Positions 1 through 64,000 of a stretch of 64,000 nucleotides of DNA are shown here, in pieces. The position numbers and the translations under genes are program-made. Position 1 is the stretch's first letter. Each line of letters starts with the position of its first letter. This stretch comes from an uncultured Acidimicrobiales bacterium (GTDB lineage: Bacteria; Actinomycetota; Acidimicrobiia; Acidimicrobiales; SZUA-35). The DNA lies in the NCBI GenBank assembly GCA_938002965.1, contig CALKZY010000016.1, positions 62,001 to 126,000 on the forward strand. The letters run 5' to 3'. The notes under the pieces are model-generated. The model did no database searches. It saw only the letters and a program-made list of their open reading frames with translations, and had not been told where the DNA came from.

Positions 1-1556
1 TTCGCATCCTCGACCCCGACGGCGACGGTGTGATCACTGCAGCAGACATTGACGACGCCCCCGATCGCCTTCGTCGACTCGATCGTCTTGGACGTGGCCA
101 TCTGCTGCCAACCGACGATCGCCCGAAATGGAATCCTATTCTGGCCCAAGCCCACAGTGGACCGGCCGAGACGCTGGCCCATTTCGACATCCTGAGGAAC
201 TATGAGGATGAGCCGAGTGGGCTGGTAATGCCAGGCGCTGATGATCGCCAAGATGACGGGTACCTGCTCGTCTATGAACACTGCAATGCCGGGGACGTGC
301 AGGTCGGCAAAGATCTTTTTCTTCAATCGTCGACCGGCCAACGAGTCCACCACTGGCCCCATAGAAAGCATGCGTCGGAGACGGTAACCGCTCATCTGCG
401 TGAAGACGGGCGGCTGATACGAACTAGCTGTCCGGGCCCGTGGCTGGATGTGTTGTGTTTTCCCGTTGGGGCCCATGGCATTATCACCATCGAAGAGCCA
501 GACGGAACGTTGCTCTGGGAGTATCGACTGTTCGAACCGGGCAAGCGGGTCATGCACCACGATTTCGAGCCGATGCCCAACGGCAACATCTTGGTGACCG
601 TTTACGAAGGCAAGACGTTCGGCGAGGCCGAGGAGTTTGGTTGGGAAGCCCAGCCGACCGACGTGTTGATGCGCCCACCCGACCTGCAACGGTGGTGGAC
701 CGAGAGCATTCTTGAGCTCGAACCGAACCTTGAAACAGGGGAGACGGGTGTCGTTTGGGAGTGGCGGTCGGCCGACCACTTGGTTCAGAACGTCGATCCG
801 GAAAAGCCTCACTACGGATCACTCGGACCGGGTTGTCGGAAGATCGATATCAACTACGCCAAGTACCCGAACTACCGGTTCAACATGGGCCAGATCATGC
901 ACGTCAACACGATTAGCTACGACGCTAGTCGTGACCAGATCATGGTGAGCTCGGCTATGCACGGCGAACTGTGGGTCATCGACCATTCGATCTCCACTGA
1001 GGAGGCCAAAGGCGAGGCAGGCGACCTCCTGTACCGTTTCGGCAACACGTCATCACACGGGGCTGGCCCGCCGAGTGACAAAGTGTTGGACTGGCAACAC
1101 GACGTGCATTGGATACCTGCTGGGTATCCCGGTCACGGCAACGTCCTTATCTTCAACAATGGCTCCCGTCGTCCCACCGACCCGTCGCACAATCCGTCGC
1201 CGCAGCGCTTGTCATTCCAGAACGAGGGCTACTCCGAGATCCTCGAGATAAAGCTGCCGGTCGATGCGGACGGCAACTGGACATGGGAGACTGACGACCG
1301 ACTGAACGGTGCGGAGATCGTTTGGGAGTACAACTCAGCCGGTGAAGCCGATTGGTTCTCCCCGTTCATGTCGGGGGCCCGACGACGACCCAACGGCAAC
1401 ACCGTTACCGCCCTTGGCTACAACAAGCGGATTCGAGAAGTGACACCTGACGGCAGCGTTGTTCTCGACTTCCTGCCTGGCGGCCCAGGGCGAACCTTTC
1501 GGGTCATTCCCATTGCCGCCGACCACCCTGGACTTGAAGGAATTGTGGATCGATGA
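1..1556 (+). CDS. Arylsulfotransferase (ASST)-family beta-propeller protein, 5' end outside window
   Basis: The frame is open from the left edge (first full codon at base 3), so the start lies outside the window; a GTG at 30 is in frame but is not convincing as a start. Bases 12-47 encode a textbook EF-hand loop, DPDGDGVITAAD, pointing to a calcium-binding segment before the catalytic domain. The rest reads as an ASST-type propeller, with repeated hydrophobic-Trp-Glu-Tyr/Trp blades and a QHDVHWIP...GNVLIFNNG segment typical of the family. Family members move sulfate between phenolic esters or are uncharacterised homologues. The stop overlaps the next ATG as ATGA, so it is probably cotranscribed with the two MBL hydrolases. 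The substrate is unknown and sulfotransferase activity is inferred from family resemblance only. Confidence 0.75.
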   Translation, partial: RILDPDGDGVITAADIDDAPDRLRRLDRLGRGHLLPTDDRPKWNPILAQAHSGPAETLAHFDILRNYEDEPSGLVMPGADDRQDDGYLLVYEHCNAGDVQVGKDLFLQSSTGQRVHHWPHRKHASETVTAHLREDGRLIRTSCPGPWLDVLCFPVGAHGIITIEEPDGTLLWEYRLFEPGKRVMHHDFEPMPNGNILVTVYEGKTFGEAEEFGWEAQPTDVLMRPPDLQRWWTESILELEPNLETGETGVVWEWRSADHLVQNVDPEKPHYGSLGPGCRKIDINYAKYPNYRFNMGQIMHVNTISYDASRDQIMVSSAMHGELWVIDHSISTEEAKGEAGDLLYRFGNTSSHGAGPPSDKVLDWQHDVHWIPAGYPGHGNVLIFNNGSRRPTDPSHNPSPQRLSFQNEGYSEILEIKLPVDADGNWTWETDDRLNGAEIVWEYNSAGEADWFSPFMSGARRRPNGNTVTALGYNKRIREVTPDGSVVLDFLPGGPGRTFRVIPIAADHPGLEGIVDR

Positions 1557-2407
1557 CAACAGAAGTGATCATCACTGGAACAGGCTCGCCCCTTGTGCAA
1601 GCCGACATCGCCGGGCCGGGCGTGCTGGTCCGTCACGGCGACCTGGCGCTTCAATTTGATGCTGGTCGCAACACGCTTGCTCGAATCACCGCCACCGACA
1701 CCCACATCAAAGATCTCACCGCAGTCTTTCTGACGCACTATCACTCCGATCATGTTGTTGGTTTGCAAGACATTGTGCTGTCGCATTGGGTTCACGACTT
1801 CGAAGACGACTACGGCCGCTTCGACGTAGTGGCCCCGAACGGCGCCACCGTGAGGCTCTGTGAACGAATGCTTGACGCTTGGGACGAAGATTTGGCGGTC
1901 AGGGCCGAGCACGGCGGTGGTCGCTCTGCCGAGCCCAAAATGGACGTCATCGGCTTTGATGTTCCCGATAGGCCAACAGAGGTCTGGTCGAATGGCGACG
2001 TTCGAGTTCTGGCCGGTCAAGTTCGTCACGAACCAGTCGAAGGTGCGGTTGGCTACCGAGTCGAGACTCCAGACGGTGCGGTAGTCATCACCGGTGACAC
2101 GTTGGCTTGTGATGAAGTTGCTGACCTCTCCGGCGGCGCAGATGTGGTGGTGTATGACACGATGCGCCACGACTTCGTGCTCAACCACTTTCCACCGGCC
2201 ATGCGCTACATAACCGAGTACCACGCTGACATCTTCGAGATCGGCGAACAGATGCAGGCACTTGGCATTCCAACGGTGATGTTGACCCACTTGATCCCAG
2301 CAGTGAATCTTGAAGGCGGCGATGGATTCGAGAGCGACATCCGGGCCGCCGGCTACACCGGAAACGTCATGGTGTGCAACGACCTCGACAAGCTCGTGCT
2401 CGGTTGA
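1553..2407 (+). CDS. MBL-fold metallo-hydrolase, RNase Z/AtsA-like (paralogue 1)
   Basis: A 284-residue metallo-beta-lactamase-fold protein. The zinc motif THYHSDH sits at residues 61-67 (ligands H62, H64, D66, H67), followed by a GDT segment near 181 and a TxHLIPA segment near the C-terminus. The N-terminus (ITGTGSP...VLVRHGD...QFDAGR) and the LQDIVL helix are shared with two further copies at 2439 and 10995. The layout resembles the RNase Z/AtsA branch, which includes zinc arylsulfatases. With an arylsulfotransferase homologue upstream and sulfatases nearby, a sulfate- or lactone-ester hydrolase is plausible but unproven. It starts in an ATGA overlap with the preceding gene. Confidence 0.85.
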   Translation: MTTEVIITGTGSPLVQADIAGPGVLVRHGDLALQFDAGRNTLARITATDTHIKDLTAVFLTHYHSDHVVGLQDIVLSHWVHDFEDDYGRFDVVAPNGATVRLCERMLDAWDEDLAVRAEHGGGRSAEPKMDVIGFDVPDRPTEVWSNGDVRVLAGQVRHEPVEGAVGYRVETPDGAVVITGDTLACDEVADLSGGADVVVYDTMRHDFVLNHFPPAMRYITEYHADIFEIGEQMQALGIPTVMLTHLIPAVNLEGGDGFESDIRAAGYTGNVMVCNDLDKLVLG

Positions 2408-2438
2408 TGAGACTCATCCAGGAAGAGACTGCCACCCG

Positions 2439-3290
2439 ATGACCACAACCGTCACTGTCACTGGAACCGGCACGCCACTGGCCACGGCAGAGCGCGCTGG
2501 TGCCGGGGTCTTGGTGAGACACGGCGACACCCACCTTCAGTTCGATGCCGGTCGGGCAACCGTAACCCGGCTCTTGGCCGCTGGGTCGTCGCCAGCTGAC
2601 CTCACCGCCATCTTTCTCACCCATTATCACTCGGACCATCTCGTCGGGCTCCAAGACATTGTGCTGACTCACTGGACCATGGACGTCTACGACGACTTTG
2701 AGCCGTTCGAGTTGTACGCCCCAAATGGCCACACGATCAACTTTTGCAACCGGATGCTGGAGATCTGGCACGAAGATTTGGCAGTACGGTCGCTTCATAA
2801 CCTCCGGGACCCACAACCCAAGATGGCTCTATCCGGCTTCGACGCGCCGGCATCACCCACCGAGATTTGGTCGAACGGTGAGGTGCGTGTGCTAGCCAAC
2901 GCCGTACGTCACGAGCCGATCGAAGACGCAGTTGGCTATCGGGTCGAAACACCTGATGGGGTGATCGCCATCAGTGGAGACACCGTGGTCTGTGACGAAG
3001 TTGCAGCACTGGCCGATGGCGCCGACGTGGTGGTGTACGAGGCTTTGCGCACTGACGTGATAAGACAACGTCCGCCGGACAAGCAGTACATCATCAACTA
3101 CCACGCTGACACCAGGTTGATCGGCCAGCAGATGGCTGCCCTCGGCATTCCTCGCCTCATGCTCACGCACTTGATTCCAGCGCCATCGACGGCGGCTGAA
3201 CGCCAGTTGTATATCGATGAGGTGCGCCAAGGCGGCTATGAAGGCGAGATCGTCGTGTGCGATGACCTCGACTCAATGACCCTGGGTTGA
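2439..3290 (+). CDS. MBL-fold metallo-hydrolase, RNase Z/AtsA-like (paralogue 2)
   Basis: A 283-residue tandem paralogue of the preceding gene, starting 31 bases after its stop. The frame extends further upstream, but the start at ATG 2439 (MTTTVTVTGTG) lines up with both paralogues (MTTEVIITGTG and MRTELIVTGTG), and an AGGAAGAG stretch lies about 12 bases upstream. The zinc motif THYHSDH is intact, as are the GDT and THLIPAP segments. The same hydrolase role is expected; the pair may have diverged in substrate range. It is probably the last gene of the operon, since a hairpin follows and the next gene is convergent. Confidence 0.85.
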   Translation: MTTTVTVTGTGTPLATAERAGAGVLVRHGDTHLQFDAGRATVTRLLAAGSSPADLTAIFLTHYHSDHLVGLQDIVLTHWTMDVYDDFEPFELYAPNGHTINFCNRMLEIWHEDLAVRSLHNLRDPQPKMALSGFDAPASPTEIWSNGEVRVLANAVRHEPIEDAVGYRVETPDGVIAISGDTVVCDEVAALADGADVVVYEALRTDVIRQRPPDKQYIINYHADTRLIGQQMAALGIPRLMLTHLIPAPSTAAERQLYIDEVRQGGYEGEIVVCDDLDSMTLG

Positions 3291-3293
3291 AGG

Positions 3294-3319
3294 CCTCGGC
3301 CGGGCCAACTAGGCCGGGG
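3294..3319. terminator. Candidate bidirectional terminator hairpin
   Basis: CCTCGGCC (3294-3301) can pair with GGCCGGGG (3312-3319), eight pairs including one G-T wobble, around a 10-base loop. It lies between the convergent MBL gene (ends 3290) and FAD-oxidase gene (ends 3309), overlapping the last codons of the latter. There is no T-run, so this is a weak prediction. Confidence 0.4.
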
Positions 3320-4730
3320 GGAGCAGAGCGCCGGGGTTGAAGCGATCTTCGGGGTCGAAGGCGGCCTTGATGGTTCGCATCATGTTCCACTCGACCTCAG
3401 ATTTCTGCGGGTTAACGCGCTCGGTCAATTCACGACCGACCCCGTGCTCGGCACTCAGCGTGCCCCCGAGGGCAAAGGTCGCCTGGTCGATGCGCCGTAC
3501 CAACTCGTCGCGGACGTCGAGGAATTCGTCGACGTCCTCGTCAGCTAGAGGAAGCACCATCATGTGCAGGTTGCCATCACCGACATGACCAAATCCGTAC
3601 GCCACCGCATCGGGAACCAACTCAGCTGCGATAGCCCTAACCGCGTCGTGGTACTCGCCCATCTTGGCGATTGGCACGGCGGTATCCATCTTCAAGCCCT
3701 TTGATTGATGGGGGTAGAGGTTCATTGGCGGGATCTCTTCTCGTATGGTCCACAGCCGCCCCTCTTGTTCCGCCGTTGATGCAATGGCGGCATCGGTAAT
3801 GTGTCCGCGCTCGGCCCCGACCGACAAGAACTCTGCCAGCTGATCGGTTACTGGCTGGGTGTTGGCCAACTTCACCAGCACATAGAAGTCTGATCGTTCC
3901 GCCATCGGATGGGTGAGGTCGAAGACCTCACAGACTCTCGCTACTCCGGTCTCAGCCATGAGTTCGAACGCAGTGATGGAGTCGGGGGCTACCTCGTTTG
4001 CCAGGGCAAAAACATCCATCAGGTCATCGAGGTGTCGCAACGATGCGAGGGCGGACTGTTCGTGATCGGTGGCGGGGAAGAGCTTAACCACGGCACGGGT
4101 GATGACGCCGAGGGTTCCCTCCGAGCCGATGAACAAGTGCTTCATGTCGTAGCCGGACGAGTCTTTGCGAATCGCTCGGAGTCCATTCCAGACTTGGCCA
4201 TCGGCCAGGACGGCTTCAAGCCCGAGGAGCTGGTCTCGCATGTTTCCGTATCGAACCACGTTGTTGCCCCCAGCATCGGTAGCGATTCCGCCGCCGATGG
4301 TGGCGCTGCCCCGTGCCCCCCAGTCGGGAGCGAATTTGCGATCCACGGCCGCCGCTGCCTCTTGCATAGCTTCGATGGTCACGCCCGCTTGGACGGTCAT
4401 GGTCCAACCTTCAGGGTCGACATCTTCGATGCGGTTCATTCGTACCAGTGAGAGCACGATCGAGGGGCGAGGCTCGTTGAGTTGGCCCCCACCGGAAAGG
4501 CCGGTGTTGCCTCCCTGGGTAACGATGCACACGTCGTTGTCGGAACACCAGGCAACGACAGCGGCCACTTCATTGGTGCTACCTGGTCGAACAACGGCGA
4601 ATGATTGACCGTGAAACTTCGTTCGAGTGTCGATCATGGCCGGCGCAGCATCGTCGCCAGTCAAGACGTTGGCCGGGCCCACAATGTCGCCAAGCTGGTG
4701 AACATGGGACAATTCGTTCGTCTCGGTCAC
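3309..4730 (-). CDS. FAD-binding oxidase, GlcD/D-2-hydroxyacid dehydrogenase family
   Basis: A 473-residue protein of the VAO/PCMH flavoprotein family. The FAD-binding part contains the phosphate-binding stretch TQGGNTGLSGG (about residues 71-81), GGGIATDAGGNNVVRYG and IGSEGTLGVIT. The C-terminal FAD-oxidase domain has GHVGDGNLHMM and ends with the typical AEHGVG...FNPGALLPP. This matches D-lactate, glycolate or D-2-hydroxyglutarate dehydrogenases. The likely start is GTG 4730. It is divergent from an SMP-30 lactonase, so the pair may handle hydroxyacids or lactones arising from ring-cleavage products; that link is inference. Confidence 0.88.
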   Translation of the reverse strand: MTETNELSHVHQLGDIVGPANVLTGDDAAPAMIDTRTKFHGQSFAVVRPGSTNEVAAVVAWCSDNDVCIVTQGGNTGLSGGGQLNEPRPSIVLSLVRMNRIEDVDPEGWTMTVQAGVTIEAMQEAAAAVDRKFAPDWGARGSATIGGGIATDAGGNNVVRYGNMRDQLLGLEAVLADGQVWNGLRAIRKDSSGYDMKHLFIGSEGTLGVITRAVVKLFPATDHEQSALASLRHLDDLMDVFALANEVAPDSITAFELMAETGVARVCEVFDLTHPMAERSDFYVLVKLANTQPVTDQLAEFLSVGAERGHITDAAIASTAEQEGRLWTIREEIPPMNLYPHQSKGLKMDTAVPIAKMGEYHDAVRAIAAELVPDAVAYGFGHVGDGNLHMMVLPLADEDVDEFLDVRDELVRRIDQATFALGGTLSAEHGVGRELTERVNPQKSEVEWNMMRTIKAAFDPEDRFNPGALLPPA

Positions 4731-4769
4731 CAGGCCACGTTACCAGTCGGCCTGGTTGCGGGTTAACGT
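4729..4769. promoter_or_regulatory. Inverted repeats in divergent promoter (candidate operator)
   Basis: ACCAGGCC (4729-4736) and GGCCTGGT (4749-4756) form perfect 8-base arms 12 bases apart. A second pair, ACGTTA (4737-4742) and TAACGT (4764-4769), overlaps it. Both sit in the 45-base gap between the divergent FAD oxidase and SMP-30 genes, where a shared operator would be expected. No regulator gene is adjacent. Confidence 0.4.
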
Positions 4770-4775
4770 CAAGCC

Positions 4776-5654
4776 ATGTCTGAACTCAAAACTGTGGCCG
4801 GACCGTTTTCCTTTACCGAAGGCCCGGTTTGGGACGGTGAACGGATCATCTTCACTGACATCCCACCGAGTCGAATAATGGCCTTTGATCCTGCCTCAGG
4901 TGACACCACCGTGGTGCACGAGGATACGGGCAAGGCAAATGGGCTAGCGCTGGATGCCCAAGGGCGACTGTACGCCTGCCAAGACGAAGGTCGTGCTGTC
5001 CTTCGATTCGAAGCTGATGGTTCTCGAACGGTGGTGGCCGATGCCTTCGAAGGCAAACGTCTGAACAGTCCAAACGATCTCTCGATCGACGCTGACGGGC
5101 GTGTGTGGTTCAGCGATCCACGATATGGACCGAACCGAGACGACCTTGAGCTCGATCACGAGTCGGTGTATGTGGCCACGCCCACACCCAACGGAGACAC
5201 CTGGGACCTGGAACGGGCAACGTTTGACACGACGCGGCCGAACGGGGTGCTGTTGAGCAACGATGGCAACACCTTGTTCGTCGCCCAAACGCACATGCCG
5301 CCACCTCAGGAGTGCCGCGAGCTTCGTGCCTACCCGATTACCGGTGACTTCACCTTGGGTCAACCCGAGGTCATGTATGATTTCGGCGACCATCGGGGAG
5401 TAGACGGCATGACCACGGCTCCCGATGGCTCGCTATTAGTGGCCTGCGGTTGGGCTAAGAGCGGCCCAGGTCCACGGATTGCAGTCTTTGGGCCTGACCG
5501 TCTCCTCGCCGCCGACTACCCAACTCCGGCCAATCCCTCGAACCTCTGCTTTGGTGGTGCAGGCGGGCGCGACCTCTACATCACCGGTGCGTCGGGGGAG
5601 TTGTGGTGTATGGAAAATCTCCTCGACATCCAGGGCCGAGGTCCATGGCGTTGA
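4776..5654 (+). CDS. SMP-30/gluconolactonase/LRE family protein
   Basis: A 292-residue six-bladed propeller protein of the SMP-30/gluconolactonase family. The visible marks are FTEGPVWDGERIIFTDIPPSRI near the N-terminus (the Glu of EGP is a usual metal ligand), GKANGLALDAQGRL, LNSPNDLSIDADGRVWFSDPRYG (N and D are usual metal ligands), PNGVLLSNDGNTLFV and GVDGMTTAPDGSLLVAC. Family members hydrolyse sugar or other lactones using a divalent metal. It is divergent from the FAD oxidase and convergent with a sulfatase. The physiological lactone cannot be read from sequence. Confidence 0.88.
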   Translation: MSELKTVAGPFSFTEGPVWDGERIIFTDIPPSRIMAFDPASGDTTVVHEDTGKANGLALDAQGRLYACQDEGRAVLRFEADGSRTVVADAFEGKRLNSPNDLSIDADGRVWFSDPRYGPNRDDLELDHESVYVATPTPNGDTWDLERATFDTTRPNGVLLSNDGNTLFVAQTHMPPPQECRELRAYPITGDFTLGQPEVMYDFGDHRGVDGMTTAPDGSLLVACGWAKSGPGPRIAVFGPDRLLAADYPTPANPSNLCFGGAGGRDLYITGASGELWCMENLLDIQGRGPWR

Positions 5655-5682
5655 GATTGTCGATGGCGGAATAACGAGCTAG

Positions 5683-5707
5683 CGGACGACCTCAGCGAGG
5701 CGGTCCG
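5683..5707. terminator. Candidate bidirectional terminator hairpin
   Basis: CGGAC (5683-5687) pairs with GTCCG (5703-5707), and inside it CCTC pairs with GAGG around an AGC loop, separated by a 2x2 internal loop. It lies in the 63-base gap between the convergent SMP-30 and sulfatase genes. No T-run is present. Confidence 0.5.
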
Positions 5708-5717
5708 AAGTTGACAA

Positions 5718-7316
5718 CTACTTCTGGAACCACATGTAGGCAAACCATTCGGTGTCGGGCGGACCGGCATAGGGCTCGAGCTCGTAACGGCACGGCTGTT
5801 CCATCAGCCTCGGGTCGTTCTGCTCGGTGAGTACGGCAAGCAGCTTTGCTTCCATCCGAGATCGAACCTCCTCGAACGCCGAATCGCCAGCCACGTTATG
5901 GAGATAGTCGGGGTCAGCCCTCAGGTCGTACAGCTCTTCGCGTGGTCGCTTGCCTACCGCAAGGTCATACAGCGGTTCGACATCTTGGTCCTCTCGCTTC
6001 ATCACCATCCACGCTTTGGTTGGTCCAGCGTCCCAGTCCATGAGTGTTCGCAGCGGATTCTTGGCTAGTTGTTCCCACGTGGGTTTGTCTTGTTCGAGGG
6101 TGTCAGGCCCAAGGTCAATTGGGTCGCCGAGGGGCCACCGGTCCGGCTCGAAGTTGATGATGTAGATGAAGTCTTGCTGGCGGATGGAACGCTGAGGATA
6201 GGGGAGGAAGCCCTCACGAGCGTGAGCAACGTGTCGCTCTCGTCCGGTGACCACAAAGTCACGCTCAGGTTCGACCTGTCCGCTACTGCTGGACTTCAAC
6301 AATGGCACTAGGCTGGTTGCGGTCATGGTCGACGGTGGTTCGATGCCACCGGCTTCGCACAGGGTTGGACCGAAGTCCATCAGGTTCACAAAGTCGTCCA
6401 CAATCCGCCCCGGTTCGACAACGCCGGGCCATCGCACGGCCAGCGCAACCTCGCAGCCAATGTCGTAGAGGTTGTTCTTTGAGCGAGGAATGCCGGGGAT
6501 GCCGTGATCGCCGCTGACGACGATGATGGTGTTGTCGTACACGTCAGCCTTTTGAAGCTCCTCGATGAGAATGCCGAGCCCGGCATCAAAGGCCAGCACT
6601 TCACCGAGGTAGTCGGCCACGTCTTCGCGCACGTCGTGGACATCGGGGAGAAACCTCGGCATCTTTCCTTCGAGACTGTCGGGGCTGATGTTCCACAGCG
6701 TTTGTCCGCTGCCACGTTCCCACGATCGATGGGTGTTGGCCGGCCCCCACCAATAGCAGAACGGCCTATCCATTCGCCGAGCCAACAAGAACGAACGGAC
6801 GTTGTCACGAGTCTCGGTGTAGAGCAGCTGCTTGGCCGCCTCGACGCCGTACTTGTGGCCAAACGATGTGACGTAGTGACTGAACTGGTTGAAGTCGAGA
6901 CCGGCAGGATTATACGAGGTGCGTAGTCCGCCCATCGGGGCATTGCGGGTCTGGCCGGGGCTCCAGACCTTATAGGTGTGACCAATCTCGTAACCCCCTC
7001 GTTCCTCCAGCTCGAGGGGGAAGGTCGGAATGTCGCTATCCCACTCCGACCCCATCAGGATCGAACCCAGCCCGGTCTGCCAGAAGTACTGGCCGGCCAA
7101 GATCGAGCTCCGACACGGCGTGCAGGTAGGTGCTGGGACCAAGGCATTAGTGAACAGGGCGCCTTGTTGAGCGATGCGATCAAAGTTCGGGGTGTCGATC
7201 AGCTCGTTCCATGGGCTGGATCCGTCGATGCTGCGGTAGGCGCTGGCATAGCGCCCCCAGTCATCGGCGAAGGCGAACACGATGTTCGGTTGGTTTGCAG
7301 GCACGGGTCTCCTCAC
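5718..7316 (-). CDS. Type I (formylglycine-dependent) sulfatase
   Basis: A 532-residue alkaline-phosphatase-superfamily sulfatase. The signature CTPCRSSILAGQ begins at Cys65, the residue converted to formylglycine. The metal-binding ADDWG motif is at 18-22, and VVSGDHGIPG supplies later metal ligands. The C-terminal ELYDLRADPDYLHNVA segment is typical of the family. No signal peptide is evident, so it is probably cytoplasmic. GTG 7316 is used here, but GTG 7304 is a good alternative because AGGAGA lies just before it. A palindrome at 7329-7342 overlaps its promoter region, and an intradiol dioxygenase is divergent, suggesting desulfation of an aromatic sulfate ester before ring cleavage. The substrate is inferred from context only. 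Confidence 0.9.
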   Translation of the reverse strand: MRRPVPANQPNIVFAFADDWGRYASAYRSIDGSSPWNELIDTPNFDRIAQQGALFTNALVPAPTCTPCRSSILAGQYFWQTGLGSILMGSEWDSDIPTFPLELEERGGYEIGHTYKVWSPGQTRNAPMGGLRTSYNPAGLDFNQFSHYVTSFGHKYGVEAAKQLLYTETRDNVRSFLLARRMDRPFCYWWGPANTHRSWERGSGQTLWNISPDSLEGKMPRFLPDVHDVREDVADYLGEVLAFDAGLGILIEELQKADVYDNTIIVVSGDHGIPGIPRSKNNLYDIGCEVALAVRWPGVVEPGRIVDDFVNLMDFGPTLCEAGGIEPPSTMTATSLVPLLKSSSSGQVEPERDFVVTGRERHVAHAREGFLPYPQRSIRQQDFIYIINFEPDRWPLGDPIDLGPDTLEQDKPTWEQLAKNPLRTLMDWDAGPTKAWMVMKREDQDVEPLYDLAVGKRPREELYDLRADPDYLHNVAGDSAFEEVRSRMEAKLLAVLTEQNDPRLMEQPCRYELEPYAGPPDTEWFAYMWFQK

Positions 7317-7328
7317 CTCTGGCAGTTC

Positions 7329-7342
7329 CTAACGGATGTTAG
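7329..7342. promoter_or_regulatory. Palindromic operator CTAACGGATGTTAG
   Basis: CTAAC and GTTAG are perfect arms around GGAT, located between the divergent sulfatase (start 7316) and intradiol dioxygenase (start about 7403). An almost identical site, CTAACGAATGTTAG, lies upstream of pobA at 23007-23020. The spacing and arms suit a TetR/MarR-size dimer. Its recurrence at two aromatic-catabolism promoters is the main support. Confidence 0.65.
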
Positions 7343-7402
7343 TAAAGTCGGGGGCGTGAGGCGCGCTCCAAGCAAGTGCCCCCCAACGAGGACGGACACG
7401 TG

Positions 7403-8224
7403 ATGAATGAGCGCATGACACCGGAAAGGCACCTCGCAGAGGTCTTGGCTAGTTATGACAACTCACCAAACGATCGTTTGGCAGAAATCACTCGCTCGCT
7501 TGTCCGACACCTGCACGAGTTTGTTGTCGAGGTCGGACTAACCCGTGAGGAATGGTTCCGGGCCATCGAGGAACTAACCCGCGCCGGGGACTTGTGCAGC
7601 GAGAAACGTCAGGAATTCGTGCTGCTATCGGACACGTTGGGCGTGTCGATGCTGGTCGAGATGATCAATCACGGTGATGAAGGCGGTACCGAACCAACGG
7701 TGTTGGGCCCGTTCCATCTTGACGGGGCTCCCCGAAAGAATATGGGCGAGAGCATTGTCATCGACGCCATGGATACCGACAAGAACCTTGTCGTGACCGG
7801 AGCCGTTCGTGACCTCGACGGAGAGCCAATTGAGGGCGCCGAGCTCGACGTCTGGGAGACCGCATCAAACGGGTTCTACGATGTGCAGGACCCGTCTCAG
7901 GCAGAGATGAACATGCGAGGCATCTACACGACCGGTGCTGATGGCTGCTTCGAAATCCACGCGGCGCGACCAGTGGACTACACCATCCCCGATGATGGTC
8001 CCGGGGGAGACCTGCTGTTCAACAATGGTCGACACAATTGGCGTCCCGCTCACCTTCATTTCGTGGTGTCGGCTCCCGGGTACCGCAGTGTGATCACACA
8101 CCTGTTTGATAGCGAGAGCAACTACATCAATGGCGACGCTGTCTTCGGAGTTCGTGACTCACTTGTCGTCGACATGAGCGATGGAACGTGCGGCTACGAC
8201 TTCGTGCTCGCGCCGGAGGGCTAG
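7403..8224 (+). CDS. Intradiol ring-cleavage dioxygenase (catechol/hydroxyquinol 1,2-dioxygenase type)
   Basis: A 273-residue intradiol dioxygenase. The N-terminal dioxygenase helical domain (about 1-100) is followed by the catalytic beta domain. The Fe(III) ligands are visible: Tyr in RGIYTTGADG, Tyr in DYTIPDDGPGG, and two His in RPAHLHF. The length and helical N-terminus fit catechol or hydroxyquinol 1,2-dioxygenases better than protocatechuate 3,4-dioxygenase subunits. I chose ATG 7403, with GAGGACGGA upstream, over the in-frame GTG at 7376. The product would be a muconate or maleylacetate-type acid. It probably leads a short operon with the next two genes. Confidence 0.9.
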   Translation: MNERMTPERHLAEVLASYDNSPNDRLAEITRSLVRHLHEFVVEVGLTREEWFRAIEELTRAGDLCSEKRQEFVLLSDTLGVSMLVEMINHGDEGGTEPTVLGPFHLDGAPRKNMGESIVIDAMDTDKNLVVTGAVRDLDGEPIEGAELDVWETASNGFYDVQDPSQAEMNMRGIYTTGADGCFEIHAARPVDYTIPDDGPGGDLLFNNGRHNWRPAHLHFVVSAPGYRSVITHLFDSESNYINGDAVFGVRDSLVVDMSDGTCGYDFVLAPEG

Positions 8225-8281
8225 GGCCCCATGAGCTTGTGATCATGAAGACCGGTGACGAAGTTTGACTACAGTGGCGCC

Positions 8282-8584
8282 ATGAGCGATACGACGCCCT
8301 CCGCGGTGGGAACATGGCGGCTGAGATTTCAGACCAAGCGCGGCCAGGAACACCCCGTTGTTGCCTTAGCCGCTGACGGTACTGGAGTCTTTCAGAGCCC
8401 TGAAGGGCCCTTGGCCGTTGCCGCCACCTACGACGGCGACGATGTCAGCTTCACCGCTGTTCACAAGACTGTCATGACCGACTTTCTGATCCGATTCCGC
8501 GGAACTATCGACGGCGATCGCTTCACTAGCGCCATGGTGACGGTTGCTGGACCCCACGACGTCACCGGCGAAAGGGTCGGATAA
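8282..8584 (+). CDS. Small uncharacterised protein coupled to an MDR oxidoreductase
   Basis: A 100-residue protein I do not recognise. The composition is beta-rich (GTWRLRFQTKRGQE..., AATYDGDDVSFTAVHKT, FRGTIDGDRFTSAMVT), resembling small domains found in lipocalin-like or extracellular beta-sandwich proteins. There is no signal peptide and no cysteine cluster. ATG 8282 is taken as start; GTG 8255 in the same frame is possible. Its TAA is followed immediately by the ATG of the next gene, indicating translational coupling and perhaps an accessory role for that oxidoreductase. Confidence 0.6.
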   Translation: MSDTTPSAVGTWRLRFQTKRGQEHPVVALAADGTGVFQSPEGPLAVAATYDGDDVSFTAVHKTVMTDFLIRFRGTIDGDRFTSAMVTVAGPHDVTGERVG

Positions 8585-9589
8585 ATGAAAGCAGTTGGTT
8601 ACACAACGCCAGGACCAGAAGAGGTCTTCGAGGCATTTGATGTAGACAAGCCGCAAGCGTCCGGTCACGATCTGTTGGTTGAGGTGGCTGCGGTTTCGGT
8701 AAACCCGGTTGATGCCAAAGTGCGGGCGAACCGCCCTCCGTTAACCGACGAGCCAGCCATCTTGGGTTGGGACGCCGTTGGCGTCGTCGTGGAGACAGGA
8801 GACCAGTGCCGACGCTTCCGCCCAGGCGACAGGGTCTGGTACGCCGGTGACTTCACCCGCCAAGGCTCCAACGCCGAGTTCAACCTCGTTGATGAGCGGA
8901 TCGTCGGACACGCTCCCTCGACCGCTTCCGATGCTGAAGCGGCGGCTCTGCCGCTGACTTCGCTCACCGCATGGGAGGGTCTGTTCGATCGACTGCGTGT
9001 CGATGATGCTGTACCCGGTGCAGCTGACGCGGTCTTGATCATTGGCGGGGCAGGCGGCGTCGGATCGATCGCCATCCAACTGCTAAGAGCCTTGACCGAT
9101 CTCACTGTCATCGCAACCGCCTCACGTGCTGAGACTCGTGAGTGGGTGACGCTCATGGGTGCCCATCACGTCGTCAACCACCACGAACCGTTGCCCGCCC
9201 AAGTTGAAGCACTGGGACTGGGCCAGCCGGGCTTTGTCTTCTCTACCACCCATACCGAGAGCTATCTGGCTGCAATCGCTGAGCTCATGGCACCGCAGGG
9301 CCGATTCGGTTTCATCGATCGGTTCCCAAACTTTGACATGACGCTGTTCTTTCCCAAGAGTATTTCGATACACCCTGAGCTCATGTTCACTCGGCCAATC
9401 CACAAACCAGCTGACATGGACCGCCAAGGAGAGATCCTCGACGAAGTTGCATCGCTGGTCGACGCCGGCAAGGTGCGATCGACGATGACCGAGTCATTCG
9501 GTCAGATCACACCGGAGAACCTGGCACGGGCACACGCCAAGAGTGCGACCAACACGGTGCTGGGAAAGCTCGTGCTCGAAGGTTTCTAA
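8585..9589 (+). CDS. Zinc-independent MDR alcohol dehydrogenase/quinone oxidoreductase family protein
   Basis: A 334-residue medium-chain dehydrogenase/reductase. The GroES-like domain contains SVNPVDAKVR and ILGWDAVGVVVETG; the Rossmann domain contains LIIGGAGGVGSIAIQLL (about 155-171). No structural-zinc cysteine cluster is present, as in quinone-oxidoreductase/ZADH-type enzymes. Its start abuts the small protein upstream. In an aromatic gene neighbourhood it could reduce maleylacetate-like, enone or quinone intermediates; the substrate is not determinable. Its TAA overlaps the stop of the convergent gene by three bases. Confidence 0.85.
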   Translation: MKAVGYTTPGPEEVFEAFDVDKPQASGHDLLVEVAAVSVNPVDAKVRANRPPLTDEPAILGWDAVGVVVETGDQCRRFRPGDRVWYAGDFTRQGSNAEFNLVDERIVGHAPSTASDAEAAALPLTSLTAWEGLFDRLRVDDAVPGAADAVLIIGGAGGVGSIAIQLLRALTDLTVIATASRAETREWVTLMGAHHVVNHHEPLPAQVEALGLGQPGFVFSTTHTESYLAAIAELMAPQGRFGFIDRFPNFDMTLFFPKSISIHPELMFTRPIHKPADMDRQGEILDEVASLVDAGKVRSTMTESFGQITPENLARAHAKSATNTVLGKLVLEGF

Positions 9590-10170
9590 ACGCCAGTGGG
9601 TTCGTCATGGGTCGAGAATCCGGGACGGCCGGGGGAGAGGCCAAGCCCAAAGCTATTGGCAAACATGGTGACCATCGTGTAGTGACCAAAGAAGATGACA
9701 AGCTCCAGCATCATCTCTTCGGAGTAACGGGTCCGCAGCATGTTCCATGCCGGTGTCGGGATCATTGCCTGGTCGAGTAGTCCATCGGTGGCCGACAGCA
9801 ACGCCATCGCCCAGTCATCCCAACCTTCAACGGCTGAACGGTCTTTAAGTCGCTCGCAGTCCTCAGCCGACCATCCCGCCTCGATGGCTTGTTGGTAGTG
9901 CTGACCCCACTCGAATTCGGAGTTGTAGTGCCAGGCCATGCGGAGAATCATCAACTCTCGATCTTTGGCCGGGAGTTGGCTGTCTCGATTGGCGAACGAA
10001 CCGACGGCTTTCAGTCGCCGAAGCACCTCGGGATGGCGCGCCAGTAGTTGAAACAGACTGAGCTCGCTCTGTTTATCGGTCATCAACGAACGCTGTTCCT
10101 CGTTCATGTCGTCCGGGGCAACAAACGAAATTCGGGGCCCGTCCAACCGTTCACCTGCGTCATCACTCAC
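9586..10170 (-). CDS. Carboxymuconolactone decarboxylase (CMD)/AhpD-superfamily protein
   Basis: A 194-residue CMD-family protein. The core is visible at AKDRELMILRMAWHYNSEFEWGQHYQQAIEAGWSAEDCERLKD, the usual helix pair ending in a conserved His. Unlike peroxidase-type members it has no CxxC, so it is more like decarboxylase-type or functionally unassigned members. It overlaps the upstream SDR gene by four bases and so belongs to a two-gene operon. Tautomer or lactone chemistry on ring-cleavage products is a reasonable guess. Confidence 0.8.
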   Translation of the reverse strand: MSDDAGERLDGPRISFVAPDDMNEEQRSLMTDKQSELSLFQLLARHPEVLRRLKAVGSFANRDSQLPAKDRELMILRMAWHYNSEFEWGQHYQQAIEAGWSAEDCERLKDRSAVEGWDDWAMALLSATDGLLDQAMIPTPAWNMLRTRYSEEMMLELVIFFGHYTMVTMFANSFGLGLSPGRPGFSTHDEPTGV

Positions 10171-10934
10171 AGAAGAAAGCCTCCATCTACGGGAAAGATT
10201 GTGCCGGTGATGAAAGCGGCTTCGTCTGAACCGAGGTAGGCAATGGCGGCGGCGACATCGTCGGGCTGACCAGTGCGACCGATGGGATGAGCGGCTTCTA
10301 CCCGAGCACGAAGTTCAGGGTCGGCAAACGACTCGGCGGCCAGCGGCGTCTCAATGACCGCTGGAGCCAGGCAGTTCACTCGAATCTGATCGGCCGCATA
10401 CTCGGCTGCGCCAATGCGGGTGAGGCCAACAACGCCGTGTTTAGCCGCCACGTAGGCCGAACCCGCGATTGTGCCGCCCTTCAGCCCCGCCACCGAAGAG
10501 ATGTTGATGATGCTGCCGCCGCCCTGTTCGAGCATTGGTGGCACTTCGAAGCGCATTGACTGCCAGACACCTTTCAGATTCACGTTGATCACCGAGTCGA
10601 AGTAGTCCTCGTCCATCTTGTGAATTGGCGTCATTCGGCCGGTGATGCCGGCGTTGTTAACGGCCACGTCAAGTCGACCGAACGCATCGAGGCATTCGGC
10701 CACCATACGTTGAGCATCATCGGCCTTTGACACATCCCCTTGGACAAACCGGGCTTGGGTTCCGAGTTGTTCAATCTGAGCGATTGCGTCCTCTGCCGGC
10801 TCGGGTCGACGGCCTGTTATGACGATGTTGGCACCTTCATCTGCCAGGCGCAGGGCGGCGCCAAGACCGATGCCCATCGTCCCCCCGGTGATCAATGCTG
10901 TCTTGCCTTCATAGCGCGTGGCTGAATTTCGCAT
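10167..10934 (-). CDS. Short-chain dehydrogenase/reductase (SDR)
   Basis: A 255-residue classical SDR. The cofactor motif TGGTMGIG is at about 16-23, NNAG at about 92-95, the catalytic Ser in INISSVAG and Tyr/Lys in YVAAKHG. The C-terminus GSDEAAFITGTIFPVDGG is typical. An Arg after beta-2 (TGRRPEP) suggests possible NADP preference. It is the first gene of an operon with the CMD-family gene and is divergent from MBL paralogue 3, with a palindrome between them. Confidence 0.92.
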   Translation of the reverse strand: MRNSATRYEGKTALITGGTMGIGLGAALRLADEGANIVITGRRPEPAEDAIAQIEQLGTQARFVQGDVSKADDAQRMVAECLDAFGRLDVAVNNAGITGRMTPIHKMDEDYFDSVINVNLKGVWQSMRFEVPPMLEQGGGSIINISSVAGLKGGTIAGSAYVAAKHGVVGLTRIGAAEYAADQIRVNCLAPAVIETPLAAESFADPELRARVEAAHPIGRTGQPDDVAAAIAYLGSDEAAFITGTIFPVDGGFLL

Positions 10935-10944
10935 ACTGGCAATC

Positions 10945-10962
10945 TAGTAACGATCGTGACTA
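10945..10962. promoter_or_regulatory. Near-perfect 18-base palindrome (operator)
   Basis: TAGTAACGATCGTGACTA matches its own reverse complement except at one symmetric position pair (5 and 14). It sits between the SDR (start 10934) and the MBL/sulfatase operon (start 10995), where it could control both directions. It differs from the CTAAC...GTTAG sites, implying a different regulator. Confidence 0.6.
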
Positions 10963-10994
10963 TCGGCTAGACATAGCTCATGCAATCGCAACTC

Positions 10995-11876
10995 ATGAGA
11001 ACTGAGCTGATCGTCACTGGCACGGGCTTTCCGATGCCGGACGCCAACCGGGCCGGGCCAGGAGCCCTGGTGCGGCGCGGTGATGTCACCCTTCAGTTCG
11101 ACGCAGGTCGAAGCACCGTGCAGCGCCTGACCGCTGCTGGTGTGCGAACCGAAGAACTCTCTGCGTTTTTCGCCACCCACCACCACAGCGACCATCTCAC
11201 GGGTCTCCAAGATCTCGTGCTGACGCGGTGGAACATGGATCGGCGAGATCGAGCGGTCCCACTGCCCATCGTTGTGCCCGACGGACCTTGCGTCGACTTT
11301 GTCAACTGGATGCTAGAACCGTGGGTACACGACGTTGAGGTGCGCCGCCAACACAGCGGAAGGACCACAGCGCCGCAGTACGCCTTGGAGGCATTTGCCG
11401 TACCCGGGCGAGATGAACTCGTCGAGGTGTGGTCTGAGAGCGACGGCGATGATAACGTGCGGGTGCTTGCTGGTCAGGTCCGACACGAGCCGGTCAGCCC
11501 GGCCGTCGGCTACCGGATTGAGACCCCCGAAGGCGTGATAGCCATAACGGGTGATACCAAGGTGTGTCCTGAAGTGGCACGGTTGGCTGATGGCGCCGAC
11601 GTGTTGGTGTACGAGGCGATGCGCTTCTCCGTGATCAAGAGCGAGAACCTCGGTCGAGACTTTGTCACCGACTACCACGCCGACACGACCTTGATTGGCG
11701 CACAAGCGGAAGAACTCGGTATTCCGACGCTTGTCCTTACCCATCTCATCCCCGGCCCGACTACCCCAGAAGAGAAACAGCTCTTTGCCGACGAGGTCCG
11801 CGCCGGCGGCTATACCGGCGAGCTGATCGTCGCCGATGACCTCTTCTCCCACACGCTCGGCAACGCTGATGACTAA
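10995..11876 (+). CDS. MBL-fold metallo-hydrolase, RNase Z/AtsA-like (paralogue 3)
   Basis: The third copy of the MBL family in this window, 293 residues from ATG 10995. The start was chosen because MRTELIVTGTG aligns with the other two copies; ATG 10980 is also in frame. The zinc motif is ATHHHSDH, and the GDT and LTHLIPGP segments are intact. An insertion with extra charged residues (WSESDGDDNVRV) distinguishes it from copies 1 and 2. Its last eight bases overlap the start of a formylglycine sulfatase, which strongly suggests a shared pathway with sulfate-ester hydrolysis. Confidence 0.85.
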   Translation: MRTELIVTGTGFPMPDANRAGPGALVRRGDVTLQFDAGRSTVQRLTAAGVRTEELSAFFATHHHSDHLTGLQDLVLTRWNMDRRDRAVPLPIVVPDGPCVDFVNWMLEPWVHDVEVRRQHSGRTTAPQYALEAFAVPGRDELVEVWSESDGDDNVRVLAGQVRHEPVSPAVGYRIETPEGVIAITGDTKVCPEVARLADGADVLVYEAMRFSVIKSENLGRDFVTDYHADTTLIGAQAEELGIPTLVLTHLIPGPTTPEEKQLFADEVRAGGYTGELIVADDLFSHTLGNADD

Positions 11877-13407
11877 CGTCTTGTTCATCTGCACCGACCA
11901 GCACCGGGCCGACCATGTCGGCTTCGGCGGCAACGAGGTCGTCCGAACGCCGAACCTCGATGCCTTAGCGGCCCGAGGAACCTCGTTCGACCGAACCTAT
12001 GTTGCCAACCCGGTATGCATGCCGAATCGCTCCAGCATCTTGACGGGGCGGCTTCCATCGGCCCATGGCGTCGTGTTCAACGACCGGTCGCTCGATTGGG
12101 GGACCAACACATTCGTTCGGCGTCTTTCGGATGCCGGATATCAGACGCGCCACATTGGCAAGGCGCACATTCAGATTCACGCCGGTCACTTCTTTCCCGA
12201 CGGCGGAGGTGCTCCTGTCGGCTGGGACGCCGGACGGCCAAACTGGGATGGGCTGGAGGACACCGCTCGATACCTCAATGGTGACGTTGGCCCGGTCGAG
12301 GACTTCTACGGTTTTGATCAGGCCGAGTTTTGTCTTGGTCACGGAGCCGCGGTTGGTGGTCACCATCGCCTTTGGGCCATCGAGCGTGGGTTCGATCCGT
12401 CCAACGGCGGAGGCGGCCCCCAGGGGCCCGCTTCAGCTCGATCTGAGCACTGGTGGCAAGTGTTCAAGCCCGCCTACCAAGAAGGGTTCCACTCGACCGA
12501 GTTTGTGACCTCGAGGTCGGTGGACTTCATCGAATCAGCTGTTGAAGATACAACTCCGTGGTTTTTGTTTGCCTCCTACCCCGATCCTCATCACCCATTC
12601 ACTCCTCCGGGCGACTGGTTTGATCGCCACAACCCGGCTGACATGACTGTGCCCGACTCGTTTCATGACCCGGTCGATCATCTCCCGGGGTTTTTGCGAA
12701 CGATGTCCGCTGACGCCGGCGCTCGCGGCCCGATGCGCATCGGCGAGGCCGCTCTGCGCGATGCCATGGCGGCCCAATACGGCTCGATTGAAATGATTGA
12801 TGATGGCGTGGGTCGAATACTGAGGGCGCTCGAATCTTCTGGGCAGCTCGACGACACCATTGTCGTGTTCACTGCAGATCATGGCGACATGTTCGGAGAT
12901 CACGGGTTCATGCTCAAGGGAGGCTTTGTCTTCGAAGGAACCACTCGGGTGCCGCTGGTTATCGCTCGACCTGGAGTCCAGGGTTCACAAACGTCATCGC
13001 TGGCATCGTCACTCGACATCGGCTCGACGATTCTCGATCTCGTCGGAGTGGATTCGTTCACCGGCGTTCAAGGCGTCAGCCTGGTCCCACTGCTTGACGA
13101 TGTAGACGAGGTAGTCCGGGATCATGTTCTCATCGAAGAGGATGTGCCCGATTACGGTCTCTGGTCCAACGCGGTGCCGGAGCATTCACGCACCATCGTC
13201 ACCGCAGACGCTCGTATGACCCGCTATTCAACTGGTGAGGGCGAGCTCTATGACTTGGCCACCGACAGGGGAGAGCGCAGCAACCTGTTTGACGAAACCG
13301 CAGCCGACGACCTTCGCCACGACATGACCGACCGGTTGGTGCAGGCCCTCGTCGGCGCAGCCGACTACGCCCGCCTCAGTACCGAGTCACGAGACACTGA
13401 ATTTTGA
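11869..13407 (+). CDS. Type I (formylglycine-dependent) sulfatase
   Basis: A 512-residue sulfatase unrelated in detail to the one at 5718. ATG 11869 (MTNVLFICTDQHRADH) is chosen because the fold's first strand begins there; an earlier in-frame start at 11836 would only add residues read inside the MBL gene. The formylglycine signature is CMPNRSSILTGR from Cys50, with metal ligands in TDQH and FTADHGDMFGDHG. The C-terminal GELYDLATDRGERSNLFD is typical. No signal peptide is seen. The overlap with the upstream MBL hydrolase implies cotranslation. Confidence 0.92.
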   Translation: MTNVLFICTDQHRADHVGFGGNEVVRTPNLDALAARGTSFDRTYVANPVCMPNRSSILTGRLPSAHGVVFNDRSLDWGTNTFVRRLSDAGYQTRHIGKAHIQIHAGHFFPDGGGAPVGWDAGRPNWDGLEDTARYLNGDVGPVEDFYGFDQAEFCLGHGAAVGGHHRLWAIERGFDPSNGGGGPQGPASARSEHWWQVFKPAYQEGFHSTEFVTSRSVDFIESAVEDTTPWFLFASYPDPHHPFTPPGDWFDRHNPADMTVPDSFHDPVDHLPGFLRTMSADAGARGPMRIGEAALRDAMAAQYGSIEMIDDGVGRILRALESSGQLDDTIVVFTADHGDMFGDHGFMLKGGFVFEGTTRVPLVIARPGVQGSQTSSLASSLDIGSTILDLVGVDSFTGVQGVSLVPLLDDVDEVVRDHVLIEEDVPDYGLWSNAVPEHSRTIVTADARMTRYSTGEGELYDLATDRGERSNLFDETAADDLRHDMTDRLVQALVGAADYARLSTESRDTEF

Positions 13408-13428
13408 GCACCGAATCACCAGACACTG
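13381..13428. repeat. Imperfect 19-base direct repeat spanning a gene end
   Basis: ACCGAGTCACGAGACACTG (13381-13399) recurs as ACCGAATCACCAGACACTG (13410-13428), 17 of 19 identical, offset 29 bases. The first copy encodes the sulfatase C-terminus and the second lies just after its stop, so this looks like a small tandem duplication. Confidence 0.7.
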
Positions 13429-13436
13429 GCCGATAG

Positions 13437-14639
13437 CTACTCGCTAGCCCCGGCGAGCTTGGCTTTCTTGGCCATGATCTTGAGAGAGAACGTCTCACCG
13501 CGGCCCTTTTCACTCCATGGGCACACACCAATGCAGATTCCGCAACCGTGGTTCTCGACGAAATAGGGAATGCAGGTGTCGAAGTCGACATACCAACGTT
13601 CTCGGCCGCGGACCATCTGTTTCGTGTCAAAAATCGCGTGCGGGGGACAGTTGGTAGTGCAGGCCTGGCATCGCGCACAAAATTCATCGACGCCGATGTC
13701 TTCGGGGGCGTCCAGCACGAGTGGGAGGTTTGTGGCCACTGCGCCGAGTCGATACATCGACCCGAGGTCCTTCGAAATCATCGACCCGTGCTTGCCGAGC
13801 TGGCCAAGCCCAGCTTCGACCGCAGCTGGGATTTGCAAGAAGCCGTGGATGGCAGCTTGGGCGTCCCAACCCATATCGCGGATGTGCTGAGCTAGCTCAG
13901 CCGAAATCCGATCGGTGCCCCGGTACTCGGCTTGGATTGTGAGTGCAGACCTCTCGCTTGGTGCATGCAGCGAGGCTTCTCGATCCATCTCGACGCCGAA
14001 GCTGATGATGTACGGATGCTCGGCCTGACTGAGGGGAAGTGACTCGGTCAACATGTCATCGGTGAGCGGAGCTATGCCGACCATGCAGGCGCCCAACTTC
14101 TCGGTGAGCGCCTTGATTTGAGCTGTCATCGCTGCTGGGTCATCACCGGGAATCTTCTCGGCAGCTTTCTCGCCGGTGAAGCGTCGGGTGTTCCACTGTC
14201 GCTTGAGAAGGGCGATCCATTCCCCTCTGGTCCGAATTCCCTGGAACAGGAATTCGAGTTTGCCCATTGGGTGCCCGAACTGCCACGTGTGAAAGATGGG
14301 GCTGGCTGGCCGTGGCTCGGTTTCGCCAAGTCCGTTGATGACGTTCCCTGACACCGGTGGATTATTGACCGTAAAGGCGTAGTCGATCGAGGGGTAAGCC
14401 TGGAGCTTCATGAAGTGTGATTTGCGATCGACCCCTGGCTTGGGCGAGAAGTCGGCAGCCTCCTGCCCTGGCTCTGGGGCGGGGATTGGCGGACCGAAGT
14501 CGTCGAGAACAATCTTTCGTCCGGTTCGCCGAGCGGTAAGAAACTCCTTCCGCAGCTCCCGACCGGTGGTCCAGTGCCGCTTCGACGAGGTCAGAAGCTG
14601 GCGGATTCCACCGATATCTTGTCTCAGCCGTTCACGCAT
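13437..14639 (-). CDS. Reductive-dehalogenase-like / QueG-superfamily cobalamin and 4Fe-4S protein
   Basis: A 400-residue protein with two C-terminal 4Fe-4S motifs: FCARCQACTTNCP (C321, C324, C327, C331) and a split set C356...C366-x2-C369-x3-CP, in the form TCIPYFVENHGCGICIGVCP. The distal Cys followed by GCxxCxxxCPW is characteristic of reductive dehalogenase (RdhA)-type proteins, and the LGQLGKHGSMISKDLGSMYRLGAVATNLPL stretch is shared with the RdhA/QueG cobalamin fold. There is no Tat signal and no RdhB membrane anchor, so it would be cytoplasmic and non-respiratory. ATG 14639 is chosen for its GGAGAGG ribosome site. It follows the AhpD-like gene by 26 bases. Reductive dehalogenation or another B12 reduction of an aromatic substrate is inferred. 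Confidence 0.75.
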   Translation of the reverse strand: MRERLRQDIGGIRQLLTSSKRHWTTGRELRKEFLTARRTGRKIVLDDFGPPIPAPEPGQEAADFSPKPGVDRKSHFMKLQAYPSIDYAFTVNNPPVSGNVINGLGETEPRPASPIFHTWQFGHPMGKLEFLFQGIRTRGEWIALLKRQWNTRRFTGEKAAEKIPGDDPAAMTAQIKALTEKLGACMVGIAPLTDDMLTESLPLSQAEHPYIISFGVEMDREASLHAPSERSALTIQAEYRGTDRISAELAQHIRDMGWDAQAAIHGFLQIPAAVEAGLGQLGKHGSMISKDLGSMYRLGAVATNLPLVLDAPEDIGVDEFCARCQACTTNCPPHAIFDTKQMVRGRERWYVDFDTCIPYFVENHGCGICIGVCPWSEKGRGETFSLKIMAKKAKLAGASE

Positions 14640-14665
14640 GATTGCCTCTCCGGGCCAGCTCCTAG

Positions 14666-15661
14666 TCACCCACGCAGGTGCTCGGGAATGGTTACCTTCA
14701 GCTCATCGGCGATGTCGTAGTAACGCTTGTTGACCGGCACCCCGACAGCATCAACAACCCGGTTTGTGCCTTCGAAGCCCGCGCAAACGGCAGCTGCCCG
14801 AGTGACCGCACCGGGACCTGCTGCGTCGTGCAGCTGTTGGCGGGCGATGGGCAGTTCATCGAAGTCCATCAGCACGATGGCGTCGACGAACGCGACAAGT
14901 TGAGGACCTAACGGAACGAGTGGGCCGAGGGCTGAATTAGTGATGGCGAGGATATCGACTGGCAGGTTGTTGGCGTTGGAGTTCTCACGGAGCATCCAGG
15001 CATGGCCGAACAGTCAAAAGAAGCACTCGTTGAGGTAGGAGGTTCTGGACGCAACCAGCTCCATTTGGCCTCGAGTCAGTTCTCGCCCAGGGTCGGCATC
15101 GTATTTGTGAACGTACTCGTCGGTCAGGTACCACTCTTTCGAGACGGCATCCTTGATTGCCTTCTCATTGGGAAGGGCGTTCAGGGCAGTGGGAGCCAAG
15201 GCAATACCCACGGTTGGGACCCAGGCATTAGAGGTGGCCGCCTCGTGGTTGTTGGCAGGTGTCGGATCACCTGGGATCGGCTCCGGTAGCGGGTCGAGGG
15301 CTGCGCCGAGGCCTACTCGGTAGGAGTCGATCGAGCTGATCTGGGCCACGACGGCCACAAGCTCGACAAAGGCCAAGACATCGTGTCCCGCCTCAGTCCA
15401 CGCCGTGACATGCTCGGGTCGGCTGTCCTTGGCATCGACGGCCACTCGCCGGACGGCGTCGGCCACAACCGGTGAGAGATCTGAGGAGCTGGAAGAGTCG
15501 ACGTTGAAGCCACGGCACACGCGGGCATAACGGGCAAGGGCTATCCGTTCTGCACCGGTGTAGAACGAACCGGGGGTTGCAATGTGGCGGAGGGCATCGG
15601 CGATGGCTGCATCGGCAGCGGGGTCGGGTGCGGCGAGTGACGCCGGGTCGGCCGTTGACAT
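14666..15661 (-). CDS. AhpD-like (CMD-family) peroxidase-related protein with in-frame TGA at the active-site cysteine: candidate selenoprotein
   Basis: One continuous frame interrupted only by TGA at 15014-15016. Upstream are 215 codons from ATG 15661 (AGGA eight bases before); downstream the same frame stays coding to 14666, including FEGTNRVVDAVGVP, typical of the AhpD/CMD C-terminus. Around the TGA the protein reads E-x11-C-F-F-(TGA)-L-F-G-H, which reproduces the AhpD catalytic pattern E-x11-C-x2-C-x3-H with the TGA exactly at the second Cys (position 216). Reading TGA as selenocysteine gives a 331-residue protein. AhpD-like selenoproteins with CxxU are known from metagenome surveys. The alternative is a nonsense mutation of TGC/TGT. 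It is the first gene of an operon with the RdhA-like protein. Confidence 0.75.
14981..15011 (-). promoter_or_regulatory. Candidate bacterial SECIS hairpin downstream of the TGA
   Basis: Read on the minus strand, the bases just after the TGA can fold: CGG (15008-15006) with CCG (14990-14988), CAT (15004-15002) with ATG (14995-14993), closing a GCCUGG loop. An optional outer GUU/AAC pairing (15011-15009 with 14983-14981) extends it. The loop begins 12 bases after the TGA and contains a GG pair about 17 bases away, near the usual bacterial spacing. Folding was done by eye. Confidence 0.4.
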
Positions 15662-15710
15662 CGGAGGATCCTTCCATGCCTGCGTCGATGCAGACGTCAA
15701 GCTAGTAGAT

Positions 15711-15725
15711 GACTAGAATCTAGTC
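15711..15725. promoter_or_regulatory. Perfect palindrome GACTAGAATCTAGTC (operator)
   Basis: Seven-base perfect arms with one central base, in the divergent promoter region between the AhpD-like gene (start 15661) and the luciferase-like monooxygenase (start 15776). Partial half-site repeats (CTAGTAGAT before, CTGGCTAGTT after) flank it. A GntR- or TetR-type dimer could bind here. Confidence 0.6.
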
Positions 15726-15775
15726 GACTTGCTGCGCAGGCTGGCTAGTTCGGCACGTGACGAAAGGATGTCTGC

Positions 15776-17083
15776 ATGAGCGCTTCGTCTCGTCAGATGC
15801 ACCTCAACGCGTTCGTGTTGTACTGCCCGGCACCGGTAACACGCCTCAGCTGGGTGTATCCCAAAGACAAAGTCCGCCATCAGTGGTGGGAGATGGGGTA
15901 TTGGGAAGAGATCGCAACCACCCTCGAACGAGGCTCGTTTGACGCTCTCTTCTTTGCCGACAACATGGGCGGCTACGGAAGTGACGCCGACTCGATCAAA
16001 TTCGGCATGCACTTCCCGCTGCTCGACCCGGCGATGTTGGTGCCGAGACTTGCTGCCAAGACGGAGTATCTAGGTTTTGTGGTGACGATGTCGACCACGT
16101 TCGTGGCGCCGTATCACCTTGCTCGCTCGATGCAGACCTTGGACCATGTGACCGAGGGTCGGATTGGGTGGAACATCGTCACCTCGACCAACCCGCACGA
16201 AGGCGACAACCTCGACATCGAGCTGCCAGCCCACGACGAACGATACGAGCGAGCACACGAATACATGGAGGTCGTGTACGCACTGTGGGACTCCTTTGAG
16301 CCCGACGCCATGGTGATGGATCACGACAACCGGATCATGACCAACCCTGACAAAGTGCACCGCATCGACTTTAAGGGAAAGTGGCACGCCAGTGCCGGTC
16401 CCCTCAGCGTCATGCCAGGTCCGCAAGGTAGGCCGGTGCTCGCCCAGGCGGGTGCGTCCGAAGCAGGAGTTTCGTTTGCGGCCAAGCATGCCGAGATGGT
16501 CTTCGCCCCAGCTGGCAGCGATCAACAGCGTCGGGAGATGGTGGCCGATCTGCGCACCCGGGCGTCGGATCAGGGGCGCAACCCCTATGACCTCAAAATT
16601 ATGTTTACTCATGGGCCGATCGTCGCTGACTCGACTGCGGAAGCCGCCGCGCTCCAAGAAGAAATTCTGGGCCGACCTGGGTATGACGCAGACATAGCAG
16701 CGCTTCGGCCCCCGGCCGGTTTTGATCTCAGTGACCTAGATCCGCAGACGCAGCTGTCGGAGATTCTGCCTCGAGTCACAGGTATGCGAGGGCCGTTTGA
16801 AAAGGCAGTCGAGGACGATGACCCCACGCTCGCTGAGTTTGCTAGTCGGTTCCGCAACCTCGCTGCAGATAGCCGGTTTGTCGGAACGCCGTCCGATGTG
16901 GCCGACGAGTTCGAGGCGCTGCAAGATGCCACCGATTGTGACGGGTTTCAGTTCGCGCCGACCTACTATCCACCCGATTGCTACGCCACGATTGTCGACC
17001 ATCTCGTCCCCGAACTGCAGCGACGGGGGCGCGTGCGCCGCGGCTACACCGGCCCGACCTTGCGGGAGAACCTACTCGGCTAG
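15776..17083 (+). CDS. LLM-class flavin-dependent monooxygenase, NtaA/SnaA/DszA family
   Basis: A 435-residue luciferase-like TIM-barrel monooxygenase. The NtaA/DszA branch is recognisable by MHLNAFVLYCP near the N-terminus, FDALFFADNMG, LAAKTEYLGFVVTMSTTFVAPYHLARSMQTLDHVTEGRIGWNIVTS and VLAQAGASEAGVSFAAKHAE. Such enzymes use reduced FMN from a partner reductase to oxidise organosulfur, chelating or aromatic compounds. AAAGGA precedes ATG 15776. It is divergent from the AhpD-like/RdhA-like operon. No dedicated flavin reductase is adjacent; the PNPOx-like gene downstream on the other strand is only a possible flavin-handling partner. Confidence 0.9.
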   Translation: MSASSRQMHLNAFVLYCPAPVTRLSWVYPKDKVRHQWWEMGYWEEIATTLERGSFDALFFADNMGGYGSDADSIKFGMHFPLLDPAMLVPRLAAKTEYLGFVVTMSTTFVAPYHLARSMQTLDHVTEGRIGWNIVTSTNPHEGDNLDIELPAHDERYERAHEYMEVVYALWDSFEPDAMVMDHDNRIMTNPDKVHRIDFKGKWHASAGPLSVMPGPQGRPVLAQAGASEAGVSFAAKHAEMVFAPAGSDQQRREMVADLRTRASDQGRNPYDLKIMFTHGPIVADSTAEAAALQEEILGRPGYDADIAALRPPAGFDLSDLDPQTQLSEILPRVTGMRGPFEKAVEDDDPTLAEFASRFRNLAADSRFVGTPSDVADEFEALQDATDCDGFQFAPTYYPPDCYATIVDHLVPELQRRGRVRRGYTGPTLRENLLG

Positions 17084-17095
17084 GCACGGGAATTC

Positions 17096-17770
17096 TTACG
17101 ATTCACCAGCCATCAACGCTTCGACGTATTGATCTTCGGTAATGACGCCGCCGTTATCTGCTGCCTTGCCTTGGTCGTCGGTGTGGAGATGAGGTTGGAG
17201 GTCGTCAATCCGCTTCCAGGTCGGGAACGGCTGCTGGCCTTCGTCATCGGGCACATATTTGGACGTAGAAACACGACTGTGCGGGTGAATGTAGCGAGCA
17301 CAATTCAAGAACACCCGGTCGACGGATGCTCGGACCATGCCGATAGATCCGGGATACTCGCTTATCAAATCGTCTTCTGAACTGAAGGTGGCGGTGGCCT
17401 GCACCCGGATACGGTTCGGTGTCTCGAAGTCGATGAACAGCATGCCGATCTTGGCAGTGTCGTCGATGTTTCCCATGGACAAAAACATGCCGTTGCCGTC
17501 GTAGGCCGGAAAGGCGAGCGTCTTGGAGTCGATTACCTTCACGGTGCCGACATCGCCACCTTTGTGACTGACAGTTGGCTCGCCATCGGCATTTACGGTT
17601 GACAAGAAGAAAAAGTCTCGAGTTGAGATGAACCAGCTATGCGCCTCGTTGAGTTCAGTCTCGACAATTGCAGCCTCGACCGCTTGGGCCAGCGGACGCA
17701 TGTCGTAGCGCTCTTGGAGTTGACGTTGCGCCTCGGTATAGAAGGGCGGGGTGGTTTCTTCGGTGGTCAT
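17096..17770 (-). CDS. Pyridoxamine 5'-phosphate oxidase (PNPOx)-like split-barrel protein
   Basis: A 224-residue protein with a flavin-binding split-barrel core: STRDFFFLSTVNADGEPTVSHKGGDVGTVKVID, LAFPAYDGNGMFLSMGNID and IGMLFIDFETPNRIRVQATATF. This matches the PNPOx-related family that binds FMN, F420 or haem. The N-terminal region (residues 1-40) is helical. It starts within the last codons of the nitrilase gene (four-base overlap), so the two are translated together. Its function is not assignable; reduction of a nitrilase-linked compound or a stress role are both possible. Confidence 0.85.
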   Translation of the reverse strand: MTTEETTPPFYTEAQRQLQERYDMRPLAQAVEAAIVETELNEAHSWFISTRDFFFLSTVNADGEPTVSHKGGDVGTVKVIDSKTLAFPAYDGNGMFLSMGNIDDTAKIGMLFIDFETPNRIRVQATATFSSEDDLISEYPGSIGMVRASVDRVFLNCARYIHPHSRVSTSKYVPDDEGQQPFPTWKRIDDLQPHLHTDDQGKAADNGGVITEDQYVEALMAGES

Positions 17771-18807
17771 GCATCGACCGTTTCTGGTACATCGCCGGCC
17801 AGTTCCGCTGCGCTCCTGGCACCTCGTGAGTTGGACAAGTCTTCGCCGACTACCTCAACCGCTCGTTGGGACTGTTTATTGAAGATCAGCTGGGTTGCGT
17901 CTGGCCGGGAGTAGTGCCCAGAAGGGTCAGCCGCCGCTTTTGCCAGTGGGATCATGGAAAGGTCGATCGTGCCGTAGACGATTCCTTCCTCGCCCTCTTC
18001 AAGCAGATTGGAGATGACCTGGCCGTCGGGGGCGTAGATGCGGCTTGTGCCTCCACCTCCGACACCGTTCAGGAGTCCCCGTTGTTCATCGCTATCGCAG
18101 AACAACTCGAGACCGGCTTGGCCGGTTACCTGGGTTGCAGCGATAACAAAGGATCCACCCTCGACGGCATAAACCTGACTGGCGGCCATGTTGACTTCAG
18201 GGCCCAGTGCGTATGCGCCTCCGCGATAGAGACAAAATGATGGCCAGGCGGCGGCGTGTACCTGCTCGCCTTGGCTGTACATGGCGTACTTGGAGAGTGG
18301 CTGTAAGTGCTCCCAGCAACACAGTCCCCCGAACCGTCCAATGCCGTCGACGTCTTGGACGTGAAGATCGCTGCCGTCGCCTTCCCCGTACAGTGCTCGC
18401 TCGACGTGGGTTGGCTTGAGCTTGCGCCGGTTGTAAAGCGCGTCCCCGTTGCGACCGAACATGAACTGAGCCAGATAGAGCGACCCCATGTCACGTTCGC
18501 TCACGCCGAAGGCAATAGCGATGTCGTTCTTCTTTGCTGCTTGAGAAAGCGCCCTGTACTCGGGACATCCCACCGTCATGGAGTTTTCGTGGTAGCGCTG
18601 CACAAACTGCATGCCCCAGGCTTGAGGTCCGAGCCAAAGGAAGTGAGGGTAGCCGGGAATCCAGGCTTCGGGAAAGGCAATCAACTTGGCGTCGTTGCTT
18701 GCCGCTTCCTCGATGAGAGCGATGGACTTCTCTAGGCCAGCGGCCATGTCGAGCCAACAAGGCTCGGCTTGTACAGCGGCGGCAACGTACGGTTCAACCG
18801 TCATCAT
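17767..18807 (-). CDS. Nitrilase (carbon-nitrogen hydrolase family)
   Basis: A 346-residue nitrilase-superfamily protein with the complete Glu-Lys-Cys triad: E47 in AFPEAWIPGYP, Lys in RRKLKPTHVER, and Cys in GGLCCWEHLQPL. The CWEH form and the length point to a true nitrilase (branch 1, R-CN to R-COOH plus ammonia) rather than an amidase. The start is MMTVEPY at 18807/18804. The C-terminal tail after about 305 is family-variable. It heads a two-gene operon with the PNPOx-like gene. The substrate may be an aromatic nitrile, given the neighbours. Confidence 0.92.
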   Translation of the reverse strand: MMTVEPYVAAAVQAEPCWLDMAAGLEKSIALIEEAASNDAKLIAFPEAWIPGYPHFLWLGPQAWGMQFVQRYHENSMTVGCPEYRALSQAAKKNDIAIAFGVSERDMGSLYLAQFMFGRNGDALYNRRKLKPTHVERALYGEGDGSDLHVQDVDGIGRFGGLCCWEHLQPLSKYAMYSQGEQVHAAAWPSFCLYRGGAYALGPEVNMAASQVYAVEGGSFVIAATQVTGQAGLELFCDSDEQRGLLNGVGGGGTSRIYAPDGQVISNLLEEGEEGIVYGTIDLSMIPLAKAAADPSGHYSRPDATQLIFNKQSQRAVEVVGEDLSNSRGARSAAELAGDVPETVDA

Positions 18808-18978
18808 CTTTGTCCTTTGTGCTCGCAGGGAGCGCTAGTGGGACAACATCTGCGAGCTTTTCCCGACCATACATCAGCCTCATTGGCGTGTACATCTCGC
18901 CCAAGGTTGTGGCGGCCGACATTGGTGGCTGAGCTTGGTGCAAGCTCGACCGGTCGGGTTCGGGCTCTGACTTGGGAA

Positions 18979-19740
18979 TTAGTCCGTCTTGAGTCCCTGG
19001 ACTCGCTGCTGCAGGTTGTTGAGGAAACCGTCCCAATCATTGGCCTTGGCTTGGAACATCGCCATGGGCTGCTCGTTCGGAGCGATGATGAAGGCGCCAG
19101 TCTTTAGGCCAGCGATGACAGAATCGACCACGTGGTCAACCGAGAGCGGCTGGAACATGACTTCGCCGAACTCCGAAGCCATCGGCGTGTCGACGATGGT
19201 CGGGCAGATCGCCTGCACGTTGACGGTTGGCCCATGGTTGATAGCCAGCCATTCGGCTACCCCAATAGCTGCGTGTTTACTCACGGCATAGTTGAACGAC
19301 ACCGGTCCGGTGTTCAACCCGGCAGCCGATGCGGTGATGACAAAAGTGCCACCGCCTGCGGCCTCCATATGGGGAACCACATGGCGTGCTGCCAGTACTG
19401 GACCCATAACATTGACTTTCCAGGCCATGTCCCATAGTTGGTCGCTGGCAGTGATATCTCCACCAGCGCCGACGCCGGCATTGGCGAAGAAATAGTCGAT
19501 TCGGCCGAGGTCGGCGATCGTGTCGTTAACCAGGGCGGCAACGGAGGCATCGGAGGTGACATCGCATTGGCGGGCAGTCCCGCCAATGGCGGTAGCCACC
19601 TTCTTCGCTCCGTCGAGATTGACGTCGGCGACGACAACATGGGCGGCGCCCATGGCGGCGAATCGCTCGGCCATGCCTTTCCCGATTCCGGAGGCGCCGC
19701 CAGTGATAATCACCGTTGCGTCTTCAATAGCCATTGTCAT
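18979..19740 (-). CDS. Short-chain dehydrogenase/reductase (SDR)
   Basis: A 253-residue classical SDR. It has TGGASGIGKG at about 13-22, an Asp after beta-2 (VVVADVNLD, suggesting NAD preference), NAGVG at about 90, catalytic Ser in VITASAAG, and Tyr/Lys in YAVSKHA. It is the last gene of the minus-strand run beginning with pobA, 17 bases after the TauE gene, so it probably shares that operon. No gene is seen in the 171 bases downstream before the nitrilase start. Confidence 0.9.
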   Translation of the reverse strand: MTMAIEDATVIITGGASGIGKGMAERFAAMGAAHVVVADVNLDGAKKVATAIGGTARQCDVTSDASVAALVNDTIADLGRIDYFFANAGVGAGGDITASDQLWDMAWKVNVMGPVLAARHVVPHMEAAGGGTFVITASAAGLNTGPVSFNYAVSKHAAIGVAEWLAINHGPTVNVQAICPTIVDTPMASEFGEVMFQPLSVDHVVDSVIAGLKTGAFIIAPNEQPMAMFQAKANDWDGFLNNLQQRVQGLKTD

Positions 19741-19757
19741 TCCCCTTCAAGGCTGAT

Positions 19758-20471
19758 CTAGAGGTTGCGTAGGATGAGTGCGATTCCGCCCGCGCCAGCA
19801 ATGACGAGAATAAGTGGGCGGAACCAAGAGCGTTCAAGGTATGGACGAACGTACCGAGATGTTATGAGTCCGAGAACGCAGCCTGGCAACAGCAGACCCA
19901 AGAGCTTGAACTCATCGGCGCCAAAGTTGCCGGTGGCCATAAGGCTTGCCCAGCTGACCAACGTCAAGATGACCAAGAATGACGTCGATGTTGCCCGCAT
20001 GGCGGCCGGGCGGAGGTCGCAGAAGGCGATGACAAATGGCGGACCTGGGAGGCTGGCGGTGATGGCTCCGAAGGCGCTGGCCGCGCCGCTCACAATTTCG
20101 ACAGCGGGCGTGCGAGTGACGCTCAACCCCGAAAGCAGTGCACCAGCGGCGAACACGATGGCTGCCCCGATGAGCAGACTCAGCGTCCGGTCGGTCATCG
20201 CCCCTAACACCAGCAGGCCTCCCCCTAGCCCGACTGGAAGACCGAGCATGCAGCGGGCCCAGGCTTTGCGTTCGATCTGATCGCGTTCGACGAGCAGGTG
20301 TCGGCATCCAACCACGATGCCAATGACCAGTAGCGGACCTGGCACAAACGCCGGGTTGATGGCTACCAGGCCCGCCCCTGCTACCAGCCCGTATCCGATC
20401 CCAACTGCCCCCTGCGTGGTCGCCCCGAGCATCGACAGAATGGTGACGAGGGCGAATTGGGTGGGACTCAT
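19758..20471 (-). CDS. TauE/SafE family membrane permease
   Basis: A 237-residue integral membrane protein of the TauE/SafE (sulfite/organosulfonate exporter-like) family. Seven to eight hydrophobic segments are visible, with the two characteristic repeats: GATTQGAVGIGYGLVAGAGL near the N-terminus and SAFGAITASLPGPPFVIAF in the second half. It abuts ligB (stop and start adjacent). The family transports small anions including sulfur compounds and some organic acids. Its place behind ligAB suggests movement of an aromatic acid, pathway intermediate or sulfur anion; none of these is proven. Confidence 0.85.
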   Translation of the reverse strand: MSPTQFALVTILSMLGATTQGAVGIGYGLVAGAGLVAINPAFVPGPLLVIGIVVGCRHLLVERDQIERKAWARCMLGLPVGLGGGLLVLGAMTDRTLSLLIGAAIVFAAGALLSGLSVTRTPAVEIVSGAASAFGAITASLPGPPFVIAFCDLRPAAMRATSTSFLVILTLVSWASLMATGNFGADEFKLLGLLLPGCVLGLITSRYVRPYLERSWFRPLILVIAGAGGIALILRNL

Positions 20472-21329
20472 CTATGAGCGGTCTTCGAGAATCAGCTGAC
20501 CGGCCGCCGTGTTGCTGGCTGGCACATGGTAGTGACGGTGAACCTCTGCTGGCGCCGGGCCACCGGCCAGGTCGCTCATGGCGCCGCGGGCGACTAGCCA
20601 CATGACCAGCTCAATGCCCTCGGACCCGCCTTCGCGGACGTACTCGACGTGTTCCATGGTGGCCAGATCTTCGGGGTCGTTGACCATCCGGTCGAAGAAG
20701 GCGTTATCCCATTCCTCGTTGATCAGCCCGGCCCGTTGGCCTTGCAGCTGATGGCTCATGCCACCGGTTCCCCAAATTTGGACATCAAGGTCCTCATCGA
20801 AGCTGTCGACGGCTCGGCGGATAGCTTTGCCGAGCTCAAGGCAGCGACGCCCCGAGGGAATGGGGTACTGCACCACGTTGATGAATAGCGGGATCACTTT
20901 GCACGGCCAGGCGTCAGGTTGGTCATACATGACTGAGAGCGGCACAGTGCAGCCATGGTCGACCGGAATGTTATTGACCAACGTGAGGTCGAAGTCGTCG
21001 CGAATCACTGAATGGGCGATGTGGGCGGCGAGTGCCGGGTGGCCCACTACTGTCGGCACCGGGCGCGCCCCCCAACCTTCGTCCGCTGGCTCAAATGTTT
21101 CGGACATGCCAAGGGCGAAGGTCGGCACGATGTCGAGACCAAAGGCATTGGCGTGATCGTTGAATGCAAGAACCACAACGTCAGGCGTGTTCTCCGCTGC
21201 CCACGAGCGGCCAGGCTCGTAGCCATCAAATAGTGGTTTGAAGTACTCGTCTTGGGTCAGGCCCTTGTCGACGGCCACCCCGATGAGGGGCACGTGTGAG
21301 GAGTACACAGAAGCAGTTACGCGGGCCAT
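20472..21329 (-). CDS. ligB: Protocatechuate 4,5-dioxygenase beta subunit (class III extradiol, LigB family)
   Basis: A 285-residue class III extradiol dioxygenase catalytic subunit. SSHVPLIG near residue 10 carries the first iron His, and NDHANAFGLD near 53 fits the second metal/acid-base region. The segment VNNIPVDHGCTVPLSVMYD and the C-terminal GTGGMSHQLQGQRAGLINEEWDN are strongly characteristic of LigB-type proteins. It cleaves protocatechuate (or gallate) between C4 and C5 using Fe(II). The start overlaps the end of ligA (ATGA-type junction), as expected for a subunit pair. Confidence 0.92.
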   Translation of the reverse strand: MARVTASVYSSHVPLIGVAVDKGLTQDEYFKPLFDGYEPGRSWAAENTPDVVVLAFNDHANAFGLDIVPTFALGMSETFEPADEGWGARPVPTVVGHPALAAHIAHSVIRDDFDLTLVNNIPVDHGCTVPLSVMYDQPDAWPCKVIPLFINVVQYPIPSGRRCLELGKAIRRAVDSFDEDLDVQIWGTGGMSHQLQGQRAGLINEEWDNAFFDRMVNDPEDLATMEHVEYVREGGSEGIELVMWLVARGAMSDLAGGPAPAEVHRHYHVPASNTAAGQLILEDRS

Positions 21330-21757
21330 CAGTTGTCTCCTCGTTCTTTGCGAGCTGCTGGTCCACCGTCGTCCCAGTCAGCCAGATGTCGGTTGCCGTC
21401 AGGGGAACGGCCACCAGCGATCATCATCTCCCGGTGTTCTTCGGCATTGTTCTCGGTCATCGATGAGACGATCTCCACGTAGTTCTTGCCTTCCGTCGCT
21501 CCGATTTTGGCGCAGTAGTAGATGTTGCCACCCAGGGCGAGAATGCGGTTGAAGTCGCGATCGCGAACGGCTTGCTTTTGATCATCGGTCATTGGCCACT
21601 TGTCGAGGTAGGCATCTTCGTCAGCAAGAAACTGGTCGCGATTCGCTGCGTCTTTCAACGACATGGCGAACATATTCAGGTGATAGCCCTTCGCCGCCTG
21701 GTCGGTATCGAAGATGGTCGTTCCCGGAATGTCGAGGTACGGCTTGTCGAGTCCCAT
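21329..21757 (-). CDS. ligA: Protocatechuate 4,5-dioxygenase alpha subunit (LigA family)
   Basis: A 142-residue small helical subunit. LDIPGTTIFDTDQAAKGYHLNMFAMSLKDAANRDQFLADEDAYLDKWPM, then VRDRDFNRILALGGNIYYCAKIGATEG and MTENNAEEHREMMIAGGRSP, are hallmark LigA segments; in the family these cap the LigB active site. It lies 11 bases downstream of pobA and overlaps ligB. Together pobA-ligA-ligB convert 4-hydroxybenzoate to protocatechuate and then to 4-carboxy-2-hydroxymuconate semialdehyde. Confidence 0.93.
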   Translation of the reverse strand: MGLDKPYLDIPGTTIFDTDQAAKGYHLNMFAMSLKDAANRDQFLADEDAYLDKWPMTDDQKQAVRDRDFNRILALGGNIYYCAKIGATEGKNYVEIVSSMTENNAEEHREMMIAGGRSPDGNRHLADWDDGGPAARKERGDN

Positions 21758-21768
21758 GAGTTCAGCTC

Positions 21769-22935
21769 CTAGTAGTCCAGTCCCACGTATTGCTGGGCAA
21801 CCGATGCCCGAGCAGTTTCTGACCTCGTCAGATATGCAAGGTCTTCCTCTCGCATTCGTTGATCAAACGGCGATTCGTCAGGGAATCGGTGTAGCAGCAC
21901 CGTCATCCACCACGAGAATCGCACCGATGACCACACTCGCCGCAGAGCGGTCTCGGAATAGGCTTCGAGCTTCGTTGCGTCGCCGCCATAGCGAGCTACA
22001 AATGCTCCGGACAGGTAGTGGACATCGGCGATGGCAAGGTTCAGCCCTTTCGCCCCCGTCGGCGGGACGATGTGGGCTGCGTCACCGGCGAGAAACAGGT
22101 TGCCGTACTGCATAGGCTCGATCACCTGGCTGCGCAGCGGAGCAATTGACTTCTCGATCGACGGACCGGTGACAACTTGTGCGGCCTGATCATCAGGTAG
22201 ACGCGCCGTTAGCTCGGACCAGAATCGGTCGTCGGACCAGTCTTTGACCGTGTCATCCAACGGGCACTGCACGTAGTAGCGGCTAAGCATTGGGTTGCGT
22301 TCCGAACAAAGAGCGAAGCCTCGTTCGTTGTTCGCATAGAGCAGATGGGGGAGCGGTGGGGTCTCGGACAAGATGCCCAGCCAGCCGAAAGGGTATGCCC
22401 GCTCGTAGTCGGTCTTCACGTGATCGGGGATTGCCGTGCGGCTCACTCCGTGCTGGCCATCGCACCCGGCGATGTAGTCGCAGTCGATTCGTTGAGACTC
22501 CCCACCAGCGGTGAACGTGACATAGGGCGAATCGCCGGTGACGTCGTGCAGTTCGACGTCGCTCGACTCGAAAACAATGTCGAGACCCTCATGGTCGACG
22601 GCGGCGTACAGGTCTTCTTGGATCTTTGTTTGCCCGTACGCCATCATGGGCCTTCCCGCCAGCTTCTCGAATTCGATATCGAGAATCTCGTTGCCACCCC
22701 AGCCAATTTTGACCCGATCATGACGGTGGCCCTCGGCGTGCAAGCGCTGGCCCATGCCAATCGACTCCAGTAGTTCGACGCTGGTCCACTCCAGGACTCC
22801 GGCCCGAACACGGTCGAGCACATAGTGCTTGGACTGGCGTTCAATGACCACTGATGACACGCCGCGCTGGTGCAGGATCAGCGAGAGAAGCGTTCCTGCA
22901 GGCCCTGCACCGATGATGGCTACCTGAGTCTTCAC
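21769..22935 (-). CDS. pobA: 4-hydroxybenzoate 3-monooxygenase
   Basis: A 388-residue group A flavoprotein monooxygenase. The N-terminal MKTQVAIIGAGPAGTLLSLILHQRG is the FAD ADP-binding motif; RVRAGVLEWTSVELL is the PobA-specific segment after the first helix; CDYIAGCDGQHGVSR is the second FAD/NAD(P)H motif and FLAGDAAHIVPPTGAKGLNLAIAD the ribityl-binding motif. It hydroxylates 4-hydroxybenzoate to protocatechuate. It is the first gene of the minus-strand pobA-ligA-ligB-TauE-SDR run, with a palindromic operator about 72 bases upstream of its ATG. Confidence 0.94.
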   Translation of the reverse strand: MKTQVAIIGAGPAGTLLSLILHQRGVSSVVIERQSKHYVLDRVRAGVLEWTSVELLESIGMGQRLHAEGHRHDRVKIGWGGNEILDIEFEKLAGRPMMAYGQTKIQEDLYAAVDHEGLDIVFESSDVELHDVTGDSPYVTFTAGGESQRIDCDYIAGCDGQHGVSRTAIPDHVKTDYERAYPFGWLGILSETPPLPHLLYANNERGFALCSERNPMLSRYYVQCPLDDTVKDWSDDRFWSELTARLPDDQAAQVVTGPSIEKSIAPLRSQVIEPMQYGNLFLAGDAAHIVPPTGAKGLNLAIADVHYLSGAFVARYGGDATKLEAYSETALRRVWSSVRFSWWMTVLLHRFPDESPFDQRMREEDLAYLTRSETARASVAQQYVGLDY

Positions 22936-23006
22936 GTGCCGTATTCCTCTATTTCAAACGTGCTGGTTGCCGGAACCTACCGAGTGGCGACCGCTGTTGA
23001 CAGAAC

Positions 23007-23020
23007 CTAACGAATGTTAG
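23007..23020. promoter_or_regulatory. Palindromic operator CTAACGAATGTTAG upstream of pobA
   Basis: Perfect CTAAC/GTTAG arms around GAAT, in the 131-base gap between the MFS stop and the pobA start. It differs by one central base from the site at 7329-7342, and both are preceded by C. Shared regulation of the two aromatic promoters is inferred. Confidence 0.65.
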
Positions 23021-23066
23021 CATCTCTCCGCTAGCTCACTAGTGCCGACCAGGCTTGGCTGGCTCG

Positions 23067-24209
23067 TCAACCACCGGATTCGCTGGGGATTTGCCAGGCC
23101 AGGGCGACTGCTAGGACGGCAACTGGAAGTTGCCAGGCCAGGGCTAGCCGCAAATCGCCGAACGCCTCGGCTAGGCCACCAACCACCGGTTGGCTGGCTG
23201 CGGTCATCAGGCCGGACACGCCAAACACGACTCCAGCCGCCGCACCGGTTTGGCTCGGGGGTACGAGTTGGCTGGCCAAGGCCAGAGCGACCGGGAAGAG
23301 ACTAACGAGAAAGAACGCGATCCCGGCGATGGCAAAGAGTGAAATCGCACCGCTCATCGTGGCGAACGCGGCAACAAGGGCCACGATCGAGGCGGCGGAG
23401 GAAAGAAACACCCGGCGGCCACCCAAACGGTCGAAGGCTGCACCGCCAAGAGGTTGGGCAATGGCTCCGCCGAGCAAGATGGCGGTCAAGACAAGTCCGG
23501 CCCGGGTTTCATCCCAGCCTTCGTCGACCAGCATCGTCACCACGAAATTCAAGAAGCTGCGACCAACGATGCTGATGGCACCGAAGGTAGTGGCCACGAC
23601 AATCAGGGGAGTGGTGACAGCGGCTTTAAGCGTCGCCGTTGGGTTTGGGTCCGTTTCGACGAGTTTGGTCCGCAAGACGATGGCGGCCACTAGGAGTGGA
23701 ACAGCGATGACAGCCATGGCCACTCGCCAATTGAAGGCGGCAACCATGATCACGACGACAGCAGGGGCTAGGAAGTTGCCGGCCGAGCCGCCCCAGCCAT
23801 GAATGCCAAGCATTCGGCCCCGACGTTGTGGGTAGGCCGCAACGATGAAGGCAGTGGCTTGCGGATGGTATGTGGCACCGCCGAGCCCGACTAACAGGCT
23901 TACGGCCACGATGAACCAGAACGTTGGCGCCAAGGCCATGGCGATGAATCCCAGAGCCCCGACGGTGAATCCAAACACCAAGATCCAACGCCTTCGCCCC
24001 AGCCGATCAGCCGTATTGCCCAGAACCGGTTGCAGGGCGCCGGTCAACACCACAAAGGCAAATGACAAGATGCCGAGCTCGGTGTAGTTGAGGTCGAACT
24101 CATGAGCGACCGCCGGAAGGAACGCCGGGAGCACGGTTGTGTACAAATCATTGACAAGGTGGGCCCCAACCAAGGTCGTGAGCACCGTTTTTGGTTTGGT
24201 GGCCGCCAA
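23067..24209 (-). CDS. Major facilitator superfamily transporter
   Basis: An approximately 380-residue, 12-segment MFS permease. LVGAHLVNDLYTTVLPAFLPAVAHEF opens the first helix, GNTADRLGRRRWIL is the conserved loop 2-3 motif A, and GGAAFDRLGGRRVFL is the matching motif in the second half. The frame is open to 24422, but that extension reads inside ligI, so I placed the start at TTG 24209 next to the ligI stop; TTG 24224 is the alternative. It resembles fosmidomycin-resistance-type transporters (LVNDLYTTVLPAFLP). It probably moves an aromatic acid or the 2-pyrone substrate of LigI. Confidence 0.85.
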   Translation of the reverse strand: MAATKPKTVLTTLVGAHLVNDLYTTVLPAFLPAVAHEFDLNYTELGILSFAFVVLTGALQPVLGNTADRLGRRRWILVFGFTVGALGFIAMALAPTFWFIVAVSLLVGLGGATYHPQATAFIVAAYPQRRGRMLGIHGWGGSAGNFLAPAVVVIMVAAFNWRVAMAVIAVPLLVAAIVLRTKLVETDPNPTATLKAAVTTPLIVVATTFGAISIVGRSFLNFVVTMLVDEGWDETRAGLVLTAILLGGAIAQPLGGAAFDRLGGRRVFLSSAASIVALVAAFATMSGAISLFAIAGIAFFLVSLFPVALALASQLVPPSQTGAAAGVVFGVSGLMTAASQPVVGGLAEAFGDLRLALAWQLPVAVLAVALAWQIPSESGG

Positions 24210-24210
24210 A

Positions 24211-25131
24211 CTAGCTAGCGCCAAACTGGTAGAGCACCGTCGGGTTGTCGACCAGGATCTGCCTCCGCAGCGTCTCATCGGGAATAATCTGGCCAAGGAG
24301 ATCCAACAGGGTTCCTTCGTCTGGCATGTCAACCAGGTTTGGGTGTGGCCAATCGGTACCCCACAAGATGCGATCCGGCGCGGCCGAGACGACCGCTTGG
24401 GCCATCGGAACGACATCGTCATAGGGAGCGATCCGGCCCTCAGTCAACCGCTCGGCGCACGAAATCTTCACCCAGCACCGGTCATCGGCGCCCATGCGCT
24501 CAAGCAGCAACTGCAGAGGTTCCTGGTCTAGCCCACCCGCGGCTGGGACCCGGGCCATGTGATCGATGATGTACGGCACGGGCATGTCGTCCAGCACTGG
24601 GGAGTACTCAGCGAAGTCTTTGGCATCGAGGTGCAAAACGATATGCCAACCCAGAGGAGCGACTCGATGAACGAGGCGCCAGAACACGTCCATATCCGGT
24701 GCACCGCCCAGGTGGGCGACAAAGTTGAAACGAATCCCCCGGACGTTGTTGGCATGCAGGTGGGCAAGCTCGTCGTCGGTAAACGAGTCGTCGATCATGG
24801 CCACACCAGCGAAACGATCTGGCGCCTGTTGAATGGCGTTGACCATGGCCGAATTGTCGGTGCCGTGACAGCTTGCCTGCACGAACACGGCCCGGCTCAA
24901 CCCCAGCTGATCTTGTAGATCGAAGAACTTGTCGATGCCCGAATCGGGTGGGGTGTAACTGCGGGTAGGAGAGAAGGGAAACTTCTCAGCTGGCCCAAAC
25001 ACGTGGCAGTGCGCATCACAGGCTAGGGGTGGGGCGACGACGGCTGTTGGGCGGCTGGCCGCGGGCCGTGGGCCTGGCACGGTTCGTTCGAGAGGGAAGG
25101 CGTGGGCTGGATTCGTTGTGGCCATCGTCAA
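24211..25131 (-). CDS. ligI: 2-pyrone-4,6-dicarboxylate lactonase (LigI-like amidohydrolase)
   Basis: A 306-residue amidohydrolase-superfamily protein. CDAHCHVFGPAEKFPFSP supplies the HxH motif in the LigI-specific context, followed by VQASCHGTDN, VRGIRFNFV, IIDHMAR and ILWGTDWPHPN with the C-terminal metal/base Asp. All five segments are LigI hallmarks. LigI hydrolyses 2-pyrone-4,6-dicarboxylate to an oxalomesaconate-type acid in the protocatechuate 4,5-cleavage route, which agrees with pobA-ligAB downstream. The other route genes (ligC, ligJ, ligK) are not in the window. The start is MTM at 25131 or the second ATG at 25125. Confidence 0.88.
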   Translation of the reverse strand: MTMATTNPAHAFPLERTVPGPRPAASRPTAVVAPPLACDAHCHVFGPAEKFPFSPTRSYTPPDSGIDKFFDLQDQLGLSRAVFVQASCHGTDNSAMVNAIQQAPDRFAGVAMIDDSFTDDELAHLHANNVRGIRFNFVAHLGGAPDMDVFWRLVHRVAPLGWHIVLHLDAKDFAEYSPVLDDMPVPYIIDHMARVPAAGGLDQEPLQLLLERMGADDRCWVKISCAERLTEGRIAPYDDVVPMAQAVVSAAPDRILWGTDWPHPNLVDMPDEGTLLDLLGQIIPDETLRRQILVDNPTVLYQFGAS

Positions 25132-25134
25132 ACC

Positions 25135-25353
25135 CTATAGTTCGCCGCTGGAGATCTCGTCGCCCTCGGTTATGACGTCAAGGTCAGCTGCCTGCTGGCG
25201 TGCGCTGTCGAACAGCTGAGTTGCCTGGCGGCGAGAGCCAGGAACTTGGACGGCAACCGGGCCGGTTATGGCGACGCTGTGAGCCTCGCGAAAATCGAAG
25301 AGCATCGGACCCGTCCCTCCCACGACAACTAGTCTTGCCCCGTGGTGCGCCAC
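25135..25353 (-). CDS. Small hypothetical protein upstream of ligI
   Basis: A 72-codon ORF ending four bases before the ligI start, with codon use like its neighbours. The sequence (VVVGGTGPMLFDFREAHSVAITGPVAVQVPG, then a helical QATQLFDSARQQAADLDVI) matches nothing I recognise. It could be a real small protein cotranscribed with ligI or a remnant of a larger gene. If it is not real, 25132-25487 is a 356-base intergenic region in which I see only the divergent promoters. Confidence 0.35.
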   Translation of the reverse strand: MAHHGARLVVVGGTGPMLFDFREAHSVAITGPVAVQVPGSRRQATQLFDSARQQAADLDVITEGDEISSGEL

Positions 25354-25487
25354 CGGTTCAGTCTATTCGGGCCCAGCCCACCGGTTCGCAGCATGCCACA
25401 TTTCTGGAAGTAGGCGATTGCGGTTAGTGTGTCGACCACCAAGCGGGCGCCAAGCTGCGCAATCGAGACAACGGAGTTACGCTGCTG

Positions 25488-26585
25488 ATGGAACAGCTCG
25501 ACCACCTTCCCGGAACAATGGAATGCGTTGTGTGCCACGCCCCGCACGACTACCGGCACGAGGAGAAGCCTGTGCCGACCTTTGGGCCAGGCGAGGTGCT
25601 TTTGAAAGTCCACTCCGCTGGCCTCTGTGCCAGTGATGTTGCCTGTTTCAGCGGGGCATTCGGGTTCTGGCCGAACGGCGACAAGCCTGGGTTTGTGCAG
25701 CCGCCCGTGGTACCCGGCCACGAGTTCGTTGGCACGATTGTCGGTCTTGGCGCAGGAGCCGGTGACAAGTACGGCCTGGAACTCGGGGACACTGCGCTCA
25801 GCGAGCAGATTACACCCTGTTGGGACTGTCGGTTCTGCAACCGAGGTCACTACCACATGTGCCAGCATCCCGATATCTATGGCTTCCGCCAACATACCCA
25901 CGGCGCAATGGCCGAGTACATGGTGTTCCCGGCCAACGCCATCAATCACAAGGTTCCCGAGTCCGTGCCGATCGACCATGCGGTTTTCATCGAGCCGTTG
26001 GCTTGTGCCATTCACGCCGTGGATCGAGGCAACATCGTTGAAGGCGACACGGTGGTCGTGGCAGGTTGTGGGCCTATCGGTCTTGGCATGATCGCTGCCG
26101 CCAAGGCGAAGGCACCGGCCATGGTCATTGCCACCGACCTTCATGAACATCGCCTCGATCTGGCCCGCCGCAGTGGTGCTGACCTCACTCTCAATCCGGC
26201 AGACGTTGATGTCATCGAAGAGGTGCGCAATCTGACCGACGGCTATGGCTGCGATGTATTCCTCGAAGCAACTGGTCACCCATCGGCGGTGGACCAGGGT
26301 CTGCGGATGATCCGCAAGATGGGTACGTTCGTCGTCTTCGGGGTGTTCAAACAACCAGTCACGACCGAGTGGTCAATAATCGGCGACCAGAAAGAGCTCA
26401 ATTTGCTCGGCGCCCATCTCGGCCCGAACACCTATCCCAAGGCAATCGAAGTGCTTGCCTCCGGCTCGTTGCCGATGGATGACATCATCACCCATCGACT
26501 ACCGTTCGCCGACATCAACGCCGCCTTTGAGCTCGGGGCGTCTGGAACTGACTCGGTCAAGGTCACCCTGGCTCCTGGAGCGTAG
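25488..26585 (+). CDS. Zinc-dependent alcohol dehydrogenase (erythritol/L-threitol dehydrogenase-like MDR)
   Basis: A 365-residue zinc MDR. The catalytic zinc ligands appear in GLCASD (Cys) and PGHEFVG (His-Glu); the structural zinc cluster is CWDCRFCNRGHYHMC. The Rossmann motif VVVAGCGPIGLGMIAAAKAKA is near 190, followed by an Asp-containing TDLHEHR, suggesting NAD. PPVVPGHEFVG and YGFRQHTHGAMAEYMVFP resemble polyol (erythritol/threitol, sorbitol) or threonine dehydrogenases. It lies 14 bases ahead of an SDR and probably forms an operon with it. The substrate polyol is not certain. Confidence 0.88.
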   Translation: MEQLDHLPGTMECVVCHAPHDYRHEEKPVPTFGPGEVLLKVHSAGLCASDVACFSGAFGFWPNGDKPGFVQPPVVPGHEFVGTIVGLGAGAGDKYGLELGDTALSEQITPCWDCRFCNRGHYHMCQHPDIYGFRQHTHGAMAEYMVFPANAINHKVPESVPIDHAVFIEPLACAIHAVDRGNIVEGDTVVVAGCGPIGLGMIAAAKAKAPAMVIATDLHEHRLDLARRSGADLTLNPADVDVIEEVRNLTDGYGCDVFLEATGHPSAVDQGLRMIRKMGTFVVFGVFKQPVTTEWSIIGDQKELNLLGAHLGPNTYPKAIEVLASGSLPMDDIITHRLPFADINAAFELGASGTDSVKVTLAPGA

Positions 26586-26599
26586 CAGAAGGTGGAACA

Positions 26600-27379
26600 G
26601 TGAAGGTTGCGATGATTACGGGGGGAGGGACCGGCATCGGCGCTGCGACAGCCAGGCGGCTACGCTCCGATGGCTGGAATGTGGCTGTAACCGGTCGTCG
26701 CCGCGAACCAATCGAATCGGTCGCCTCAGAGGTTGGTGGTCTCGCTATCCAGGCTGACCAATCAGATGCAGCGGACTGTGAGCGGGCGGTCAAGCAGATC
26801 CTCGACCGGTACGGTCGGCTCGACGCTCTGGTTCTGAACGCCGGAGTTGAGACGATGGGGTCAGCCGAAGAGGTTGATCTCGATGAGTGGCGTCGTGTTA
26901 TGGCAGTCAATGTCGATGGGGTGCTGCTGTCAGTGCGCGCCGCATTGCCTTCTTTGCGAGCGACCATGGGGACGATTGCCGTGGTCTCATCGGTGGCCGG
27001 TCTCACGGCGGGGCCTCACTATTCGGCATATGTAACGTCGAAGACTGCGGTGCTTGGTCTAGTGCGATCTCTGGCCGTCGATCTCGGTGCTGACGGCATC
27101 CGCGTAAACGCTCTGTCCCCTGGCTGGGTGGCGACCGAGATGAGCGACCGAGAAGTCTCGGAATTGGCGACTGCCCTTGAGGTCAGTGATAGCGACGCTC
27201 AGGCCCGTCTTGTCGAGCACCTGCCGCTCAAACGGATGGCAAAGCCAAGCGAGCTGGCCGGATGTATTTCTTTTCTCATCGGGCCTGACTCGTCGTTCAT
27301 GACAGGGGCCAACCTTGTAATCGATGGTGGCGGTTCGGCCGTGGACGTCGGCACCCTCGCCTACCGAGATTTGTCCTAG
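26600..27379 (+). CDS. Short-chain dehydrogenase/reductase (SDR)
   Basis: A 259-residue classical SDR with TGGGTGIGAA at about 7-16, TGRRREP after beta-2 (possible NADP use), LNAGVE, catalytic Ser in VVSSVAG, Tyr/Lys in YVTSKTAV, and the C-terminal PDSSFMTGANLVIDGGGS. It follows the zinc dehydrogenase by 14 bases. Together they could interconvert polyols and ketoses. A 132-base gap separates it from the acyl-CoA carboxylase operon; nothing is visible in that gap. Confidence 0.92.
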   Translation: MKVAMITGGGTGIGAATARRLRSDGWNVAVTGRRREPIESVASEVGGLAIQADQSDAADCERAVKQILDRYGRLDALVLNAGVETMGSAEEVDLDEWRRVMAVNVDGVLLSVRAALPSLRATMGTIAVVSSVAGLTAGPHYSAYVTSKTAVLGLVRSLAVDLGADGIRVNALSPGWVATEMSDREVSELATALEVSDSDAQARLVEHLPLKRMAKPSELAGCISFLIGPDSSFMTGANLVIDGGGSAVDVGTLAYRDLS

Positions 27380-27511
27380 TAGCGGCAAACGCTTGGGCGA
27401 AGCTGTCTGGGGGCTGTCCGCTGGATTGAGCGAAGCAAAGGGCAAATGACGAGGAACGGATTCGAAAGATAATCTGGCTGGCCAAGAATTACCGCACTAA
27501 GGTCGACGACT

Positions 27512-29206
27512 ATGAATCGGACAGTATCCGCCAGGCCGTTGCTGGCACCCTCGCTGCCGTCGACACTCGACACGAACTCTGAGCAGTACGCACAGAATCG
27601 CGCTGACATGCTCGAACAGCTCGACGTCCACGACGAGCTGCTGGATCGGGCCGCAGCTGGTGGCGGTGAGAAGCGGATGGCCCGCCATCGCAGCCGCGGC
27701 AAGCTTCCGGTTCGTGAACGGATCGCCAACGTGATCGATCCGGACACGCCGTTCCTCGAAATCTCACCACTCGCCGGATATGGCTCGCAGTACGCGCTCG
27801 GCGGGGGCATGGTCTGCGGCGTTGGAATTATCGCCGGCATCGAGTGCGTGATCATGGGCAACGATCCCACCGTGGCCGCGGGCGCCCTCACGCCTTATGC
27901 GTCGAAAAAATGGATGCGGGCTCTCGAGATCGCCCGCGACAATCGCATGCCCTATGTCAGTTTCGTTGAGTCCGCCGGTGGTGATCTGCGTCCCGGCGGC
28001 GCAGGGGGCGAGAAGTCTTCGAAGGAAAAGAACCCCCACAGTGCGGTCGGAAGCGCCGTTGTGCCCGCTCACTTTGCCGAGACCGGCAGGTTCTTCTACG
28101 AGATGACTGAACTCTCGAAGCTCCGGATCCCCACAGTCTGTGTCGTGTTCGGCTCGTCGACGGCTGGTGGCGCCTACCAACCTGGCATGAGTGACTACAA
28201 CATCTTCATCAAGGAGCAATCGTTCGCCTTTCTTGCGGGCCCGCCACTGGTACAGATGGCAACTGGGGAGATCGCTGATGCCGAGACCATCGGTGGCGCT
28301 CAGAAGCACGCGGAGGTCTCCGGCCTGGCCGAATATCTGGCTGAGGATGAGATGGATGCCCTGCGGCTGTGCCGCGAGGTCGTCTCTCATCTGAACTGGC
28401 GCAAGCCTGATTCCGCCCCAACACTACAGTCCGACGAACCGGTCCATGACCCTGAAGAACTCCTGGGACTTGTCAGTCGCGACCTGCGTCAACCCGTTGA
28501 CGTCCGTGACGTTATCTCGCGAGTGGTCGATGGGTCGCGATTCGAGGAATTCAAGCCCCGCTTCGGCACCTCGATGGTATGCGGCTGGGCCTCAATCCAT
28601 GGCTATCCGGTCGGTGTGCTCGGCAACAACGGCGTCATCTACCCGGACTCGGCTCAGAAGGCCGCCCACTTCATCCAGCTGTGCAACAAGGCCGACATTC
28701 CGCTGGTGTTCTTCCAGAACATCACCGGCTTTATGGTCGGCACCGATTTCGAGTCCGACGGCATCATCAAGAAGGGCTCGCAGATGATCAATGCAGTCAC
28801 CAATTCGCTGGTGCCACATCTGACGGTGATCATCGGTTCGTCCTATGGTGCGGGAACCTACGGCATGTCCGGTCGGGCCTATGGCAATCGCTTCACGTTC
28901 ATCTGGCCGACCGCCAAGATCGCGGTGATGGGCCCAAAGCAAATCGCCGGTGTGATGTCGCTGGTTCGCCGAGGACAGGCCGCTCGGACGGGCGAGGAGT
29001 TCGATGAGGAAGCCGACGCCGAGATCGTGGCCGCTCACGAGGCCGCCCACGACAAGGGTTCGTTAGCGCTTGCGGCCACCGGTGCCATATCCGATGACGG
29101 CATCATCGACCCTCGGGACACCCGAACAGTTCTGGGCCTTGGCCTCAGCGTGGTGCGCAATCGGCCCATTGAGGGTGCCACCGAGTATGGGGTGTTCCGA
29201 CTGTGA
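27512..29206 (+). CDS. Acyl-CoA carboxylase carboxyltransferase (beta) subunit
   Basis: A 564-residue biotin-dependent carboxyltransferase with both crotonase-fold halves: N-half RHRSRGKLPVRERI...YGSQYALGGGMVCGVG and FVESAGGDLRPGG; C-half ITGFMVGTDFESDGIIKKGSQMINAV and IIGSSYGAGTYGMSGRAYGNRFTFIWPTAKIAVMGPKQIAGVM. The 3-methylcrotonyl-CoA/geranyl-CoA carboxylase branch is the best match. The stop overlaps the start of the biotin-carboxylase subunit. With atuA, hydratase and dehydrogenase downstream it probably carboxylates a branched or terpenoid enoyl-CoA (geranyl- or methylcrotonyl-CoA). Confidence 0.92.
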   Translation: MNRTVSARPLLAPSLPSTLDTNSEQYAQNRADMLEQLDVHDELLDRAAAGGGEKRMARHRSRGKLPVRERIANVIDPDTPFLEISPLAGYGSQYALGGGMVCGVGIIAGIECVIMGNDPTVAAGALTPYASKKWMRALEIARDNRMPYVSFVESAGGDLRPGGAGGEKSSKEKNPHSAVGSAVVPAHFAETGRFFYEMTELSKLRIPTVCVVFGSSTAGGAYQPGMSDYNIFIKEQSFAFLAGPPLVQMATGEIADAETIGGAQKHAEVSGLAEYLAEDEMDALRLCREVVSHLNWRKPDSAPTLQSDEPVHDPEELLGLVSRDLRQPVDVRDVISRVVDGSRFEEFKPRFGTSMVCGWASIHGYPVGVLGNNGVIYPDSAQKAAHFIQLCNKADIPLVFFQNITGFMVGTDFESDGIIKKGSQMINAVTNSLVPHLTVIIGSSYGAGTYGMSGRAYGNRFTFIWPTAKIAVMGPKQIAGVMSLVRRGQAARTGEEFDEEADAEIVAAHEAAHDKGSLALAATGAISDDGIIDPRDTRTVLGLGLSVVRNRPIEGATEYGVFRL

Positions 29207-31176
29207 GCACTCCTAGTACTACCGGCACCACATTTCCTATCAGATCTGTCCTCGTTGCCAACCGTGGCGAGATCGCACGCCGCGTCTTTCGCACTGCCCG
29301 CGCCATGGGCATGCGAACGGTTGCCGTCTTTGTCGACGCCGACACCGACGCACCGTTTGTGCGTGAGGCCGACACGGCTGTCCGATTGCCCGACAGCTAC
29401 CTAAACGGCGAGGCCATAATCGAAGCTGCCACCCTCACAGGGGCGGATGCGATTCATCCTGGATACGGCTTCCTGTCTGAGAACGCCGGATTCGCCCGAG
29501 CGGTCACCGATGCCGGGATGATCTGGGTTGGTCCTTCGCCTGAGGTCATCGAGTCGATGGGCGACAAGATCACCGCCAAGCGAGTTGCCCTGGATGCGGG
29601 CGTTTCCACGCTGGCATCTTCAGAAGATGCCAGCGCTGATGCCGAGATCGGCTACCCGCTGCTAGTCAAGGCTTCTGCTGGTGGCGGTGGCAAGGGCATG
29701 CGGATTGTCGAGTCAGCCGATTCGCTCGGCGAGTCCGTCGCCGCCGCCCAGCGCGAGGCCCTCAACGGCTTCGGCGACGACCGAGTGTTCCTCGAACGCT
29801 ATGTCGGTCGCTCTCGCCACGTCGAGATCCAGGTCCTCGGCGATAGCCATGGCAACGTGGTCCACCTCGGCGAGCGTGAATGCTCGATTCAGCGACGTCA
29901 CCAGAAGATCATCGAAGAGTCACCGTCGCCAGTGGTTGACGACGCCATGCGCTCAGCCATGGGAGATGCCGCGCTCGACCTTGCTCGAGCGATGGGCTAC
30001 CAGTCGGCCGGCACGGTCGAGTTCCTCGTTGACGACGACACACGAGAGTTCTTCTTTCTCGAAGTCAACACCCGGCTTCAGGTGGAACATCCAGTTACTG
30101 AAGAGGTCACGGGTATCGACCTCGTGCGTGAGCAGCTGCGAATCGCCGCCGGTGAGCCGCTGGGCTACGACCAGTCGGCAATCAACTGGACTGGACACTC
30201 GATCGAAGCTCGGCTCTACGCCGAGGATCCGAAGAACGACTTCCTGCCGGCCACGGGCACGTTGGTAGCCTATGCCCCGGCCTCAGACCCCAAGGTCCGC
30301 TGGGACTCAGGCGTTGTCGAAGGATCAGCCATCGGCGTCGACTTCGATCCGATGATCGCCAAGGTTGTTGCCCACGGCCCGACAAGAGTTGATGCCGCCG
30401 GTCGGCTGGCACTAGCCCTAGAACGGCTCCATCTTGGAGGTGTCACGACGAATCGAGACTTCCTGGCCGCCACGCTTCGAACACCCGAGTTCCTTGCTGG
30501 CGACACCACCACCGACTTCATCGAGCGGGTGAATCCCGATGGCAGAGCTAGTGACTCTGGCAACGCAGTCGGCGAGACGCCATCGGCCTGCATCGTTGCT
30601 GCGATGTGGATCCAGAGCGCCAACCGGGCCGGCGACGATGTTTGGGGTCACCTCCCGTCCAACTGGCGCAACGGCGGCTTCCCATCCGAGCGGGTTGTCT
30701 TCGACTACCCCGGCGTCGAGGAGTCGATCACGGTGTCCTACCGAGCCAGGCGCGACGGTACGTTTGTGCTCGACTCCGGAGACGCGGTCACGATACATCG
30801 GTGGTCGCCGAGCGACATCGACATCGAGATCAACCAGTGTCGATTCACCGCTGCGGTCACAAGAGCAGGCGACACGATCCATGTGCAGTCAGGATCGACG
30901 ACGATGTCGATGGGAATTGAGCCCCGCTTTGTCATCCCCGGTTCGGAGCTGCCCGCAGGTGGCCTGATCGCCCCCATGCCCGGTGTGGTTCTGGAGGTGC
31001 GCTGCGCTGCTGGCGACCTGGTCGAGGCTGGCCAGGTGCTCGTCGTTCTCGAAGCGATGAAGATGGAGCATCACATCTCCGCCCCAGCGAACGGTGCCGT
31101 GACCGATGTTCTCATCGCCGTCGGCGAGCAGCTGGAAAATGGGGCGCTCCTACTCACCATTGAGGACTCAGAATGA
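29203..31176 (+). CDS. Acyl-CoA carboxylase biotin carboxylase/BCCP (alpha) subunit
   Basis: A 657-residue alpha subunit. The biotin carboxylase domain (about 10-460) carries VLVANRGEIARRVFRTARAMG, HPGYGFLSENAGFARA, the ATP-grasp loop KASAGGGGKGMRIV and EVNTRLQVEHPVTEEVTG. A middle connecting domain (about 470-575) precedes the C-terminal biotinyl domain with EAMKMEHHI, whose Lys is biotinylated. It overlaps both neighbours by four bases. It forms the holoenzyme with the beta subunit; the substrate is assigned only by operon context. Confidence 0.94.
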   Translation: MSTPSTTGTTFPIRSVLVANRGEIARRVFRTARAMGMRTVAVFVDADTDAPFVREADTAVRLPDSYLNGEAIIEAATLTGADAIHPGYGFLSENAGFARAVTDAGMIWVGPSPEVIESMGDKITAKRVALDAGVSTLASSEDASADAEIGYPLLVKASAGGGGKGMRIVESADSLGESVAAAQREALNGFGDDRVFLERYVGRSRHVEIQVLGDSHGNVVHLGERECSIQRRHQKIIEESPSPVVDDAMRSAMGDAALDLARAMGYQSAGTVEFLVDDDTREFFFLEVNTRLQVEHPVTEEVTGIDLVREQLRIAAGEPLGYDQSAINWTGHSIEARLYAEDPKNDFLPATGTLVAYAPASDPKVRWDSGVVEGSAIGVDFDPMIAKVVAHGPTRVDAAGRLALALERLHLGGVTTNRDFLAATLRTPEFLAGDTTTDFIERVNPDGRASDSGNAVGETPSACIVAAMWIQSANRAGDDVWGHLPSNWRNGGFPSERVVFDYPGVEESITVSYRARRDGTFVLDSGDAVTIHRWSPSDIDIEINQCRFTAAVTRAGDTIHVQSGSTTMSMGIEPRFVIPGSELPAGGLIAPMPGVVLEVRCAAGDLVEAGQVLVVLEAMKMEHHISAPANGAVTDVLIAVGEQLENGALLLTIEDSE

Positions 31177-32939
31177 CCGACCCGATCAAGATCGCCAACT
31201 GTTCCGGCTTCTACGGCGACCGGCTCTCGGCGGCCAAAGAAATGGTGGACGGTGGCCCGATCGACGCGCTTACCGGTGACTGGTTGGCTGAGCTGACGAT
31301 GTTGATCCTGGCTCGAAGGCAAGCGAAACACCCTGGAGGCGGCTACGCCCGCACCTTCGTAAAGCAGATGGAGCAGGTCATGGGCACCTGCCTCGACAAC
31401 GGAATCAAGGTTGTGTCTAACGCCGGCGGGCTCGATCCGGATCATTGCGCCGAGGCTGTCTACGAAGTAGCCGAGAAGCTGGAGCTCAGCCCCACCATCG
31501 CCTATGTCAACGGAGACAACCTCTTGCCTCGTATCGCCGAATTTCGGGATGCGGGCGTCGAGATCATTGATCACGAGACCGGTGGGCCGGTCGCGCCGCT
31601 TGACTACATTTCAGCGAACGCGTATCTGGGCTGCTGGGGCATTGTCGATGCGCTGAACTCCGGTGCCGACATCGTCGTGACAGGTCGAACCACTGACGCT
31701 GCCATAGTGTGCGGTCCGGCTGCATGGCATCACGGTTGGGCACGTGATGATTGGGATCAGCTCGCCGGAGCGGTCACCTCCGGCCACATCATCGAATGCG
31801 GTACCCAGGCCACCGGTGGCAACTATTCGTTCTTCACCGAAATTCCGGGGCTGGAACGCGCCGGTTTTCCAATCGCCGAAGTCGCCGCCGATGGTTCGTC
31901 GGTGATCACCAAACACGCCGGCACGGGCGGCGCCGTCACCGTCGGCACGGTCACGTCGCAACTCCTTTACGAGATCGGCCCGCCCGGCTACCTCGGCCCC
32001 GATGTGACCAGCCGCTTCGACACCGTCGAGCTGACACAGGAGGGTCCGGACCGGGTTTTGGTCAGCGGCGTAAAGGGTGAGAAGCCGCCGGAGACTCTCA
32101 AGGTTTCGATGAACTCGTGGGGTGGATTCCGCAGCGACATCAATCTGGCCCTCACCGGTCTTGATGTGGAGGCGAAAGCGACGCTGCTCGAGGCGGCCTT
32201 CTGGGAGTCGGCCCCCTACGGTCCCGACGATTTCGACTCGGTCACATCGACGGTGGTGCGCACCGACCACGACGACCCGAAAAGCAACGAAGCCGCTACG
32301 GCATCGTGGCGCCTCACCGTGAAAGATTCCGACGAACGCAAAACCAAAGCGATCAGCGTCGGGGTTAACGACATGGCCCTCGCCACAATCCCCGGTTTCT
32401 ACGGCCTCGCCGGGTCCGCCTTTGGCAAGCCGTTCGGCGTTCACACCTCGGGCCTGGTCCCCGCTGATGTCGTGCCTCAGAATGTCGTGATCCTCGACGG
32501 TACCCGCACGGTCGTTGACAGCGCTGCGCCGGAGTCTGCTGGCGTGGTGAAACCGACACCGCCAAACATTCCCGCCGTCCCTGCCTTCTCCGGCGGTGAG
32601 ACGCGTCGAGCGCCGCTCGGCCTCGTTGCCGGCTCACGGTCTGGTGACAAGGGTGGCAACGCCAACCTAGGCGTCTTCGTCCGCAGTGCCGAAGCGTATG
32701 CGTGGCTTGACCAGACCCTCACCATCAGCAAGCTCCGCCAGCTACTGCCCGAAGCGGCCGAGATGCACATCGACCGCTACCCGCTGCCCAATATCTGGTC
32801 GATCAACTTCCTGATCCACGGGCTACTCCAGGAAGGCGTCGCCGCATCGACTCGCCAGGACGGACAGGCCAAGTCGCTTGGGGAATGGATTCGAGCTCGT
32901 CACGTCGAGATTCCCGTTTCATTGCTAGGGGGCAAGTGA
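31173..32939 (+). CDS. atuA: AtuA-family protein (acyclic terpene utilisation, DUF1446)
   Basis: A 588-residue AtuA-family protein. The N-terminal DUF1446 domain (about 1-450) starts IANCSGFYGDRLSAAKEMVDGGPIDALTGDWLAELTM and contains VVTGRTTDAAIVCGPAAWHHGW. The small AtuA-like ferredoxin-fold domain is C-terminal (about 480-585; LGLVAGSRSGDKGGNANLGVFVRS). The biochemical role is still unclear, but the family is tied to citronellol/geraniol catabolism gene clusters, which is why the neighbouring carboxylase may act on geranyl-CoA or a similar isoprenoid. Four-base overlap with the alpha subunit. Confidence 0.9.
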   Translation: MTDPIKIANCSGFYGDRLSAAKEMVDGGPIDALTGDWLAELTMLILARRQAKHPGGGYARTFVKQMEQVMGTCLDNGIKVVSNAGGLDPDHCAEAVYEVAEKLELSPTIAYVNGDNLLPRIAEFRDAGVEIIDHETGGPVAPLDYISANAYLGCWGIVDALNSGADIVVTGRTTDAAIVCGPAAWHHGWARDDWDQLAGAVTSGHIIECGTQATGGNYSFFTEIPGLERAGFPIAEVAADGSSVITKHAGTGGAVTVGTVTSQLLYEIGPPGYLGPDVTSRFDTVELTQEGPDRVLVSGVKGEKPPETLKVSMNSWGGFRSDINLALTGLDVEAKATLLEAAFWESAPYGPDDFDSVTSTVVRTDHDDPKSNEAATASWRLTVKDSDERKTKAISVGVNDMALATIPGFYGLAGSAFGKPFGVHTSGLVPADVVPQNVVILDGTRTVVDSAAPESAGVVKPTPPNIPAVPAFSGGETRRAPLGLVAGSRSGDKGGNANLGVFVRSAEAYAWLDQTLTISKLRQLLPEAAEMHIDRYPLPNIWSINFLIHGLLQEGVAASTRQDGQAKSLGEWIRARHVEIPVSLLGGK

Positions 32940-32940
32940 C

Positions 32941-32994
32941 ATGGACATCGACTTCCCACTCGACGATCACCTCCACACCGAGAGGTCGAGGTGA
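32941..32994 (+). CDS. 17-residue mini-ORF coupled to tetR, resembling an acyl-CoA dehydrogenase N-terminus
   Basis: ATG 32941 has an AGGGGG ribosome site eight bases upstream and encodes MDIDFPLDDHLHTERSR; its stop overlaps the tetR GTG (GTGA). Six of its first nine residues match the start of the acyl-CoA dehydrogenase at 34512 (MDFDLPADD). It is either a remnant left when tetR entered an operon or a short coupling peptide. Whether the peptide accumulates is unknown. Confidence 0.4.
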   Translation: MDIDFPLDDHLHTERSR

Positions 32995-33686
32995 ACAGCG
33001 CTTTGACCGATCCTGTGGCGCCGCTTGACGCCCGACTAACCACCATCCCGCGACCGGAGCCGGTTCTTAGTCGCGAGGAAACCGAGGCACTTACGTCGAG
33101 ACAACGAGAGATCCTCGACGGCCTGACGTCGCTGATTGCTGATGGCTTCTCCCATCTCACCATGGCCGATCTGGCCGGGCGGCTTGGGTGCTCGTTACGC
33201 ACGCTCTATGGCATCGCTCCGAGTCGCGACCTGCTGGTTCTGGCCGCCTGCGACCGCAACCTGTGGGAGATCGGCCGCACTGCCCGTGATGCTGTCGGCC
33301 CGTCCGGAGCTTCGAGCGCACTCGATGGTGTCCGTAGGTACCTCCTCGCAGCGACCCAGGCCGTCAACTCGACCACACCCGCTTTCTCTGCAGATATGGC
33401 GGCCATGCCAGGCGGCCAGGAATTGAATAACGCTCACGGCAGCTATCTCGTCGCGGTAACCAAGGAGCTGCTCGATCTGGCGGTTGAGCAGGGCGAGATC
33501 CAGCCTGTCGAGACGCTAGTCGTTGCCCATGCAATGGCCGGGATCAGCAACGTGTTCATCCAGCCGGACGTGATCGGTGCACTCCCTGGGACCCCCAAGG
33601 AAGCGTCAGACACCATCGTCGACCTCGTACTCCGGGGTCTTACGGCCCTTCCCATCACTCCACCCACCAACATGGAGAAGCCATGA
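32991..33686 (+). CDS. TetR-family transcriptional regulator
   Basis: A 231-residue TetR-like repressor. After a 40-residue leader, the helix-turn-helix region reads SRQREILDGLTSLIADGFSHLTMADLAGRLGCSLRTLYGIAPSRDLLVLAACDRNLW (about 36-92). The C-terminal ligand-binding domain is divergent. GTG 32991 is chosen because it sits in a GTGA overlap and the N-terminal extension is short. Embedded in the atu-like operon, it probably regulates it in response to an acyl-CoA. It could conceivably bind the palindromes elsewhere, but nothing shows that. Confidence 0.88.
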   Translation: MNSALTDPVAPLDARLTTIPRPEPVLSREETEALTSRQREILDGLTSLIADGFSHLTMADLAGRLGCSLRTLYGIAPSRDLLVLAACDRNLWEIGRTARDAVGPSGASSALDGVRRYLLAATQAVNSTTPAFSADMAAMPGGQELNNAHGSYLVAVTKELLDLAVEQGEIQPVETLVVAHAMAGISNVFIQPDVIGALPGTPKEASDTIVDLVLRGLTALPITPPTNMEKP

Positions 33687-33727
33687 GTGTCCGCCACATC
33701 ATCGTCTTACAAAAGGCAGTCTCGTGA
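33683..33727 (+). CDS. 14-residue mini-ORF between tetR and enoyl-CoA hydratase
   Basis: ATG 33683 overlaps the tetR stop (ATGA), follows GGAG by five bases, and encodes MSVRHIIVLQKAVS before a stop overlapping the next GTG (GTGA). The overlaps on both sides fit a translational relay, though the hydratase also has its own AAAGG site. It may be a chance ORF. Confidence 0.3.
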   Translation: MSVRHIIVLQKAVS

Positions 33728-34512
33728 GCGCCGTCTTAAGCGAAACCTCAGGCGGCGTATGCACTGTCACGCTCAACGACCCCGATCGCAAGAACTCTCT
33801 GAGCCCTGAGCTTGTTGCCGGAATGATGGATGCGTTCGACGGGGCCGAGGCCGACGATTCGGTGCGGGTCATCGTGCTCACCAACACGGGCAACACGTTC
33901 TGCGCCGGGGCCAACTTGTCGCAGCGCTCCGGCCAAGCCGAGACCGAGAAGCCGCTGCGGAACGTGGAGCCGGCCGAGATGTTCGCCCACTTCGCCAAGT
34001 CACCTAAGCCCTACGTCGGCAAGATCAACGGCCACTGTGTGGCAGGCGGCATGGGGATCGCTGCCGCTCTGGACTACACGGTGGCGCTCGATACGGCCAA
34101 GATGGGCTTCACCGAGGTTCGCATCGGTGTTGCCCCGGCGATGATCTCGGTGTTGTGTTTGCCCAAGATGAGGGCCGCCGACGCTTCAGCAGCCTTCTTG
34201 CGAGGCAATCGCTTCCTCGCCCCTGAAGCCGAGCGCATCGGCTTGATCAATCGGGTGGCGTCGGCTGAGGAAATCGACTCGGTCGTCGACGAGGTCGTGA
34301 CCGATCTGCTCGCAGGTTCACCAGCGGCTCTGGCTGCTAGCAAGCGACTTTTGGCTGAAGTTCCGGGGATGTCGACCGACGAAGCCTTCGCTTGGACGGC
34401 TGAGCTTTCGGCGTCGCTCTTTCGTACTGATGAAGCAAAGGAAGGCATGGCTGCTTTCCTCGAGAAACGACCTGCGCGCTGGATCCCCCAGACCGACTCA
34501 GGAGACAGCTAG
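33724..34512 (+). CDS. Enoyl-CoA hydratase/isomerase family protein
   Basis: A 262-residue crotonase-fold protein from GTG 33724 (AAAGG seven bases upstream; the longer in-frame start at 33577 lies inside tetR). NDPDRKNSLSPELVAGMMDAF, the oxyanion-hole segments GNTFCAGANLSQRSG and GKINGHCVAGGMGIAAALDYTVA, and the C-terminal AFLEKRPARW are typical. In an atu/liu-type operon it would hydrate a methylglutaconyl- or isohexenylglutaconyl-CoA. The stop overlaps the next gene's GTG by one base. Confidence 0.9.
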   Translation: MSAVLSETSGGVCTVTLNDPDRKNSLSPELVAGMMDAFDGAEADDSVRVIVLTNTGNTFCAGANLSQRSGQAETEKPLRNVEPAEMFAHFAKSPKPYVGKINGHCVAGGMGIAAALDYTVALDTAKMGFTEVRIGVAPAMISVLCLPKMRAADASAAFLRGNRFLAPEAERIGLINRVASAEEIDSVVDEVVTDLLAGSPAALAASKRLLAEVPGMSTDEAFAWTAELSASLFRTDEAKEGMAAFLEKRPARWIPQTDSGDS

Positions 34513-35771
34513 TGGATTTCGACTTGCCCGCCGATGATGACCCTCGTCGTCTGGTCGTGCGCCAATGGCGAGCGGCCAACCCGAACCCTACTCAGGCCGA
34601 TCTGCACGAAGCCGGTTACGTCGTACCGCACTGGCCCGCGCCCTGGGGCCTCGACGCCAATCCGATTCATCAGATCATCATCAATCAGGAGCTACAGGGT
34701 CTGAATATCAAGTCAGGCCGCCAGAAGATGGGAGAGAACGCCATCGGGGTCGGCTGGGCGGCGCCCACGATCCTGTTCGCCGGCACCGATGAGCAGAAAG
34801 TCCGCTACCTCGACCGGATTTTCACCCACGAAGACATCTGGTGCCAGCTGTTCTCCGAAACCGAAGCCGGATCCGATCTTGCAAATCTTGCCACCCGCGC
34901 CGAGCGCGACGGCGACGAGTACGTCATCAATGGGTCGAAGATCTGGTCGTCGGGGGCTCACGCCTGCGACATGGGAATCTTGATCGCCCGCACCGACCCC
35001 GACGCCCCGAAGCATCGCGGCATCTCCTACTTCGCGGTCCCGATGGACACACCCGGGCTGACGATGACCCCCATCGTCGACATGACTACAGCGCATTCGT
35101 TCAACCAGGTGTTCTTCGACAACATGCGCCTGCCCGTTGAGGCTCGAATCGGCGAGGAAGGTGACGGTTGGCGCCTAGCCAAGGTCACGCTGGCCAACGA
35201 GCGAGTGTCGCTGTCATCGGCCGGCTCACTCTGGGGGTCGGGGCCCTCAGCAGAAATACTGCTTGATCTCGTACGCCAGAACGGAGGAGAATCCGACCAG
35301 ACTCGACGCGACAAGCTGGCCCGCATGCACAGCAACGCCGAGGTGTTGCGCCTCAACCGACTACGCACCCTGTCGGCCAAACTCAATGGACGGACGCCTG
35401 GAACCGAGGCGTCGATCCAGAAGTTGATGGCCGATGAGCACGGCCAGGAGGTCATGCAGCTGGCCAAGGATGTGGCGGGAGCCCACGGCATGCTCACCGG
35501 ATCAGGTCCCAAGGGCGACATCCCGCCGGCAATGCAACGGGGCGCCACGGAGGTGAACTTCGGTCGTGGTAGAGCGAGCCAGTACCCAGCCGTGGATCCC
35601 GTGTGGCACTACGGCTACCTGTTCCAGCCTGCGCTCACGCTCGGCGGAGGCACGTGGGCCGTACAGAGAAACATTGTGGCTGAGCAGGTTCTCGGCCTGC
35701 CCCGCGAACTAAATCTCGAAAAGGGAATGTCCTGGGCCGAGACCCAGGCCACCCGCAAACACATCACGTAA
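34512..35771 (+). CDS. Acyl-CoA dehydrogenase family protein
   Basis: A 419-residue acyl-CoA dehydrogenase. The middle beta domain has WCQLFSETEAGSDLANLATRAERDGDEYVINGSKIWSSGAH (flavin/substrate contact region), and the C-terminal four-helix domain ends GGGTWAVQRNIVAEQVLGLPRE, the usual FAD-binding end. GTG 34512 overlaps the hydratase stop. In this context it probably oxidises an isoprenoid (citronellyl-type) or branched acyl-CoA, but a general fatty-acyl substrate cannot be excluded. Confidence 0.92.
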   Translation: MDFDLPADDDPRRLVVRQWRAANPNPTQADLHEAGYVVPHWPAPWGLDANPIHQIIINQELQGLNIKSGRQKMGENAIGVGWAAPTILFAGTDEQKVRYLDRIFTHEDIWCQLFSETEAGSDLANLATRAERDGDEYVINGSKIWSSGAHACDMGILIARTDPDAPKHRGISYFAVPMDTPGLTMTPIVDMTTAHSFNQVFFDNMRLPVEARIGEEGDGWRLAKVTLANERVSLSSAGSLWGSGPSAEILLDLVRQNGGESDQTRRDKLARMHSNAEVLRLNRLRTLSAKLNGRTPGTEASIQKLMADEHGQEVMQLAKDVAGAHGMLTGSGPKGDIPPAMQRGATEVNFGRGRASQYPAVDPVWHYGYLFQPALTLGGGTWAVQRNIVAEQVLGLPRELNLEKGMSWAETQATRKHIT

Positions 35772-35793
35772 GAACGGACCTGGAGATCAAATC

Positions 35794-36942
35794 ATGAAGA
35801 CCGATATAACCGAGATGTTCGGGATCGACATCCCGATCTTCGCCTTCAGTCATTGTCGCGATGTGATCGCTGCGGTTACCAAGGCTGGCGGCCTTGGTGT
35901 GCTCGGTGCTGTCGCTCATTCACCCGAAGCGCTTGAGATCGATCTCGATTGGATCGAAGCTGAGGTGGGTGATAAGCCCTTTGGCGTGGACCTAATCGTT
36001 CCTGCCAAGTACGTCGGCTCCGACGAGGGTGGCGTCGACATGGGCCAAATTCGCAACATGATTCCGGCGGAGCATCGGGCCTATGTCGACGACATCCTCG
36101 AACGCTACAAGGTGCCGGCACTACCGGACGACGAGGTGGGCCGGGGTGGAGCGATGAGCGGCGCAGACGACGAGGCGGCACCGTTCTCGGCTGATTCACA
36201 GGAGCCGAACCTGGACATTGCGCTCGCCCATAAGTCGGCTTTGATCGTTAACGCACTCGGTCCGCCGCCTCAGCATATGATCGATCGATGCAAGGAGGCG
36301 GGACGCAAGGTCGGCGCCTTGGCAGGCAAGGCCCAACACGCCGAGCGCCATGTCAACGCTGGGGTCGACTTCATTATCGCTCAGGGTTCGGAGGCCGGTG
36401 GACACACCGGCGAAATCGGCACCATGGTGCTAATTCCTGAGATCGTCGATGCGGTCGGGAACACGCCGGTCCTCGGTGCCGGCGGCATCGGCCGTGGTCG
36501 GCAGATGGCCGCTGCCATGGCTCTCGGCGCCCAGGGTGTTTGGTGTGGGTCGGTATGGCTCACCACCGAGGAAGCCGAGACCCATCCAGTGGTGAAGGAG
36601 AAGTTCCTCAAGGCCAGCTCATCGGACACCATACGATCGCGTAGCCGTACCGGCAAGCACGCGCGCCAGTTGAAATCGGCATGGACCGAAGAGTGGGACA
36701 ACCCGGAGACGCCGATGCCATTGGGCATGCCCGCTCAGCCGGTCCTCATTGACGAGGCCATTAAGCGGATCGACCGAGCTGCCTACACCGAGGGGTCCGG
36801 TGCCGAGAAGCTCGCCAACTACTTCGTAGGTCAGATCGTCGGCAACATGAACGAGTCGAAGTCGGCCACCAGGGTTGTGTTCGAGATGGTCGAGGAGTTC
36901 ATCGAAGCCACCGAGTACCTCAAGTCTCAGCTCGAAGTCTGA
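35794..36942 (+). CDS. Nitronate monooxygenase/2-nitropropane dioxygenase family protein
   Basis: A 382-residue FMN TIM-barrel protein with GLGVLGAVAHSPEAL near the N-terminus, IAQGSEAGGHTG carrying the usual catalytic His, and VLGAGGIGRGRQMAAAMALGAQGVWCGSVWL binding the FMN phosphate. GGAG precedes ATG 35794. It is the last gene of the operon and its 3' end overlaps the convergent sulfurtransferase by 16 bases. Family members oxidise nitronates or act as enoyl/keto-acyl flavoenzymes; the latter would suit this operon better. Confidence 0.87.
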   Translation: MKTDITEMFGIDIPIFAFSHCRDVIAAVTKAGGLGVLGAVAHSPEALEIDLDWIEAEVGDKPFGVDLIVPAKYVGSDEGGVDMGQIRNMIPAEHRAYVDDILERYKVPALPDDEVGRGGAMSGADDEAAPFSADSQEPNLDIALAHKSALIVNALGPPPQHMIDRCKEAGRKVGALAGKAQHAERHVNAGVDFIIAQGSEAGGHTGEIGTMVLIPEIVDAVGNTPVLGAGGIGRGRQMAAAMALGAQGVWCGSVWLTTEEAETHPVVKEKFLKASSSDTIRSRSRTGKHARQLKSAWTEEWDNPETPMPLGMPAQPVLIDEAIKRIDRAAYTEGSGAEKLANYFVGQIVGNMNESKSATRVVFEMVEEFIEATEYLKSQLEV

Positions 36943-37727
36943 CCGCTCTTTTTGGCTGCGGTAGTTACCTGTTGGTCGGCGATCCGGGTCATGGCGAACC
37001 ACGCTAGCGACGCCCGATGCGACAATCGGCAGTATGTGACTATGTCTTTGTCGGGCGTGGCACCTTCCCGTTCAAACTCGGCGATAGCCTCCTCCGGAGT
37101 CCAGAACGTGCCGTCGTTGTCAAGGAGACGATCTAGGTAGTAGAGGTGTTTGGCTCCAGGAATCCGGCCCGTGCGTTCGGCGCCGTGGTCGAACGGTGCG
37201 CTGAGCGGACTCACCCGTTCGCCTCGATATTCCTCGGGGGAGCGGACGTCGATAAGTGTTCGACCGGGATCATCAAGGTGAGCGAGAACATCGTCTCGTC
37301 CGACCCGTGACGAGTTATCGGCCCTCCCGACGGTGACGTGGCCGAGTACGGGTTTGAGGGGAGTGTCGGTCATGACCGATCGGCCACCCTTGGTCCACGC
37401 CTGGCTCCCTCCATCGAGAACGGTTACGAGGTGTTCGAGCCCTGCCATGGAAACGGTCCAGTAGGCATAGGTAGCGAACTGGATCGTGTCGCCGATCAAT
37501 ACCACAGTTGACTGATCCGTCACGCCGTAGGTAGCTAGGCGTTCGGCCATCAGCTCGGGGCCGGCAGTTTCCCGGTTGGAGTCATGCCAACAGAACTTCT
37601 TCCAGGGCACGAAGTGAGCGCCCGGCGCGTGCCCGTGGTAGTAGGAGGCACGCCCTGGGGGGAGAGAAGTCGGCGAGATCGTCCTGTGCTCCGCTGAGTT
37701 GTTCATCGACATCAATCGGGCCGTCAC
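36927..37727 (-). CDS. Rhodanese-like sulfurtransferase, 5'-truncated
   Basis: A two-domain thiosulfate/3-mercaptopyruvate sulfurtransferase homologue missing the start of its first domain. Recognisable sequence begins at YYHGHAPGAHFVPWKKFCW, which in complete homologues lies well inside domain 1; the second domain has LIDVRSPEEYRGE and the catalytic loop VTYCRLSHRAS with Cys. The upstream bases read instead, in other frames, as a Rieske oxygenase fragment. Translation could start at 37727 (GTG) or nearby ATGs, giving a chimeric N-terminus of about 30 residues. Because the fold of domain 1 is broken, it is probably a decaying gene. Confidence 0.65.
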   Translation of the reverse strand: MTARLMSMNNSAEHRTISPTSLPPGRASYYHGHAPGAHFVPWKKFCWHDSNRETAGPELMAERLATYGVTDQSTVVLIGDTIQFATYAYWTVSMAGLEHLVTVLDGGSQAWTKGGRSVMTDTPLKPVLGHVTVGRADNSSRVGRDDVLAHLDDPGRTLIDVRSPEEYRGERVSPLSAPFDHGAERTGRIPGAKHLYYLDRLLDNDGTFWTPEEAIAEFEREGATPDKDIVTYCRLSHRASLAWFAMTRIADQQVTTAAKKSGQTSS

Positions 37728-38020
37728 CGGCGAGATGCACGTAGATCAGCCCGTGCTTCTCCGCCACTGGTCGGCTCAACAGGTCGCAATTGATTGCGAC
37801 GTCGTCGAAGGCATGCTTGTCCGTCGGTTTCGCAGGTCCACGCATGGTAAGGGCAGCTGAACGCTCGCAGCCCTCCGCCGGTGCCGCTTGCCTCGACCAG
37901 CGAAGACGTCCGATGGCGACACATGTTGACTTGTGCTCGCAGCGAGCCTTCAGCTTGGCGCACGACGACGATTGGCACATTGGCGAGACGTCTGGAGCGC
38001 CAATCGCTCTCTTTTTAACG
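37660..38020 (-). pseudogene. Rieske non-haem oxygenase alpha-subunit fragment, frameshifted
   Basis: One frame gives ANVPIVVVRQAEGSLRAQ, then NMCRHRTSSLVE and RAFSCPYHAWTCETDG: the Rieske cluster C-x-H...C-x2-H with its usual spacing. After ETDG (about 37800) the continuation appears in another frame (KHAFDDVAINCDLLSRPVAEKHGLIYVHLAGDGP), so there is a frameshift. The N-terminus is missing beyond an in-frame TAA near 38020, and the catalytic iron domain is absent because the sequence switches to sulfurtransferase near 37660. This is a non-functional remnant at a recombination junction. Confidence 0.7.
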
Positions 38021-38099
38021 TACTTCCACGGCAAAGTCGAATACCGCCAGTTCGAGCCGGACGAGCTTAGGTTCTGGATCCGGCGACTATTCTTCGGTC

Positions 38100-39119
38100 G
38101 TGACCTCATCGGATCAAATTGACGCGTTCGAGGCCGCCGTGCTTGAGTCGGCCGGTGCGTTGAAGATCGTGGGTACCGAGATTATTCAGAGCCTGTGGAG
38201 TGGTTACGGGCAGATTGTGAGATGTCACCTTGAGGGCGGTTCGCAACCCAGCGTGATCGTCAAGCATGTCCGCTGGCCTGATCAGCACCACCACCCCTAC
38301 GGCTGGAGCTCGGATCGCTCCCATGAGCGGAAGCTGCAGTCGTATCAGATCGAAACGACGTGGTACGACCGCTACGCGCAAGAGTGTCCGGACGCGTGTC
38401 GGGTGCCGCGTTGTCTGACTCTTGAGACCCGCCCCGACGGCGTCATTATGGTTTTGGAGGATTTGGATGCGTCTGGCTTTGCTGGGCGGCGGCGCGATCT
38501 TGACGGCTATGACTCTGAAGGAAGAGCAGAAATCGATTCCTGCCTCGCGTGGCTTGCCAGCTTCCATGCCACCTTTATGGGCATGCGCCCTCAGGGCCTT
38601 TGGGCCACTGGAACGTACTGGAACCTAGAGACTCGTCCGGACGAATTCGAGGCGCTTGACGACGGCCCTCTGAAGGCTGCGGCCGAGACGATCGACAGCA
38701 AACTGGCCGAAAGTCCGTTCCAGACATTCGTCCACGGGGACGCCAAGCTGGCCAACTTCTGCTTCGACGCCACGGGGCGCCAGGCGGCCGCCGTCGACTT
38801 CCAGTACGTCGGGGGCGGTTGTGGCATGAAGGATGTGGCCTATTTCATCAGTAGCTGTCTGGATGAGGATGACAGCGAACGTCTGGGCCCGGATCTGCTC
38901 GATCAATATTTCGAGTTGCTAGGTGATGCGTTGAAGCGCTCGGGCAAGGCAATGGACTTCGCCGCGCTTGAAGATGACTGGCGAGCGCTCTACCCAGTGG
39001 CGTGGACCGACTTCTATCGGTTCCTACAGGGATGGAGCCCCGGACACTGGAAGCTTCACCGCTACAGCGAGCGGCTTGCCCGAGAGGTCCTGGACGCGCT
39101 CAAGACAGAAACGTCGTGA
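38100..39119 (+). CDS. Phosphotransferase family protein (ecdysteroid/aminoglycoside kinase-like)
   Basis: A 339-residue kinase-fold protein. [12 protein letters not shown] is the Brenner catalytic motif (Asp base, Asn metal ligand) and [21 protein letters not shown] contains the metal-binding [11 protein letters not shown] provides the ATP Lys, and [11 protein letters not shown] the hinge. This variant (VDFQ...GxGxxDxAYF) is typical of ecdysteroid kinase/CHK-like proteins that phosphorylate small hydroxylated molecules. GTG 38100 is the start. Its TGA overlaps the GTG of the following phosphatase, so a kinase-phosphatase pair may act on the same metabolite. Confidence 0.85.
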
Positions 39120-39985
39120 AGCTCTCCACCTCTGACCTCAGCGAACTGGCAGAGCTGGCCATCTCGGCTGCCAGCGAGGCTGGGCACATGATCGCACGGT
39201 CTCGTCCCAAAGACGTTCACCACAAGGTTGGGGGAGCGAGTCTTGCATCTCAGGTGGTGACCGAGATCGATCGACGGAGCGAGGACATCATCGTCAACGT
39301 CCTTAGGCCCACCGTCGAGCATTTCGAACTTGGCCTGCTAACCGAAGAGCAACACGACGACGGAAGCCGCCTGACCGCCGATTACTTTTGGAGCATCGAT
39401 CCCCTCGATGGCACGTTGCCATTCATCGAGGGTTTGGCCGGCTATGCCGTGTCGGTGGCCCTGGTCGGCCGAGATGGCACACCGTGGATAGGCGTGGTCC
39501 ATGACCCTGTTGAGGGCACGGTGCTGCACGCGGTTCGAGGAATCGGGGCGTTTCGTGACCGAGCCCGATGGCCAACTGAATCGCAGAGCAAGCGAGAGAT
39601 CCTGTCAGTATTCGCCGATCGCAGCTTCGTGGCCAATGACAACCATGATGTGGTCGTCAAGGCGCTGGATCTAATGGCTCTGGACATGGGTCTAGCTGGA
39701 TTCCGGATCCTGACGAGCGGCGGGGCGGTAATGAATGCCTGTATGGTGCTCGGCCAGCCGCCAGCCTGCTACTTCAAGTACCCCGGGCTGACCGGCGGAG
39801 GGAGCCTATGGGACTTCGCCGCAACTGCCTGTCTGTTTCATGAAGTTGGCGCCGTCGCCACCGACATCCACGGTGGCGCGCTGGACCTCAACCGAGCGGA
39901 CTCCAGTTTCATGAATCATCACGGGGTGTTGTTCGCCACCGACGAGTCAGTGGCAGAGCGGATACAAACGTTGCGGCTCAGTTGA
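39116..39985 (+). CDS. Inositol monophosphatase-family phosphatase
   Basis: A 289-residue protein from GTG 39116 (GTGA overlap with the kinase stop; an earlier in-frame start lies inside the kinase gene). LLTEEQHDD supplies the first metal Glu, [15 protein letters not shown] is the IMPase motif A with metal Asp residues, and [19 protein letters not shown] is motif [22 protein letters not shown] lies between. Family members dephosphorylate inositol phosphates, PAP, histidinol phosphate or similar; PAP (from sulfotransferase chemistry) is worth considering but nothing in the sequence decides. Confidence 0.9.
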
Positions 39986-40004
39986 CCTCCAGGTTGACCA
40001 AACG

Positions 40005-41288
40005 TCAGTCGATCGGTGTGAACTCCGCTGTCATGTGCTTGATGCCGTTTATGAAGTTCGAACGCAGATAGTCCGGCTCGCCGACCATCTGAATGTCAGG
40101 AAGGCGGTGCAGCAACTCGCGGAAGATGGTGGCGAGCTGTCGCCGTGCGAAGTGAGCGCCGAGGCAAAAGTGTGGACCGGGTCCGCCAAAGCCCACTTGG
40201 GCCGAGGTATCTCGGGTGATGTCCATATCGTGGGGACGGTTGAACACCCGCTCGTCTCGGTTGGCCGACCCGTACCAGAGGACGACCTTGTCACCCTCGC
40301 TGAAGGTGTGCGCTCCCAGCTGCACGCCATCTCGGGTGACAGTCCGCCGGAAGTGGATGACAGGCGAGGACAACCGGACGACCTCCTCTATTGTGTCGGC
40401 GATGCGACCCTCGAAATCCTCCATGAGGAGCGCTCGTTGACCCGGGTTCTCGGTTAGGAGGCGCAGCCCGTGACTTGTGGCGTTGCGAGTTGTCTCGTTC
40501 CCCGCAGCACATAGCAGGACGAAGAAGGAAGCCAGCTCGTCGTCTGTCAGTGTTTCGCCATCGACCTCGGCGGTGATGAGCGCCGTCGTTAGGTCGTCGG
40601 TTGGATTAGCTCGCCGTTCGGCTGCGAGGGTGTGCATGAGCTGTGCGAGGGCGCCGCCTGCGTTGAGGTAGGCATCAATGGGATTGGCGCCTTCGGGAAT
40701 GAACTCGGGATCGCCATTCGACAAGATGATGTTCGTCATGTCGAATACGAGGTCGTATTCGGACTCGGGAATGCCCATGAGATCACAGATCAGGGCAAGC
40801 GGCAGTTTCGCCGCCACCTCAGTGACGAAGTCGATGGAGCCCTTGTCGGCGACGCTGTCAATGACGCTGATGGCCTTGGTGACAATCGCTTCGTTAAGCT
40901 TTTCGACCATGCGAGGGGTGAAGCCGCGTGAGACGATGCGCCGGAGACGTGCGTGACGTGGATCGTCCATGCCGATCATCGAGCCGAAGAACTCCCGCAT
41001 CTCAACAGGGAGGTCGGCGATGTTCGAGCCCTCGCCGGAGCAGAACAAGCCGGGTTGCTTACTGGCTTCGACGACATCGGCATGACGAACCAGAGAGTAA
41101 AAGCCTCGGCCTGGGGGCAGGACCACTTCGCCGTCGACTACCAGGCCACGTTCTTCGCTGAAGAAGAGGTCATCTCTGGCTCGGAGCTGGGCGAAGACTC
41201 CCTCCCGTGCCTCGCGCCCGCTCGCCCAGAAGCCTTCGAGGTCCGTGAGCGTCCAGGCATCAAAGCCAGCGGTCATATTCGGCTGCAT
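40005..41288 (-). CDS. Cytochrome P450
   Basis: A 427-residue soluble bacterial P450. The I-helix is CAAGNETTRNATSHGL (oxygen-activating motif with Glu-Thr-Thr), the K-helix contains EEVVRLSSPV, and the haem loop is GFGGPGPHFCLGAHFARRQ with the thiolate Cys. It is close to the CYP125/142/linalool-type actinobacterial P450s that hydroxylate steroids or terpenoids. No ferredoxin or reductase is adjacent. It stands alone on the minus strand; the 48 bases to the DUF305 stop show nothing. Confidence 0.93.
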   Translation of the reverse strand: MQPNMTAGFDAWTLTDLEGFWASGREAREGVFAQLRARDDLFFSEERGLVVDGEVVLPPGRGFYSLVRHADVVEASKQPGLFCSGEGSNIADLPVEMREFFGSMIGMDDPRHARLRRIVSRGFTPRMVEKLNEAIVTKAISVIDSVADKGSIDFVTEVAAKLPLALICDLMGIPESEYDLVFDMTNIILSNGDPEFIPEGANPIDAYLNAGGALAQLMHTLAAERRANPTDDLTTALITAEVDGETLTDDELASFFVLLCAAGNETTRNATSHGLRLLTENPGQRALLMEDFEGRIADTIEEVVRLSSPVIHFRRTVTRDGVQLGAHTFSEGDKVVLWYGSANRDERVFNRPHDMDITRDTSAQVGFGGPGPHFCLGAHFARRQLATIFRELLHRLPDIQMVGEPDYLRSNFINGIKHMTAEFTPID

Positions 41289-41336
41289 TCCACGAACTAT
41301 AGGTCCCGAGCAATCACCATCGCCAGAGTGAGAAGG

Positions 41337-41960
41337 TCACGCATAGTCGGTGGCAAGGAGCAGGTCGTACTGCTCGATCTCGTAGGTTTGGACGTCGACC
41401 TGAACCTGGGCGATCCGACTCGCCTTGTCAGCGCTTGCCAGCTCGACGGCTGCGCTGGCTATGTCGATGCCTCCAAGGTGATGCAGGCGCATGAGTTCGA
41501 TCCACATCCGCCCCTGGTCGATCCCACTCGCCTGGCCGAGCGCCCGCATTTCCTGGTCGCTGGCGAGAGCCGGCATCATTGTTACCGGCATGCCCTCGCC
41601 ATCGTTCATCCCCATCCAAGCCATGGCCGTCGCGGGCTCGGCAGTCGATTGCCCCCAGTCAGTGAGCCAGGCCCGCATCATTCCGATTTCGATTGCCTGT
41701 GTCTGGAGCACCTCGGCGGCCGCAGTCTGAACCGGATCGCCGGTGTCACGGCCGAGAACCCGTTGGCACATGGCCAGTGCCTGTACATAGTGGACCGTCA
41801 TCTCGACGCAGAAGCCGATGTCGACCGTTGTGGGCGCTGCCACAGAAGCTTCTTGGTCCGTCGAGTGGACGACGACAGTCCCGGCCACTCCGGTGGCAAC
41901 GCCGATCGCTCCTGCCCCTGCTTGTCGGAGAAAGTGGCGACGAGTGACCGAGACGCTCAT
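41337..41960 (-). CDS. Tat-exported DUF305 protein
   Basis: A 207-residue protein with a twin-arginine signal (TRRHFLRQAGAGAIGVATGVAG, about residues 6-27) and a DUF305 domain. CVEMTVHYVQALAMCQRVL and MGMNDGEGMPVTMMPALASDQEMRALGQASGIDQGRMWIELMRLHHLGGIDIA carry the family's Met/His-rich metal-binding positions, although the usual first HHxQ is HYVQ here. It is probably a periplasmic or surface copper-related ferritin-like protein. Its ATG overlaps the TGA that ends the YHYH frame upstream, so the two were an operon. Confidence 0.8.
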   Translation of the reverse strand: MSVSVTRRHFLRQAGAGAIGVATGVAGTVVVHSTDQEASVAAPTTVDIGFCVEMTVHYVQALAMCQRVLGRDTGDPVQTAAAEVLQTQAIEIGMMRAWLTDWGQSTAEPATAMAWMGMNDGEGMPVTMMPALASDQEMRALGQASGIDQGRMWIELMRLHHLGGIDIASAAVELASADKASRIAQVQVDVQTYEIEQYDLLLATDYA

Positions 41961-42929
41961 CCGTTCGCGCCCTCCTCGGGCCGCTCAGCTCCCTCAGGTG
42001 GTTCTGGGCGGTCTCCATCGGCTCCTTGCCCTCGGCCGCCACCCGTGGCTTCGGGCTCGACCTCACCGGCGAAGCAGCCTAGAACGTAGGGAAATGCCTC
42101 GGTTGTGTACTAGGCGTAGTTGCCATCGGCGTTGGTAAGTCCGTTGCATTGGTCGGGGTCGCCCGAACCCGCCATGTAGGAATGGGCTGTCCAGGTGTCG
42201 GAGGCGAACAGTGTCTCGTCGGTGAGTTCCCACGATGACGTGTATTGGTCGATACCGGTATAGATCGGGAAGCCGCCTAGGGGCGTAGCCCACGAGCTGA
42301 GGTGCAGATGCGACCTCTTCTGGCGTAAAGATGCAGTCGGTCTCGGAACTGGTGAGAATCTTATGGGTATGGAACCCCGTCGGCCCGTTGTGGCTTCCGC
42401 AGGCAGAAATGATGCCGGGCAAGGAGTCGACATCACCGCCGGTGCCTTCGGTCGCCCCGTAGATAGGTACTCCACCCAGCGTCACAGCTGCAGCTCCTAT
42501 GTAGGGCACGTCACTTACAACATCGGCCAGAGTTGGCTCTGCCGGAATCATGAAGGTGAGCTCGCGACCCCCGGGAACCCCGGGTGAAGTCCTGATGTAG
42601 GTGTAATCCGGGATGGCATTGGTGACGACAGCGATGGTCTCGCCGTCACAGGTTGCTACAACTTCCGGCTCGTCGAGGTCGGGGTTGGCCGACCCCCTTG
42701 TGGCGAACAGCGCCGCAGTCTCTTCGCAATCGGCGGCCGACACCACCATCTCGGCACCGCCTGCCGAGATGGCGGTCGAACTCGTAGCTTGCGAAGTCGA
42801 CGCGCCGTTGATGTCCGCGGCATCGCCGGCATCATCGGTGCTGCCTGATGTACAGGCCGAAACCAAGAGCAACAGGCCGAATTCGATCGCGGTCCAAATG
42901 GTGTGGTTGACTGTCGAAGATCTGTGCAT
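41957..42929 (-). pseudogene. YHYH-domain lipoprotein-like gene with frameshift and nonsense codon
   Basis: The N-terminus is a lipoprotein signal (LLLLVSACTSG, lipobox Cys near 27). The YHYH domain starts normally (TGFHTHKILTSSETDCIFTPEEVASAPQLVGYA) and then needs a frame change at the four-C run (42280-42283) to continue LGGFPIYTGIDQYTSSW and NADGNYA. A TAG (42110-42112) then sits where NYAY-YTTEAFPYVLGCF expects Tyr. Past it the frame stays open to a TGA overlapping the DUF305 start. One inserted C and one point change restore the full gene. These are real mutations or, less likely, two read errors. Confidence 0.8.
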
Positions 42930-43031
42930 GATCGCAAACTAAAGCGGCAACCTGTGAGCAAGCAATGAATCGATCGTCAGTTCGCTGTGGATCGACTGAG
43001 TGGCTTCGCGCCGCTGTGGCGATCAGACCAG

Positions 43032-43967
43032 TCAGAGGTTGCTGTCGACGGTGATGACAATGAGGTCCGTCGAGAGCTGTAACTCATTGTCGAAAAGCGG
43101 TGTGATTGTCGTGCGCCGACCGACAACCTGGACCAGAGCTAGCGGAAAGCTCTCCTCAACCAACGCGATCACCCCTTTGGCCCGCGCAATCGTACGCCCA
43201 GGGAACTGTTTCGGCAGCTGGACGATAAGCGCTTCGAGAGCGTGGCGAGTCAGCGGACCATCAATGGCTACCGTCTGCGTCTCATGGAGATCAAACAGGG
43301 TGGGCCCGGGTACACCGGCCGCGTCACGGCCATGGTGCCCGCCTAGCGAAAGGAAGCGTCCGAGCGCACCAGCTTCGCGTCTACCCGTACTTCCGTCGAT
43401 AGTTGGCGTGCCGGGGGCAAGAGTCGCCAGTCGTTCAAGGGCGCCCGCCAAGGCCTCGGGCCCGAACAAGTCCGCCTTGGTGACAATGAGGAGGTCGGCG
43501 GCGGTGATCTGGGCCTCCAGATGAAGTTGGATCCAGTCCGGGAGATCAGGGTCAAGCAGCTGATCGACGGCTACCACGATCACCACGCCGTCGAGCAGAA
43601 ACCCGGCCGACCGACCCCACGGAACGACGTTCTTCGGCTCGGCGATGCCGGAAAGCTCGATGATGAGATGGTCCGGTGGTTCGCTGCGGCTCCGAATTGT
43701 GTCCAACGCTTGGCCCATGTCATTGATCGATGTACAGCAGACGCATCCGTCGGTGAGCTCGACGACATTCCCTGTGCGGCGTTTGATCAGCGCCGCATCA
43801 ATGTTGATCGCACCGGCATCGTTGACCACAACGGCAACCGGTCGATCGGTGACGGCCAAGACTTCGTTGATGGCCGTGGTCTTGCCTGCACCGAGGTACC
43901 CACCGACGAACGTGATCGGCACCCGGCGCCCGGCCCACGGCAGGAACTCTGGTTCTTCATAGGCCAT
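43032..43967 (-). CDS. COG0523 (CobW-like) GTPase / metallochaperone
   Basis: An approximately 311-residue G3E GTPase from ATG 43967, just after GAGGA. ITFVGGYLGAGKTTAINEVL is the P-loop, TDGCVCCTSINDMGQAL contains the family's CxCC metal site, LIIELSGIAEP is the Walker B-like region and VTKADLFG the guanine-specificity motif. The C-terminal CobW_C-like half is short. Such proteins insert or buffer Zn, Co or Fe. It is divergent from an AGE-family epimerase 72 bases away. Which metal it serves is unknown; local metalloenzymes include zinc MBL hydrolases and a putative cobalamin protein. Confidence 0.85.
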   Translation of the reverse strand: MAYEEPEFLPWAGRRVPITFVGGYLGAGKTTAINEVLAVTDRPVAVVVNDAGAINIDAALIKRRTGNVVELTDGCVCCTSINDMGQALDTIRSRSEPPDHLIIELSGIAEPKNVVPWGRSAGFLLDGVVIVVAVDQLLDPDLPDWIQLHLEAQITAADLLIVTKADLFGPEALAGALERLATLAPGTPTIDGSTGRREAGALGRFLSLGGHHGRDAAGVPGPTLFDLHETQTVAIDGPLTRHALEALIVQLPKQFPGRTIARAKGVIALVEESFPLALVQVVGRRTTITPLFDNELQLSTDLIVITVDSNL

Positions 43968-44039
43968 TCCTCGACCGTACCGGCCGCCGCCAACGACGCC
44001 GAGTGAGTGGGCTGTGGCATCGGGCCGTACGGTAGTTTG

Positions 44040-45227
44040 ATGTCCGCCACCGACGTAACTCCATGGCTCGATACCACCGCCCACCGCCAGTGGCTACACA
44101 GCGGGTTCGCCAGGATCATCCGATTCGCACTGCCGTCCATACGGCCAAGTGGTGGCTTTCATTATCAGGACGTGGACGGATCGCCGATGACGGGTCACCG
44201 TCCCAAGCTGTTCTTGACGGCACGAATGGCCCACACCGCTGCACTTGGCGTCGACCTTGGGGTGCCCGGCGCCGGAGAACTGCTGGACCATGCCATGGAT
44301 TCTTTGCTTGGTTTACACGCTGACACCGCAAACGGTGGTTGGACCTCCATCCCGGGCGTCGACGGCCGAAAGTCGACCTACGATCACGTCCATGTCGGTC
44401 TAGCTGCGTCGACGGCAAAGATGTTGGGACATCACCGAGGTGGTGAGCTGTTCGACCAGGTGGTCGATGTAGTCGAGCGGCACCTGTGGGATAACGAGAC
44501 TCAAACCTTGCGAGAGTCGTTCGCTGCTGACTGGTCTGATTCCGAGAGTTACCGCGGGGCCAACGCCAACATGCACGGGGTCGAAGCAATGTTGGCCATG
44601 GGTCGGGTGTCAGGGCAAGCTCTATGGCACGAGCGGGCTTTGGCCGTGGCCGAGCGCTTGATCGACGGTGCAGCTCGATCCCACGGATGGCTCTTGCCTG
44701 AGCACTATTCGGCAGCGTGGGAGGTGCAGCTTGACTACAACCGTGAGCGACCAATGCATCCGTTTCGCCCCTTCGGAGCAACGTTTGGTCACTCGCTGGA
44801 GTGGGCCCGGTTCCTGATCGAGCTGGAAGGGTCGAACTTGATCGACGGGCCGTCGTGGCTATTGGAGGCCTCCGAGGCGCTGGCCGAGCGAGCCCTAGAT
44901 GGTGGCTGGGGCATCGACGGGAGACCAGGCTTGGTCTACACCGTGGATTGGGACGGCACGCCCGTGGCCGCCGTCCGTCTTCACTGGCCCATTTGTGAGG
45001 CCATCCAGGCCGCCGCCGCTCTTCGCCAACGCACGGGCAAATCTCATTGGGAGCAGTGGTACCGCCGATTGTGGGATCATGCTGCCCACTACTTCATTGA
45101 CGATCGGGGAGTGTGGCGCAACGAGCTGGCCGACGACATGAGCGAGGGTGGCGAGTTGTGGCCAGGTCGTTCCGATGTGTACCACAGTGGTGGAGCCATG
45201 GCAGGCCCGCTTCTCACCGAACATTGA
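44040..45227 (+). CDS. AGE-family epimerase/isomerase (N-acylglucosamine 2-epimerase fold)
   Basis: A 395-residue (alpha/alpha)6-barrel protein. GGFHYQDVDGSP near the N-terminus, RANANMHGVEAMLAMGRVSG-like SYRGANANMHGVEAMLAMG, HYSAAWEVQLDYNRERPMHPFRPFGATFGHSLEWARFLIEL and LHWPICEAIQAAAALRQRTG give the catalytic His and Arg/Glu context of mannose/cellobiose epimerases. ATG 44040 (MSATDVTPWL) is chosen over the in-frame start at 44007. It probably isomerises a free aldose such as mannose; the exact sugar is not determinable. Confidence 0.88.
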   Translation: MSATDVTPWLDTTAHRQWLHSGFARIIRFALPSIRPSGGFHYQDVDGSPMTGHRPKLFLTARMAHTAALGVDLGVPGAGELLDHAMDSLLGLHADTANGGWTSIPGVDGRKSTYDHVHVGLAASTAKMLGHHRGGELFDQVVDVVERHLWDNETQTLRESFAADWSDSESYRGANANMHGVEAMLAMGRVSGQALWHERALAVAERLIDGAARSHGWLLPEHYSAAWEVQLDYNRERPMHPFRPFGATFGHSLEWARFLIELEGSNLIDGPSWLLEASEALAERALDGGWGIDGRPGLVYTVDWDGTPVAAVRLHWPICEAIQAAAALRQRTGKSHWEQWYRRLWDHAAHYFIDDRGVWRNELADDMSEGGELWPGRSDVYHSGGAMAGPLLTEH

Positions 45228-45407
45228 TCTGGACGCACTAACCCGCAGGCGGCGAGCGCCACGCCGTGTCTGGCGGTGACATCCATGACGGCAAGGGTCT
45301 GCTGGAAGCCGACCGCCAACCTGTACGGTTAAACATGAAGGTTTGGCATGTGCTGGGCCGTAGAGGTCAGCTGCAGTAAAGATGCGGCGCACACCAGGAG
45401 CCAAACC

Positions 45408-47351
45408 ATGTTGAACGATACTGCCCGCGCGGCTGATACAGCCGTCGGCGTAGAAGCACATCAGCCCGACGCCGACCAGGCTGACGCTACTCCGAGCGAC
45501 GTTCATGAGTCCGCCATCGATGGCTATGAAGTCGATGAGACGGTAACTGACGCCATCCCCAACGTCGACGAATCCGAATCAGAGGAGATCGTCGAGCCGG
45601 AGACCAGTTCTGAATCAGAAGAGATTATCGAGCCGCACGAAGCTGTGATCGAACAGGGCGGCTTCGCCGAACTCGGTCTTCGCCCAGAGTTGCTAGATTC
45701 GCTGGCCGAGCTGGGCTACACCAGCCCGACACCGATCCAGGCCGAGACCATTCCCCATCTGCTGCGAGACGTTGACGTCCTTGGCCAGGCCGCCACTGGA
45801 ACGGGCAAGACAGCGGCGTTTGCACTGCCGATTGTCAACAAGATCGAATCCGGCCGTCCTGGTGCTCCGGTGGCCCTCGTCGTTGTTCCCACCCGTGAGC
45901 TGGCCGTCCAGGTCTGCGATGCCGTCAATGGTTACGGTCGTAAGCAGCGGATCAAGGCAGTCGCTGTCTACGGCGGGGCGAACATTCGAGACCAGATCCG
46001 TGATCTTAAGCGAGGAGTCCACGTTGTTGTCGGTACCCCCGGGCGCACGATTGATCTGATCAAACGCCGCTCATTGGACCTTGCCGAGATCACCACCGTT
46101 GTCTTGGATGAGGCCGATGAGATCCTCGATATGGGTTTCGCCGAAGACATCGAGACCATCCTTGAGTCCACTCCACCGAATCGCCAGACGGTACTGTTCT
46201 CAGCCACCATGCCAGGGCGGATCCGCTCGATCGCACAGCGACACCAGAACGATCCGGTACATATCAAGGTTGGTGTGGGCAAAGACGCTCCGGCCAACGA
46301 TCTCGTCCGTCAAACCGTGTACATGGTTCAAAACAAGCACAAGCCGGCCGCTCTGGGACGCATCATCGACATCGAGTCGCCGGAGTCAGCTCTAGTGTTT
46401 TGCCGAACCCGACGCGAAGTTGACGAACTCACCGCAGCCATGAACAGCCGTGGCTACCGGGCAGAAGCCCTGCACGGTGGTATGGATCAGCAACAGCGTG
46501 ACCGGGTTATGGCCCGGCTCCGGGAGGGTACCGCCAATCTGTTGTTGGCCACCGACGTCGCCGCCCGCGGACTCGACGTCGACACTCTCACCCATGTGGT
46601 CAACTACGATGTGCCGACCCAACCCGAAAGCTACGTGCACCGCATTGGCCGCGTTGGCCGAGCCGGTCGAGAAGGCGTGGCCATCACCTTGGCCGGGCCT
46701 GATTCGCGGGGTCAGCTGAAACGCATCGAACGTCTTGTCGGTCGATCGCTCGACGTGGCCAAAGTCCCGACCGTTGATGCTCTGCGCTCCCGCCAGCTGG
46801 AACTCACCGTCGGGGCCATCCGCGACGAGATTGGGGCCGAGGACGTGGACGACTACTACCGAGTCATCCGTGAATTGTCCGATGTCGCCGAGCTTCGGGA
46901 CATCGCTGTGGCAGCAGTGAAACTCATTCATGAGTCTCGCAACCCGAAGACCAGCGAGACCTTCATCCCCGAGATCGCCGAAGGCCGTTCCAAGTCGGGC
47001 AAGAGCCACGGCAAAGGTAAGGGTGGACGCTACGAAGGCGGCAAGTCCCGCGGCGCACACCGAGGCGACAAGAGAGACCGCGGCAAACACGGTTCCTCGA
47101 GCTTTGGTGGTGCGGACACAGGTTTGGTCTACATCGGAGTCGGCCGGCGCGGCCGGGTGCGTCCCGGGGATTTCGTTGGCGCTATCGCCAACGAAACCAG
47201 ACTGTCGGGTAGTGATATCGGGCCCATTCGAATCTCCGAGCACTACTCAGTGGTCGGCGTTCCGGAGTCAACCGTGGATGAGGTTATCCGAGCGGTCAAC
47301 GGCAGCAGCATTCGCGGCAAGCGAGCCAAGGCCCGGCGCTACGACGCCTAG
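45408..47351 (+). CDS. deaD: DEAD-box ATP-dependent RNA helicase (DeaD/CsdA-like)
   Basis: A 647-residue helicase from ATG 45408, seven bases after GGAG. A 75-residue acidic leader precedes the core: Q-motif region GYTSPTPIQAETIP, motif I QAATGTGKTAAFALP, PTRELAVQV, VGTPGR, motif II VLDEADEIL, SAT, then the second RecA domain with HRIGRVGRAGREG. A basic Gly/Lys/Arg-rich linker leads to a C-terminal DbpA-type RNA-binding domain (VGRRGRVRPGDFVGAIANETRLSGSDIGPIRISEHYSVVGV). The role is ribosome assembly or mRNA remodelling, often cold-induced. The 180-base upstream gap could hold a long 5' leader. Confidence 0.93.
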   Translation: MLNDTARAADTAVGVEAHQPDADQADATPSDVHESAIDGYEVDETVTDAIPNVDESESEEIVEPETSSESEEIIEPHEAVIEQGGFAELGLRPELLDSLAELGYTSPTPIQAETIPHLLRDVDVLGQAATGTGKTAAFALPIVNKIESGRPGAPVALVVVPTRELAVQVCDAVNGYGRKQRIKAVAVYGGANIRDQIRDLKRGVHVVVGTPGRTIDLIKRRSLDLAEITTVVLDEADEILDMGFAEDIETILESTPPNRQTVLFSATMPGRIRSIAQRHQNDPVHIKVGVGKDAPANDLVRQTVYMVQNKHKPAALGRIIDIESPESALVFCRTRREVDELTAAMNSRGYRAEALHGGMDQQQRDRVMARLREGTANLLLATDVAARGLDVDTLTHVVNYDVPTQPESYVHRIGRVGRAGREGVAITLAGPDSRGQLKRIERLVGRSLDVAKVPTVDALRSRQLELTVGAIRDEIGAEDVDDYYRVIRELSDVAELRDIAVAAVKLIHESRNPKTSETFIPEIAEGRSKSGKSHGKGKGGRYEGGKSRGAHRGDKRDRGKHGSSSFGGADTGLVYIGVGRRGRVRPGDFVGAIANETRLSGSDIGPIRISEHYSVVGVPESTVDEVIRAVNGSSIRGKRAKARRYDA

Positions 47352-47362
47352 GTCATAGCAGC

Positions 47363-48616
47363 TCAATCCAGCACGGAGAAGGTAAGACCGGCCTTGGCGG
47401 TCAGCCGTTCGATCAGGGCATCACCTAGCGCCACCGTCGGCGTCAGGAAACCATACGGTGGGTCGCCACCGGCGGTGGACCCGTGAGCCAACCTGGACTC
47501 CAGTAGGGCTAAGGCCGATTCGCTCAGCATTTTGGCGGTGGACCCGTAGCCCGGATCTCGGTCACCGGTGACTTTCGTCGAGATTGTGCGGCCATCGGCC
47601 GTTTCACCGAAGAACCGAATGTCGAAGAAGCCGGCTTGGCGGGTATCGGAATCCGGGCCCATGCCCGGCTTCGGTAAGACCCGTTGCTCCAATTGGCGAC
47701 GAACAGGTCCCACTGCGCTGACTCCGGCCAGGGTGGCCATACCTGCGGTTACTGCTGTCGCCCGGGCCAGACCTGCGGGCCCGGCGCCGGTCATCACGGC
47801 TTCATCGTAGAGAAAGCCGTCACCCCAAGGGCGCCCAAGGAGGGCGTGCGTGCGGTGCACAACCTTGGTGTTGACAGAGGCCATGATGAATGGCGCCAAC
47901 CACGACCCGGACAGTTTGTCGTTGGTGGGAGTCATCACGTTTGGTTGCCGGACCCCCGAGCGTTGACCAGAGGGGGCAAGGCTGTAGGGATTGGCTAGCG
48001 CTTTTCGCAGGGATGGGTTCTTGGAGACTTCCTCGACCGCGTTCAGGCCACTGGCTACGGTGCCTCCGCTTACCCCTCCCTTGATGGCCTTCACCCGCAT
48101 CGCCACTTGTTGGCATGGCTGGTCGAACTGTTCCATGGCCTGGCGCTGGGTGAACCAGACTCCGAGGTCCGAGGGAATCGAATCGAACCCGCAGCTGGGC
48201 ACGATGCGAGCCCCTGTGGCGACGGCTTCGTCGCAGTGGGTGTCAATCATCGTCTGCACCCACAGCGGCTCGCCGGTCAGGTCACAGTAGTCGATCCCGG
48301 CGGCGACCACGGAGGCAATCAACTCCGAACCGTACAACGCGTAAGGTCCGACGGTTGAAATGATGACGCTGGAGTCGGCCACCATGGAATCGAGGGCCCG
48401 CCGGTCAGCGGCATCCGCCACCACGATGGGTACGTCAGCATGACGATCGGCCAACAGCTGTTCGAGCTTCGACTTGTTGCGACCGGCGACCGCCCACCGA
48501 AGGTCGTCACCTTCGCGCTCCAAAAGGTAGTCGACCACAAGTTGACCGACGAAGCTTGTGGCCCCGAACACGGTCACATCAAATTTGGTATCTCCACCGG
48601 ATGGTGACGGCATCAT
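47363..48616 (-). CDS. Saccharopine dehydrogenase-family protein / trans-acting enoyl reductase-like
   Basis: A 417-residue protein with an N-terminal Rossmann fold (DVTVFGATSFVGQLVVDYLLE, about 10-30), AGRNKSKLEQL, and IISTVGPYALYGSELIASVVAAGIDYCDLTGEPLWVQTMI, followed by ARIVPSCGFDSIPSDLGVWF. This pattern is that of the saccharopine-dehydrogenase-like/trans-acting enoyl reductase group, used by mycobacteria in lipid (DIM) synthesis but widespread in actinobacteria. Its upstream neighbour, a ureohydrolase, overlaps it by four bases. The substrate is unknown. Confidence 0.87.
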   Translation of the reverse strand: MMPSPSGGDTKFDVTVFGATSFVGQLVVDYLLEREGDDLRWAVAGRNKSKLEQLLADRHADVPIVVADAADRRALDSMVADSSVIISTVGPYALYGSELIASVVAAGIDYCDLTGEPLWVQTMIDTHCDEAVATGARIVPSCGFDSIPSDLGVWFTQRQAMEQFDQPCQQVAMRVKAIKGGVSGGTVASGLNAVEEVSKNPSLRKALANPYSLAPSGQRSGVRQPNVMTPTNDKLSGSWLAPFIMASVNTKVVHRTHALLGRPWGDGFLYDEAVMTGAGPAGLARATAVTAGMATLAGVSAVGPVRRQLEQRVLPKPGMGPDSDTRQAGFFDIRFFGETADGRTISTKVTGDRDPGYGSTAKMLSESALALLESRLAHGSTAGGDPPYGFLTPTVALGDALIERLTAKAGLTFSVLD

Positions 48617-49557
48617 GGCCGCCTTTGACGGGCAACGAGACCCATTACGGTAGCCGTCAGTCGTGATGCCACCAGAGCTCCTCGATTTCCGATGTCGGCC
48701 GCTGGGGCGAATTCGGCCAGGTTGAAACCGACAATGGTGGCCTTGGCTGCTACAGCTTCGAGGAGGTCGGCGACCTGACCGTACTGGAAGCCCCCGGGCG
48801 CAGGTCCGATCACCCCAGGAACTACTGACGGATCCATAGCATCGATGTCAAAGGCGACGTAGACTTGCGCGCCCTCTGGCACCGCACCGACGATCGGGTC
48901 CAGTCCGCTGCTTCGAACGTCTCGCATGGGGAAGAACCGGACACCCCAATCCTCAGCATCGGAGACATCCGAAGGTCGGGCGCTGCCGACGCCTCGGGCC
49001 CCGACTTGGATGATGTTGTCGACCCAACTCATTTCCGAAGCCCGGCGCATGTTGGAGGATAAGCCGAGGCGTTCGCCTTGGACCTCGTCCCGCCAGTCGA
49101 TGTGGGCATCGAATTGGAGAATCGTGATGGGGCCATGGCCGTCAAAGGCCTGGAGACAGGGAATGGGAATCGAATCATCTCCGCCCAACACGAGGGGAAC
49201 GGCTCCGGCATCGAGCACGGCCGCCACGTTAGTTTCGATCAACTGGCGATTGTGGGCAAAGTCGGTCTCGGACACGGCCAAGTCACCCCAGTCGACTGCC
49301 GTAGTCGATGGAAGGAGGACGCCCCCGACGTCGAAGTCGTGGTGTTCGCCCATGCCTGGCCAGCCAGTGGCAGCTCGAATGGCTGCCGGTCCGTCAGTAC
49401 AGTACGCACCGACCGAGGCGTAGGGCGTAGCCGTCGCTGCTCCCATCACAACAATGTCGGCGTCGGCGACATTCCCCGACTCAGCCAGGGTAATGTCCTG
49501 GAAACCTCGCTTCGGTGCCCCACCGAACAGATTGCCGATCCGCAGCTCGTTACTCAT
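48613..49557 (-). CDS. Agmatinase/arginase-family ureohydrolase
   Basis: A 314-residue ureohydrolase-fold protein. The manganese motifs are LVLGGDDSIPIP, LQFDAHIDWRDE and YVAFDIDAMDPSVVPG. The usual GGDHS reads GGDDS, replacing the first metal-binding His with Asp, a variant seen in some agmatinase-family clades. The rest (PGGFQYGQVADLLEAV, VGFNLAEFAPAADIGNRGALVASRL) is standard. It would release urea from a guanidino compound if active. A 71-base gap separates it from the DmdA-like gene on the same strand, so it may share that transcript. Confidence 0.85.
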   Translation of the reverse strand: MSNELRIGNLFGGAPKRGFQDITLAESGNVADADIVVMGAATATPYASVGAYCTDGPAAIRAATGWPGMGEHHDFDVGGVLLPSTTAVDWGDLAVSETDFAHNRQLIETNVAAVLDAGAVPLVLGGDDSIPIPCLQAFDGHGPITILQFDAHIDWRDEVQGERLGLSSNMRRASEMSWVDNIIQVGARGVGSARPSDVSDAEDWGVRFFPMRDVRSSGLDPIVGAVPEGAQVYVAFDIDAMDPSVVPGVIGPAPGGFQYGQVADLLEAVAAKATIVGFNLAEFAPAADIGNRGALVASRLTATVMGLVARQRRP

Positions 49558-49628
49558 CCAGAGAGCTTTTCACATTGGACGCCGTCTCGACGACTCATCT
49601 CCTTTGGGGATTCCCGAGACGGGCTACA

Positions 49629-50771
49629 TCATTGTGTGGTCAGAGCCTTCTTCGGATCGTAGAACGGATAGTCGACCACGATGGCGGACACGGGGCCGGT
49701 TGCGGTATGGACCACGAGCTCCGTGCCTACATCAGCTTGTTCGACGCCGACCATGGCCAGCGCGATGTTTTGCTCCAGACGGGGTGAATAGACCGCTGAG
49801 GTGACCTGGCCGACCGTTGAGTCAGCGTCGACGATTGGCCAAAACGATGTGTTCGGGCCGGTTAGGGGTTCGGCATCGAGAACCAACCCAACCTGGCGGC
49901 GAGCGACGCCATCAGCCTGAATCTGTTGGAGTGCGGCTTTCCCGATGAAGTCGGCCTCCATGTCCAGGTTCACCAAGCGATCCAACCCCAGCTCAAAAGG
50001 GTTCGTGTGCCTGTCGGCGTCGGCATGGTAGGACAGCATGCCACCTTCTATGCGACGTATCGACGAGGTGTGTCCGGGTTTAAGTCCGAGCGGTTGGCCG
50101 ACTGCCATAATATGTTCCCACAACTCGTCGCCTCTCGAACCATCCCGAAGGTAGATCTCGTACCCCAGCTCGCTCGACCAACCGGTTCGCGACACGACCA
50201 GGGGAATGCCCTTCAATTCCATCTGCCGCAGCCAGTAGTACTTGAGATCGCCGATGCCTTCGCCGAACAGCGCTTTCATGATGTGACCCGACTTCGGTCC
50301 TTGAAGTTGGAGCGGGGAAACGTCGGGTTCAGCAATGGTGATGTTCATTCCGGCATGAACGGCCACGCCCTGAGCCCATAACAAAATGTCGCTGTCGGCC
50401 AGAGAGATCCAGAAGTGGTTGTCGCCCAAGCGAAGTAGCACGGGGTCGTTGAGTAGGCCGCCGTGCTCGTTGGTGATCAGAATGTATTTGCACTGACCAA
50501 CCTTCATTTTCGAAAGGTCGCGGCAGGTAAGCATCTGTACGAATCGGGCGGCGTCTACTCCGGTGATCTCCACCTGTCGTTCAACGGCAACATCGCACAG
50601 GATTGCGTCGTTGACGAGGTTCCAGAAATTCTGCTCAGGGTCACCGAAGTCGCGGGGAATGTACATGTGGTTGTACACCGAGAAGCCTTTGGCTCCCCAC
50701 CGAACGGTGGCATCGAAGTACGGTGACTTTCGGATCTGCGTCCCGAAGCCGAAGTCGTCCGGTTGGTTCAT
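49629..50771 (-). CDS. GcvT-family tetrahydrofolate-dependent demethylase, DmdA-like
   Basis: A 380-residue aminomethyltransferase-fold protein. GAKGFSVYNHMYIP, DVAVERQVEITGVDAARFVQMLTCRDLSKMKVGQCKYI, LNDPVLLRLGDNHFWISLADSD, EPDVSPLQLQGPKSG and VVSRTGWSSELGYEIYL correspond closely to segments of dimethylsulfoniopropionate (DMSP) demethylase DmdA, more than to glycine-cleavage T-protein. DmdA gives methylmercaptopropionate and methyl-THF. The start overlaps the IclR gene (ATGA). A methanethiol-oxidase homologue is divergent, supporting a C1-sulfur role. A demethylase for another methylated osmolyte remains possible. Confidence 0.75.
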   Translation of the reverse strand: MNQPDDFGFGTQIRKSPYFDATVRWGAKGFSVYNHMYIPRDFGDPEQNFWNLVNDAILCDVAVERQVEITGVDAARFVQMLTCRDLSKMKVGQCKYILITNEHGGLLNDPVLLRLGDNHFWISLADSDILLWAQGVAVHAGMNITIAEPDVSPLQLQGPKSGHIMKALFGEGIGDLKYYWLRQMELKGIPLVVSRTGWSSELGYEIYLRDGSRGDELWEHIMAVGQPLGLKPGHTSSIRRIEGGMLSYHADADRHTNPFELGLDRLVNLDMEADFIGKAALQQIQADGVARRQVGLVLDAEPLTGPNTSFWPIVDADSTVGQVTSAVYSPRLEQNIALAMVGVEQADVGTELVVHTATGPVSAIVVDYPFYDPKKALTTQ

Positions 50772-51604
50772 CGTGTTTCTCTCCCGGTTGGATGGGGTGT
50801 GGACAAAGCGGTTGCTGCCGGTGGCGCGGTTGTCGCCCAGCCCAGGCGGCGGGCAATCTCCTCGGCCATAGCGATCAACTCCTCGCCGATTGTTTTGCGA
50901 TACGGCGGGGTGAAGACTCTCATCGAACCAGTCGCCCCTATGGACATGGTCGGTGTCTCAGCGGATACATGAAGCGGAGCGGCGACAGAGCACATCCCGC
51001 GCTCGAGCTCTTCGACGCACTCGGCGTAGCCGCAACGACGGATACCGGCGTACTCGGCGTCGAGATCGTCGAGGTTGGTCACGGTGTACTCGGTGTAGGC
51101 CTTCAGCTGCTTGGCAACGGATCCAGCTACGCCAGGGGAGAAGGCGGCTACTGCTTTGGAACACGAGCAGGCGTGAAGGGGGCGCTTGCCGAGACCAGGG
51201 TGAAGAAATGACACCCCGGTGTCAGGTGTCTCCACATGAATGATCTCAACCGCCTTGCCGCGAAGGCGTGCCAGGAAGAACGTGGCGCCGTGCTCGACCG
51301 CTGCTTGGCGTAGAGCAGGGGAGATTGTTTCTACTAACATCTGGTCGGACTGGCCGACCTCGATGATTCGTTTCAGGCGATTTCCGATTGCGAACCGGCC
51401 TTTTCCCACGGGGTCGAGCAGGCCCGCATCGGTCAAGTCGTTCACCAGCCGGTAGGCCGTGGGGCGTGGAATATCGGAGTGGGCGCAGATATCAGCGACC
51501 GTCACTTCTTCCTTCTGCCCGACGATCTCGAGAATGAGGGCCAGGCGTTCAAGATGCATGAGGTACGAACCGCCTGTCTGGCCTCGTGAGCCGCCGGTAG
51601 CCAC
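50768..51604 (-). CDS. IclR-family transcriptional regulator
   Basis: An approximately 278-residue IclR protein. The N-terminal winged helix reads LERLALILEIVGQKEEVTVADICAHSDIPRPTAYRLVNDLTDAGLLDP, and the C-terminal effector domain contains GATFFLARLRGKAVEIIH, HACSCSKAVAAF, YAGIRRCGYAECVEELERGMCSVAAPL and ETPTMSIGATGSMRVF. GTG 51604 is my best start, since the frame continues to 51685 without family similarity; ATG 51559 would cut the first helix. It is transcribed with the DmdA-like gene and divergent from the methanethiol-oxidase operon, so it probably controls both. Confidence 0.87.
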   Translation of the reverse strand: MATGGSRGQTGGSYLMHLERLALILEIVGQKEEVTVADICAHSDIPRPTAYRLVNDLTDAGLLDPVGKGRFAIGNRLKRIIEVGQSDQMLVETISPALRQAAVEHGATFFLARLRGKAVEIIHVETPDTGVSFLHPGLGKRPLHACSCSKAVAAFSPGVAGSVAKQLKAYTEYTVTNLDDLDAEYAGIRRCGYAECVEELERGMCSVAAPLHVSAETPTMSIGATGSMRVFTPPYRKTIGEELIAMAEEIARRLGWATTAPPAATALSTPHPTGRETR

Positions 51605-51634
51605 TATGGCTAGTGTCTTGCTTGGCGAGAAGAC

Positions 51635-51653
51635 GTATCTCAGTCTACGATAC
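51635..51653. promoter_or_regulatory. GTATC-N9-GATAC inverted repeat in the divergent promoter
   Basis: Five-base perfect arms nine bases apart, between the IclR gene and the SELENBP-like gene and about 33 bases upstream of the latter's ATG. IclR regulators commonly bind palindromes at their own divergent promoters, which makes this a reasonable but weak operator candidate. Confidence 0.35.
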
Positions 51654-51685
51654 ACGCAGCAGTCGAGGCAAAGGGGAACTGACAC

Positions 51686-53053
51686 ATGGACTCAGACGAG
51701 GTTGATGGCTGTTGTGGTCCTGGGTATTCCAGCCCGGCCGAGGCGATTGACTCCCCCCGAGAGAAGCTGCTGTACACGGTCGCCCTCTATACCGGGACGG
51801 GAATCCAAAAGCCCGATTACCTTGCGACGCTTGACGCCGACCCCGAAAGTCCGACATACGCCGAGGTGATTCACCGCCTGGAGATGCCCCAGATCGGCGA
51901 CGAACTCCACCACACCGGATGGAACGCCTGCTCCTCCTGTCACGGTGATTCATCCATGAGCCGCCAGTATCTGTTGCTCCCTGGCGTGCGGTCCAACAAT
52001 ATCTACGTCGTAGATACCGGTACCGATCCCCGAGCCCCCAGCCTGCATACCGTCATCGACGGTGCCGAGATCAAAGCCAAGGCGAACCTGTCGGGTCCCC
52101 ACACCATCCACTGTCTTGGATCGGAGATCATCATCTCGTTCCTGGGCGATGCCAAAGGCGAAGCGCCCGGGGGCTACCTGCACGTCAACCAGGACTTCGA
52201 GATCGTCGGCCGCTGGGAGAACTCGATGGGCGACATCCCGTTCGGATACGACTTTTGGTACCAGCCCCGCCACAACGTGATGATCAGCTCGGAGTGGGCC
52301 GCCCCGAACACCTTCATGCCCGGATTCGATCTCGAAGAGGTCGGACACCTCAAGTACGGGCGACGGCTACACGTTTGGGACTTCGAAAAGCGTGAGCCAA
52401 TCCAGTCCATGTACTTGGGAGAAGACGGCCTACTGCCGCTGGAAGTCAAGTTTCTCCACGACCCGGACTCCACCCATGGCTTCTGTTGCGCCGCTTTGAG
52501 CTCCAACGTCATCCACTTTTGGAAAGGCGACGACGACACCTGGCGGTGGGAGAAGACGGTCGACGTCGAGAACGAACTGCACCCAGAATGGCCTATACCA
52601 CTTCCCGGTGTGATGTCGGCGCTACTCGTTTCCATGGACGACAAGTATCTGTACATCAACAACTGGCTGCACGGTGACATGCGCCAATACGACATCACCG
52701 ATCCCCACAACCCGGTTCTCACCGGACAGGTTTGGATGGGAGGCCTGCTAGGCAAGGCACCCGAAGTGAATGGGGTCGAAATTGCCGGCGGCCCCCAGAT
52801 GTTCCAACTGTCACTCGACGGCAAACGCATGTACGTCACGACGTCGCTGTTCTCAACCTGGGACAACCAGTTCTACCCTGACATCCGCACGAAAGGCGGG
52901 GTGATGGTGATGATCGATTGCGACGTTGAGAACGGTGGCATGACCATAAACAAAGACTTCATGGTCGACTTCGGACAAGAGCCGAACGGGCCAAGCCGAT
53001 GCCACGAGACCCGTTACCCCGGCGGTGACTGCACAAGCGACATCTGGCTGTGA
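51686..53053 (+). CDS. Selenium-binding protein family / methanethiol oxidase homologue
   Basis: A 455-residue SBP56/SELENBP1-family propeller. GDELHHTGWNACSSCHGD (about residues 73-90) holds the conserved CxxC and the paired His; SGPHTIHCLGSEIIISFLG and the C-terminal SRCHETRYPGGDCTSDIWL provide further conserved His/Cys. In bacterial methanethiol oxidase such His residues are proposed copper ligands, and the enzyme converts methanethiol to formaldehyde, H2S and H2O2. AAGGGGAA precedes ATG 51686. It leads an operon with a ferredoxin and a CoA-binding protein. Despite the family name it contains no selenocysteine. Confidence 0.9.
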   Translation: MDSDEVDGCCGPGYSSPAEAIDSPREKLLYTVALYTGTGIQKPDYLATLDADPESPTYAEVIHRLEMPQIGDELHHTGWNACSSCHGDSSMSRQYLLLPGVRSNNIYVVDTGTDPRAPSLHTVIDGAEIKAKANLSGPHTIHCLGSEIIISFLGDAKGEAPGGYLHVNQDFEIVGRWENSMGDIPFGYDFWYQPRHNVMISSEWAAPNTFMPGFDLEEVGHLKYGRRLHVWDFEKREPIQSMYLGEDGLLPLEVKFLHDPDSTHGFCCAALSSNVIHFWKGDDDTWRWEKTVDVENELHPEWPIPLPGVMSALLVSMDDKYLYINNWLHGDMRQYDITDPHNPVLTGQVWMGGLLGKAPEVNGVEIAGGPQMFQLSLDGKRMYVTTSLFSTWDNQFYPDIRTKGGVMVMIDCDVENGGMTINKDFMVDFGQEPNGPSRCHETRYPGGDCTSDIWL

Positions 53054-53060
53054 GTAGGCA

Positions 53061-53453
53061 ATGACCGCCACCAGGACTGTCACCATCGCCAACCAAGACG
53101 GTGCCACTTTCTTGGTTGACGCCGACCGCCCGCTGTTGGAGACACTTGATGAGCAGGGCGTTGACCTTCCCTACGGATGCCGCTACGGAGGCTGTATTAC
53201 CTGCGCAGCCAAGCTGACGTCAGGAGATGTCGACCAGCGAGAGCAGGTGGCTTTGAACAACCGGCAGTTAAACAACGGCTACGTCGTTCTGTGCGTAGCT
53301 CGGCCGTTGACCGATTGCACCCTGGAGGTGGGGGTCGACAGCCATGACAAGCTGTACCGCAACCCCTTCTTGGACCCACTGCAGCCCTACGAGTTGAAAC
53401 CAAGCGTAATAGAGACAGTTGCAGAGACAGTTACACATACAGAGGAGCCATGA
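53061..53453 (+). CDS. Plant-type 2Fe-2S ferredoxin
   Basis: A 130-residue ferredoxin. The cluster ligands are GCRYGGCITCAAKL (C-x4-C-x2-C) and the distal Cys in VVLCVARP, the plant-type pattern. The N-terminal strand TVTIANQDGATFLVDADRPLLETLDEQG leads into the cluster loop. A 30-residue C-terminal tail is specific to this protein. It starts eight bases after the SELENBP-like stop and overlaps the next gene by four bases. It may feed or accept electrons for a sulfur-C1 oxidation step in the operon. Confidence 0.92.
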   Translation: MTATRTVTIANQDGATFLVDADRPLLETLDEQGVDLPYGCRYGGCITCAAKLTSGDVDQREQVALNNRQLNNGYVVLCVARPLTDCTLEVGVDSHDKLYRNPFLDPLQPYELKPSVIETVAETVTHTEEP

Positions 53454-53917
53454 TGCCTGACGCCGACATCGAGCACCGCTACGACTACACCCCCGAGTAC
53501 TTGGCCGAGATTCTTCGATCGGTGAAGACCATCGCCATGGTCGGAGCCAGTGCTGACAAGACCAAGTTCAGCTACGGCGTATTGCGACAGCTAGACGAGA
53601 TCGGCTACGAGATCCTGCCAGTCAATCCGAACCCGAAGGTCACCGAGATTCGTGGGCTCAAGGTCTGGCGGTCGCTGGAGGAGATCGACCGTCCGGTTGA
53701 CATGGTCGACGTCTTCCGCCCGTCAGCGGAGCTGTATGGCATCGCCGGGCAGGCCATTGCTATCGGGGCCAAGGTCCTTTGGGCTCAAATTGATGTCTAC
53801 GATGACGAGGCCGCTGCACTAGCCGAAGAGGCGGGACTCAAGGTTGTCATGGATCGGTGCCCGAAAATCGAGCTGTTCCGTCCGTTTTGGAAGCCACGGC
53901 TCGACCTCCCGATCTAA
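53450..53917 (+). CDS. CoA-binding domain protein (YccU-like)
   Basis: A 155-residue single-domain Rossmann protein of the CoA_binding_2 family. SVKTIAMVGASADKTKFSYGVLRQLDEIGYEILPVNPNP is the nucleotide-binding motif, and LKVWRSLEEIDRPVDMVDVFRPS and VLWAQIDVYDDEAAALAEEAGLKVVMDRCPKIE complete the fold. Such proteins bind CoA but have no settled function. Position behind the methanethiol-oxidase homologue and ferredoxin hints at handling a CoA thioester such as methylmercaptopropionyl-CoA; that is inference. Confidence 0.9.
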   Translation: MMPDADIEHRYDYTPEYLAEILRSVKTIAMVGASADKTKFSYGVLRQLDEIGYEILPVNPNPKVTEIRGLKVWRSLEEIDRPVDMVDVFRPSAELYGIAGQAIAIGAKVLWAQIDVYDDEAAALAEEAGLKVVMDRCPKIELFRPFWKPRLDLPI

Positions 53918-53957
53918 AGCCGTCTCGCAGTCGGGGAACCCAGGCCTTCGATCACCG

Positions 53958-55220
53958 CTACGGAGTTCCCCATGAGTCGGTGGCTGAATGGCTGAGAATC
54001 TCAACATTGGCGTAGTCCCGGCCATGAGTGGGGATCGTTTCAACGTGATGGTAGGGGCCGATATTGAACGCTGCCGCCTCGGAGCCAGGCAAGATAGTGG
54101 CTGTTCGTCGAAGATCCGATAGCGGTTTGAACTCGATTGTCGTGTCACCGTCGAGATCACCCCACCACCGGTAGGCACCGTCGTTGCCAGTCGACCAATG
54201 GACGTCAATGCCGATTCGAAGCCAAACTCCTCGTGGCACGTCGTCGATGTTGACGTAGTGGCTGCCGTTGTTCTCGCGCACCCTCAATTGAAGTCCGTCT
54301 CTGCCCTCGTAGACCGAGATAGCTGGGGCGTTGCCTGAAGGAAGCGTCGACTTAAACTGGCTCACCATCGAGAGCCAGCGGACGCCCGTGTGACTGAGAA
54401 CGGACCCAGGAATTGGTGTGTCGGCGGACAGCCGCACTGAATACACGATGAACTCGCGGTCCCCCTCGCCGGAGAGGTGCAGCGAACTGCCCGGCCCCCA
54501 TCCTCCAAGCTGGCTTCGTGTGTGGTCGTCTTGGTTGGCGGCGTCCCAAAGGGATTGGGGTCCGTCAGTGGTCAACGTTCGGTAGCCCTGGTAAGTCTGT
54601 CCGCCGAGCGTCGGTAGCGGATCGCCGCCTGACGTCTGATGCGTCACCTGCGTATCGGTGGAAGAATCGTACGACTCCAATCCAAGGTGGAACCCATTGG
54701 TGACGTAGTTCCAGACGCCGATTGCTTCTGGCGTAAGAGCGTAGTCGGCTGCTACAACCTGCCCGCCGTCGAATGGAAGACCAGCGAAGCCATCATCTTG
54801 ACCAACTGGCGATTCAAGCGTTGCGTTGATGCCGCTCACGACTTGGCTGTTACTGGTTACACACGTGTCGACTCTTGAGGTCGGTCCAGCCGGGAACGAT
54901 CGTCCGGGCGGAGCCACGAATACGACGGCATAGCAGCCCTTGCGAACAGAGAAGCTAAACGTTCCCCCAGCGGACTCGGTGGTCGTCGACGCCAAGAGAT
55001 CCTGCCGATTGTTGTTCAAAATGAACAGATCAACCCGGCTCGATGACGCTGGGGATCCGTCCAGCTCTGTAACCGCCCCCTCGATGACACCTCGTTTGTC
55101 TTGCCCGCGGCCAGGCGGCTCGGCAGCAGCTGACCCTGTGGTCAGAAGAATGATTGCTGTTAACACGGTTGCGATGGACCACCGACAGCGATGAGCGCGG
55201 CGGAAATGGTTGATGCTCAT
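53958..55220 (-). CDS. Secreted protein with carboxypeptidase-regulatory-like and heparin-lyase-I-like domains
   Basis: A 420-residue exported protein: basic n-region and hydrophobic core (STVLT-type IATVLTAIILLTTGSAAAE) with cleavage near 33. Residues 40-135 resemble a Cna-B/carboxypeptidase regulatory beta-sandwich (RGVIEGAVTELDGSPASSSRVDLFILNNN). The C-terminal half (about 160-415) has the jelly-roll pattern of heparin lyase I-like/concanavalin-type proteins (DREFIVYSVRL, GVWLRIGIDVHWSTGNDGAYRWWGDLDGD). It may bind or cleave an acidic polysaccharide. It is convergent with the CoA-binding gene. Catalytic residues cannot be assigned. Confidence 0.65.
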   Translation of the reverse strand: MSINHFRRAHRCRWSIATVLTAIILLTTGSAAAEPPGRGQDKRGVIEGAVTELDGSPASSSRVDLFILNNNRQDLLASTTTESAGGTFSFSVRKGCYAVVFVAPPGRSFPAGPTSRVDTCVTSNSQVVSGINATLESPVGQDDGFAGLPFDGGQVVAADYALTPEAIGVWNYVTNGFHLGLESYDSSTDTQVTHQTSGGDPLPTLGGQTYQGYRTLTTDGPQSLWDAANQDDHTRSQLGGWGPGSSLHLSGEGDREFIVYSVRLSADTPIPGSVLSHTGVRWLSMVSQFKSTLPSGNAPAISVYEGRDGLQLRVRENNGSHYVNIDDVPRGVWLRIGIDVHWSTGNDGAYRWWGDLDGDTTIEFKPLSDLRRTATILPGSEAAAFNIGPYHHVETIPTHGRDYANVEILSHSATDSWGTP

Positions 55221-55395
55221 GGAACTCTGCTTCTTCGTCTGGAGGGTAGGTATCCGGCTCGAGGTTCAGGAGGTCAACTCCGAGCTCCTTTGAACATAAA
55301 ACGCACGGGCACACCTGTTGGGGGGACAAGGCTCGATAGTTCCCCAGAGTCGAGGGACTTCGACGGTGAGACATCCACCGTGCATACTTGAGGCC

Positions 55396-56643
55396 ATGAC
55401 GGGACCGAGGCCAAGCCAACGCTCCAACACGATGGATCCAGCCGAGATAGACGTACTGTCGAATCTCGCGTACCGAGATGGTCCCCCTCACGACCAGTTG
55501 GACTGGCTGAGACGAAATCGACCGCTGCACCATCAGACGATCAACGATCCGATCATGGTCGGTGAATCATGGGTGGTGACCCGCCACAGTGACCTGATGG
55601 AGGTCAGCCGCAGCCTGGAGCACGTAGGCAACTTCGAAGGCCACAACCTCCGCAACGATCACGACACCGCTGGCGTTCGACATCTGCTGATGATGGATCG
55701 TCCCGAACACACCGAGAAGCGGCTGATGGTGAGCAGAAGCTTCACCCCACGTGTGGTGCGTCGCTACACCGAGCACTACCACGACATGGCTGGCCGCATC
55801 CTCGAGTCGATACTGGGTACGGCCGGCGGTCGGTCGGTGGACATTGTCGAGCACCTGTCCGTTGAGTTCCCGATGATGGCCATTGTCGAGTTGATGGGAA
55901 CGTCCATTGACGATCGAGACCGGCTGCTTCATTGGAGCAACGCGACCATTTCAAACCTTGATCCCGACTATTCACCCTCATCTGAGAGTCGAGCCTCGGC
56001 TCTGGCCGACATGACGGCTTACGCCCTCGACCTGGCGGACAAGCGCCGAGAACACCCGGCCGACGACCTGGCGACCGAGTTGGTCCGCAGGGTCGATGTC
56101 GGGGAACTGACTGAGGCCGAGTACGCCAGCTATGTGATCCTGGTGTTCGTTGCCGGAAACGAGACGACGCGCAACAACATCTCGTGGGGAATCAAAGCGT
56201 TCTCCGAGAACCCGGAACAATGGGACCTTCTAAGAGCCGACCCTGAGCGCTACCTGGACCCGGCCGTAGAGGAAGTGACCCGCTGGGCCTCGCCGGTCAA
56301 CTACATGAGTAGAACCGTTCACACTCCGTTCGAACTGCACGGCCAGACGCTCAAGGCGGGGGAGAAGATCGCTCTGATGTATTTGTCGGCCAACCGCGAC
56401 GCCGATGTCTTCACCGAGCCGTACCGGTTCGACATCACCCGCGACCCCAATCCACAAATTGCCTTTGGCTATGGCGCCCATTTTTGCATGGGAGCGCACC
56501 TGGCCCGCCTCGAGACCCGAGCCGTACTCAGCGAACTGAGTCAGCGGGTCACCCGCATTCAGCCAGCGGGAGAAGTCGAATACGTTTGGTCGAGCTTCAT
56601 CAACGGCATCAAACGGCTACCGGTACGGCTTGTGCCGAGCTAG
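55396..56643 (+). CDS. Cytochrome P450
   Basis: A 415-residue bacterial P450. The I-helix is FVAGNETTRNNISWG, the K-helix EEVTRWASPVNYMSRTV, and the haem loop AFGYGAHFCMGAHLARLE with the axial Cys. ATG 55396 is preceded by GAGG at short spacing; ATG 55432 is the next option and would lose only 12 residues. It belongs to the same broad group as the P450 at 40005 (both have AGNETTRN) but is clearly a distinct enzyme. No redox partner is adjacent, although a 2Fe-2S ferredoxin lies 2 kb upstream. Confidence 0.92.
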   Translation: MTGPRPSQRSNTMDPAEIDVLSNLAYRDGPPHDQLDWLRRNRPLHHQTINDPIMVGESWVVTRHSDLMEVSRSLEHVGNFEGHNLRNDHDTAGVRHLLMMDRPEHTEKRLMVSRSFTPRVVRRYTEHYHDMAGRILESILGTAGGRSVDIVEHLSVEFPMMAIVELMGTSIDDRDRLLHWSNATISNLDPDYSPSSESRASALADMTAYALDLADKRREHPADDLATELVRRVDVGELTEAEYASYVILVFVAGNETTRNNISWGIKAFSENPEQWDLLRADPERYLDPAVEEVTRWASPVNYMSRTVHTPFELHGQTLKAGEKIALMYLSANRDADVFTEPYRFDITRDPNPQIAFGYGAHFCMGAHLARLETRAVLSELSQRVTRIQPAGEVEYVWSSFINGIKRLPVRLVPS

Positions 56644-56649
56644 CGGGCG

Positions 56650-57237
56650 CTATGCGTGTCTGCCAATCTCCCAGCCTTTGTCAGCCAGTCGCGGCTCGGT
56701 GACAGCAATGGCATCGGGCTCCAGGGTTGTGGCCAGCGAGTCATTCCAGCGGTTGAACACACCGAACATGCAAACTACTCCGAGGATCTCTACGATCTGA
56801 TCTTCATCCCAATGGTCTGCGAGATTTTGGTAGATCTCGTCGGTGACAGCGTTGGGCACAGCGCCTGAGGCCAAGGCAAAGTCAAGGGCCGCTCGCTCTG
56901 CTTCGGAAAACAGCGGACTGGTGTTGAAGTCATAGACCGCAGTCATCATTTCATCATCAATACCATGACGCGTTGCGCTAACGGTTGTGTGGGCTTTGCA
57001 ATACTGACATCCGGCTGCGGCGCTGGCCATATGTCCAACGAGACGCTTCAGTCCGAGGTCGACCTTGCTGTTCGGTCCGAACACCGCCTTAAAGGCCACC
57101 GTGGCCTTGGCGATGGCCGGAACACGCTGCATGGTGAGCAAGCTTGCCGGAACCATGCCTAACGTTCCCATGAAGTGGTCGAAGATGACGTTGAACGTCT
57201 GTCGCTGGTTGACGATCGGGTATCGCCTCCTAATCAA
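56650..57237 (-). CDS. CMD/AhpD-family protein with CxxC
   Basis: A 195-residue carboxymuconolactone-decarboxylase-family protein of the peroxidase-like kind: AAAGCQYCKAHTTVSATRHGIDDEMM carries CxxC followed by His, and LFSEAERAALDFALASGAVPNAVTDEIYQNLADHWDEDQIVEILGVVCMFGVFNRWNDSL is the conserved C-terminal helix set. A thiol-dependent antioxidant or lactone role is possible. It is convergent with the P450 (six-base gap) and divergent from the dikinase-like gene, with two palindromes between. Confidence 0.87.
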   Translation of the reverse strand: MIRRRYPIVNQRQTFNVIFDHFMGTLGMVPASLLTMQRVPAIAKATVAFKAVFGPNSKVDLGLKRLVGHMASAAAGCQYCKAHTTVSATRHGIDDEMMTAVYDFNTSPLFSEAERAALDFALASGAVPNAVTDEIYQNLADHWDEDQIVEILGVVCMFGVFNRWNDSLATTLEPDAIAVTEPRLADKGWEIGRHA

Positions 57238-57274
57238 GATGCCTATTGGTTCCAGCCTCAGTGTGGCCCAACAC

Positions 57275-57289
57275 CGACAAGTGTTGTCG
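57275..57289. promoter_or_regulatory. Palindrome CGACAAGTGTTGTCG (operator)
   Basis: Six-base perfect arms around GTG, in the 124-base divergent region between the CxxC CMD gene and the dikinase-like gene. An overlapping alternative pairing, CAAC-AC with GTGTTG, also exists. The form suits a TetR- or MarR-type dimer. Confidence 0.5.
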
Positions 57290-57298
57290 CATTGTGCT

Positions 57299-57318
57299 CA
57301 GCCGAATCCGTTCGGCTG
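57299..57318. promoter_or_regulatory. Palindrome CAGCCGAATCCGTTCGGCTG
   Basis: Eight-base perfect arms around TCCG, ten bases after the previous palindrome and 44 bases before the dikinase-like start. As RNA it would also form a stable hairpin in a 5' leader, so it may be an operator or a leader structure. Confidence 0.5.
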
Positions 57319-57361
57319 TGAAGCATCTCGCTCGGGCGTGCTACCTTCGTCGGGAATCTAG

Positions 57362-59656
57362 GTGTCGCCCCCCGAAGGTGGTGAGCAGTTCGTGAATGGT
57401 CAACTAGCAGTGTCGTTCCCGACCGCTGTCGGGCTCAACCCGAGTGAGCGGAGAGCGCTACTCGGCGGCAAAGGTGCCGCGCTGGCCCATATGACAGGGC
57501 TGGATCTGCCGGTACCGCCGGGCTTCACCTTGACCACTGTGGCTTGCCACCGATTCCTACAGCAGGGTTGGTCAGCCGACCTTGCTGAGGCCCTGGCGGC
57601 GGGACTGGCTGATCTGGAATCGTTGACCAGCAGATCCGTCGCAAGTCCGGACCGCCCGCTGCTGGTCAGCGTTCGCTCAGGCGCCCCGGTCTCGATGCCG
57701 GGAATGATGGACACGGTCCTGAACGCCGGGATGACGGTGGATGTTGCCCGGGCTTTGGCCAGAGCCACTGGACAGACCCGATTTGCCTGGGACACCTTCC
57801 GCCGATTCGTCCGGTCCTATTCCTCCGTGGTGCTCGATGCGCCGGAAACGCTACTTCGGGAGATCGGAGTACGGCACTTCGGGGCCGATGATGGACGGGC
57901 TTTGGGCGACCAAGCCTTGGCCGAAGCAGCGATGGAGTTCGCCGAAGAATTGAGATCTCGCGACATCGGGATTCCCGGCGACCCGCTCCAACAGATTCAA
58001 GAATCGGTTCAGGCGGTCTTCAGGTCGTGGAACAGCGATCGCGCCGAAACGTACCGACGTGTTGAGGGGATTGACGACACGCTGGGAACCGCAGCGACGG
58101 TACAGATGATGAGCTTCGGCAACTTGGGGGACCGTTCGGGAACCGGCGTGGCGTTCTCCCGGGACCCGTCGACGGGCGAGCGCGTCCTAACTGGAGACTT
58201 TCTGATTGACGCCCAGGGTGAAGATGTTGTCGCCGGCACCCATCAGACGCTGGCCATAACCGCTCTGGCCGAGCGGTGGCCCGAGCTAGGCGCGGAACTC
58301 ACGAGAGTCGCCACCCTGCTTGAAGAAGATCTGGCCGACCTAGTCGACGTCGAGTTCACCATTGAGGACGGTACGTTATGGCTGCTGCAGGTTCGCCGAG
58401 GCAAGCGCAGCGATCGGGCAGCTCTGCGCATGGCTATCGACATGGCGGACGACCCAGCCTTCCCGTTGACCCGCTCTGAGGCTGTTGAGCGGGTGCGCCG
58501 CATTCTCGACAATCCACCGACGCAGGCCATGCCCGATACCTCAACGCCTGATGCGTCGCTCCTGGCTACTGGAGTCGCCGCTTCGCCCGGCAGAGCGGCG
58601 GGCGTTCTCCATACCCAGATCGACGCCACACTTGCAGCTGAGGCCCGAGGCGAAGCTGTCATCTTGGTACGGCGGGAAACATCGCCTTCGGATGTCGCCG
58701 GCATGGCGGCGGCCAAGGGAATCGTGACATCACTCGGTGGTCTGGTGAGCCATGCCGCCGTGGTGGCGCGGAGCTGGGGCCTTCCAGCAGTGGTCGGGGT
58801 ATCTGGTCTTGAGATCAAGCCGGATGGCATTCGACTTAATGATCGATCGATCCCGGTCGGAACCGAGATCACCGTCGATGGTTCAAGCGGCACGGTCCTA
58901 CTCGGCATCCGCCACGTAGACGAAGTCGATGTGCCCGAGACTGCGATCATACGCGCATGGTTGAGCCAGTCGAGCGACAGAGCTGATCAGCCACAGAACT
59001 CATCGGTCCCTAGCGGCCACACGTTCAGCGAGGAAGCCACCGTCCACACCGTAGGCCGGGTGCTAGCGCTCAAAGGCATGGGCACCGCTGCCACCATTGC
59101 CTATGTGCTCGGCACGGCCGAGGCCGACGTGCAGCCGGTTCTCGACGCCCTCATCAACGACGGCCAAGCTCAGGTATTGGGCAGTGGCCAGATAGTGCCC
59201 ACCGCTTCGCTCCGCGACGACGTGGGTCAGTGGTATGAGGATGCCGCTGGGCGGCTACACCAACGGATCGAGCCACTGATGGAGCCGTTCCACCAGACCA
59301 ACGTTGCCTTCAAGGAACTTGTCGGCCAATGGCAACTCCGAACTGTTGATGGCCGCGAGGTGGCCAATGACCACACCGACCCGGGATACGACACCCAGGT
59401 CGTAGGCCGCCTCCGATCCGCCATACACACCGATGTCAAACTAATCATCGCCGAAGCGGCGCTAGCCGAGCCCCGACTAGTCCGGTACCTTGAGCGACTC
59501 GAAGCCGCACTTGCCGAAGTGGAGCAAGGTCAGCACGACATGATGGCCCACCCGCTAAAAGACAGCTACCACACCGTATGGTTCGAACTCCACGAGGAGC
59601 TAATACGGCTCTCGGGGCGAAATCGAGCCGACGAGGCTGCGGCGGGGCGAGGCTGA
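57362..59656 (+). CDS. Pyruvate phosphate dikinase-like protein (PEP/pyruvate-binding + His mobile domain) with distinct C-terminal domain
   Basis: A 764-residue protein. Residues about 25-370 form the PPDK N-terminal ATP-grasp/pyruvate-binding unit (LLGGKGAALAHMTGLDLPVPPGFTLTT, RSGAPVSMPGMMDTVLNAG, FGNLGDRSGTGVAFSRDPSTG). About 395-520 is the phosphohistidine mobile domain, with GGLVSHAAVVARSWGLPAVVG carrying the His. The PEP-binding TIM barrel of full PPDK is absent. Instead about 560-750 is a helical region with a winged-helix-like stretch (GRVLALKGMGTAATIAYVLGTAEADVQPVLDALINDGQAQV). It could phosphorylate a small-molecule or protein acceptor. Its stop is one base before the BVMO start. 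Confidence 0.8.
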   Translation: MSPPEGGEQFVNGQLAVSFPTAVGLNPSERRALLGGKGAALAHMTGLDLPVPPGFTLTTVACHRFLQQGWSADLAEALAAGLADLESLTSRSVASPDRPLLVSVRSGAPVSMPGMMDTVLNAGMTVDVARALARATGQTRFAWDTFRRFVRSYSSVVLDAPETLLREIGVRHFGADDGRALGDQALAEAAMEFAEELRSRDIGIPGDPLQQIQESVQAVFRSWNSDRAETYRRVEGIDDTLGTAATVQMMSFGNLGDRSGTGVAFSRDPSTGERVLTGDFLIDAQGEDVVAGTHQTLAITALAERWPELGAELTRVATLLEEDLADLVDVEFTIEDGTLWLLQVRRGKRSDRAALRMAIDMADDPAFPLTRSEAVERVRRILDNPPTQAMPDTSTPDASLLATGVAASPGRAAGVLHTQIDATLAAEARGEAVILVRRETSPSDVAGMAAAKGIVTSLGGLVSHAAVVARSWGLPAVVGVSGLEIKPDGIRLNDRSIPVGTEITVDGSSGTVLLGIRHVDEVDVPETAIIRAWLSQSSDRADQPQNSSVPSGHTFSEEATVHTVGRVLALKGMGTAATIAYVLGTAEADVQPVLDALINDGQAQVLGSGQIVPTASLRDDVGQWYEDAAGRLHQRIEPLMEPFHQTNVAFKELVGQWQLRTVDGREVANDHTDPGYDTQVVGRLRSAIHTDVKLIIAEAALAEPRLVRYLERLEAALAEVEQGQHDMMAHPLKDSYHTVWFELHEELIRLSGRNRADEAAAGRG

Positions 59657-59657
59657 C

Positions 59658-61322
59658 GTGAGCGCATCGGCAAGGCGGCGAGACGACAACGGAGTGGACC
59701 AGCACCGAGAGGTGGTGGTGATTGGTGCTGGCGTGTCCGGAATCTATGCCATTAAGAAATTGACCGATGCCGGATTTGATGCCCACGTCGTTGAAGCCGA
59801 TGAGGATCTGGGTGGGACCTGGTACCGAAATCGCTATCCAGGTTGCCGCTTCGACTCGGAGAGCTACACCTACGGCTACTCGTTTTCCCAGGAGCTACTT
59901 GACGACTGGGATTGGAAAGAGCGGTTCTCCTCCCAGCCGGAGAATCTTCGGTACCTGAACTTCGTGGCCGATAAATTCGACCTCCGCCGTTACATGCGAT
60001 TCAATACGCGGGTCAGCCGAATGATCTGGGACGAACTCAGGCACCGCTGGGACCTCACCATGGAGGACGGTAGTAGTCTGAGCGCCGACTTCGTGGTGGC
60101 CAGCCTTGGGCCGCTGTCTGCGCCGACGCTTCCTCAGGTTCCTGGTATGGGTGACTACGAAGGTGTCTCATTCCACTCGTTCAACTGGCCCAAAGAGCCG
60201 CTTGAGCTGGCCGGCCGGCGAGTCGGTGTAGTCGGCACCGGGGCTACCGGTATCCAGATCATCGCCGAGATCGCCGACAAGGTCGGTGAACTGAAGGTTT
60301 TCCAACGCCGCCCCAACTGGAGCACGCCGCTGAACAACGCGGCGATCGCAACCGAGGAGATGGCTGAGATACGCAGCCGATACCTCGAGATCTTCGCCGC
60401 ATGTGCCGCTACACCCGGTGGCTTTGAGCATCAGCCTCGATGGGGTTTCTGGGAGCAGACCCCCGAGCAACGACAAGCGCTGTGGGACAAGCTCTACGAC
60501 ATGCCGGGCTTCGCTATTCTGGCCGCCAACTTCGCCGAGATCTTCCTCGACGAAGAAGCCAATCGTGAAATCTCTGACTATGTCGCCGATCGCATACGTC
60601 AGCGGGTTGACGATGCAGCGGTGGCGGAAAAGCTGATTCCAACCGACCATGGATTCGGGTTGCAGCGGCTGCCGCTGGAGACCAACTATTTCGAGGTCTA
60701 CAACCGCGACAACGTCGAACTCATCGACATCAGCGAAGATCCGATTGAGGCGGTGACTTCAACAGGCCTACAGACGGCAGCCAAACAGTACGACCTCGAC
60801 GTGATCGTCTATGCCACTGGCTTCGATGCCATCACCGGGACCTACGACCGAATCGACATCAGGGGTGCCGATGGAGCGGTGCTGGCCGACAAGTGGAGCG
60901 ACGGGCCCGCCACGTACTTGGGGCTGTTGACCGCCGGATTTCCAAATCTGCTGATGGTGGCCGGACCTCAAAGTGTTTCCGGATCAACCAACTTTCCACG
61001 TGCGATCGAGACTGGAGTCGAGTGGGTGAGTGGACTGCTGGAACATCTCAAGACGCAGGGCATCACCAGGGTCGAGGCCCAAGAGGATGCAGAGCAACTG
61101 TGGCAAAGCGAGGTTGTTCGGGCTCACGAGCGGTTGTTGCTTCGGCGCAGCAAGGGTTGGTTCACGGGCTACAACGCCAACGTTGCCGGTCACACCGATG
61201 GTGTTCGCTATCAGGCCTACTTTGGTGGAGCGCCTCGCTACGCCAGCCGCGTAGGCGAAGTGGCCGCCAACGGCTATCCGGGCCTCGACTTCAAGGCGAG
61301 TACGTTGGGCGAAGGAAGGTAG
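59658..61322 (+). CDS. Baeyer-Villiger-type flavin monooxygenase
   Basis: A 554-residue BVMO. The FAD motif VVVIGAGVSGIYAIKKL is at about 16-32, GGTWYRNRYPGCRFDSESYTYGYSF follows as in CHMO/phenylacetone monooxygenase, the BVMO fingerprint appears as GVSFHSFNWPKE (F-x3-H-x3-W-P-like), and the NADPH Rossmann motif is VGVVGTGATGIQII. DVIVYATGFDAITGTY is also conserved. It converts ketones to esters or lactones. GTG 59658 is the start. It is cotranscribed with the dikinase-like gene. A homologue sits convergently at the right edge. Confidence 0.93.
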   Translation: MSASARRRDDNGVDQHREVVVIGAGVSGIYAIKKLTDAGFDAHVVEADEDLGGTWYRNRYPGCRFDSESYTYGYSFSQELLDDWDWKERFSSQPENLRYLNFVADKFDLRRYMRFNTRVSRMIWDELRHRWDLTMEDGSSLSADFVVASLGPLSAPTLPQVPGMGDYEGVSFHSFNWPKEPLELAGRRVGVVGTGATGIQIIAEIADKVGELKVFQRRPNWSTPLNNAAIATEEMAEIRSRYLEIFAACAATPGGFEHQPRWGFWEQTPEQRQALWDKLYDMPGFAILAANFAEIFLDEEANREISDYVADRIRQRVDDAAVAEKLIPTDHGFGLQRLPLETNYFEVYNRDNVELIDISEDPIEAVTSTGLQTAAKQYDLDVIVYATGFDAITGTYDRIDIRGADGAVLADKWSDGPATYLGLLTAGFPNLLMVAGPQSVSGSTNFPRAIETGVEWVSGLLEHLKTQGITRVEAQEDAEQLWQSEVVRAHERLLLRRSKGWFTGYNANVAGHTDGVRYQAYFGGAPRYASRVGEVAANGYPGLDFKASTLGEGR

Positions 61323-61537
61323 CCAAAGGCCTCCGAAGTAGCCGCAAAGACAGCGGCAGTGGGCGGTACGGCCGGTGGCATCAGCTTCGCCAGGACGAGA
61401 GCGTATGTTGGGTCCGGAATGAGCCTCATACTGGCTGGTAGTGCAGATCGGCTACATCACAGCGTTCTCACGACGACGGAACCATTGCTCAATCATCTGT
61501 CGACACGCTGCCCTTTGACGCCGAGGCGCTCGCCGAA

Positions 61538-62620
61538 TTGAGTTCGAGCACCGGCCTGACGACCTTGGCCGACGAACGCTATCGGGTGCGTGCGAGCGCC
61601 AACCCAGGCGGCAGGATCTCGGTGACGGCTCTGTCGCTCGAAGACTATGATGCAGCGGCAACCCGGTTTCGAACCGCGCTGGCGATTGGTGGCGCCGTGA
61701 TCTTGCTGCTGGTCGCCGTCGTCCTTTGGATTCTGACTGGTCGGTTGGCTCGGCCTGTCACCCGAATGGCCGAAGTGGCCAACCGAATTGCTTCCGGTCA
61801 CCTGGACGAGCCGGTCGGCAAGCCGAGCGGCGCCCGCGAGACGGCGGATCTGGCCATAGACCTTGACCGAATGCTTGCCCGACTTCGCTCAGCGTTGATG
61901 GATGCCAACCAGTCGCGAGATCGTACTGAGCGGCTTTTGGCCGATATGGCCCATGAGATTCGTACGCCGCTCACTGCGCTCAAGGGCTACAGCGACCTGT
62001 ACGCCAAAGGTATGCTGGCCGAGACCAAGGACGTCGATCGGGCCATGGCTCGAATCGGTGACGAGAGTCAGAGGTTGACCGAGCTGGCCAACGAAATGCT
62101 CCGGCTGGCGCGTAACGACGAGGAGCCTGGCGAGGCTGAGGCGGTTGATGTCAGTCGTCTCGTGGGGCGACTTGCCGAAGACATGCAGGCTGCGTACCCG
62201 GCTCATAGCATTGAGGCTGTGCTGTCCGACGGCGATCACATGGTCCTTGGTATCCCCGGCAAGTTGTACCAGGCGCTGGTGAATCTCGGCTCGAATGCCT
62301 GCAACCACAGCCCTGAGGACTTGCCGGTAAGTATCGCCGTCGCCTGGGAGTCGGAGAACGTTGTTGTCCGGGTCGTCGATCGTGGGCCGGGCGTCGATCC
62401 TGAAGACCGAGCTGAGCTGTTCTCACCCTTCTACCGGTCGGATTCGGCCCGTCATCGCAGCGGCCAGCACGGAGCCGGTCTAGGTCTGGCACTCGTTCGA
62501 CAACTTGTCGAGGAACACAGCGGCATCGTCCAGATCGAAGACACAGCCGGGGGAGGGGCGACCTTCGCTGTGCGTCTCCCGGCGATGGCCAGTGAACCTT
62601 TGGCAGATACGGGAGCCTAA
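61538..62620 (+). CDS. Sensor histidine kinase lacking its N-terminus
   Basis: The C-terminal kinase is complete: one membrane segment (ALAIGGAVILLLVAVVLWILTG), HAMP (RLARPVTRMAEVANRIASG), HisKA with MAHEIRTPLTALKGYSD, and HATPase_c with GSNACNHSP (N box), VDRGPGVDPEDRAELF (G1) and GAGLGLALVRQL (G2). The frame continues upstream as protein-like sequence (DDGTIAQSSVDTLPFDAEALAEL) to a TAG at about 61438, but contains no ATG or GTG there and no first membrane helix. TTG 61538 would yield a kinase anchored once. No response regulator is adjacent. It is probably a 5'-truncated gene; the 215 bases before it hold nothing else recognisable. Confidence 0.7.
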   Translation: MSSSTGLTTLADERYRVRASANPGGRISVTALSLEDYDAAATRFRTALAIGGAVILLLVAVVLWILTGRLARPVTRMAEVANRIASGHLDEPVGKPSGARETADLAIDLDRMLARLRSALMDANQSRDRTERLLADMAHEIRTPLTALKGYSDLYAKGMLAETKDVDRAMARIGDESQRLTELANEMLRLARNDEEPGEAEAVDVSRLVGRLAEDMQAAYPAHSIEAVLSDGDHMVLGIPGKLYQALVNLGSNACNHSPEDLPVSIAVAWESENVVVRVVDRGPGVDPEDRAELFSPFYRSDSARHRSGQHGAGLGLALVRQLVEEHSGIVQIEDTAGGGATFAVRLPAMASEPLADTGA

Positions 62621-62797
62621 AAAGCCAGGAGCAGGACCCACGTATTGCCGCACTGAGTCCCGCTCCCTACCCGGATGGCTGAGGGCCCCATCCCGGCACG
62701 CTGATCGAAAAGTCGGCACGAGTTCTCTTGGCGTTGAGCCTAATGGGCTGTACTGGGCAGGTGGCACTGTGACATCTGCCTAACGAGCGAATGCCGC

Positions 62798-62813
62798 TAG
62801 GCCCGATGGCCTA
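62798..62813. terminator. Candidate terminator hairpin TAGGCC-CGAT-GGCCTA
   Basis: A perfect six-base stem with a four-base loop, 17 bases beyond the stop of the minus-strand BVMO in the 209-base gap shared with the convergent kinase. There is no T-run. Nothing else is seen in 62621-62829. Confidence 0.4.
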
Positions 62814-62829
62814 ACAGTTGCCTGCCCGG

Positions 62830-64000
62830 CTACCGAAACGAGAGTTCGTTGTAGCCGCCAGCTGCGATCTCATCGAGCCGCTTTTGGTACTTGGGTGCAC
62901 CACCGTTGTAGACGACGTGACGCATGGTTCCTTCACCGTGACCCTCGACGTTGGAGTTGTATCCGGTGAACCACCCCTTTGACTTTCGCAGCAGCATGAT
63001 CTCGTACATCTGCTTGATGTGGGTCACCCACTCCAGTTCGCCTTCAAGGCTGGCTTCCACCCGAGCGTGTCCGGCATCGCTCATGTGAACGAGCAGATTG
63101 GTTATCCAATCGACCCCAGTTTCGATCCCACGGGGAAAGTTGGTGGAAGCGTTGCCGCTCTGAGGCCCGGCGATCATCAAGAAGTTCGGGAAGCCGTGAG
63201 ACAAGACTCCGACAAACGTCGAGGGGTCATGCCGCCATTTTTCGCCAAGAGACAGTCCACCGGATCCATTGATATTGATCTTGTCGAAGGCTCCGGTTAT
63301 GGCGTCGAAGCCGGTGGCAAACACGATGACATCGACCTCAAATTGGGATTCCGTTGTTCGAATGCCACTGGTCGTTATCTCTTTGATCGGCGTATCGGCG
63401 ACATCAACGAGGGCGACGTTCGGCCGATTGTAGGCCTCAAGATAGTTGGTCTCGAGTGGAACCCGCTGATAGCCGAAGCCGTGGTCGGTGGGAATCAGCT
63501 TCTCAGCCAGTTCCGGATTATCGACGCGCTCCCTCATCCGCTGGGCCATATAGGCGGAAAACTCACGGTTGGCATCCTCGTCAATGAAGATCTCAACGAA
63601 GTTCTGAAGCCAAATACCGAATCCGCGTTCGTCGTACAGGCGATCCCACAGCTCCAGCCGTTCTTGAGGCGTAACCGTCCAGAATCCACGGCGGTCGGGT
63701 TGGTGGATGAACGCCCCAGGGGTCGACCGGCAGGTGGCGAAGATGTCGTCGTAGCTCTGTCGGATCTCGGACATCTCGGCTGCCGAGATCTCGGCATTGT
63801 TGAGCGGCGCCACCCAGTTGGGTCGGCGTTGGAAGACCGTGAGCTGGCCGACCTTGTCCTGGATCTCCCCAATCACCTGGATACCTGTTGCCCCAGTGCC
63901 GATCACGGCTACTCGTTTGTCCCGGAGGTCTAGGCCTTCCGATGGCCAGTGGTGGGTATGGAAGGCCTGGCCGGCAAAGGAATCCAAACCCTCGATAGCC
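62830..64000 (-). CDS. Baeyer-Villiger-type flavin monooxygenase, N-terminus beyond right edge
   Basis: At least 390 residues of a BVMO whose frame is still open at base 64000 (codons for A-I-E-G precede LDSFAGQ), so the FAD-binding N-terminus lies outside the window; a TTG at 63987 is in frame but cannot be the true start. AGQAFHTHHWPSE is the BVMO fingerprint and VAVIGTGATGIQVIGEI the NADPH motif. It is clearly homologous to the gene at 59658 along the shared part (GFWxxTPxxRxxLWDxLYD, KLIPTDHGFG, VIVFATGFDAITG), but diverged enough to have its own substrate range. Confidence 0.93.
   Translation of the reverse strand, partial: AIEGLDSFAGQAFHTHHWPSEGLDLRDKRVAVIGTGATGIQVIGEIQDKVGQLTVFQRRPNWVAPLNNAEISAAEMSEIRQSYDDIFATCRSTPGAFIHQPDRRGFWTVTPQERLELWDRLYDERGFGIWLQNFVEIFIDEDANREFSAYMAQRMRERVDNPELAEKLIPTDHGFGYQRVPLETNYLEAYNRPNVALVDVADTPIKEITTSGIRTTESQFEVDVIVFATGFDAITGAFDKININGSGGLSLGEKWRHDPSTFVGVLSHGFPNFLMIAGPQSGNASTNFPRGIETGVDWITNLLVHMSDAGHARVEASLEGELEWVTHIKQMYEIMLLRKSKGWFTGYNSNVEGHGEGTMRHVVYNGGAPKYQKRLDEIAAGGYNELSFR

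Follow-up and report, generated by a model that had tools for sequence, protein, structure and literature searches.

The window analysed here is a stretch of 64,000 nucleotides from an uncultured Acidimicrobiales bacterium. It carries, on the minus strand, a gene for an AhpD-related protein whose reading frame is interrupted by one internal TGA (Table 1). The original prediction had described a single frame with this one interruption and 115 further codons behind it, and re-reading of the sequence confirmed this description. The frame comprises 331 codons plus a TGA terminator, and the internal TGA is codon 216, preceded by 215 codons. Automatic ORF calling ends the gene at the internal TGA, so genes of this type are easily missed. 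Read through, the active site is E201-x11-C213-F-F-U216-L-F-G-H220, which agrees with the predicted spacing of Glu, Cys, TGA and His. According to the available part of PMC3141380, the relay of Mycobacterium tuberculosis AhpD consists of Glu118, Cys130, His132, Cys133, and His137, and both this enzyme and PA0269 share with the window protein the spacing E-x11-C-x2-C/U-x3-H. Because the spacing is the same, the internal TGA corresponds to the second catalytic cysteine.

Table 1. Positions of the selenogene, its elements and adjoining genes in the window, and of the second TGA-containing gene in related loci
Feature	Position	Strand	Remarks
AhpD-related selenoprotein gene (selenogene)	14666..15661	-	NF041238, CFFU motif, 331 aa; ATG 15661, TGA terminator 14668-14666
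In-frame TGA, predicted to be read as selenocysteine (Sec216)	15014..15016	-	Aligned with the second Cys in the CxxC of AhpD
SECIS-like hairpin region UGGAUGCUC-CGU-GAGAACUCCA	14977..14998	-	Loop begins 24 nt after UGA, G at loop position 2; weak here, with a C.A mismatch
Reductive-dehalogenase-like gene, 4Fe-4S motifs	13437..14669	-	Downstream of selenogene; ORF start GTG 14669, orthologues suggest ATG 14639
NtaA/DmoA-family FMN-dependent monooxygenase gene	15776..17083	+	Divergent from selenogene; also adjoins it in L020 and L022
Second AhpD-like gene with in-frame TGA, SxxU	L020:3329-3901, L021:6997-7569, L022:3232-3804, L025:468-1040

The selenogene belongs to an already known selenoprotein family, NF041238 (AhpD_rel_CFYUT), an NCBIfam equivalog of alkylhydroperoxidase-related (seleno)proteins. 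Its product scores 217.3 bits against a cut-off of 175 over residues 17-320, and 202.6 bits in a six-frame search of the genome. As in the family, CxxU stands at the same place, and the length of 331 residues compares with 357 model positions. In the part of PMC13188914 that is available, the family is listed as the Sargasso Sea selenoprotein "hypothetical protein 1", which, according to the accessible text of PMC1088965, was first described in 2005 and named without a function. Unlike the CFYUT of the family name, the motif of the window protein is CFFUL. The motif also varies among other family matches, being CFFU in loci L028, L031, and L032, CRFU in L054, and CVYU in L029. In a family tree of 36 rows, from which L027 (the window itself as found in the genome), L056, and the fragments L025 and L026 were left out, the window and five of its close relatives form a subclade separate from the other members, with a long stem of 1.08 changes per column and support of 100/100.

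The AhpD-like identity proposed earlier stands as far as the active-site spacing is concerned, but the protein is a member of this longer family and not a generic AhpD. Judged by profile scores, it is only a distant relative of AhpD (the TIGR00778/PF02627 core), since both models remain below their cut-offs (16.9 versus 27.8 bits and 17.5 versus 23 bits, respectively). Residues 194-315 align with the AhpD-like structure PDB 6k40 (E 9e-5), whereas the approximately 190 N-terminal residues, unlike AhpD, have no Pfam match above cut-off. The protein further differs from AhpD in having selenocysteine (Sec) for the second Cys and, directly before it, Phe for the relay residue that is His in AhpD and Tyr in PA0269. 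The idea that this Phe is tolerated only together with Sec was rejected. In 40 hand-picked short AhpD-like matches from the class-wide NF041238 search, Phe occurred in 3 of the 20 forms without TGA (CEFC, CNFC, and CTFC) and in none of the 20 with TGA. A CxxU motif in an AhpD-type active site is also reported, in the accessible part of PMC2398784, for the ocean-metagenome selenoproteins AhpD-like 1 and 2 (COG2128/PF02627); the original prediction had also mentioned such proteins from marine metagenomes. By the corresponding models the window protein is not a member of these groups, as its scores lie below the cut-offs of TIGR01926 (33 versus 81.8 bits) and Pfam CMD (17.5 versus 23 bits).

A single scan of genome contigs gave 24 pattern-matching stretches, and from these came seven relatives of the selenogene (L020 to L026), all from Acidimicrobiales and 66-90% identical to it. 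All seven have TGA at the same codon, so the stops at random positions that would have spoken for a decaying gene were not found. A class-wide protein search gave matches in 56 of 296 genomes. Among its best 30 loci, comprising the window and 29 others, C-x-x-TGA is present in every one of the 29, and the weaker matches include stop-free frames, mostly short and AhpD-like. The NF041238 cut-off is passed in 45 of the 296 genomes of the class, of which 44 have one in-frame TGA and one, G247, has Cys (CFYC). The place of the TGA was read in all 44 genomes (29 plus 15), and it was C-x-x-TGA every time; His follows four residues past the TGA in 15 of the 15 additional family genes. In the aligned column, Sec thus occurs in 44 genomes and Cys in a single one. 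L027, the window itself, is left out of the family counts. In a phylum-wide sample of 396 genomes the cut-off is passed in four, all from the class of the window. In the tree, the only Cys form falls among Sec forms (support 97/89), which fits a reversal from Sec to Cys, although it sits on a long branch whose placement is flagged as unsure. Two other stop codons that had been counted were discarded: a TGA at G000:C14:95634-96011 in the host assembly is the terminator of its own gene, and a TAG at 56650-57048 of the window is the end of an AhpD-like frame with CQYC.

The region behind the TGA evolves as a translated sequence would be expected to. In the 15 pairs formed by the window and five full-length relatives, dN/dS (NG86) ranges over 0.04-0.24 downstream of the TGA, compared with 0.04-0.25 upstream. 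Synonymous sites close to the TGA are nearly frozen. At codons of invariant residues in the six full-length close sequences, the synonymous difference is 0.14 over 14 codons lying at -6 to +10 of the TGA, compared with 0.53 over 156 others, and none of 20,000 permutations within degeneracy classes gave a value as low. This block was picked after the synonymous variation had been inspected; in a scan of 174 windows, the six with the lowest synonymous difference all have their first codon in the range from -7 to +8 relative to the TGA. With the TGA shared by 7 of 7 relatives and C-x-x-TGA by 44 of 45 class genomes over the family cut-off, together with selection downstream and frozen flanking sites, it is exceedingly improbable that the TGA is a nonsense mutation or a sequencing error in a decaying gene, as the window copy alone, with its unremarkable local RNA fold, would permit; the original prediction had likewise regarded a random nonsense mutation at this codon as a chance event.

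The host assembly (G000; 4.69 Mb in 57 contigs, 91% complete, 6% contamination) contains the complete set of decoding genes that had been predicted. A selB gene on contig C7 scores 253.7 bits, summed over pieces in frame, against a cut-off of 242.25, and selA adjoins it. The selD gene on contig C17 (L019, 47905-48840) has an in-frame TGA of its own in the context GAGUACK, so the selenophosphate synthetase itself looks like a selenoprotein. A tRNA-Sec with anticodon TCA was found on another contig, C57, at its end; this position, in an assembly with 6% contamination, weighs against the Sec reading. The expectation that such machinery is uncommon does not hold at the level of the class, as Sec decoding is common in Acidimicrobiia, with selA over cut-off in 200 of 296 genomes. 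SelA and SelB are also described, in the accessible part of PMC5649159, from most sponge-symbiont bins of various phyla. A selA match at E <= 1e-99 is present in 43 of the 44 TGA-form genomes, compared with selA over cut-off in 157 of the other 252 genomes (Fisher p = 3e-7, kinship ignored). The remaining TGA-form genome, G234 (90% complete), has no selA match among those listed, and the Cys-form genome G247 also has selA.

These data bear on a reading of the TGA as another amino acid, such as Trp, through near-cognate decoding or a reassigned code. The selenogene is itself terminated by TGA, and the codon is consequently not globally reassigned in the host. Moreover, the sole exchange in the column is Cys, tRNA-Sec and SelB are present, and selA co-occurs with the TGA form, which leaves insertion of another amino acid very improbable. 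The selenogene very probably encodes a selenocysteine-containing AhpD-related oxidoreductase of NF041238. Comparison shows its TGA to be kept as the predicted Sec codon, with selection acting on the protein beyond it and with the decoding set present in the host.

Selenocysteine insertion would be aided by a hairpin just downstream of the UGA. In the window copy this hairpin is weak and has a C.A mismatch within the stem of the family that is also present in L020, L021, L022, and L025. Single-sequence folding of 50 nt of the window gives no signal (z = +0.24), and the short hairpin is no better than synonymous shuffles, of which 717 out of 1000 equal or exceed its stability. The wider family was compared in a set of 38 sequences, namely 8 close ones, 29 distant ones, and a second copy from the host genome itself, with L073 (the Cys form of G247) left out. 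The 26th base after the UGA, which is loop position 2, is G in 38 of 38 sequences and in 15 of 15 further family genes. In the 30 sequences that are not close, the four stem pairs of GCUC/GAGC form in 30, 30, 30, and 29 cases. The corresponding stem score is 3.97, compared with 1.63 +/- 0.23 in synonymous shuffles, of which none of 500 was as high, and a seven-pair comparison gives 178 cells for the true register versus 56-104 for slid registers. The 8 close sequences reach a stem score of 3.38 versus 2.17 +/- 0.32, again with 0 of 500 shuffles as high. Their folding energy, however, is matched or undercut by 81 of 500 shuffles and thus not significant, and shifting the register by -2 gives pairing as good as that of the true one (39 versus 36 cells). 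When hairpins are scanned for freely in the 38 sequences, 26 have their best loop at +24, 10 have it at another place, and 2 have no qualifying loop. On this comparative evidence, a SECIS-like hairpin is conserved in the wider family; it is clear in the 30 members that are not close and weak in the window copy.

The second NF041238 gene of the host genome (L074, G000:C38:16699-17826) has the motif C-F-Y-TGA, and its hairpin contains a compensated stem pair, U-A for C-G. Three other frames of CMD/AhpD type in this genome have C-x-x-TGA: L081 (C13:173015-173200) with CPTU, L082 (C3:64782-64988) with CMWU, where the usual x3-His is missing, and L083 (C30:68019-68153) with CHYU. The host genome may hold five AhpD-type selenoproteins. 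In genus g66 of family f29, with genomes of about 1 Mb, a short AhpD-like frame with one TGA is often present; in the examples L118 and L120, the TGA lies at C-E-Y-TGA. An AlphaFold model of the selenoprotein computed from the 8 close sequences was unusable (mean pLDDT 41).

The surroundings of the selenogene in the window are catabolic in character, with genes for ring-cleavage dioxygenases and a carbon-nitrogen hydrolase among others. The reductive-dehalogenase-like frame downstream of it encodes 410 residues. It scores 112 bits against the TIGR02486 cut-off of 160, so its product is not a member by that model. The product matches PDB 4ras (NpRdhA) as well as 6zxu and PceA (4uqu). In the alignment, Tyr249 and Arg307 of the product fall opposite the catalytic residues Tyr246 and Arg305 of PceA. 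Tyr249 is kept in all six compared sequences and Arg307 in the five that reach this position. Proteins of this kind are rare, occurring at E <= 1e-30 in 3 of 296 class genomes, that of the window included. Such a gene lies near the selenogene in six of the seven relatives, downstream in L020 (where the contig ends within it), L021, L022, and L025, and upstream in L023 and L024. In L026, whose contig begins inside the selenogene, there is none in the 6 kb downstream. Each of the seven relatives has another AhpD-like gene, which starts 9-29 nt past the stop codon of the selenogene; in the window genome this second gene lies approximately 21 kb away, at C16:54774-55346. The cassette with these two genes distinguishes the window clade from other NF041238 members. 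Among 18 loci of distant members, examined with a simple gene caller, no neighbour cluster occurred in more than 5, and the neighbourhood is thus uninformative for the family as a whole. No report of an AhpD selenoprotein paired with a reductive dehalogenase was found in the accessible parts of the literature. What looks new is the setting, that is, a second AhpD-like gene and a dehalogenase-like gene beside a member of a known family.

The second AhpD-like gene has its own in-frame TGA in L020, L021, L022, and L025. Since L020 and L025 come from one metagenome-assembled genome (MAG), these four copies represent three genomes. The TGA falls exactly at the second Cys of a CTHC motif, and the first Cys is replaced by Ser, giving GSLH-U-QSH or SSTH-U-QSH. 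The gene has CTHC in L023, L024, L026, and the copy of the window genome, and the 12 more distant genes that were read all have CxxC, which on the simplest view makes Sec the derived state. Past the TGA, dN/dS among the four copies is 0.02-0.11, and selA is over cut-off in all six host genomes checked (L020 to L024, and L026). Common to the four TGA copies is GCGTTCA-GTT-TGAACGC, which forms a perfect 7-bp hairpin with a loop that begins with G 19 nt after the UGA. It is absent from all four CTHC copies, even though L024 encodes the same amino acids there, and it is identical in L020 and L021 despite a dS of approximately 1.2. More stable alternative folds are available to longer stretches in L021 and L025. 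Of the usage-weighted synonymous codings, about 4% would yield this 7-bp stem, which makes the hairpin supportive but not decisive. It looks to have been made by synonymous codons and to be new in the TGA copies. The best NCBIfam match of this gene is NF053654 (GroundWater_YciW, YciW-related (seleno)protein); unlike members of that family, it scores only 43-51 bits against a cut-off of 310 and has SxxU or CxxC. SxxU is described for a mercuric transport protein (C/SxxU) and a peroxiredoxin (T/SxxU/C), and no report of an SxxU AhpD-like protein was found, in the portions of the literature that were accessible. Taken together, the sequences indicate that the second gene of these four relatives (three MAGs) is probably a second, recently evolved selenoprotein.

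By analogy with AhpD, a reaction scheme can be proposed for the product of the selenogene. SelB and tRNA-Sec would decode the UGA, placing Sec216 where M. tuberculosis AhpD has its second catalytic cysteine, Cys133, with Cys213 corresponding to the first, Cys130, and with Glu201 and His220 as putative proton-relay residues. Sec216 would attack and Cys213 resolve. In its catalytic cycle the protein would most likely form a Sec-Cys selenenylsulfide as it reduces a peroxide or hands reducing power to a partner.

Whether the gene setting has a bearing on this function can be judged in two ways. Chances are about even that the Sec enzyme is unrelated to its dehalogenase-like neighbour, being a general peroxide or thiol defence protein in a chance position. 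The varied surroundings of distant NF041238 members are in line with such a role, as is the occurrence of the dehalogenase-like protein in 3 genomes versus 45 with the selenoprotein. This is opposed by the dehalogenase-like gene lying near the selenogene, on either side, in the window and six of seven relatives, and by the second AhpD-like gene directly after it in all seven. The conserved second AhpD-like and reductive-dehalogenase-like neighbours, located among aromatic-degradation genes, tentatively point to a redox relay in catabolism and not to general stress defence, although this is the least secure step of the interpretation and less likely than not. Speculatively, the products of all three genes might act as partners. 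Lacking the first Cys of its own motif, the SxxU protein would need a thiol from elsewhere, and the neighbouring CFFU protein is a candidate donor. A more specific and rather doubtful proposal is that, in a clade of uncultured Acidimicrobiales, the adjacent CFFU and SxxU selenoproteins form a dedicated selenium relay for aromatic degradation, serving the dehalogenase-like enzyme, which by homology is of cobalamin/Fe-S type. On this view, the SxxU protein would have changed from Cys to Sec recently, with Ser replacing the first Cys and the SECIS element arising through synonymous changes, and the window genome would represent the state with a Cys-type second protein some 21 kb away. The part of this proposal that concerns the second selenoprotein is itself probable and much better supported than the link to dehalogenation.

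For the family, which had been named without a function in 2005 (PMC1088965, in its accessible part), the window clade provides a conserved gene setting, and no earlier report of one was found in the available literature. The second gene of the relatives catches an apparent change from Cys to Sec. As close CxxC orthologues are at hand, the order of its steps, namely the gain of the Sec codon, the loss of the first Cys, and the birth of the SECIS element, is directly testable.
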